From Oscillospiraceae bacterium (GTDB lineage: Bacteria > Bacillota > Clostridia > Oscillospirales > Ruminococcaceae), in contig JAFLUF010000002.1 in the NCBI GenBank assembly GCA_022508925.1, positions 35,137-69,459 of the forward strand: a stretch of DNA of 34,323 nucleotides, given 5' to 3'. Made by a program: the position numbers and the translations under genes. Below are positions 1 to 34,323 of the stretch, piece by piece (the first letter of the stretch is position 1; every line of letters begins with the position of its first letter). A model generated the notes under the pieces. It was given only the letters and a program-made list of their open reading frames with translations. It did not search any database and was not told the DNA's origin.

Positions 1-205
1 AGCTTGACGAGCTTTGTTTTGACGAACTCGAGCTTGACGAGCTTTGTTTTGACGAGCTCGAGCTTGACGAGCTTTGTTTTGACGAGCTTTGTTTTGACGA
101 GCTTTGTTTTGACGAGCTCGAGTTTGACGAGCTTTGTTTTGATGAACTCGAACTTAATGAACTTACATTTGATGAACCTGAACTTGATGATGTTGATGAA
201 CTTCC
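1..205. repeat. 15-nt tandem repeat tract (TTGTTTTGACGAGCT / CGAGCTTGACGAGCT variants), coding for SSSKQ/SSSSS on the minus strand
   Basis: Direct reading: consecutive 15-mers ending in GACGAGCT, decaying to degenerate copies (GATGAACT) after about position 135. Confidence 0.85.
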
Positions 206-310
206 GACATCTACCACATTAACGATACTGTCATTTTCAACACCGGTTTGAGAGCAGCCGCTTATAACAAAGGCAACAGCAAGAAGCCCGGCTAAAATTT
301 TCTTTTTCAT
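1..310 (-). CDS. Putative lipoprotein with very long Ser/Lys/Gln low-complexity region; C-terminus truncated by the window edge
   Basis: Minus-strand reading from ATG at 310: MKKKILAGLLAVAFVISGCSQTGVENDSIVNVVDVGSSSTSSSSGSSNVSSLSSSSSKQSSSNSSSSKQSSS..., with a lipobox-like ISGC. The frame stays open to position 1, so the ORF track missed it and reported the antisense 4..222 instead. Confidence 0.75.
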   Translation of the reverse strand, partial: MKKKILAGLLAVAFVISGCSQTGVENDSIVNVVDVGSSSTSSSSGSSNVSSLSSSSSKQSSSNSSSSKQSSSKQSSSKQSSSSSSSSKQSSSSSSSSKQSSSS

Positions 311-403
311 ATACTTTCACCCAATTATGCTATGTATTATATTATATATCTATACACAGTAATTTTATCATATTCGACACAAGTTGTCAAGCGGTTTAAA
401 CAA

Positions 404-431
404 AAAGAGTGCAGAAAATTCTGCACTCTTT
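404..431 (-). terminator. Intrinsic terminator downstream of spoVT
   Basis: Perfect hairpin AAAGAGTGCAG-AAAATT-CTGCACTCTTT immediately 3' of the spoVT stop. Confidence 0.8.
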
Positions 432-437
432 AGAAAT

Positions 438-983
438 TTATTCTTCCATTTGCTTTCCGAAATACAGAGCCGCTGCCTGAACAAGAGCCGATTGCTCTGC
501 TGTCGCGGTATTTGTGGTATTGTCGGAGCTTAGCATTATTACCGCGCCGTTTACATCTCCCGAAGCCAATATCGGCGAGCATGCGAGCGCGTATCTGTCC
601 ACGCCTTCAATGGGATTGAGCTTTTTGTCGTTATCGCCTTTAAGCACATATGACTTACGCTGTTCTATCAGATCCTCAAGCGAACCGGAAACTCTCCGCT
701 CGATAATTTCCTTTTTGCTCATTCCCGATACCGCGATAACATGGTCACGGTCGCATATAACAGCGGGACAACCTCCTACTTTTGACAGAACATCGGCATA
801 TTGTGAGGCTGTAGAGCTGATCTCGCCCACGGGAGAATATTTCTTGAAAATCACCTCTCCCTCGGGACTTGTATAGATCTCGAGCGGATCTCCCTCCCTT
901 ATCCGCATTGTTCTGCGGATCTCCTTTGGTATTACAACGCGTCCGAGGTCGTCGATCCTGCGGACAATGCCGGTAGCTTTCAT
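438..983 (-). CDS. spoVT: Stage V sporulation protein T (AbrB-family transition-state regulator with GAF-like C-terminal domain)
   Basis: N-terminus MKATGIVRRIDDLGRVVIPKEIRRTMRIREGDPLEIY is the characteristic SpoVT SpoVT-AbrB domain; GGAGG RBS upstream. Confidence 0.93.
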   Translation of the reverse strand: MKATGIVRRIDDLGRVVIPKEIRRTMRIREGDPLEIYTSPEGEVIFKKYSPVGEISSTASQYADVLSKVGGCPAVICDRDHVIAVSGMSKKEIIERRVSGSLEDLIEQRKSYVLKGDNDKKLNPIEGVDRYALACSPILASGDVNGAVIMLSSDNTTNTATAEQSALVQAAALYFGKQMEE

Positions 984-1166
984 ATATTTTATTCCTCCAA
1001 TATTTTAAGATATTTGTTGTCGGAAGTTATTGTCTGCCATTTACAAAATTTTATTCATTTTTTCGACATCATTCTCTTCAAATAAATCTAAATAAGGAAA
1101 TTTAATATTGGAGAAACGGAATTATTATGTATTTTTATTAACCTATCGATTATATAAAACCAAAAA

Positions 1167-2537
1167 TCAGGATTTTTCAGCAGCCTGAAGATTTGAAAGC
1201 TTGCGCAAAAACCAAATCGCAAACGGCAGTGACGCGGCAGTTGTAAGCACGTCGGCGATAGCCTGAGAAAGCTGTATTCCGAGCAGACCGTGAGTGGCGC
1301 TAAGGATAAGCAGGATCGGGATAAAAAACAGCCCGCTCCGCATCATTGAAAGCAATGTCGCTATCCCCGATTTTCCCGCGCTCTGAAACATCATGTTAGA
1401 GCAAACCGCGACCGGCTGTAAAAACTGCCCGATAAACTGCGCCGATAGAGCAAACGTTCCTATTCTGATAACCTCGGGATCGTCTCTGAATAATCTTACC
1501 AGATCAGAGGAAAAGATAAGTCCTATCAACGCAACTGTTCCGAGCAGTATTTCACCGGCAATAAGCGTAAAGATAAACGCGCTTTTTACCCTGCCGTATT
1601 TTTTCGCGCCGTAGTTGAAGGCGCAGACCGGCTGAAAACCCTGTCCAATTCCGAGAGAAGTCGCAAATGTGAAGAAGCATATCCTGTTTACAATAGACAT
1701 TGCCGCGATCGCCTCATCGCCGTATGCCTCAGCGCTGTTATTAAGAAGCATTGTCGAAATGCTTGTAAGTCCCTGACGGACAAGACTCGGAAAGCCGGTT
1801 TTGCAGATGTCAAACCAATCAATGAAATTCTTGGAAATCATTCTAAACGAAATTTTTCCGGAAGTTTTTCCGCTAAAAAACATCGCCAACAGTATCCCGA
1901 AGCTTATACATTGAGAAACAGCGGTAGAAATTCCCGCGCCCGTTACCCCGAATTTGTAAACGCTCATCAGAAGCCAGTCTCCGAAGATATTGAGTATTCC
2001 TCCCGAGGCAAGTCCGACTGTAGCTAAAACCGCCTGCCCCTCAAATCTCAGGACATTGTTCAATACGCAGCTTGCGCACAAAAACGGCGCGGCGATAAGA
2101 ATATAGATCGCGTAGCTTCTCGCGTACGGCAGTATGGTGTCGGTACTTCCCAAAAGCTTCATAAAAGGGTCGATGAATATTATTCCGAAAACCGCAATAA
2201 TCGCTCCTGAAAGCAACGCGGCGAAAAATCCCGTCGAGCTGTATCTCGACGCTTTTTCAACATCCTTTGCGCCAAGAGCGCGTGAGCTGAGACTTCCCGC
2301 GCCCTGTCCGAACATAAAACCAAACGCCTGCAAAATGGACATAAGACCGAAAACGATACCAACCGCGCCCGAAGCGCTTGTTCCGTAGGTTCCGAGGAAA
2401 AATGTATCCGCCATATTGTATACGCTTGTGACAAGCATACTTAAGGTAGTCGGTATTCCGAGCTTTATAACAAGTTTAGGAATAGGCGTCTCGGTCATTT
2501 TTTTATATTGGAGTTTTTCTCTTTCGGCTATATCCAT
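1167..2537 (-). CDS. MATE family efflux transporter
   Basis: 456 aa multi-TM protein with MATE-type repeats (PIPKLVIKLGIPTTLSMLVTSVYNMADTFFLG...). Confidence 0.9.
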   Translation of the reverse strand: MDIAEREKLQYKKMTETPIPKLVIKLGIPTTLSMLVTSVYNMADTFFLGTYGTSASGAVGIVFGLMSILQAFGFMFGQGAGSLSSRALGAKDVEKASRYSSTGFFAALLSGAIIAVFGIIFIDPFMKLLGSTDTILPYARSYAIYILIAAPFLCASCVLNNVLRFEGQAVLATVGLASGGILNIFGDWLLMSVYKFGVTGAGISTAVSQCISFGILLAMFFSGKTSGKISFRMISKNFIDWFDICKTGFPSLVRQGLTSISTMLLNNSAEAYGDEAIAAMSIVNRICFFTFATSLGIGQGFQPVCAFNYGAKKYGRVKSAFIFTLIAGEILLGTVALIGLIFSSDLVRLFRDDPEVIRIGTFALSAQFIGQFLQPVAVCSNMMFQSAGKSGIATLLSMMRSGLFFIPILLILSATHGLLGIQLSQAIADVLTTAASLPFAIWFLRKLSNLQAAEKS

Positions 2538-2564
2538 TTCATTACCCTGTTTCTTTTTATAATT

Positions 2565-2930
2565 TCATTGTTGCTCGTCAAATCTTGTACGAAGCTTTTC
2601 AAGCGCTTTTTTCTCTATCCTTGAAATGTATGAACGTGAAATTCCCATCTGCTTTGCTATTTCGCGCTGAGTCATAGGCTTTATAACTTTTCCGTTTTTA
2701 TCGGCTACTCCATAACGCTTGCAGATTATTTCGCGTTCGCGCCCGTCAAGCTCTTCCGAGATAAATCTGTACAGCTTTTCACTGTTGATCTTAAGCTCGG
2801 CTGACTGCTCAACATTTATGTCGCTGCTGTAAATATCCTCAATCGTAAGCGAATTTCCCTCCGCGTCGCAGTCAATAGGCTCGCTTAAAAACACTTCTTC
2901 GCGGCGGTGTTTTATTTTCCGGAAGTACAT
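2565..2930 (-). CDS. Sigma-K-like sporulation sigma factor, C-terminal half only (from end of region 2 through region 4)
   Basis: MYFRKIKHRREEVFLSEPIDCDAEGNSLTIEDIY...MTQREIAKQMGISRSYISRIEKKALEKL matches the C-terminal half of SigK (SpoIIIC-like). Regions 1/2 are absent and there is no Shine-Dalgarno before the apparent ATG. Confidence 0.75.
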   Translation of the reverse strand: MYFRKIKHRREEVFLSEPIDCDAEGNSLTIEDIYSSDINVEQSAELKINSEKLYRFISEELDGREREIICKRYGVADKNGKVIKPMTQREIAKQMGISRSYISRIEKKALEKLRTRFDEQQ

Positions 2931-2969
2931 TTTAATTTGGTTAGCAATTACACACCTTCGGAAACATAA

Positions 2970-3380
2970 CTATATCAAGATCCCGTTGCAGTGGTCTATC
3001 TCATGCTGAATGATCTGCGCGGTAAAATCCGTATAGGTTTTGATGCGGGACTGAAGCTTTTCATTTTCAAATTTCACCTTTATTGATCTGTACCGCTTTG
3101 CTTTGCGTGTCCCGCTGAGCGACAGACAGCCTTCCTCGGCTTCATAAGCCCCGGAGCATTTTATGATTTCGGGATTGAACATAACCGTATACACGCCGTT
3201 ATCGTTAAACACGATTATGCGCTTTGAAACGCCTATCATATTCGCCGCCATTCCGACACAATGCTCCGAGTTCGCCTTAAGCGTATCGAGCAAATCAAGG
3301 GCAGTCTGTATGTCCGATTCGTCTGCTGCCTGTGATTTCATTTGCAGAATAAACGTATCATGTATGATTTCTCTTATCAT
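2970..3380 (-). CDS. Peptide deformylase-like protein with altered motif I
   Basis: Motifs EEGCLSLSG and QHEIDHCNGILI are deformylase motifs II and III; motif I reads CVGMAANM instead of GxGxAAxQ. Confidence 0.85.
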   Translation of the reverse strand: MIREIIHDTFILQMKSQAADESDIQTALDLLDTLKANSEHCVGMAANMIGVSKRIIVFNDNGVYTVMFNPEIIKCSGAYEAEEGCLSLSGTRKAKRYRSIKVKFENEKLQSRIKTYTDFTAQIIQHEIDHCNGILI

Positions 3381-3637
3381 CTGTTTGCACTGCTTTCGAT
3401 TTCCTGAAGCTCAAATCTGTATTTCTGACAGGCGTCGGGATATTTCTCCCGGTCAACCTCTTCCAAAAACATTCTGAGAGGACGCACCCACAATGCTCCG
3501 TCACCGTACAGCTTTCGGTAGACGATCATTTCCTCATTGGTTTCTGAGTCTAAGGCAACAGCTTCCGCGAGATAATAGTCACCCTTAAAATGTCTGTAAA
3601 TTCTGCCAAGCTTTATCTCCATATCCGTTCCTCTCAC
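3377..3637 (-). CDS. DUF1653 domain-containing protein
   Basis: GRIYRHFKGDYYLAEAVALDSETNEEMIVYRKLYGDGALWVRPLRMFLEEV is the DUF1653 signature. Confidence 0.85.
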   Translation of the reverse strand: MRGTDMEIKLGRIYRHFKGDYYLAEAVALDSETNEEMIVYRKLYGDGALWVRPLRMFLEEVDREKYPDACQKYRFELQEIESSANR

Positions 3638-4125
3638 TCCATTTTATTTAAAAACGCACTGAGAAATCTGTGCGCCAGACTTCCCTGAAATATCTCGCGT
3701 TCAACTTCATCTATGGTAAACCACCTCGCGCTGTCCACTTCTTTCTCGGCAATATGGAGTTCTTCTGTGTTAGCGACACACGAAAAGTTAAGCATAAGGG
3801 TGTTGCTCGGCTCAAAAAACTCGCTTTTATTGAACTTCACATCTTCGACCTCTACTCCAAGCTCCTCCAGAACCTCACGCTTAACAGCATCTTCCGCTGA
3901 CTCTCCTCTGTTTACATAGCCCGCGACAAGAATATATTTATCCCTGCCGTACTGTTTTATCAGCACGATCTTATCATGCTCCGGGCTTAAGACCACCATA
4001 CTTACCGCGGTGTTGTAAATTGGAAAACGAAACTTGCCGCAGCTTTCACACCAGCTGACCTCTCCCTCTCCGTCAAGCGCTTTCATTACAAGTCTTGTTC
4101 CGCATTCATAACAGTAATTCATCAT
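3634..4125 (-). CDS. NUDIX hydrolase with N-terminal zinc ribbon (NAD(+) diphosphatase-like)
   Basis: CYECGTRL...CESCGK zinc ribbon followed by NUDIX-box-like AGYVNRGESAEDAVKREVLEELGVEV. Confidence 0.88.
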   Translation of the reverse strand: MMNYCYECGTRLVMKALDGEGEVSWCESCGKFRFPIYNTAVSMVVLSPEHDKIVLIKQYGRDKYILVAGYVNRGESAEDAVKREVLEELGVEVEDVKFNKSEFFEPSNTLMLNFSCVANTEELHIAEKEVDSARWFTIDEVEREIFQGSLAHRFLSAFLNKME

Positions 4126-4158
4126 TTGCGCTCCTCTCTTTATCCAAATTATATCTTA

Positions 4159-4530
4159 TCACATTTCCCGATCATTGTCAACAATAAGCTCCCAATAGTA
4201 TTTTCTGTCGCATACAGGAAAATCGTCCAGAACACCGTGCTCGGGGTCATAAAATACGCCGTCAAGGTACAGCGACCAATGCCAGCACCTCGGAGTTTCA
4301 AGACTCAGAAGAGCGCAGTGCGGCAAATCGGCTTTTGTCTGCGCCTGCTTGCGCTCGGGGGAAAGCGTTATTCCGTTATCCGAGAGCACTTGTTTCATTT
4401 CCCTAAGTGTTGTTTCGCGGTCGTTTTTCAGATATTCGCAGATTCTCTCCGGACTTGTATCCAGAAGCATTGCCAGAACCGCCTGCCCGCATTGCAGATC
4501 TGTGGGCTCATGAATATAGTTTACTATCAT
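4159..4530 (-). CDS. C39-like papain-fold cysteine peptidase domain protein
   Basis: QCGQAVLAMLLD (Cys), then HWSLYLDGVFYDPEHG (His/Asp), as in C39-like domains. Confidence 0.6.
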   Translation of the reverse strand: MIVNYIHEPTDLQCGQAVLAMLLDTSPERICEYLKNDRETTLREMKQVLSDNGITLSPERKQAQTKADLPHCALLSLETPRCWHWSLYLDGVFYDPEHGVLDDFPVCDRKYYWELIVDNDREM

Positions 4531-4552
4531 AATTATTCTTTAATATTACAAT

Positions 4553-4679
4553 TCAACCGTCTTTTCAAAAGGCGAGCCGCCTTTGGCAACACGTTCCACA
4601 CGCGTAACGTTACCAAACGCTGTTGCTCGAGTCGTGCGATACTTCTGTATCACACGCTCCTTAAAGAAAAGACGGTTGA
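4553..4679 (-). ncRNA. Candidate structured RNA (four-way junction) or small MITE-like inverted-repeat element
   Basis: Perfect 14-bp terminal inverted repeat TCAACCGTCTTTTC/GAAAAGACGGTTGA enclosing three further hairpins. One internal pair is a G-U wobble only on the minus strand. Confidence 0.5.
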
Positions 4680-4684
4680 TTTTT

Positions 4685-4927
4685 TTACTTAGCTCTCTGC
4701 ACAAGTATATCGATCATTTCGCCGACATTTTTCATTCCGCTTACCTCGCGCATTGTAAAACGCATTTTAAACGCCTTTTCAACCGCCGCGATAAGACTGA
4801 TATGCTCAAGACTGTCCCATGCTTCAATATCGTCGGCAGTTGTACTGTCTGAGAGTTCGATCTTCTCATCGTCAAAAACGCTTCTGAAAACATCCGTCAG
4901 TTTTACGGTTATTTCTTCCCTGTTCAT
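4685..4927 (-). CDS. Acyl carrier protein (phosphopantetheine attachment site)
   Basis: DSL motif in context: DIEAWDSLEHISLIAAVEKAFKMRF. Start taken at MNREE with GAGGAG RBS rather than the ORF-track Met at 4942. Confidence 0.88.
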   Translation of the reverse strand: MNREEITVKLTDVFRSVFDDEKIELSDSTTADDIEAWDSLEHISLIAAVEKAFKMRFTMREVSGMKNVGEMIDILVQRAK

Positions 4928-4931
4928 AAAA

Positions 4932-6713
4932 TCACTCCTCATTTACAGAAATTACTTTGTTTTTATATTCGTAGTCCGCTGTCCGAAGCCGCCATACAGT
5001 GCTTCCGTTATCGTCCGAGATCTTATCAAATCCGAATTTTTCATACAGATCCTTTACCATTGAATTCTTTTTGGTCGGATAGTAATAACCGACGATCTCG
5101 GTTATTCCGGCTTGTTTAGCCTGCCTTACAAGCTCGTCCAGCATCGCAAGCTCCATATCGCGCTTTAAAACACGACAGCTCATCAGCCAGAGGTCTATAT
5201 GAAGCTTCTCATTGTTCTTACGGCCGATCACGACTGAAACAATACCGTTATCGCCGAATTTATCGCAAAGCCTTCCGCAAAGGCGGATATACGCGGGATC
5301 TTTCGCGCACGCCTCCATTTCGCTCTGAGTATAACGCTTTGTGGTAAGATTGAACTGATTGCTTTTGTTTGTAAGCTGTGTGATGCGCGGAATGTGTATC
5401 TCATCGAAATCGCGTATCTGCGCTTTCATTTCAAGACTTAACAAAAACTCTCCGTAATTCGAGTATTTTTTCTCAAGAGAGGCTCTCTCGGCATTCGCGC
5501 GGTACATTTCATTGCGCTGAGCGTCATCTTTTGAAAGCGTAGTCACTTCAAAAAAGCCAAGCCTGTCAAGCGCCTTTACGCATTCTTCGGGACTGTCGAA
5601 ATCAACAACAGCCGCCTCGGGTAGCTGTGCGCGGACGATCTCACGCTCGGCGGGATTGTCATCCACAAAAACAATACTCTCCGGCAAAAGATTAAGCTCG
5701 CTTTCGGTCTCCTCAAGATTAAGCCATTTTTCATTCCAGTTTGCTTTTATACAGGCAAAATCCTCGGGTTTTAATATCCCGTCGGGATGTTCAAGTCCCA
5801 AAAGCGCGTTTTCGCGGTCATTTTTCGAGCAAACCGTAAGCAGAACACCAAGCTTTTTATGCTCTTTAAAATACTCCTGAACAGCTGAAAAAGTCTGTCC
5901 CTCGCTTGTTTCACTGCCTATCTCAATGCCGGACTGTCCGTCGTCGCCGATGACTCCACCCCAGAGAGTGTTGTCAAGATCAAGCGCGAGAAGCTTTTTG
6001 TTCCTGCCCATGATAGAACAAATTATCTTTGACAGATTAAACGCAAAGTCGGGTATCGCGTCGAGGTTCATCGCGTATTTATACAAATGCCAATATCGCG
6101 GCTGTGACCACCTTTCCAGCCCGTAGGACGCGGAAACATAATTTATATCGTTGATGTAGAAGTTCTTATGCGTTTCGGAATAATCGTAGAACTTGCAGTT
6201 AAGGCGCGTTATGAAGTCGATTTTTCCGTAAGAACAGCCTGCCTCGCGGTTTCCCATAAGCCTGTAATACGGAAGCTCGAAGTTGTTTTGAATGATCGGA
6301 CAACCGAATCTCTCCGAAAGCGCCGTCCACATCTGCTCAAAGCGAGAATACTCGCTGTCAAGCTTTGTGTTTACCTCTTCTCTGCTCTCAAGTATCTCGG
6401 GAAAGCTTTCTATGTTTCGCGTCGTCGTGTGAATAAAAATCAGTTCGGGTCCAAACGCGCTGAGCTCGTCATTCCCGAAAACCGCGTCGTTATAGTACTG
6501 AGCGTACTCCGACTCGTAAAACTCGGGAGCTATCCCGCGCTGTCTGAGAAACAGCTCGAGAATCTTTACTATATCAGAAGTCGTCGAGCCGCCAAGAACA
6601 GCGATCTTCAGCTTTATCGCTTCATTTTCGCGCTCTTTAAGTATGCGCAGCAGCTTTTTCTTATCCTGCAGTATCTTTGTGCCGTCAAAGGGCGGCGTAA
6701 GTTCAGTCAGCAT
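4932..6713 (-). CDS. FkbH-like HAD-IIIC family protein with C-terminal GNAT domain
   Basis: HAD motif I LALDLDNTLWGGVIGDDG, VDDNPAEREIVR, and C-terminal GNAT-like LDELVRQAKQAGITEIVGYYYPTKKNSMVKDLYEKFGF; AAGGAG RBS. Confidence 0.9.
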   Translation of the reverse strand: MLTELTPPFDGTKILQDKKKLLRILKERENEAIKLKIAVLGGSTTSDIVKILELFLRQRGIAPEFYESEYAQYYNDAVFGNDELSAFGPELIFIHTTTRNIESFPEILESREEVNTKLDSEYSRFEQMWTALSERFGCPIIQNNFELPYYRLMGNREAGCSYGKIDFITRLNCKFYDYSETHKNFYINDINYVSASYGLERWSQPRYWHLYKYAMNLDAIPDFAFNLSKIICSIMGRNKKLLALDLDNTLWGGVIGDDGQSGIEIGSETSEGQTFSAVQEYFKEHKKLGVLLTVCSKNDRENALLGLEHPDGILKPEDFACIKANWNEKWLNLEETESELNLLPESIVFVDDNPAEREIVRAQLPEAAVVDFDSPEECVKALDRLGFFEVTTLSKDDAQRNEMYRANAERASLEKKYSNYGEFLLSLEMKAQIRDFDEIHIPRITQLTNKSNQFNLTTKRYTQSEMEACAKDPAYIRLCGRLCDKFGDNGIVSVVIGRKNNEKLHIDLWLMSCRVLKRDMELAMLDELVRQAKQAGITEIVGYYYPTKKNSMVKDLYEKFGFDKISDDNGSTVWRLRTADYEYKNKVISVNEE

Positions 6714-6738
6714 AACTTCTCCTTAACACAGAGTAATC

Positions 6739-6773
6739 AACAAAACAAGGGGAAACCCCGCAAGGGTATCCCC
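6739..6773 (-). terminator. Intrinsic terminator or attenuator between the DHHW gene and the FkbH gene
   Basis: Minus strand GGGGATACCC-TTGCG-GGGTTTCCCC (one mismatch) followed by TTGTTTTGTT. Confidence 0.55.
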
Positions 6774-6781
6774 GTAATATT

Positions 6782-7939
6782 TTAATACAGCTCTTTGAGA
6801 TTAGACTCGTTTGTTGAGCCAGTAGCGCTGAAAGTGTTCATAACAAACACAAGATCGGTAATGCCGTAATTTTTCGCGATTTCGACCGCGTTTACCTTGT
6901 TGCGCATATCGATTACGATTATCTCCTCAAAGGAGCTCGTAAGGAAAGGCACAAAAGCGTTTCCGTAGCTGTCCTTGATTATCATAAGCTTTCTGCCGTT
7001 TTTGCAGTCGGTCGTAACGTGTTTTATATCGTTATCAAGTCCGAATATCAGATACCACTCCGACGGGTCATACAAATCTATTGTAGCGGGCAGCTTTACA
7101 TTGGGATTTAAGACCTCTGTCATCTGAGTATCGTATTTTACCACATTGTAGGAATTTGGCGGAATATAATACGTAAAAGTATCGGGATTGTTCTTTATTC
7201 TCGAATCTCCGTTGCTGTAGTGATAAAGCGCACCCACAAAGCCCTCCCGTGTAACGGTCTCATACTCAGAAAGAGGCGTAAAGGAAACTCCCGCGGCCTT
7301 CGCAAACTCCTGCGCGGCATAATACGCTCCGAGCGGCTGCCAGTGGTGGTCTGTGCGGAAGAAAATATACTCGGACTTGTGCTTTTCAAATACGCTGTAA
7401 ACATCAACGGGCGTTACTCCGGAAAGATACCCGTTTATATTATCTATATTGTCCTTTTCGCTTGCCATATACTTTTTATACTCGTTGGGAAGGTAAAATG
7501 ACCCCGACGTCGGAGAAACAAGAGAATAGACCTTAACATCTCCGAGCAGCTCTTTAAACTTGTTAAGCTGCTTCGCATAATCCTGCCCTACCGCTTTTCC
7601 GCCGCCGTAAAGAGAAAACGTGCTTCCGTCATCAAATATCGCAAGACCTCCCGACAACTCGCCGTTGCCCATTGCGGGAGTCTGCGTTCCGGAAGAACTG
7701 CTTTGCGATTCCGAAGAACTGTCAGTTTTCTCCTCTGATGAAGAATCGACGGTTGAAGATGAATTCTCCGCTGAAGAATCGGAATCGACCGTTTCGGAAA
7801 AGCTGTTGTTTTCGTTCATGATAATATCGTTGATATCCGGCAGCGAGCCGTCATCAACAACAATATTACAGCCGCTTGAACATACAACCGCAAAAAGTGC
7901 TAAAACTGATGCAAGAATTTTTGTTGGATTTGTTTTCAT
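6782..7939 (-). CDS. DHHW-family (AlgJ/AlgX-like SGNH) lipoprotein with Ser-rich linker
   Basis: Lipobox VVCSSGC; Ser/Glu-rich linker; RTDHHWQPLGAYYAA; IIKDSYGNAFVPFL. AGGGGAA-type RBS. Confidence 0.85.
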   Translation of the reverse strand: MKTNPTKILASVLALFAVVCSSGCNIVVDDGSLPDINDIIMNENNSFSETVDSDSSAENSSSTVDSSSEEKTDSSSESQSSSSGTQTPAMGNGELSGGLAIFDDGSTFSLYGGGKAVGQDYAKQLNKFKELLGDVKVYSLVSPTSGSFYLPNEYKKYMASEKDNIDNINGYLSGVTPVDVYSVFEKHKSEYIFFRTDHHWQPLGAYYAAQEFAKAAGVSFTPLSEYETVTREGFVGALYHYSNGDSRIKNNPDTFTYYIPPNSYNVVKYDTQMTEVLNPNVKLPATIDLYDPSEWYLIFGLDNDIKHVTTDCKNGRKLMIIKDSYGNAFVPFLTSSFEEIIVIDMRNKVNAVEIAKNYGITDLVFVMNTFSATGSTNESNLKELY

Positions 7940-7979
7940 AATGCTTTCCCCTTTTATTATTCTGAGCTATTGCTCTTAA

Positions 7980-8324
7980 TTACTCCTCTATCTCGGGCAA
8001 AGGTCCCACAAAGTGCGCGCCGCCCTCGATATCAAAGCCAAGATGTCCGCGTACTTCGGCTATGATCTCCTTCCAATTGCTTCTCATTGGAACAGCGTCA
8101 TTATAATATTCGGAAAATTTTTCGGTAAACTCACCGCTGAAATAACTCTCAACGGTAAACCTCGGACAGCTTGCGAGTTTTCTTTTTTCCTCAACGGAAA
8201 CAGTCGGACGCTCAGCCGTGTTTATAAACACAGTGATACCCGCAAACACCGCAAGTATTGCCGCGATATTGAAAATGATCAATCCGTGCGGCGTTTTCTT
8301 TACATTTTTCTCCTGCTGCTCCAT
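7980..8324 (-). CDS. DHHW-protein N-terminal-like domain, single-TM protein
   Basis: One TM helix then RPTVSVEEKRKLASCPRFTVESYFSGEFTEKFSEYYNDAVPMRSNWKEI, typical of the start of DHHW/AlgJ-like proteins. Own GGAGG RBS. Confidence 0.65.
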   Translation of the reverse strand: MEQQEKNVKKTPHGLIIFNIAAILAVFAGITVFINTAERPTVSVEEKRKLASCPRFTVESYFSGEFTEKFSEYYNDAVPMRSNWKEIIAEVRGHLGFDIEGGAHFVGPLPEIEE

Positions 8325-8347
8325 AAATCCTCCGATATGTTAAGCCA

Positions 8348-9751
8348 TTAAAATCTCCAGTACAAAAAGGCGTCTGTCGTCGCGTCCACAAGCATGATAC
8401 TGCTTAAAGCAAGCATTCCCATGCATAAAACCGTTCCGCTTACGGAAATAACCGTCCTTGCGGCATAGTTTTTCTCCGCGAGCTTTCCGAACGCTTTCAT
8501 CAGCGGGAAAGTACAGATTATCGCAGCCGCGATGAGATATACGTTGCCGCACAGCGACGAAAGTTCAAACTCTCCGCCCCAGCCGTTCGGATTAAACGGA
8601 GTAATGTTTCTGAAGAATAATCCGAGCTCTCCGATATCCTCGAAATAAAAGATGCCAAATCCGATTATTATAACAAACTTGCTGTAGATATGCCGTATCA
8701 CAAGCGGAATTTTGTTCATATTCTTTTTCCCGATACGGGTCTCAAGAAGTATAAACAATCCGTAGTACAGACCCCACAAGATATAATTCCAGCTTGCTCC
8801 GTGCCATATTCCCGTACAAAGCCATACAAGGAACAGACTTAAGTATTTGTTTCTCTTTCCGAAAAACGTAACTGGAAGCAGATAATCCCTGAAGAACGAG
8901 CCGAGGGAAATGTGCCAGCGCTGCCAGAACTCGGTTATGTCCTTACACAGATAAGGGTGGTCAAAGTTCTCGTTGAAATGAAATCCGAATATCCTGCCCA
9001 ATCCGATAGCAATATCCGAGTAGCCCGAAAAATCAAAGTAGATGTACAGCGAATACAGAATAATTCCATACCATGAACCGGAAATCGTAACCGAGCTAAT
9101 GCTCCCGCCAAACATATCCTCTACTATTCTAAAAAGCTGATCAGCGAGAAGCACCTTTTTGGACAGTCCGATCACAAATCTTGTCAGTCCCTGGCTGAAA
9201 TCCTCAAGAGTTGTTCTGCGGTTGTCGATCTCCGCCGCGATAGTTTCGTAGCGGACGATCGGTCCGGCAATAAGCTGAGGAAACAGACAGACATACAAAA
9301 GCATCTTGAAAAAATTCTTCTGCGGCTGTATCTTTCCCCAATAGCAATCAACAATGTACGAAATGACCTGAAATGTGTAAAAGCTTATTCCCGCCATCAG
9401 AACGATCTCGGGCACCGGAAGGTCGGCGGAGAATATCGAGTTTATATTTCTCATGATAAACCCGCTGTACTTGAAAACGCCGATCATTCCTATATTGAAT
9501 ATCAGACCGCCCGCAAGACACAGCTTCTGGTATTTCTCCTGTTTGAACTTTCCGATCCCGAGCCCGACGAAATAGTTTACGACTGCGGAAAGAACAAGAA
9601 AAACCACCCGCGTCGGCTCTCCCCATGAATAAAACGCGAGCGAAAGTATGATAAGTACAGCATTCTTCGCCTTTATCGGCTTAAACACCATATACGCAAC
9701 AAGGCATATCGGCAAAAACAGATATAAAAAAATAAGACTTGAAAAAACCAT
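8348..9751 (-). CDS. MBOAT family O-acyltransferase (AlgI/DltB-like)
   Basis: FPQLIAGPIVRYETI, YIYFDFSGYSDIAIGLGRIFGF, ITEFWQRWHISLGSFFRDYL and TGIWHGASWNYILWGLYYG are MBOAT hallmarks. Confidence 0.95.
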   Translation of the reverse strand: MVFSSLIFLYLFLPICLVAYMVFKPIKAKNAVLIILSLAFYSWGEPTRVVFLVLSAVVNYFVGLGIGKFKQEKYQKLCLAGGLIFNIGMIGVFKYSGFIMRNINSIFSADLPVPEIVLMAGISFYTFQVISYIVDCYWGKIQPQKNFFKMLLYVCLFPQLIAGPIVRYETIAAEIDNRRTTLEDFSQGLTRFVIGLSKKVLLADQLFRIVEDMFGGSISSVTISGSWYGIILYSLYIYFDFSGYSDIAIGLGRIFGFHFNENFDHPYLCKDITEFWQRWHISLGSFFRDYLLPVTFFGKRNKYLSLFLVWLCTGIWHGASWNYILWGLYYGLFILLETRIGKKNMNKIPLVIRHIYSKFVIIIGFGIFYFEDIGELGLFFRNITPFNPNGWGGEFELSSLCGNVYLIAAAIICTFPLMKAFGKLAEKNYAARTVISVSGTVLCMGMLALSSIMLVDATTDAFLYWRF

Positions 9752-9815
9752 TTATACTCCATCCGACCTCAAAATCGGCAATATTTTGCAAATTACGCAC
9801 AATTTCACATATATA

Positions 9816-9844
9816 TTTATAGCACTTTTCAAGTGTCTTGTCAA
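9816..9844 (-). promoter_or_regulatory. Housekeeping sigma promoter for the MBOAT operon
   Basis: Minus strand TTGACA - 17 nt (AGACACTTGAAAAGTGC) - TATAAA, upstream of the MBOAT start. Confidence 0.75.
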
Positions 9845-9905
9845 GGCTTTTTTATAATATACGGGAAAATTTTTACGAAACGTTTGTTTAGTGATAATCA
9901 ACAGC

Positions 9906-9947
9906 TAAAAAAGCCGAGTCGCGCAGTAGCAACTTCGCGCGACCCGA
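9906..9947 (-). terminator. Intrinsic terminator with no annotated upstream gene
   Basis: Minus strand GTCGGGTCGCGC-GAAGTTGCTACT-GCGCGACTCGGC-TTTTTT. The 12-bp stem includes two G-U wobbles that pair only on this strand. Confidence 0.75.
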
Positions 9948-10080
9948 CGCCCGGAAAACAATGACTTAAGTTAAGAGCATAAATGAGTTTTTGGAGAATT
10001 AAGGTAAAAATGTGGAAGAAATATTGTGACGTTGTTTACTTTCAGGCTTATCAGGATTTTTGTCAGCGTTATATGTAAAT
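9906..10080 (-). ncRNA. Candidate small RNA ending at the orphan terminator
   Basis: Promoter-like TTGGAT-17-TATAAC (minus, 10087..10115) about 175 nt upstream of the 9906..9947 terminator, with no minus-strand ORF between them in the supplied track. Confidence 0.35.
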
Positions 10081-10265
10081 AGCCATTGTTATAAATAATA
10101 CCGCATGATCATCCAAAAGGTTGCAATATTTTTAAAATTTATTCAGATTTTTATTTTGTGAGATACAGTAGGCTATTAGTTGCTTTAACCATAAGGGATT
10201 TGTTTTAGCAGTAAATTATTTTACCGAGGATATAACAAAAAGTTTGGATTTTTGCGTATATGCTA

Positions 10266-10294
10266 TTGAAATTTTTTGTGAAATATGGTATGAT
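10266..10294 (+). promoter_or_regulatory. Putative carB promoter
   Basis: TTGAAA - 17 nt - TATGAT about 80 nt upstream of the carB start. Confidence 0.6.
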
Positions 10295-10375
10295 TATAAA
10301 TAGTGTAAATTGGGCGAGACGGTAAACCGCCAAAAAATTTTATTGCGTACCGACGGTACGGGAACGGAGCTATCA

Positions 10376-13300
10376 ATGCCAAAGAAACAGGACATAAACA
10401 AAATTCTTATCATCGGTTCGGGACCTATCATAATAGGTCAGGCGTGTGAGTTTGATTACTCGGGAACACAGGCGTGCAAGGCGCTTAAGAAGCTCGGGTA
10501 CGAGATCGTACTTGTAAACTCAAATCCGGCGACAATTATGACAGATCCCGATGTTGCGGACATAACCTACATCGAGCCGCTTAATCTTGACAGGCTCACG
10601 CAGATTATCGAAAAAGAACGTCCCGACGCTCTTTTGCCAAACCTTGGCGGTCAGTCGGGTCTTAACCTCTGCTCCGAGCTTGGCGCGGCGGGAGTTCTGG
10701 AAAAATATGGTGTAAAGGTCATCGGCGTTCAGCTTGACGCCATTGAGCGCGGCGAGGACAGGATAGAGTTTAAGCATACAATGGAAACGCTCGGCATTGA
10801 AATGGCGAGAAGCGAAGTTGCGTACTCGGTCGACGAGGCGGTCAAGATAGCCGAAAAACTACGTTATCCCGTAGTTCTCCGTCCCGCGTACACAATGGGC
10901 GGCGCCGGCGGCGGAATGGTGTACAATGTAGAAGAGCTTAAGATCGTCTGCGAAAGGGGGCTTCAGGCGAGCCTTGTGGGTCAGGTCCTGGTCGAGGAAT
11001 GCATAAGCGGCTGGGAAGAGCTTGAGCTTGAGGTCGTTCGTGACGCCAACAACAACATAATCACTGTCTGCTTTATTGAAAACATAGACCCCGTGGGTGT
11101 TCATACGGGTGATTCGTTTTGCTCGGCGCCTATGCTGACTATTCCCGAGGACGTTCAGCTTGACTTACAGAAAAAGTCTTATAAAATTGTTGAAGCAATT
11201 CAGGTTATCGGCGGCTGTAACTGTCAGTTCGCGCGCGATCCTGAAACAGGACGCGTTGTCGTAATTGAAATAAACCCGAGAACATCACGCTCGTCGGCGC
11301 TCGCCTCTAAGGCGACGGGCTTCCCTATCGCGCTTGTTTCGGCAATGCTCGCGTGCGGTCTTACGCTCGACGAAATTCCCTGCGGAAAATACGGCACTCT
11401 TGATAAATACACTCCCGACGGAGATTATGTAGTTATCAAGTTTGCGCGCTGGGCATTTGAAAAGTTCAAAAACTCCGAGGATAAGATCGGAACTCAGATG
11501 AAAGCCGTCGGCGAGGTAATGAGTATAGGAAAGACCTATAAAGAGGCCTTCCAGAAAGCTATCCGCAGTCTCGAAACCGGAAGATACGGACTGGGCTTCG
11601 CCAAAAATTTCAACGAGCTTTCAAAAGAAGAGCTTTTGGACAAGCTGCGCGTTATTTCAAGCGAGCGGCAGTTTATAATCTATGAGGCGCTTCGCAAGGG
11701 CGCTTCTGTGGAAGAGATTTATCAGCTTACAAAGATAAAGCATTGGTTCCTTGAACAGATGAAGGAGCTCGTTGAAGAAGAAAACGATCTGCTTAAATTA
11801 AAGGGCAATGTTCCCGAAACCGATGTTCTTAAAAAAGCAAAGCAGGACGGCTTCTCCGACCGCTATTTAAGCCAGCTTCTGGACGTTTCCGAGGAGAATA
11901 TCAGAAGCGCGCGGCTTAATGCGGGAATTTGCGAAGCATGGGAAGGAGTTCATGTAAGCGGAACTCAGGACAGCGCGTATTATTATTCGACCTACAATCT
12001 CGCCGAGGATAAAAGCCCGGTCAATACAGACAAGCCTAAAATCATGATTTTGGGCGGCGGTCCCAACAGAATAGGTCAGGGCATTGAATTTGACTATTGC
12101 TGTGTTCACGCGGCGCTTGCGCTGAAAAAGCTCGGTTTCGAGTCTATTATCGTAAACTGCAATCCCGAAACGGTTTCCACCGACTATGACACCTCGGATA
12201 AACTCTACTTTGAACCGCTTACGCTTGAAGATGTTCTTTCAATTTACGAAAAGGAAAAGCCCGTAGGAGTTATCGCGCAGTTTGGCGGACAAACCCCGCT
12301 TAATCTCGCGAGTGATTTGAAAAAGTACGGAGTAAACATTCTCGGTACATCTCCCGAGACCATTGATGAGGCGGAGGACAGAGACCTGTTCCGTGAAATG
12401 ATGGACAAGCTCGGTATCCCTATGCCCGAAAGCGGAATGGCTGTAAATGTCAACGAGGCGCTTGAGATCGCGAACAAGATCGGATATCCCGTTATGGTTC
12501 GCCCGTCCTATGTTCTTGGCGGTCGCGGCATGGAAGTCGTACATGACGACGAGATGATGAGAGTTTATATGTCGGCGGCTGTGGGAGTTACGCCCGACCG
12601 TCCGATACTCATTGACCGTTTCTTAAACCACGCGACGGAGTGCGAGGCGGACGCTATTTCCGACGGAGAAAACTGCTTTGTTCCCGCGGTTATGGAGCAT
12701 ATCGAGCTTGCGGGAATTCACTCGGGAGACTCGGCATGTATTCTTCCCGCGAAAAATCTCTCGCAAAAGCACATTGACACGATAAAAGATTACACGAGAA
12801 AAATTGCCGTTGAAATGGGCGTTCGCGGACTTATGAACATGCAGTACGCGATCGAAGGCGATACGGTTTATGTTCTTGAGGCAAATCCGCGCGCATCACG
12901 CACCGTGCCGCTTGTATCAAAGGTGTGCGACATCAACATGGTGAAGATCGCGACCGATATAATAACCTCTCCGATTACAGGCAGAAAATCTCCCGTACCC
13001 GAGCTTCACGACCGTCAGATCGGTCACTACGGTGTGAAAGAAGCGGTGTTCCCGTTCAATATGTTCCCCGAAGTTGACCCGCTGTTGGGTCCCGAGATGC
13101 GTTCTACGGGCGAGGTCTTGGGTATTTCCCCGTCGTTCAGCGAGGCGTATTACAAGGCTCAGGAGGCTACCCAGACAAAGCTTCCGAACGAGGGCACTGT
13201 ATTGCTGAGCGTCTGCGACCGCGACAAGCCCGAGCTTATTGAGATAGCCAAGGCGTTCAGCGAGCTTGGCTTTAAGATAATCGCGACTGGCGGTTCGTAT

Positions 13301-13597
13301 TCGATGATAAAGGACGCGGGAATTCCCGTTGAGAAGATCTTCAAGATCTACGAGGGCAGACCGAATATCGCGGACGAGATCTCCAACGGGCAGATACAGC
13401 TTATCATTAACACGCCCGCGGGAAAATCCAGCGCGCACGACGACAGCTATATCAGAAAGTCAGCGATAAAGCACCGTATCCCCTACATCACAACAATGGC
13501 TGCGGCAAAGGCAAGTGCTGCGGGAATACGCGCGATAAAGGAAAATACGCATTTAGGAGTAAAATCACTTCAGGCACACCACGCTGATATAAAGTAA
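10376..13597 (+). CDS. carB: Carbamoyl-phosphate synthase large subunit
   Basis: KILIIGSGPIIIGQACEFDYSGTQACKALKKLGYEIVLVNSNPATIMTDP and the second-half repeat KIMILGGGPNRIGQGIEFDYCCVHAALALKKLGFESIIVNCNPETVSTDYDTSDKLYFEPL. Start placed at MPKKQ (RBS CGGAGC) rather than the upstream Met at 10310. Confidence 0.97.
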   Translation: MPKKQDINKILIIGSGPIIIGQACEFDYSGTQACKALKKLGYEIVLVNSNPATIMTDPDVADITYIEPLNLDRLTQIIEKERPDALLPNLGGQSGLNLCSELGAAGVLEKYGVKVIGVQLDAIERGEDRIEFKHTMETLGIEMARSEVAYSVDEAVKIAEKLRYPVVLRPAYTMGGAGGGMVYNVEELKIVCERGLQASLVGQVLVEECISGWEELELEVVRDANNNIITVCFIENIDPVGVHTGDSFCSAPMLTIPEDVQLDLQKKSYKIVEAIQVIGGCNCQFARDPETGRVVVIEINPRTSRSSALASKATGFPIALVSAMLACGLTLDEIPCGKYGTLDKYTPDGDYVVIKFARWAFEKFKNSEDKIGTQMKAVGEVMSIGKTYKEAFQKAIRSLETGRYGLGFAKNFNELSKEELLDKLRVISSERQFIIYEALRKGASVEEIYQLTKIKHWFLEQMKELVEEENDLLKLKGNVPETDVLKKAKQDGFSDRYLSQLLDVSEENIRSARLNAGICEAWEGVHVSGTQDSAYYYSTYNLAEDKSPVNTDKPKIMILGGGPNRIGQGIEFDYCCVHAALALKKLGFESIIVNCNPETVSTDYDTSDKLYFEPLTLEDVLSIYEKEKPVGVIAQFGGQTPLNLASDLKKYGVNILGTSPETIDEAEDRDLFREMMDKLGIPMPESGMAVNVNEALEIANKIGYPVMVRPSYVLGGRGMEVVHDDEMMRVYMSAAVGVTPDRPILIDRFLNHATECEADAISDGENCFVPAVMEHIELAGIHSGDSACILPAKNLSQKHIDTIKDYTRKIAVEMGVRGLMNMQYAIEGDTVYVLEANPRASRTVPLVSKVCDINMVKIATDIITSPITGRKSPVPELHDRQIGHYGVKEAVFPFNMFPEVDPLLGPEMRSTGEVLGISPSFSEAYYKAQEATQTKLPNEGTVLLSVCDRDKPELIEIAKAFSELGFKIIATGGSYSMIKDAGIPVEKIFKIYEGRPNIADEISNGQIQLIINTPAGKSSAHDDSYIRKSAIKHRIPYITTMAAAKASAAGIRAIKENTHLGVKSLQAHHADIK

Positions 13598-13658
13598 GTC
13601 AATAAAAAAATACGTGTTACTCTTAACGTCAAAGCAATAATATCAAACTAAATAGGAT

Positions 13659-13695
13659 AAAGCGCTACTTAACATTTGTTTTAAGTAGCGCTTTT
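13659..13695. terminator. Intrinsic terminator between carB and the convergent helicase gene
   Basis: Perfect 14-bp stem AAAGCGCTACTTAA-CATTTGTT-TTAAGTAGCGCTTT with T-rich flank; could serve both strands. Confidence 0.8.
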
Positions 13696-13769
13696 AATAC
13701 ATTACATTATACATAATTAAATTTAATCAAAACAATTATATATCCAAATTAGGATTATACGTTTCAGAG

Positions 13770-15602
13770 TTATGGAAAACTTTGTTCTTTAATTTCATAA
13801 GGCTTATAAAATTTTGATATTCTGTTCTTGGTAACTGTATTAACAACTGCATCAAGAAATGCTTTCTTATCAGGTATGGTAATTTCGAATGTCTTATTAT
13901 CTCTTGTATTCCAAAGTATTCCTTTTTCAAGGTCAAGAGCAACTACATAGCAAGCACATTGCAGGAAATGCTCATGAGATAGTTCGGAGACAAATTTTAA
14001 CTCGTAAACAATATCATCTTTCAAAACATCCGCATAACCTCGCGCCGAAAAGCTACATAAACCATCTTCTTGTTCGGCAAAGTCTATATAACAACTGACC
14101 TGAACATCTTCATCTCTTTTCAGCTTGGTATAAAGTCTGTCGGCAATCAAATTCTCTGACTCTTTAGTTACAAATGGCAACATAACCTGTGTACGATATC
14201 TTTCCAGATTTGTTTCCAATGAAACTAAAAACAAGATTTTTGATTCAAGATTCATTTTTTTGATTTTTTCAGACCATAAATTTTGTTTATTGGGATTTAG
14301 CTTCATATACAATTCAATATCCTTATCAATATCATATTTGTCAAAGTACATTGATTCCTGATATATGCCGATACACGGCGACAAATCAATCATTCCATCA
14401 TTTTTCTTGACATTAATAATGTTATCTGATCCTTCCAACTGCTTGATATGTAACAATGAATAACATTTGTCGATATCTTCACGATATTTGAAATCAAACA
14501 TATCCGAAATAGCCATATCAGATATCATGAGATTCTCATCAACAGCTGTAGACAGGGTTGACTCTGAAAGCATTGTCTCTCCGCTATTTACAAAAATGAT
14601 CCTATCTTTTCCACGGCTTGCAGCAACACAAAAAATATTTCTCAATATTTCATATGACTGCTGCGGTTTATTAATACGTATTTCCCAATAGCTCTCAGTA
14701 TAATCAAATACAACACACATCTTCCTTTCAAGTCCTTTACTACTGTCAAATGTAGTAAAAATAGCAGTTTTATCGTTAGGCTTTGTCGCTCCAAGAGAAT
14801 CATTATCCGATATACTGGCATATACTGTTTCCTTATTGAATTTATCGGGATAATCAGCTTCCAACCGGTTCAAAACATTTGAGAGTGTTCCGTTGCGGGA
14901 TCCTAAGCAAAGCACATTTTTAGTTTCTTGAGACACTAAAAATTCAACTACCTGCTCCTCATTCATTTCTTCAACAATACAGTTTGAATTTACACCTAAG
15001 ATTTTCTTTCGCCATATTCTTCCAAGTTTTGCAGCCAAAATAGCAGATAAGCGGAAACATTTCGTAAATTCAAGCTTTAAATGCTCATCAAGGAATTGGT
15101 CTATAAATTCAACAACATTCAAATTAGTCTTATCATAAATTTTCTGCTCCATATCCCCTACAGCTATTATTTGAATATTAGGATTTGATGACTTTATATG
15201 TTGAAGCATTTCAGCAAATTCAGTTTCTATGTCCTGATATTCATCGATAATAAGTATGTCATATTGATCTATAACTGGTTTTTCAGCGTTAAAACGTGTA
15301 ACAAGATCGTTTATTCCAACTTTAATTCCAACTCGGGATAGATACATATATGCAGTGCCGTGATAATTCTGAACTGTAACATTATTTCCCCTGATTTTTG
15401 ATTGTGCATCAATTTTAAGCAACCTATTATATGTAAGATACAATATTTTTTTATACTTTGGCAGTCTATCACAAAGCAATTGTATTGCAGTAGTTTTACC
15501 GCTCCCTATACATGCATCTACAAGGATATTATTTCCTTCAAGTGCTTTCATAACAAAATCCTCTTGTTCATCTGAAAGTATTATATTAAATTTATTATAC
15601 AT
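13770..15602 (-). CDS. UvrD/REP-like SF1 helicase with C-terminal PD-(D/E)XK (RecB/Cas4-like) nuclease domain
   Basis: Walker A ACIGSGKTTA, Walker B ILIIDEYQDIE, motif III IIAVGDMEQKIY, motif V TFDSSKGLERKMCVVFD, motif VI VAASRGKDRIIF. C-terminal ARGYADVLKDDIVYELKFVSELSHEHFLQCACYV fits D...ExK...Q nuclease spacing. Confidence 0.85.
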   Translation of the reverse strand: MYNKFNIILSDEQEDFVMKALEGNNILVDACIGSGKTTAIQLLCDRLPKYKKILYLTYNRLLKIDAQSKIRGNNVTVQNYHGTAYMYLSRVGIKVGINDLVTRFNAEKPVIDQYDILIIDEYQDIETEFAEMLQHIKSSNPNIQIIAVGDMEQKIYDKTNLNVVEFIDQFLDEHLKLEFTKCFRLSAILAAKLGRIWRKKILGVNSNCIVEEMNEEQVVEFLVSQETKNVLCLGSRNGTLSNVLNRLEADYPDKFNKETVYASISDNDSLGATKPNDKTAIFTTFDSSKGLERKMCVVFDYTESYWEIRINKPQQSYEILRNIFCVAASRGKDRIIFVNSGETMLSESTLSTAVDENLMISDMAISDMFDFKYREDIDKCYSLLHIKQLEGSDNIINVKKNDGMIDLSPCIGIYQESMYFDKYDIDKDIELYMKLNPNKQNLWSEKIKKMNLESKILFLVSLETNLERYRTQVMLPFVTKESENLIADRLYTKLKRDEDVQVSCYIDFAEQEDGLCSFSARGYADVLKDDIVYELKFVSELSHEHFLQCACYVVALDLEKGILWNTRDNKTFEITIPDKKAFLDAVVNTVTKNRISKFYKPYEIKEQSFP

Positions 15603-15706
15603 AATTGTTCCTCATTTGATTTGATTAAAATGCTCTTAGCAAATACAACATACATCTGATATTATTGTAGATACTTCATTTATGTATTATTATAACTCTT
15701 GGTCTT

Positions 15707-16309
15707 TTATTCGTGTATGTTTACGGCTTTTTTCTCCGCATTGATTTGTGCAACAACATATCTTTCAATAGGATATCCAAGAAGTCTTATTATCTCCAAT
15801 TCGTCTATAGCATCACTTAAAGCATTATGTTTCTCAAAGTATGAACGAGAACCTGAAAGCAATTTCATAATTGATCCAACTTTATAATTTCTTTTAAGTC
15901 GACCTGTTCCACAACATTCAGCATCTTCTGGTATTGCTTTATTATATTGCTTATAGGCAGCAATCTTCATTATATCAAACCACTGGAATCCTTTAAGCTC
16001 AGGGAGATGTCTATAGTCAAAATTAGCATTATAAGCAAAAAGAGATTTGACACTATAATGATATAGAGTATCCAAAATATCAAATAAAACCTTCTCTCGT
16101 GAACTTTTTAGGTCAGGATCTTCCATGTTTAATGCAAATGAATACATTCCGTGAACATCACACTCGGGAGTAAGTATATAATACTTTGATTCTATAAGCT
16201 CAAATGTAATAGAGTCAGCAATTGCTATACCAATTGACATAACTTTATCATTCCAGTTTGTCTCAGTATCAATTACAGTAAAACAATTATCATTTTTATT
16301 CGTAGTCAT
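15707..16309 (-). CDS. DnaQ-like DEDDh 3'-5' exonuclease family protein
   Basis: FTVIDTETNW (ExoI), FAYNANFDYRHLPEL (ExoII), EKHNALSDAIDELEII (ExoIII, H..D). Start set at MTTNK (AAGGAG RBS) rather than the ORF-track Met at 16348. Confidence 0.8.
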   Translation of the reverse strand: MTTNKNDNCFTVIDTETNWNDKVMSIGIAIADSITFELIESKYYILTPECDVHGMYSFALNMEDPDLKSSREKVLFDILDTLYHYSVKSLFAYNANFDYRHLPELKGFQWFDIMKIAAYKQYNKAIPEDAECCGTGRLKRNYKVGSIMKLLSGSRSYFEKHNALSDAIDELEIIRLLGYPIERYVVAQINAEKKAVNIHE

Positions 16310-16334
16310 TTTCTCCTTCATAAATTGTTCTCTT

Positions 16335-16970
16335 TTACTTCGTACCAAACAGTCTGTCCGAGCCGTCGCCTATTCCGGGGATTATGTAAAGTTCCTCGTT
16401 AAGTCCCTTATCTATCGCTCCGCAGAAGATCTCAACATCGGGACAAGCGTCATGGAAAGCCTTTATTCCCTCGGGACAAGCAAGGAGACACATAAACTTT
16501 ATGTTCTGCGCGCCCGATTTTTTGACGATATCAACTGTTTTTATAGCCGAAACACCCGTCGCGAGCATTAAGTCCATAATTATGACCTCGCGGTTTGCGA
16601 TATCAAACGGCAGTTTGCAGTAATACTCGGTAGCGGTGTTATTGTGCATTTTATCGCGGTAGATCCCGACGTGTCCTACCTTTGCCGCGGGAACAAGCGC
16701 AAGAGCTCCGTCTACCATTCCCAAGCCAGCTCTCATGATAGGAACAAACGCTACCTTTCTGCCGCTGATTATCTTCGCGTCCGCAAGAGCAAGCGGAGTT
16801 TCGATCTTTACGTCCTTGAGCGGGAGATCGCGCGTTGCTTCATAGCAGATAAACATGGATATCTCGTTTACAAGCTCTCTGAACTCCTTCGAGCCTGTGT
16901 TTTTATCACGGAGAAGCGACAACTTATGCTGAACAAGCGGATGGTCGCAAAGTACAACGTTATTTTCCAT
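16335..16970 (-). CDS. upp: Uracil phosphoribosyltransferase
   Basis: [89 protein letters not shown]. Confidence 0.96.
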
Positions 16971-17405
16971 TTACTTTACCTCCAATTTCATTACTTTTTC
17001 AATTCTCGCAGAGTGCCTTCCGCCTTCAAATTCGGTATCAAGAAAAACATCGACAAGCTCAAGCGCAAGTCCCGCGCCCAATACCCTTCCGCCGAGGCAA
17101 AGCACGTTTGCGTCATTATGCAGTCGGGTGTATTTTGCGGAGTACCAATCCGAGCAGACCGCCGCGCGAATTCCCTTTATCTTGTTTGCGGACATTGACA
17201 TTCCTATTCCCGTACCGCAAACCAATATCGCCTTTTCACATTCGCCGCTTACAACCTTTTCACAAACCTTTTCGGCAATATCGGGGTAATCTGCCTTTTC
17301 CCCATTACAGCCGCAGTCAACAAATTCAACGCCCCTGAATTTCAGGTGCTCGATAATGGCTTGCTTTAGCTCATAACCTCCGTGGTCGCAGCCAATTGCT
17401 ATCAT
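16971..17405 (-). CDS. rpiB: Ribose-5-phosphate isomerase B
   Basis: MIAIGCDHGGYELKQAI, CGTGIGMSMSANKIKGIRAAVCSDWYSAKYTRLHNDANVLCLGGRVLG. Confidence 0.96.
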   Translation of the reverse strand: MIAIGCDHGGYELKQAIIEHLKFRGVEFVDCGCNGEKADYPDIAEKVCEKVVSGECEKAILVCGTGIGMSMSANKIKGIRAAVCSDWYSAKYTRLHNDANVLCLGGRVLGAGLALELVDVFLDTEFEGGRHSARIEKVMKLEVK

Positions 17406-18088
17406 ATATTACCCTCCTGTGTTTTGTTAATTCTTTCGCGCTCTGCCTGAGATAGCCGAAGATAGCTCGGCATAAGCGCGGCAGGGTCTGTTTCGGGCTT
17501 GTTTTCCGCCGCAAGGCATACTCCGCTTCCGCGCTGATAGCGCAGAACAAGCGGCGCAAGCTCATACTTTCGCTCGGTTGCTTCATATGCCAATTCCGCG
17601 CCGTCTCCCGCGAAAATCAAACGCTCATTCATATTCGACAGCTCTTCGGACAATTCTGCAAGCTTTATCGCTCTGTCATCGCAAAGCCGTGTGATCGTGC
17701 CGTTCTCCGACCTGAAAAGCGCGTTGTATACCTGACTTAACCGCGCGTCCATACAAGCGCAGATAATGCCGTCAACACCGATAAAATTGTACGCAATTGC
17801 CTCAAGCGTAGAAACGGCAACAACCGGAATTTTCGCTCCGAACGCCATTCCTTTTACGCACGAAACGCTTATCCTCAGTCCCGTAAACGACCCTGGGCCG
17901 TTTGTGACTGCTATTCTGTCAACATCCGAAAGCGTGACCTCGGCGTTTTTCATCATATTTTCAACCATCGGCAAAAGCGTTTCGGAGTGGGTATGTCGTG
18001 TGTTCAGAAACTGCTCGGCGATAATTTTCTTACCGTCATATAACGCGCAGCCCGCGGTAATGGCTGAGCTGTCAATCCCTAAGACCAT
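17402..18088 (-). CDS. tsaB: tRNA threonylcarbamoyladenosine biosynthesis protein TsaB
   Basis: MVLGIDSSAITAGCALYDG, HSETLLPMVENMM, VTNGPGSFTGLRISVSCVKGMAFG. Confidence 0.93.
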   Translation of the reverse strand: MVLGIDSSAITAGCALYDGKKIIAEQFLNTRHTHSETLLPMVENMMKNAEVTLSDVDRIAVTNGPGSFTGLRISVSCVKGMAFGAKIPVVAVSTLEAIAYNFIGVDGIICACMDARLSQVYNALFRSENGTITRLCDDRAIKLAELSEELSNMNERLIFAGDGAELAYEATERKYELAPLVLRYQRGSGVCLAAENKPETDPAALMPSYLRLSQAERERINKTQEGNI

Positions 18089-18501
18089 AACAACAAAATC
18101 CTCCGCTCAGTATCCGAAAGCTTATCTATCCTCACCTTTACGACGTTTTTAAGCTCTTTTTCAAGCTCCGGGATATTTTCGCTCCATTCCGCCGCAATGA
18201 TCCCGCCGCGGTCGAGATAATCAAAAAACCCTATCGCGTAAAGATCGTCAACACTGTTTATTCTGTACAAATCAAAATGAAACAGCGGAATCCTGCCGTA
18301 ATATTCGTTCACCAGCGCAAAGGTCGGACTTGTTACCGTTTCGGTTATTCCCAGTCCTTTTGCCAAGCCCTTTGTGAATGTAGTCTTTCCCGCGCCAAGA
18401 TCGCCCTCATAGAGAATAACGGTTCCGGCTTCAAGTCTTTTTCCGACCTCTTCGGCAAAGCTCAGGGTATGCTCGGGGCTTACCGTAACACGCGCAAACA
18501 T
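18079..18501 (-). CDS. tsaE: tRNA threonylcarbamoyladenosine biosynthesis ATPase TsaE
   Basis: YEGDLGAGKTTFTKGLAKGLGITETVTSPTFALVNEY, FHFDLYRI. Confidence 0.94.
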   Translation of the reverse strand: MFARVTVSPEHTLSFAEEVGKRLEAGTVILYEGDLGAGKTTFTKGLAKGLGITETVTSPTFALVNEYYGRIPLFHFDLYRINSVDDLYAIGFFDYLDRGGIIAAEWSENIPELEKELKNVVKVRIDKLSDTERRILLLWS

Positions 18502-20171
18502 CAGAAAAGTCCCGTAATTACGCCGCTGTCGTCTATGTCAATATTATTTGCGGCAGGGACTTTCGGAAGTCCGGGCATTGTCATTATATCACCCGTGTAC
18601 GCTACCACAAAGCCCGCGCCGTTGCTTGAGCGAACGTCGCTTACGGTGATCTTAAAGCCCTCGGGTTTTCCGAGCTTCGCGGGGTCGTCGGAAAGCGAAT
18701 ACTGTGTTTTCGCCACACATACTGGAACCTTATCAAGTCCGAGGCTTTCGATAGACTTTATCGCCTTTTCCGCGGCAGCCGTATATACAACACCGTCAGC
18801 GCGGTAGATCTCACGCGCGATGATATCAAGCTTTTCCTTTATAGAAAGCTTTTCGTCATAGATGGGAGCATAATTGCTCTTTTCGCTGTCGATAGCGTTT
18901 ACTACCGCGTTTGCAAGCTCTACGGCTCCATCTCCTCCATTGAGGAACACATCAGAAAACGCGCACTTGGCGCCGTTCTGCCCGCAGTACTCGCGCACAA
19001 ACGCGATCTCAGCGTCGGTATCGGTAGCGAAATGGTTGATAGCAACAACTACAGGCACACCGAATTTTCTCATATTCTCAATATGAACACCGAGGTTTAC
19101 AATTCCTTTTTTCAGCGCGTCAAGATTTTCCTTGGTAAGCTCGGGCTTTGCTACTCCGCCGTTGTATTTAAGCGCGCGTATCGTCGCAACAAGCACCACA
19201 CAGTCGGGCTTAAGTCCGGCGAAACGGCATTTAATGTCAAGAAACTTTTCAGCACCCAAATCAGACCCGAAGCCCGCCTCGGTTATGGTATAATCGGACA
19301 GCTTCAGCGCAAGCTTTGTGGCTCTAACCGAGTTGCAGCCGTGAGCGATATTCGCGAAAGGTCCGCCGTGAATGATCGCGGGATTGTTTTCGAGAGTCTG
19401 GACAAGATTGGGGTTTATAGCGTCCTTAAGCAATACAGTCATTGCCCCGACAGCCTTGAGATCACGCGCGAATACGGGCTTATCATCATAAGTGTAAGCC
19501 ACAAGGATATTCCCCAGACGCTTTTTGAGGTCATTCAAATCAGCCGCGAGACACAAGATAGCCATAATCTCACTGGCTACGGTTATCTGGAAATGATCCT
19601 CACGCGGAACGCCGTTTACTTTACCGCCCATGCCAATAACGCAGTTTCTGAGCGCGCGGTCGTTCATATCAAGGCAGCGCTTGAAAAGTATCCTGCGCTG
19701 GTCGATATTAAGCTCGTTTCCCTGCTGGATATGATTATCAAGCATCGCGCAAAGGAGATTGTTTGCGGCTGTAATTGCGTGCATATCTCCCGTAAAATGC
19801 AGGTTGATGTCATCCATAGGCACGACCTGAGCATAGCCGCCGCCTGCCGCGCCGCCCTTTACTCCGAACACGGGGCCGAGCGAAGGCTCACGAAGCGCAA
19901 GACAGGCTTTCTTTCCTATCTTGTTCATTCCCTCACAAAGACCTACCGAGGTCGTTGTTTTACCCTCTCCGGCGGGAGTGGGGTTGATAGCCGTAACCAA
20001 AATCAGCTTTCCGTCGGGATTATTTGCCACACGCTCGAAAAGCTTCTGCGAGAGCTTTGCCTTGTAGCGTCCGTAAGGCTCAAGCTCTTCATCGGAAACC
20101 CCGAGTTTTTTGGCTACCTCGCCGATTTTAATCATCTTCGCGCCCTGAGCAATTTCAATATCGCTTAACAT
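18501..20171 (-). CDS. fhs: Formate-tetrahydrofolate ligase
   Basis: [70 protein letters not shown]. Confidence 0.97.
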
Positions 20172-20210
20172 AGTTTTGTCTCCTTTTCTGTTTTTTTGAA
20201 ACGGTAAAAC

Positions 20211-22427
20211 CTACTCGAGCTTCATCTGCTCGAATTCTCCCAAAATTCCTGCCTGCGGAATCGTTTTTATTCTGTAATTTTCGAGATCTTCAAGCTCTAT
20301 GCTGTCTGCCCTGTACGCTCCCGCAAGCTCCGCTTTTGTCAGCCGCATGACCTGAACGCCCTGAGTATCGCGCGTTGTTTTAGCAAGCACAAGCGCCGTG
20401 CTGAATAAAATCGCTTTGCCTGCCGTGGATTTAAGCACAAAGTCCGTGTCGTCCTTTATCACAAACATCGCTATAACTTCACTCAAATCCGAGAAAGCGT
20501 TTGACAGCTTTTTACGTTTGGTCTTTGTTTCATAGCTCGACAACGGAATTTTCGCGCATTTTCCGTTTTTAAAGAAGATCACAAGAGTTTCGCTGTAATC
20601 CTCGGTCACCGCAAGGAACACCGGCGTTTCTCCATCTTCCATCCCGAGCTTTGCGGGGATGTATTCTCCCATAACGCTCGCCTTTGTTTCGGGGAAATCC
20701 GCGCAGCGCGATTTGTAACACTGGAATTTGTTTGTGAAAAACAACAGGTCCGAATTACTTGAAACCTCCGCACTGAAAATAATCTCGTCGTTTTCCTTTA
20801 GCTTGTGATCCGCGCTCATTCTGAGTGACTTAGGCGTTATCTGTTTAAAATAGCCTTCGCGCGTAAAGAAAACATTTACGGGATAGCCCTCCGGCTGTTC
20901 TTCAACAGTATAATCTTCCTCCGAAACATCATATAAAAACATTGTTCTGCGCGGCTGGGAATACTTTGCGACAATATCCTCAAGTTCCTTGATAATTACC
21001 TTATCTATACGCTTGGGACTATTTAAGATCTCCTCCATTTCGGCAATCTCCGCCTGAAGCGACTCGGTCTCCTCGGTTCGCTTAAGAATATACTCGCGGT
21101 TTATATGGCGCAGTTTTATTTCCGCGACATACTCCGCCTGTTGCTCATCAATACCAAAGCCTATCATCAGATTGGGTACGACCTCGGATTCCTCCTCGGT
21201 CTCGCGAATCAGCTGAATAGCATAGTCGATATCGAGCAATATTTTCTTAAGTCCAAGAAGCAAATGCAGCTTTTCTTTCTTTTTGGTAACATCAAAATAT
21301 ATCCTGCGCTTTACGCACTGTCTGCGGAACTCCGTCCACTCGCTTATTATCTCGTAAACGCCCATGACCTTCGGCGTTCCCGCGATAAGCACGTTAAAAT
21401 TGCAGTTGAAGTTTTCCTGAAGCGGCGTCAGCCTGAACAGCTTTTGCATAAGCGCGTCGGGCTCATAGCCTTTCTTAAGGTCAAACGCTAATCTAAGTCC
21501 GCTAAGATCGGTCTCATCACGGACGTCGGAGATCTCGCGGATCTTTCCGTCCTTTACAAGCTCAACGACCTTGTCTATTATAGCCTCCGCCGTAGTCGTC
21601 GGCGGTATCTGAGTTACCTCTATACATCGGTTTTCCCTGTCGAAGTTGTAGACCGCGCGAACCTTTACCGCGCCCAAACCTGTGCTGTAAATTTTCCGCA
21701 TTTCCGATTCGTCATATACTATCATTCCGCCGCCGGGAAAATCCGGTCCTTTAAGCGTAGAAAGGGCGTCGTGCTGGGGATTTTTGATAAGCGCGACTGT
21801 TGTCTCGCAAACCTCTTTAAGATTAAACGAGCAGATATTGCTCGCCATTGAAACCGCAAGTCCGAAGTTTGAGTTTACCAGGACCGACGGAAATCTTACG
21901 GGAAAAAGCGAAGGCTCAAGCATGGTGTTGTCGTAATTCGGTATCATATCGACCGCGTCCTTGTCGATCTCCGCGAAAAGCTCTCCGCTTATGTTTTCAA
22001 GCTTAGCCTCGGTGTATCGGCTCGCGGCATAGGCCATATCGCGCGAGTACGCCTTTCCGAAATTACCCTTGCTGTCGACATAGGGATGTAATAACGCCTC
22101 GTTTCCGCGCGCAAGACGAACCATGGTTTCATAAATCGCCGCGTCTCCGTGTGGATTAAGACGCATTGTCTGACCGACAATGTTTGCGGATTTTGTCCTC
22201 GCGCCCGAGAGCAAGCCCATTTTGTACATCGTATACAACAGCTTTCTGTGCGAGGGTTTAAAGCCGTCGATTTCAGGCAGCGCGCGCGACACGATAACGC
22301 TCATCGCGTATGGCATATAGTTTTCCTCGAGAGTGCTTACGATATCGGTTTCTACAACCTTTCCCGAGCCTTCTATATATGCCGACGCCGTTTGCTTTGG
22401 CGGCTTCTTTTGTTCCTTTTTCTTCAA
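20211..22427 (-). CDS. Type IIA topoisomerase A subunit (topoisomerase IV ParC-like)
   Basis: PEIDGFKPSHRKLLYTMYKMGL, LNPHGDAAIYETMVRLA, catalytic Tyr region YAASRYTEAKL. No canonical GyrA box seen in the C-terminus. Confidence 0.9.
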   Translation of the reverse strand: MKKKEQKKPPKQTASAYIEGSGKVVETDIVSTLEENYMPYAMSVIVSRALPEIDGFKPSHRKLLYTMYKMGLLSGARTKSANIVGQTMRLNPHGDAAIYETMVRLARGNEALLHPYVDSKGNFGKAYSRDMAYAASRYTEAKLENISGELFAEIDKDAVDMIPNYDNTMLEPSLFPVRFPSVLVNSNFGLAVSMASNICSFNLKEVCETTVALIKNPQHDALSTLKGPDFPGGGMIVYDESEMRKIYSTGLGAVKVRAVYNFDRENRCIEVTQIPPTTTAEAIIDKVVELVKDGKIREISDVRDETDLSGLRLAFDLKKGYEPDALMQKLFRLTPLQENFNCNFNVLIAGTPKVMGVYEIISEWTEFRRQCVKRRIYFDVTKKKEKLHLLLGLKKILLDIDYAIQLIRETEEESEVVPNLMIGFGIDEQQAEYVAEIKLRHINREYILKRTEETESLQAEIAEMEEILNSPKRIDKVIIKELEDIVAKYSQPRRTMFLYDVSEEDYTVEEQPEGYPVNVFFTREGYFKQITPKSLRMSADHKLKENDEIIFSAEVSSNSDLLFFTNKFQCYKSRCADFPETKASVMGEYIPAKLGMEDGETPVFLAVTEDYSETLVIFFKNGKCAKIPLSSYETKTKRKKLSNAFSDLSEVIAMFVIKDDTDFVLKSTAGKAILFSTALVLAKTTRDTQGVQVMRLTKAELAGAYRADSIELEDLENYRIKTIPQAGILGEFEQMKLE

Positions 22428-22533
22428 CTCTTCACGACCTTAAATTATATTTATCTCAGCTACATAAATTATCCGCGTTTTCTTGTTGGGGGAAACCTTT
22501 TTCCAAAGACTTTTTGTTGCGCTTCCCTGCTGC

Positions 22534-24516
22534 TTAACTTATATCCGCCGCCTCGAGATAGCGGCTGCCGTTTTCACGTATAAAATCCTTTCGTCCCGCA
22601 AGGTCGTCTCCTAACAGAACATCAAACATTCTGCGCGTAGCCTCCGCATCCGCGGGCTTTACCCTTATCAGTCGGCGCGTAGACGGGTTCATCGTAGTGA
22701 GCGACATCATATCCGGGTCGTTTTCGCCCAGACCTTTCGAGCGCTGAACTGTGTATTTTTTATCCCCGACCATTCCGAGAATTTTCGCCTTTTCTGCTTC
22801 GGTATAGGCAAAATAGGTTTTGTCCTTTGTATTGATCTCGTAAAGCGGCGATTCCGCGATATAGACATATCCTTTTTCAATAAGCGTAGGACAAAGCTCC
22901 TGAATCATAGTGAGAATAAGCGTTCTTATCTGAAACCCGTCCACATCGGCATCGGTACAGATTATTACCTTATTCCACCTGAGATTATCAATATTAAATG
23001 TGCTTAAATTCTTGTTTGCCTTGGACTTTACCTCTACTCCGCAGCCGAGAACTTTAATAAGATTTGTGATGATCTCACTCTTGAAGATCTTGTCGGCGCT
23101 TGCCTTAAGGCAGTTGAGTATCTTTCCGCGCACGGGAATAACCGCCTGAAACTCCGCGTCACGCGCAAGCTTTACCGAACCCAACGCCGAATCGCCCTCT
23201 ACGATATACACTTCGCGGCGGGAAATATCACGGCTTCGACAATCCACGAACTTATCTATTCGGTTTGTAAGATCGATTTTCTGAGACAGACTCGCGATCG
23301 ACGAAGAGCGAACCTTCTCGGCGTTTTCCCTCGAACGCTTGTTTACAAGCACTCTTTCGGCAATTTTAACCGCCTCGTCGGGATTTTCAAGAAAATACAC
23401 CTCAAGAGAATGCTTTAGCCAATCGGTCATTGCCTCTTTTATGAAAACGTTTGTAACCGCTTTTTTTGTCTGGTTGGCGTAGCTTGCCTGAGTTGAGAAG
23501 TTAGACGAAATAAACACAAGACAGTCCGAGATGTCGTCCCATTTTACGGCTTTTTCGCCTTTATTGTACTTGTTGTTATTTTTCAGATACGCGTCTATTT
23601 GCGACAAAAAGGCTTTTTTCATCGCTTCTTCAGGCGAACCGCCGTGCTCCAGCCATGAGGAGTTATGATAGTGTTCTGCAAAATTAACCTCTGTGGAGAA
23701 CGTAAACGCAACGTTCATTTTCAGCTTATACTCGTCTTTATCCTCTCTGTCTTTTCCGACGCGCTCGGCGTTCCAATGCTGGGGAGTAGTAAGCGGATTT
23801 TCGCCGACAGTTTCCTTAAGATAGTCGAAAATCCCTTCTTTATAGCAGAAAATTTTCTCGTCGGAGCTTCCGTCCTCGTTTTCAACGATCCTCAGAAACT
23901 CAACGCCGCCGTTTACCACCGCCTGACGCTTAAGCATATCGTCAACATATTCCGAGCCGATGTCGATATCCGTAAACACCTCAAGATCGGGCTTCCAGTG
24001 TATCTTTGTTCCCGTTTCCGAACACTTTTCACGCTTAAAGCCCTTTTCGCCTTCGGTTACGTTAAAACCCTTTTCAAATCGTAGGGTATATTTCCACTCG
24101 CCGTTTTTGCTCTCGACCTCCATATACTCCGACGCGAACTGCGTCGCGCAGAGTCCGAGGCCGTTAAGTCCGAGCGCGAATGAGTAATTTTCGCCCGTAT
24201 TGTTGTCATATTTTCCGCCCGCGTAAAGCGTACAAAACGCAAGCTCCCAGTTATATTTTTCCTCGCTCTTGTTATAGTCAATAGGAATGCCGCGGCCGAA
24301 ATCCTCCACCGTTATGGACTTGTCCGCATGAAGCGTTATTATGACGCGTTTTCCGAAACCCTCGCGCGCCTCGTCGATAGAGTTTGAGATTATCTCGAAT
24401 ACCGAATGCCGGCACCCTTCTATACTGTCCGAACCGAAAATGACCGCCGGTCTCTGCCTCACCTGATCCGGTCCTTTAAGCGCCTTTAAATCATTATAGC
24501 CTGATTTTTTTGCCAT
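22534..24516 (-). CDS. Type IIA topoisomerase B subunit (ParE/GyrB-like, divergent)
   Basis: RPAVIFGSDSIEGCRHSVFEIISNSIDEA, TOPRIM YIVEGDSALGS and ICTDADVDGFQIRTLILT, VQRSKGLGEND. Start set at MAKKSG (AGAGG RBS). Confidence 0.9.
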   Translation of the reverse strand: MAKKSGYNDLKALKGPDQVRQRPAVIFGSDSIEGCRHSVFEIISNSIDEAREGFGKRVIITLHADKSITVEDFGRGIPIDYNKSEEKYNWELAFCTLYAGGKYDNNTGENYSFALGLNGLGLCATQFASEYMEVESKNGEWKYTLRFEKGFNVTEGEKGFKREKCSETGTKIHWKPDLEVFTDIDIGSEYVDDMLKRQAVVNGGVEFLRIVENEDGSSDEKIFCYKEGIFDYLKETVGENPLTTPQHWNAERVGKDREDKDEYKLKMNVAFTFSTEVNFAEHYHNSSWLEHGGSPEEAMKKAFLSQIDAYLKNNNKYNKGEKAVKWDDISDCLVFISSNFSTQASYANQTKKAVTNVFIKEAMTDWLKHSLEVYFLENPDEAVKIAERVLVNKRSRENAEKVRSSSIASLSQKIDLTNRIDKFVDCRSRDISRREVYIVEGDSALGSVKLARDAEFQAVIPVRGKILNCLKASADKIFKSEIITNLIKVLGCGVEVKSKANKNLSTFNIDNLRWNKVIICTDADVDGFQIRTLILTMIQELCPTLIEKGYVYIAESPLYEINTKDKTYFAYTEAEKAKILGMVGDKKYTVQRSKGLGENDPDMMSLTTMNPSTRRLIRVKPADAEATRRMFDVLLGDDLAGRKDFIRENGSRYLEAADIS

Positions 24517-24650
24517 ATATACCTCTTGAATTGTATTTATCAAATTACAAAACCACAATATATATTATACATCATATTTTCATATTTGTCAATAGTTGAG
24601 AAAAATTATTATGCTTATTTCCCGTTATTTACGGTGTTTATACAGCAAAA

Positions 24651-24673
24651 CGCTCTCCGTTTTCAGGAGAGCG
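24651..24673 (-). terminator. Intrinsic terminator downstream of the small membrane protein gene
   Basis: Perfect stem CGCTCTCC...GGAGAGCG; on the minus strand followed by TTTTG. Confidence 0.7.
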
Positions 24674-24687
24674 CGTTAAAAAACATC

Positions 24688-25029
24688 TCAGGCAAGAATG
24701 TTATGAATGAGTATTATCGCGAGCGCGATATTAAAGGTATTTGAAATAGAGATAAACGAAGCTTTCGAGCGCTTGCTTTCAATAAGCGACGAGCAAAATC
24801 CCAGAAGAGCCGCCTCTACCGCGACAGCTATAGTAAGCACCAGCACCCCGACAAAATCCGTGATCTCCGCGTGAAAAAGCTTTTTCACCAACAACTCGAT
24901 CACGATATTTGTCAGCGGTACTATCCCCAGCGGAAGCACCGCCAAAGCCCATACCTTATGGCGCGATTTCAGAAAAGCTATCTCCATCAGCACAAAAACG
25001 CCGATTATCACAATACATTCTATAACCAT
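24688..25029 (-). CDS. Small multi-TM hypothetical membrane protein
   Basis: 113 aa, about 3-4 hydrophobic helices; intergenic position with its own terminator. Confidence 0.6.
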   Translation of the reverse strand: MVIECIVIIGVFVLMEIAFLKSRHKVWALAVLPLGIVPLTNIVIELLVKKLFHAEITDFVGVLVLTIAVAVEAALLGFCSSLIESKRSKASFISISNTFNIALAIILIHNILA

Positions 25030-25053
25030 AAAACTTATTTCCTGTTTAAAATA

Positions 25054-25581
25054 TTATTTGAGAATTTCCTTAGCTGTTTCGTTATTATCGCAGATAGCGT
25101 AGATCACCGTGGTTCCGTTTACTTCAACAAAATCGTCATCAAAACGGTACATTGCGTCGGGTGTGTAGCTTTCAAATGTATTATACTGAGACTGAACGCG
25201 TTTATCAAGCGCGTCTTTTATTCTCGCCGCCGCTTCGGCGTCCTTTGCCACAAAGATCCCAAACTCGTCTGGAGCCGCGCCGGATGGGCAGGTATATGCC
25301 GCAAACTCACTTACATCAGCCTTGTCAATGCCTAATAAAGTATTAAGTTCATCAGCTTCAACTTCAATCATACTCGGAAATTTTACCTCAGCGAGAAGTT
25401 TATCTGTCTTTTCCTTTACGGATAATGTTTCATCGCCGTCCGAACCTCCGGCGGGTCCGGAAGGACCTTCGGCGTTTTGTGAGCTTGACGGGCTCGAATT
25501 ATCCGGTGTATTGCCTTCGTCACATCCGCAGAGCGCAAGGCAGAATGCCGCGCACAGCGCAATTAAAAACGTCTTTTTCAT
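25054..25581 (-). CDS. DUF4358-like lipoprotein
   Basis: Lipobox ALCGC; Ser/Pro/Gly linker; MIEVEADELNTLLGIDKADVSEFAAYTCPSGAAPDEFGIFVAKD, typical of DUF4358. Confidence 0.75.
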   Translation of the reverse strand: MKKTFLIALCAAFCLALCGCDEGNTPDNSSPSSSQNAEGPSGPAGGSDGDETLSVKEKTDKLLAEVKFPSMIEVEADELNTLLGIDKADVSEFAAYTCPSGAAPDEFGIFVAKDAEAAARIKDALDKRVQSQYNTFESYTPDAMYRFDDDFVEVNGTTVIYAICDNNETAKEILK

Positions 25582-25612
25582 TTTTCATTTCCTTTCTTTC
25601 TGCAACTGATAA

Positions 25613-26569
25613 TTATGAGTATTTCTTCTGAAGCGCGGAAAGCATAACTCTGTAAGTTATTCCACTAAAATGCATTCCGTCGATCTCGGCGTATTCCTCA
25701 AGAAAATATCCGTCTTCATCGCTTACCGCGGAATATAAGTCGTAATAATCAAGTCTGAGAGCCTTGCACTGTTCACGAATATATTCATTCATAAGCTTTA
25801 CATCGGAATTTTTGATGTTTGGATAGTTTGTTTGGCGGGCAACCGGAGTAATTGAAATACAGCAGATCTTCGCGTTTGGAAACTCCGACTTAAGAGTTGT
25901 CAGAAGATTTGAGTAGCTGTTTTGAAGCGCATTCAATGCCGACGAATCAAGGGCGTTGCTTCCGAGCAGGATAAAGATACGCTTAGGAGAACGCTGCTTT
26001 GCGTACTCAAGCGCCGTGACCCCGAGCTCATCGTCAAATGCTGTATTCAACGCCCCATATGGGGTATATCCTACTTTTGCCGCAACATTTGCCTTATCCA
26101 AGAATTTATACCCGTAAAGTCCCGTGAAGATACTGTCTCCTATAAACAGATCGTCCTTGAAAAACTCCTTGTTGAAGCTTGTCGGCTGGGTGATAACACT
26201 CCAGGAGTCGCTGTTTTCAGACGAAGAGGAGCTTGTTTCAGTTGAAGAAGAACTGTCAGACGAGCTGTTTTCTTCTCCCGAAGAGCTTTCACTCTGCGTG
26301 TCGGACGAGGAACTTTCGGAACTGCTGTCAGATACGGACGAGTTGTTTATCTCATTGTCCGGCAGGATAAACCTGCTTGAACCGATGATCGAGTTATTGA
26401 CAGCGGGAACGCCGCTGTCAGTGCTGTTAAGCGCGTTAAAGCTTATAAAAAACACAGCCGTGCATATTCCCAATATGATAATAACCATTATTATATAGAG
26501 TACGACCGTCGCCGCAGGAACTTTTACACGCCTGTTTTTCTTGCGCACCTTTTTGTTCAAGTCATACAC
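25613..26569 (-). CDS. Membrane-anchored SGNH/GDSL hydrolase family protein with Ser-rich stalk
   Basis: N-terminal TM, Ser/Glu-rich stalk, DLFIGDSIFTGLYGY (GDS), ILLGSNAL, EIDGMHFSGITY (DxxH). Confidence 0.85.
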   Translation of the reverse strand: MYDLNKKVRKKNRRVKVPAATVVLYIIMVIIILGICTAVFFISFNALNSTDSGVPAVNNSIIGSSRFILPDNEINNSSVSDSSSESSSSDTQSESSSGEENSSSDSSSSTETSSSSSENSDSWSVITQPTSFNKEFFKDDLFIGDSIFTGLYGYKFLDKANVAAKVGYTPYGALNTAFDDELGVTALEYAKQRSPKRIFILLGSNALDSSALNALQNSYSNLLTTLKSEFPNAKICCISITPVARQTNYPNIKNSDVKLMNEYIREQCKALRLDYYDLYSAVSDEDGYFLEEYAEIDGMHFSGITYRVMLSALQKKYS

Positions 26570-26717
26570 CCCTTATAAAATCCCCAAACTTATCTCTAAA
26601 AGCTAATAATCCCTTTTACATTTTATCACATTCGTTTGAAATATGCAAGCAGTTTTGCCAAAAATTTATAATATTTCTGTAAAAAATTTCCATTTAAACT
26701 ATAAATAATGTCACAAA

Positions 26718-27344
26718 TTATCTGAATACCTCTCCGCTTGAGTTAAAAATTCGCGTTCTTACAATTCTTATTCCCGATGATTTACCGAACTCTCGCTCAT
26801 ACGCCCCGAGCAAAAGAGCCGGATTTATATTGAAATCATTCCCCGCGGGAAGTCTCAGTGTTATTTTATCACTGATCTCAAGACTGCTTATATATGGCTT
26901 TAAGTCGATTTCAGAAACGCCCTTTTTCGTTTTCTTTTCAACGGTTATCGAGTCTCTTTCGCAGAACTCACGAAAACCGTTTAAGTCTATCGTTCCGGAA
27001 ATTTCGTACTCGGCAGATGAAATATCCGTGTTTCTCATCACTGGCGCCGCGGCTTCGATTACTTGTATATCATGCGGAAGGGCGTCAGATAGCCGTTTGG
27101 CGGTTTCCTCAAACGAAATTTCATCTAACAGTTTAAGATCTACCGCTTCTCTGAGACCCTCCTGTCCGAGGGAAAGAGGAAGCATAAACTGCAAGTACAA
27201 TCTCGGACTTAAACCCTCTGTATACCATGCCGGAAGTCCGGCTTTTCTTACCGCTCTCTGAAAAACGCCGTACAGATCGAGATGTGAAATAAACTTAGCG
27301 CGACCTGTCTTGCTGAAAAACACGCGCGTATTAACATTCGCCAT
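26718..27344 (-). CDS. TIGR03936-like (DUF2344) radical-SAM-associated protein
   Basis: VFFSKTGRAKFISHLDLYGVFQRAVRKAGLPAWYTEGLSPRLYLQFMLPLSLGQEGLREAVDLKL; adjacent to the TIGR03960-like gene, as usual for this pair. Confidence 0.88.
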   Translation of the reverse strand: MANVNTRVFFSKTGRAKFISHLDLYGVFQRAVRKAGLPAWYTEGLSPRLYLQFMLPLSLGQEGLREAVDLKLLDEISFEETAKRLSDALPHDIQVIEAAAPVMRNTDISSAEYEISGTIDLNGFREFCERDSITVEKKTKKGVSEIDLKPYISSLEISDKITLRLPAGNDFNINPALLLGAYEREFGKSSGIRIVRTRIFNSSGEVFR

Positions 27345-27364
27345 TATTGACAGCTCCTTTCGCG

Positions 27365-29215
27365 TCAGTCTTTCTTATGGACGGGACAATCGTTTACTCC
27401 GCAGCCCGAGCATTTTTCGCGGCAATTTTGAGTAGGTTCAGAACGGTGCGCGCGTTTGTTTTCTTCTATCAGAAAATCCTTTGAAACCAACATATCGAGC
27501 ATACTCCACGGAGCTATCTCATCATACCCGCGGCGGCGATTTGCGTAAAACTCCATGGAAAGTCCGCACTCTTCAAACGCCTGTTTCCATTTTTCAAAAT
27601 CAAAGTAATCATTCCAGCCGTCCATGATACAACCGTTTTTCCATGCCGTATAAATCGCCTTTCCGACACGTCTGTCGCCGCGCGCGAAAACAGCCTCTAA
27701 AAGCGCAAGCTTGCTGTCGGAATACGAAATTGAGACTTTTCGGTCTTTTCTTGCGTCAAGCAACAGCTTTATGCGCCTGTTTATCTCCTCTTCGCCTATC
27801 TGCGGTTCAAACTCAAACGGAGTAAACGGCTTTGGGATAAACATCGAAAGCGATATCGAAACGTTCGGCGCTTTGCCCTTGGGACGGTCGGGATTTTGAT
27901 AAAACTCTTCCACAACAGCTTTTGCAAGCTCGTAAATGCCGATTATATCCTCGTCGGTCTCGGTAGGAAGTCCGAACATGAAATACAGCTTTATTGACGA
28001 ATAACCGCCTTCAAAAGCGATCTTTGCGCCGTTTAAAACGTCAGACTCAGTGATATTTTTGTTTATCACGTCGCGCAAACGCTGTGTTCCGGCTTCGGGA
28101 GCGAATGTGAGTCCGCTTCGTTTTACACTTGAAATCTCAGTAAGTATCCTTTCACTGAAGCGGTCTATTCTCAGCGACGGCAATGAAAGATTTACGCGGT
28201 TTTCCTTTGTCCACTCATTAAGACTGCACAACAGCTCCTCAATATTGGTAAAGTCGCTTGTGGAAAGACTTGATAGCGAAACCTCGTCATAGCCGGTATT
28301 TTTCAACAGCGTTTTTGTCTGGTTTATAACGGTTTCATGAGATTTCTCCCGAAGCGGACGGTAGATAAACCCCGCCTGGCAAAACCTGCAGCCGCGGATA
28401 CATCCGCGCATGACCTCCTCAACGGCTCTGTTATGAACAATATCAACAAACGGAACGACAAAATTTTCGGGATAAAACGACTTGTCCAGATCATGGATAA
28501 TGCGCTTTCTTACCCTTGCCGGCGTTCCGCCCTTCGGCGTAACAGACGAAACCGTTCCGTCAGAGTTATACGAAACGTCGTACAGGCTCGGGACATATAC
28601 TCCCTCTATCTGCGAAGCCATGCGAAGGAACTCGGCTTTTGTGCGGTTTTCGATTTTGCATTGCTCCATAAGGCGCATTATCTCAAGGTTTAGCTCCTCG
28701 CCCTCGCCAATTGCAAATAAGTCAAAAAAGTCAGCAAGAGGCTCGGCATTACATACACATGGTCCGCCGCCCATTACTATAGGCGTAAGCGCGGTTCTCT
28801 CACTTGCCAAAACAGGAAGTCCCGCAAGTCTGAGCATTTCCAGAATATTTGTATAGCACATCTCGTACTGAATTGTAAAACCTATAAAATCAAACTCTTT
28901 TATCGGATCGAGACTCTCCAAGCCATACAGCTCTATTTCGTTTTCAAACATTTTTTCGCGCATATCGGGAAGCGGCATAAAGCATCTCTCGCACCAATAA
29001 TTCGGAACGGAATTTTTCAGCGCGTAAAGTATTTTCATTCCGAGATGCGACATTCCTATCTCGTATGTATCCGGAAACGCGAAAGCAAAACGGATATCCA
29101 CGCTCTCCCTGTCTTTGCATACGCTGCCCGGTTCTCCGCCGATATAGCGCGCAGGCTTTTCCACATCAAGCAGAAAGCCTTCGAGCTTATTCAAAGTTTC
29201 TTGGTTTCTGTACAT
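27365..29215 (-). CDS. TIGR03960-like B12-binding radical SAM protein
   Basis: CIRGCRFCQAGFIYRPLREKS (CxxxCxxC), LPSLRIDRFSERILTEISSVKRSGLTFAPEAGTQRLRDVINKN. Confidence 0.92.
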   Translation of the reverse strand: MYRNQETLNKLEGFLLDVEKPARYIGGEPGSVCKDRESVDIRFAFAFPDTYEIGMSHLGMKILYALKNSVPNYWCERCFMPLPDMREKMFENEIELYGLESLDPIKEFDFIGFTIQYEMCYTNILEMLRLAGLPVLASERTALTPIVMGGGPCVCNAEPLADFFDLFAIGEGEELNLEIMRLMEQCKIENRTKAEFLRMASQIEGVYVPSLYDVSYNSDGTVSSVTPKGGTPARVRKRIIHDLDKSFYPENFVVPFVDIVHNRAVEEVMRGCIRGCRFCQAGFIYRPLREKSHETVINQTKTLLKNTGYDEVSLSSLSTSDFTNIEELLCSLNEWTKENRVNLSLPSLRIDRFSERILTEISSVKRSGLTFAPEAGTQRLRDVINKNITESDVLNGAKIAFEGGYSSIKLYFMFGLPTETDEDIIGIYELAKAVVEEFYQNPDRPKGKAPNVSISLSMFIPKPFTPFEFEPQIGEEEINRRIKLLLDARKDRKVSISYSDSKLALLEAVFARGDRRVGKAIYTAWKNGCIMDGWNDYFDFEKWKQAFEECGLSMEFYANRRRGYDEIAPWSMLDMLVSKDFLIEENKRAHRSEPTQNCREKCSGCGVNDCPVHKKD

Positions 29216-29255
29216 TTAAACATTCCTCGGCTTACTGTTGTTGGGAAAGTTTCGG

Positions 29256-32147
29256 TCATTCATTTCTGAGCTTGCGCTCGTACCATTCCTGTTTTGTCAT
29301 TAAGACCTGACGCGGCTTTGAGCCCTCAAACGCACCCACAATTCCCATTTTCTCCATTGTGTCGATCAGACGCGCGGCGCGTCCGTAGCCTAATTTAAGT
29401 CGTCTCTGCAAAGCGGAGGTACTTGCCTGACCCGCAGTCACCACAAACTCGATCGCTTCCTCAAGCTTTTCGTCAGTCTCGCCGTCGTCAAGCTCCTCGC
29501 TTACTCCGCCGGATTGCTGTTCGGCTTGTTCTGCCCTGCGCTCGATCTCGGCAATGATGTTTTCATCATATTCAGCTCTGAAGGTCTGCTTGATGAAATC
29601 AACAACGCGCTCTACCTCCTCGTCAGAGACATAACAGCCCTGAAGTCTGATAGGCTTTGGAACCCCCACCGGCATATAAAGCATATCGCCGTTTCCGAGG
29701 AGCTTTTCCGCGCCCGAAGCGTCAAGTATAACGCGGCTGTCTATCTGAGACGCCACCATAAGCGCTATCCTGCTGGGAATATTTCCCTTGATAAGACCCG
29801 TTACGACCTGAACAGTGGGCTTTTGTGTAGCGATCACAAGGTGCATACCCGCGGCTCTCGCTTTCTGAGCGAGACGGACTATGCTGTCCTCAACGTCTTT
29901 AGGCGACGCCATCATCAAATCAGCAAGCTCATCAATGAAAATAACTATCCTCGGCATAGGCTCGCCGTCAATAATCCCCTTTTCAATAAGCTCGTTATAA
30001 CCGTCAATATTACGCACATTGTTTTCACTGAACAATGTATAACGGTTGTCCATCTCGGTCACAGACCAAGCGAGCGCGCCCGCGGCTTTTTTCGGGTCGG
30101 TTACAACGGGAATAAGCAGGTGCGGGATCCCGTTGTACATCATAAACTCTACCTGCTTGGGGTCTACCATTATAAGCCTTACATCACTGGGAGTAGACTT
30201 CATTAGGATACTCATAATAATTGAGTTTACGCAGACCGACTTTCCCGAGCCTGTAGTTCCCGCTATCAGCAGATGAGGCATTTTCGACACATTACAGCGC
30301 ACAGCCTCGCCGCTTATGTCCTTTCCAAGTACAGTATCGAGCTTATCGGAAAATGTCTTTTTAAAGCTCTCGTTATCAACTAACTCACGGAAGAAAACGG
30401 TATCGCGTATCTTGTTCGGTATCTCTATTCCGACAGCCGCTTTATCGGGAACGGGAGCGATACGAATACCCGAGACAGCCAAGTTGAGCGCAAGGTCGTC
30501 CGAAAGTCCCGCGATTTTACTTAGCTTTACTCCCGGTGCGGGCTGAAGCTCATAACGCGTTACGGAAGGTCCGCGTGCCGCGCCCATATACGAAGCCGAA
30601 ACGCCGAAGCTCTTAAGTGTATTTACAAGCTTATCCGCGTTTAAGCGTATCTCCTGTTCAACATCATCGGGCTTTACCGCCTTTTTTGCCTCGTCAAGCA
30701 GCGTTACCGGAGGAATCGTATAAACATCCGAAAGCGTAGGCTGACGGCGTTCGGTTTTTTCGGAAGACCAATTCGGAGCAATCTGTTCACGAACAGGCTG
30801 TGTAAAGCTTGTATTATTCGGCTTTGTTCTCTCATAGGAGATATCCTCAAGATCAAGCTCAAGTTCCGCTTCGTCACTGTCAGAAATAACTCTCGGTCTA
30901 TCGTCAGAGCTTATGCGTTCCGAAACAGGCGCGTCAACTATTTTTGAAACGCGTGCCGAGGATTTCTCGGAGTTGAGCTTTTCAAGCGCCTCTGCGAGCG
31001 GCACGAGATCCGCGTCATTATCCACAAAGCTGTCGGCGTTCGGCTCATACGGCTTTTGTAAAATAGGATGCTTTTTTTCCATGTATTTCTTCAGCGGCTC
31101 GCGATAATCACGTATCTGCTCATCCTGCGTCTGTTCGGAGAAATCCCCCGGCATCTCAGGCGGCTGAACATATTCAGTCTCGGTCTTTTCCGGTTTTCCG
31201 CGATACTTATCCAGAAAACTGCGGAATTTTTTACTGTCCTCGCTCTGAGCCTCTACAAGTCTTGAATTATCACGGTTTGGCGGAAGCTTTACGGGAGAAA
31301 CTGTTTTCCTCGGCTCTTTCGTATCGGATATATCAATGCCGACGGAACCTTTTATATTTTTAAGAGATTCGATCCGACGCTGTTTTTCATTTAACTCGAT
31401 CTGCTTTTGTATTTCTCTTTCAGCGCGGCGCTCAGCCTGTATGCGGCGGTATTCCTCGTTTGCAACGGCGCTTTCCTCGCGGTGGGTCTTAATTTTATCC
31501 GCGGTTTTCTTTCCGACATTCTGCGCGCCGCTTCCTATCCGCTTAAACATTTCAGCCAGCGGGATTTTTATCAGAAGTAAAACCAAAACAAGTATTATGA
31601 TAATAATAGCTATAACAGCTCCCGTTTTTCCGAGCAGTAAAAGCGGAACGCCCAAAATAAGCGCGAAAAATCCTCCGCCGGCAAAATCAGAACCGTTTTG
31701 ATACAGGTTTGAAACTATCTGCGCGAAATCATCTCCGGCGAGTTTATCGCGCGGGAAGATCTCAAACGCCGCGCAGGCCACAAGCTGGATTATTACGAGA
31801 AAAATTATATTCGACCTTATCTGCGCTTTTGTCATGTCCGTAGAGATCATTAAGGCAGACGCGATTGTGAAAATGCCGACTGTAAGCGCCGGTATTCCGA
31901 ACAGTCCGAGGACAACACTATGTATGGCAAACCAGCCCTCGCCGCCGGGTATAATAACTAAAAGCGAAAGCAGCAGTCCCACGGCAAAAAGAATAACGGA
32001 AGCAACTCTTCGGCGAGCCTGACTTTTACGCAGAGCTTCCTCACGCCTGCGCTTTTCCTCAAGCGCTTTCTTTGAACGTGCCGAAGAAGACTGCCCTGAT
32101 CCGGCAGACTTAGACTTTCCCGTTTTTATATTTTTTTTCTGCGCCAT
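29256..32147 (-). CDS. FtsK/SpoIIIE family DNA translocase
   Basis: N-terminal TM segments, Walker A LLIAGTTGSGKSVCVNSIIMSIL, VIFIDELADLMMAS, C-terminal winged-helix gamma domain SALQRRLKLGYGRAARLIDTMEKMGIVG. Confidence 0.96.
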   Translation of the reverse strand: MAQKKNIKTGKSKSAGSGQSSSARSKKALEEKRRREEALRKSQARRRVASVILFAVGLLLSLLVIIPGGEGWFAIHSVVLGLFGIPALTVGIFTIASALMISTDMTKAQIRSNIIFLVIIQLVACAAFEIFPRDKLAGDDFAQIVSNLYQNGSDFAGGGFFALILGVPLLLLGKTGAVIAIIIIILVLVLLLIKIPLAEMFKRIGSGAQNVGKKTADKIKTHREESAVANEEYRRIQAERRAEREIQKQIELNEKQRRIESLKNIKGSVGIDISDTKEPRKTVSPVKLPPNRDNSRLVEAQSEDSKKFRSFLDKYRGKPEKTETEYVQPPEMPGDFSEQTQDEQIRDYREPLKKYMEKKHPILQKPYEPNADSFVDNDADLVPLAEALEKLNSEKSSARVSKIVDAPVSERISSDDRPRVISDSDEAELELDLEDISYERTKPNNTSFTQPVREQIAPNWSSEKTERRQPTLSDVYTIPPVTLLDEAKKAVKPDDVEQEIRLNADKLVNTLKSFGVSASYMGAARGPSVTRYELQPAPGVKLSKIAGLSDDLALNLAVSGIRIAPVPDKAAVGIEIPNKIRDTVFFRELVDNESFKKTFSDKLDTVLGKDISGEAVRCNVSKMPHLLIAGTTGSGKSVCVNSIIMSILMKSTPSDVRLIMVDPKQVEFMMYNGIPHLLIPVVTDPKKAAGALAWSVTEMDNRYTLFSENNVRNIDGYNELIEKGIIDGEPMPRIVIFIDELADLMMASPKDVEDSIVRLAQKARAAGMHLVIATQKPTVQVVTGLIKGNIPSRIALMVASQIDSRVILDASGAEKLLGNGDMLYMPVGVPKPIRLQGCYVSDEEVERVVDFIKQTFRAEYDENIIAEIERRAEQAEQQSGGVSEELDDGETDEKLEEAIEFVVTAGQASTSALQRRLKLGYGRAARLIDTMEKMGIVGAFEGSKPRQVLMTKQEWYERKLRNE

Positions 32148-32186
32148 TTTCCCAATTCCTTTTCTTTATGTAATTTAACAAAGCTT

Positions 32187-33056
32187 TTACTTCATGATCA
32201 GTTCTCTGATCGAAGTCCCCGAAATAAGCTCGTACATTCCGACGGCGATGCAGGCTATCCCCAAAACCGCCGTATAGATCCCAAAAACCTTAAATCTGTT
32301 TTTCTTTAGCAGCCAATCCACAAGCTTTATTGCAAGAAATCCGACAACCGCCGCTATAACAAAGCCAACGCCAAGCATGATCCAATCAATGTCCGCTTCG
32401 CTTTGCAGAGCGTCGCCAAGCTCCAGAACGCTTCCTCCCAAAATAGCGGGAATGCCGAGAATAAACGCAAATGTTACCGCCGTTTGCTTAGATAATCCGC
32501 AAAACAGACCCGCGGCAGTCGTAGAGCCTGACCTTGAGACTCCTGGAAACAACGCGACACACTGAAACGCCCCTACAACAAGCGCGTCGGTTATTTTCAT
32601 ATCCTTTCCAAGCTTTTGTCCCGAGCATCTGTCAGACATAAACAATAATAAAGCCGTAAACAAAAATGCCATACCCTCAAACATTATGTCTCCGTCGCCC
32701 TGTCGGGAAGTAAAGAAATCTTTTACCATGTAGCACGGAACGAGCATTGCCGTCGCGATTATCAGCATAAACATCATTTTGCGATCGGAGTTCATATTTT
32801 TCCACGAGAATTTCCCCGTGAAAATATCCTTTATAGTAAGGAAAAACTCCTTTATCATTCCCCAGATAGTTCCCCAGAATGCCGCAAAAACAGCGAGCAA
32901 TGTTCCGAGATGAAGCGAGATCGACAGAATAAGCGCCGCTTCTCCGTCAACTCCCGTTAAATGCTGAATCACCGACAAATGTCCCGAGCTTGAAACAGGC
33001 AGAAATTCCGTAAGCCCTTGTACGACTGCCTGAATTATCACAGTTATGTAGTCCAT
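32187..33056 (-). CDS. uppP: Undecaprenyl-diphosphate phosphatase (UppP/BacA family)
   Basis: VVQGLTEFLPVSSSGHLSVIQHL and FPGVSRSGSTTAAGLFCGLSK. Start set at MDYITV (GGAGG RBS). Confidence 0.95.
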   Translation of the reverse strand: MDYITVIIQAVVQGLTEFLPVSSSGHLSVIQHLTGVDGEAALILSISLHLGTLLAVFAAFWGTIWGMIKEFFLTIKDIFTGKFSWKNMNSDRKMMFMLIIATAMLVPCYMVKDFFTSRQGDGDIMFEGMAFLFTALLLFMSDRCSGQKLGKDMKITDALVVGAFQCVALFPGVSRSGSTTAAGLFCGLSKQTAVTFAFILGIPAILGGSVLELGDALQSEADIDWIMLGVGFVIAAVVGFLAIKLVDWLLKKNRFKVFGIYTAVLGIACIAVGMYELISGTSIRELIMK

Positions 33057-33122
33057 TATATCCTCCGTCAAATCAGCCTATAGCCCCTGAAAATGGGGCT
33101 ATAAACCAAACCGATATGCACA

Positions 33123-33860
33123 TTATTTTTTATTTTTACTCTCTATCTGCTTATAAAGACTGTTTATCGCGTCAGACAAAGAGCCTAACTTGTCGATAAG
33201 ACCCTCCGCTACAGCGGCTTTTCCGTCCAGCACAGTGCCTATGTCAAGCACAAGCTCATCGCGTTCCATCATAAGCTCGGTAAACCGCTCGGGCTTTATC
33301 TTGCTGTTTTTCGCGACAAAATCGGTGATACGCTCCTGCATTTTTTCAAAATAACGCATCGTCTGCGGAACACCGAGCATCATTCCGTTCATTCTTACAG
33401 GATGAATCGTCATTGTAGCGCTTGGCACGATAAAACTTTTTTTAGCGGAAACCGCAAGCGGTACGCCTATAGAATGTCCTCCGCCAAGAACGATTGACAC
33501 CGTTGGCTTGCTCATGCCCGCGATAAGCTCAGCAATGGCAAGTCCCGCTTCGACATCGCCTCCGACTGTGTTTAATACTATAAGCAGACCATCTACCGTT
33601 GTATCCTGCTCAAACATAGCCAGCGCCGGAATGATATGCTCGTATTTAGTGGATTTTGTATTATCGGGAAGCTCATAATGTCCTTCTATCTGTCCTATTA
33701 TCGACAGACAGTGGATATTATGCTTTGCATTTTCGGCGGAGGTTATCCCATAATCGCCGAGAACATTGCTTTGCTGCTCTGAAAGCGGCGTCTCTCTTTC
33801 GCTTTCGGCGTCATTATTCTTGTCCGTTTTAACGCTTGATTTAACGTGTTTTTTACTCAT
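33123..33860 (-). CDS. ClpP-family serine protease, TepA-like
   Basis: IIGQIEGH...[82 protein letters not shown]; next to a spoIIIE/ftsK-like gene as in Bacillus. Start at MSKKHVK. Confidence 0.9.
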
Positions 33861-34011
33861 AATCCCACCCCTTTTCCATATTATGCGTTTTTGGGACAAG
33901 ATTATGCATCTGCTTGATTACACAAGAATACATTATATTGTAACACAAAATATAGAAAAAATCAAGTGGTTTTATACATTATCGGCAATAAAATCCGACA
34001 AAGCCACGCAA

Positions 34012-34050
34012 AAAAGAGAACGACCTGCGCAAAAAACTACGCAAGCCGTT
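34012..34050 (-). terminator. Intrinsic terminator downstream of the truncated right-edge CDS
   Basis: Minus strand AACGGCTTGCG-loop-CGCAGGTCGTT-CTCTTTTTT. Confidence 0.65.
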
Positions 34051-34063
34051 TTTGAAATTGTAT

Positions 34064-34323
34064 TCAGCGGACGATTATCGCCTCGGACCAGTACTCCTGA
34101 TTGTATATATCGGTGAAAAGATATGTTATTCTTGCTTCGTTTTCGCCGAGACTTACATTTGATATCACCATCTCTGAGCTGACGGTCATTTGTTCGCCGA
34201 GATAATAGCTGTCCTGATACTGCAGATCTCTTGTGTAATAATCGCAGATGAAATCGAGCTTATCGCCTTCTTTAAGCTCCGTAAGGCTTTTTGCCACAGT
34301 TTCGGTCTCATCTGTGTAATGAT
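34064..34323 (-). CDS. C-terminus of a larger protein, possibly a clostripain-family (C11-like) peptidase; N-terminus lies outside the window
   Basis: Frame open to the window edge (HYTDETETVAKSLTELKEGDKLDFICDYYTRDLQYQDSYYLGEQMTVS...ITYLFTDIYNQEYWSEAIIVR). The FTDIYNQEYWS tail resembles clostripain-type C-terminal regions. Confidence 0.45.
   Translation of the reverse strand, partial: HYTDETETVAKSLTELKEGDKLDFICDYYTRDLQYQDSYYLGEQMTVSSEMVISNVSLGENEARITYLFTDIYNQEYWSEAIIVR

Follow-up and report, generated by a model that had tools for sequence, protein, structure and literature searches.

The window analysed here is a 34,323-nucleotide stretch of contig JAFLUF010000002.1 from an Oscillospiraceae bacterium of the gut, whose genome is roughly 90% complete. 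Five genes form an operon on its minus strand (Table 1). They had been named in an earlier note made from the sequence, and profile matches bore them out on this strand; the motifs that it had listed (WHISL, WHGAS, DHHW/SGNH, the FkbH HAD motif and the DSL of the ACP) were each found in their place. The same note had one promoter drive the whole operon. The predicted promoter matches 11 of the 12 consensus bases when read by eye (it is missing from the output of the promoter scan because the scan requires a final T), but a weak hairpin precedes FkbH, so that a single transcript is graded as likely only. No glycan genes lie beside this operon, and a small gene that follows the ACP, without a Pfam match, adjoins it in the nearest relatives only.

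Table 1. Features of the operon and its surroundings, with positions in the window.
Feature	Position	Strand	Description
Five-gene operon	9751-4685	minus	Order MBOAT, DHHW N-part, DHHW catalytic lipoprotein, FkbH, ACP
Promoter, sigma-70 type (predicted)	9816..9844	minus	TTGACA-17-TATAAA; 65 nt upstream of the MBOAT start codon
MBOAT, 467 aa	8348..9751	minus	PF03062, E 6e-26; putative acyl exporter
MBOAT donor loop, residues 290-304	8840..8884	minus	Cytoplasmic, between the two histidine motifs
Acyl-shuttle motif, residues 462-467	8351..8368	minus	FLYWRF (FXYXXF, Tyr464) at the C terminus of the MBOAT sequence
DHHW N-part, 114 aa	7980..8324	minus	Single transmembrane helix with the N-terminal region of a DHHW protein
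DHHW-family SGNH catalytic lipoprotein, 385 aa	6782..7939	minus	PF14286 positions 79-385, E 9e-44
Weak terminator-like hairpin	6745..6761	minus	Between DHHW lipoprotein and FkbH; z -2.1
FkbH-type loader, 593 aa	4932..6713	minus	TIGR01686 292.8 bits (cut-off 146.65); FkbH_N PF21211
Acyl carrier protein (ACP)	4685..4942	minus	WDSLEH; PF00550 just above cut-off
Small gene after ACP	4530-4159

The MBOAT carries its histidine motifs at H280 (WHISL) and H317 (WHGAS), and both histidines, together with Y464 of the acyl-shuttle motif, are invariant across 53 aligned MBOAT rows. Its AlphaFold2 model (pLDDT 90.4) has DltB as the best fold match in the PDB (6bug; E 7e-12, TM 0.61/0.68). The shuttle motif or a near form is present in 102 of 107 MBOATs of relatives, and the acyl-shuttle role of FXYXXF has been demonstrated for PatA and DltX (PMC12148441). 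The partner protein comes in two pieces: the N-part covers positions 1-48 of PF14286 (17 bits, under the cut-off of 25) and aligns with the N-terminal stretch of the one-piece DHHW proteins of relatives, while the lipoprotein scores 150.7 bits against the same cut-off and has a CSSGC lipobox, DHHW at 197-200, KDSYGN at 322-327 with the Ser, and DMR at 344. The latter matches PDB 4NZK (E 9e-75) and BcPatB1 (5V8E, E 4e-7). A frameshift was ruled out as the cause of the division, since the same split occurs in related species (L031, L091, L092, L093, L097 and L098), each piece having its own start and the second the lipobox. The pair has the features by which MBOAT-SGNH acyltransferases are recognised, namely the MBOAT histidine motifs, the shuttle Tyr and an SGNH partner with Ser and His.

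The FkbH protein consists of FkbH_N, a HAD phosphatase domain with D245 and D247 (its motif DLDNTLWGGVIGDDG starts at residue 245) and a C-terminal GNAT-fold domain with Cys513. The stretches LDLDNTLWGG and VDDNPAER are conserved, and the HAD aspartates and Cys513 are invariant among relatives; a loss of the residues needed, which the earlier note had named as fatal to its proposal, is therefore not the case. The protein matches PDB 3SLR and its AlphaFold2 model has a pLDDT of 90.2. The phosphopantetheine Ser of the ACP lies at 4813-4811 (Ser44 of the long ORF, within DSL), and the WDSx motif is present in all 122 ACPs of relatives. Translation of the ACP likely starts at the sixth codon, a Met at 4927, because GAGGAG precedes it and the ACPs of relatives are mostly 77-85 aa; this would leave about 4 nt after the FkbH stop, the median FkbH-ACP gap in relatives being 3 nt. 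Phosphopantetheinyl transferases are encoded in the genome. The solved structure nearest to the ACP is GmACP3 of Geobacter metallireducens (PDB 2LML, 67 bits), which reportedly has a WDSLxH/N motif and a suggested role in lipopolysaccharide; we know of no loader or MBOAT partner assigned to it.

We consider it reasonably probable that the operon encodes a carrier-protein-fed machine for cell-surface O-acylation, in which an FkbH-loaded ACP supplies the MBOAT and the DHHW protein passes the group, probably glyceryl, to a surface glycan. By analogy with the named families, FkbH would take a glycolytic three-carbon acyl-phosphate, most likely D-1,3-bisphosphoglycerate, its HAD domain would remove the 3-phosphate, and the phosphopantetheine of the dedicated ACP would receive the glyceryl; no ATP-dependent adenylating enzyme would be needed, because the existing mixed anhydride pays for the thioester. 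The ACP would dock on the cytoplasmic loop between the histidine motifs, the MBOAT would move the group through the membrane onto the Tyr of its own C-terminal FLYWRF, and the DHHW protein, with its membrane-anchored N-part and catalytic lipoprotein, would take it onto its Ser and transfer it to a hydroxyl of the glycan. The choice of glyceryl over another three-carbon acyl, and of a surface glycan as acceptor, are guesses.

The proposed route, from carrier to MBOAT, to the Tyr of FXYXXF, to the SGNH Ser and to the polymer, would be that of teichoic acid D-alanylation by Dlt (DltA, DltC, DltB, DltX and DltD). In Dlt, however, the loader is the adenylating DltA instead of FkbH, the shuttle Tyr is located in DltX and not within the MBOAT, and the extracellular enzyme is DltD instead of a DHHW protein. 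A true Dlt operon was ruled out: in the roughly 90% complete genome the best match to the DltA model TIGR01734 reached 87.8 bits against a cut-off of 559.85 and DltD (PF04914) had no match, while the DltB equivalog TIGR04091 gave 152.7 bits on the MBOAT (cut-off 375). The DltC models likewise had no match to the ACP of the operon. The proposal that FkbH stands in place of DltA fits these scores; of the Dlt-like character that had been claimed, the carrier-fed scheme is supported by gene linkage and by the donor loop, but its membrane and extracellular components belong to the PatA1/PatB1 kind (MBOAT and DHHW) and not to the DltB/DltX/DltD kind.

PatA1/PatB1 of Bacillus cereus and CcsH/CcsI of clostridial cellulose operons belong to these same two families, and the parts of the papers available present them as O-acetylation systems and mention neither a carrier nor a loader (PMC9487903, PMC7710045). 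The window's MBOAT and DHHW protein could accordingly O-acetylate a surface polymer from acetyl-CoA in the manner of PatA1/PatB1, with FkbH-ACP independent of them and sharing the operon by chance. BcPatB1, which the window's DHHW protein matches, is described as an O-acetyltransferase (PMC9487903), and in the same bacterial family many MBOAT-DHHW pairs come without FkbH-ACP. We nevertheless regard this as improbable in view of the linkage between the genes and of the donor loop, where the carrier-less MBOAT-DHHW pairs of relatives retain YIPLGGNR. Rare co-occurrence, which had been put forward as grounds for rejecting the carrier-fed scheme, is strongly contradicted: in 58 of 80 loci of named relatives FkbH has an MBOAT within 6.5 kb, and in a family sample 26 of 61 loci have one within 7 kb, compared to about one expected by chance (an expectation computed for 27 loci). 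Many genera of the family share the order MBOAT-DHHW-FkbH-ACP. In the tree, the MBOATs linked to FkbH group in a separate clade; of 35 genomes whose MBOAT falls in the clade of the window's, 30 have FkbH of the window's type, versus any FkbH in 46 of 164 other genomes (Fisher p 2.6e-10, kinship ignored). Of the remaining five, two sister species keep MBOAT, DHHW and ACP adjacent while a divergent FkbH is found elsewhere, one genome is 55% complete, and two have the MBOAT loop YIP[LM]GGNR. The persistence of the ACP beside MBOAT-DHHW where FkbH has moved away speaks against a chance association.

So does the fact that the combination recurs, with two different MBOAT/SGNH pairings and in a second phylum. 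In Oscillospiraceae FkbH-ACP adjoins the DHHW type, and in Lachnospiraceae glycan clusters a second MBOAT subfamily, whose SGNH-like partner is not of the DHHW type; glycosyltransferase and polysaccharide-flippase genes are neighbours there. Replicons of the Sinorhizobium meliloti pSymB type (39 records) carry an MBOAT (FLYQGF), an SGNH-like protein, an ACP (WDSLSN) and FkbH, and the same set was found on one Rhodobacteraceae plasmid.

The loop between the two histidine motifs bears on the donor as well, since the equivalent position in DltB binds DltC (PMC9338922). Its sequence is YIPLGGNR where the MBOAT has no carrier protein linked to it, and carrier-linked MBOATs, the window's among them, have another sequence in its place. 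A carrier gene is present in the locus of 73 of 87 MBOATs without YxPxGG, versus 2 of 61 with it, and the GG loop was found in 40 of 41 further carrier-less MBOATs. Among 12 MBOATs from other groups, 11 fit the rule: none of the four that have a carrier gene, be it of the FkbH, AMP-ligase or DltC type, has the GG loop, which is present in seven of the eight carrier-less ones. The exceptions to the signature are L102 and L134, with a GG loop adjoining an ACP, L055 and Tistrella, which lack a carrier and a GG loop alike, and L232, where the loop is not resolved. The signature was first noticed post hoc, and a tree-aware test was underpowered: over six changes of loop type, carrier presence was concordant in about three and almost never opposite (sign test p 0.25). 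In four loci (L057, L083, L124 and L136) FkbH adjoins an MBOAT without a recognised ACP, and all four have GG loops; FkbH linkage alone is therefore no proof of carrier use. The loop type argues that the window's MBOAT would draw its donor from the ACP and not from CoA. The supply of the MBOAT by the ACP, as the earlier note had it, is thus supported at the level of sequence by the shuttle motif, the donor loop, the MBOAT-DHHW-ACP loci with FkbH elsewhere and the second phylum.

Acetylation systems with a similar architecture are PatA/PatB (peptidoglycan) and AlgI/AlgX (alginate), which likewise combine an MBOAT with a C-terminal shuttle Tyr and an SGNH transferase (PMC12148441); PatA uses acetyl-CoA as donor, in contrast to the ACP-fed MBOAT proposed here, and MBOATs beside AlgF carry the GGNR loop, unlike the window's. 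The donor-loop signature is new here. A wider reading, to which we lean only slightly, is that surface acylation on carrier-bound three-carbon acids made from glycolytic acyl-phosphates is widespread and that the donor of any bacterial MBOAT can be read from this one cytoplasmic loop; YIPLGGNR would then mark carrier-less, presumably CoA-fed enzymes, and be replaced alike in the FkbH-ACP, AMP-ligase-ACP and DltC types.

In polyketide biosynthesis, as in the tetronate and methoxymalonyl-ACP pathways, FkbH-ACP pairs have a known place; glyceryl-ACP enters a polyketide there, whereas here it would go to the cell surface. The pair might instead supply a small secreted molecule or a lipid, which the MBOAT would acylate in place of a surface polymer, and one plasmid does have FkbH-ACP amid ketosynthase genes. 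This appears very unlikely: the linked polyketide pathway that the earlier note had raised as a competing explanation was looked for, and no ketosynthase or NRPS genes were seen near the operon in the window, nor were any recognised beside the MBOAT-linked relatives; moreover, the MBOAT is partnered by an SGNH protein that is secreted and has its Ser/His set intact, and some relatives are located in glycan clusters. In other relatives FkbH-ACP is found without any MBOAT, together with MaoC, SDR and GNAT genes, so the pair is not reserved for surface acylation in every relative.

The exported group itself is a separate question. Glyceryl is favoured because the operon has no dehydratase or reductase gene, and described FkbH enzymes produce glyceryl-ACP (PMC7489565). 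The module could also work as proposed and export lactyl, another reduced or dehydrated three-carbon acyl, or a group from a different acyl-phosphate source, since the substrate specificity of FkbH is not readable from sequence here; in four loci (L140, L151, L162 and L164) MaoC dehydratase and SDR reductase genes near FkbH-ACP, MBOAT and SGNH could reduce glyceryl-ACP, and such relatives could make lactyl or another reduced acyl. For the window's operon this is a less likely option, because it and nearly all MBOAT-DHHW-FkbH-ACP loci are without such genes and unmodified glyceryl is simpler.

Bacterial MBOAT-SGNH systems known to us are described as fed by acetyl-CoA or by a D-alanyl carrier. 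If the carrier-fed glyceryl scheme is true, it represents a third supply line, from a glycolytic intermediate and without an adenylation step. A gene set of FkbH, ACP and MBOAT of this kind seems not to have been described before: searches of the open-licence literature for FkbH with MBOAT retrieved nothing relevant, those for FkbH with O-antigen or with Sinorhizobium polysaccharide found nothing, and the available part of the sanxan paper mentions SsI, which is AlgI-like, and no loader. If the loop signature holds, sequence would predict which uncharacterised MBOATs use a carrier protein. The carrier-fed scheme would further predict that esters of glycerate, or of a three-carbon relative, are present on the surface glycans of Oscillospiraceae and Lachnospiraceae, which are abundant in the gut, and on those of Sinorhizobium meliloti, which has the module and is a model organism amenable to genetics. 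Glycerate esters are carried by gellan, in the L form (PMC9104527), whereas the D form would be expected from FkbH chemistry.

The five genes that the earlier note had assigned to one minus-strand operon were all located as consecutive open frames, and the promoter that it had proposed was recognised by sequence upstream of the MBOAT gene. In operon order the intergenic gaps are 23, 40 and 68 nt, followed by about 4 nt given an acyl carrier protein (ACP) start at 4927. The ACP carries the motif WDSLEH, of which WDSx is common to 122/122 related ACPs; its closest solved structure is 2LML, and phosphopantetheinyl transferases are encoded in the source genome.

Features of the operon, its surroundings and the compared loci
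Feature	Position	Strand	Remark
MBOAT, small DHHW N-part, DHHW catalytic lipoprotein, FkbH, ACP	9751 to 4685	minus	five consecutive open frames
Putative promoter TTGACA-17-TATAAA	9844-9816	minus	by sequence
Weak hairpin			within operon, upstream of FkbH
Palindromic element	4550-4680		~130 nt, 3' of ACP
Small protein	4159-4530
KEAFAN lipoprotein copies	L093:5400; L097:5251		KEAFAN replaces the serine motif
Metabacillus sp. B2-18 plasmid cluster	L269:2772-7100		ACP, AMP-binding ligase, MBOAT, hypothetical protein in a row
Sinorhizobium meliloti plasmid protein	L211:2386-3612		between MBOAT and ACP

The putative loader scores at twice the TIGR01686 (FkbH) cut-off. A match to 3SLR covers its N-terminal and HAD part, and the C-terminal domain is predicted to fold like GNAT acetyltransferases. 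A glyceryl intermediate bound to an enzyme cysteine has been suggested in FkbH proteins. The HAD aspartates, Asp245 among them, and the cysteine of LWLMSCRVLKR (Cys513) are invariant up to the most distant relatives aligned. In agreement with a loader standing in place of an adenylating DltA, no DltA above cut-off and no DltD were found in the source genome.

The MBOAT belongs to PF03062 and is DltB-like, yet it falls below the DltB equivalog cut-off; DltB is also the best PDB match of its predicted structure (pLDDT 90). It ends in FLYWRF, an instance of the FXYXXF motif with its tyrosine at residue 464; in PatA and DltX this tyrosine is the acyl-bearing residue (PMC12148441). This motif or a near form is kept in 102/107 MBOAT relatives, and the corresponding motifs are FLYQGF in the S. 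meliloti MBOAT and FIYFNF in a Rhodobacteraceae protein.

The catalytic part of the DHHW protein matches 4NZK (E 9e-75) and, weakly, BcPatB1. Over its first stretch, the 4NZK chain coincides exactly with a segment of a protein from L034, a related locus; the gene for that protein lies upstream of an FkbH-ACP pair, two genes away. A member of this type of cluster thus probably already has a solved structure. The window and its nearest relatives encode a split DHHW protein, made up of an N-part anchored in the membrane plus at least one catalytic lipoprotein, of which the loci L093 and L097 have three each; sister lineages have a one-piece protein with a single membrane helix. The KEAFAN copies of L093 and L097 may be inactive paralogs retained in the operon.

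An FkbH relative is present in 76/199 genomes sampled in the family. The gene-neighbourhood search suggested by the earlier note placed an MBOAT within 6.5 kb in 58 of the 80 named loci of the species collection, accompanied by DHHW in 34 of those 58. Among 61 surveyed loci (60 and the window) there were three main kinds: (A) MBOAT-DHHW-FkbH-ACP; (B) FkbH-ACP-MaoC-SDR-GNAT, without MBOAT; and (C) FkbH-ACP with a different MBOAT, mostly with a non-DHHW SGNH-like protein. Kind C occurs mostly in Lachnospiraceae, such as Eisenbergiella tayi DSM 26961, and adjoins glycosyltransferase and polysaccharide flippase genes; some of its loci additionally contain MaoC and SDR genes. In the trees, kinds A and C have MBOATs of separate subfamilies but closely related FkbH proteins, which argues that the loader-carrier pair was joined to MBOAT/SGNH pairs at least twice. 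MBOAT-free clusters of the kind B type (loci L062, L064-L071, L074, L076-L081, L089 and similar) are often adjoined by a gene resembling class A penicillin-binding protein, and possibly make a lactyl-type acyl group for an N-acyltransferase.

The MBOAT clade of the window was found in 35/199 genomes (34 by tree placement, one by identity). Window-type FkbH is present in 30 of these 35, versus any FkbH in 46 of the 164 others (Fisher p 2.6e-10, kinship not corrected). As for the remaining five, two sister species (L174, L175) have MBOAT-DHHW-ACP adjacent and a divergent FkbH elsewhere, one genome is only 55% complete, and two of one genus (L184, L185) lack FkbH, their MBOAT loop being of the YIP[LM]GGNR type.

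This loop lies between the two histidine motifs, at the position of the DltB cytoplasmic loop that holds the DltC-contact residues, Met298 to Arg313 in L. plantarum (PMC9338922). Carrier-less MBOATs have YIPLGGNR or a close form; MBOATs linked to FkbH-ACP have YVPIFGKRRKY or similar in kind A (YLLPVTFFGKRNKY in the window, where the loop spans MBOAT residues 290-304) and a longer basic stretch in kind C. The pattern was first spotted post hoc in 107 MBOATs. In a follow-up set of 41 further MBOATs of the same family, chosen by search rank, a linked ACP was present in 0/41 and YxPxGG in 40/41 (the loop of L232 was not extracted). Pooled (n=148), an ACP is present in the locus of 73/87 non-GG versus 2/61 GG MBOATs; of the 14 non-GG MBOATs without a local ACP, most have FkbH elsewhere in the genome, come from loci truncated at a contig end or fall slightly outside the distance limit. 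An out-of-family set of twelve comprised ten plasmid MBOATs from one search, chosen before loop reading, and two FkbH-linked ones. The GG loop occurs in 0/4 with a carrier gene (S. meliloti, Rhodobacteraceae, Metabacillus with ACP and AMP-ligase, and DltB) and in 7/8 without, two adjoining AlgF and Tistrella being the exception. In a tree-aware test about six loop-type changes were counted; the carrier follows in about three and almost never opposes, with significance out of reach (p 0.25). The loop is taken here as a good, if not final, sign that FkbH-ACP-linked MBOATs draw their acyl group from the carrier.

As judged from its genes, the Metabacillus cluster is another carrier-fed MBOAT cluster, without Dlt annotation. 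The S. meliloti plasmid protein, annotated as TonB-dependent receptor, has no Pfam match and resembles a secreted protein of SGNH type (FLVGGSTTAMYSPDDI); the annotation is probably wrong. In S. meliloti 1021 the genes for MBOAT, SGNH-like protein, ACP and FkbH lie on pSymB at 631205-636239.

FkbH chemistry (PMC7489565, PMC3679948) and MBOAT-SGNH chemistry together lead to the proposed model, in which FkbH would load the ACP, most likely from 1,3-bisphosphoglycerate, the MBOAT export the acyl group and DHHW transfer it to a surface glycan. The Dlt-like surface acylation of the earlier note holds in that the system would work like Dlt; it belongs to the MBOAT-SGNH kind, with a different loader and presumably a different acyl group. 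Between glyceryl and lactyl, both named there, glyceryl is favoured for kind A, since no dehydratase or reductase lies alongside these loci; the MaoC/SDR-bearing kinds might use a reduced acyl, for instance lactyl. With regard to the acceptor, the substrate of BcPatB1 is a secondary cell wall polysaccharide (PMC9487903), and kind C loci sit in glycan clusters. A literature search of open-licence papers found none joining FkbH and MBOAT surface acylation.

Beside the operon, the near-perfect palindromic element (fold -64 kcal/mol, z -8.2) has no Rfam match, and its core of ~96 bp matches ~39 places in the source genome, some in tandem. The small protein encoded nearby has no Pfam match, may by eye be C39-peptidase-like, and accompanies the operon in its closest relatives only.
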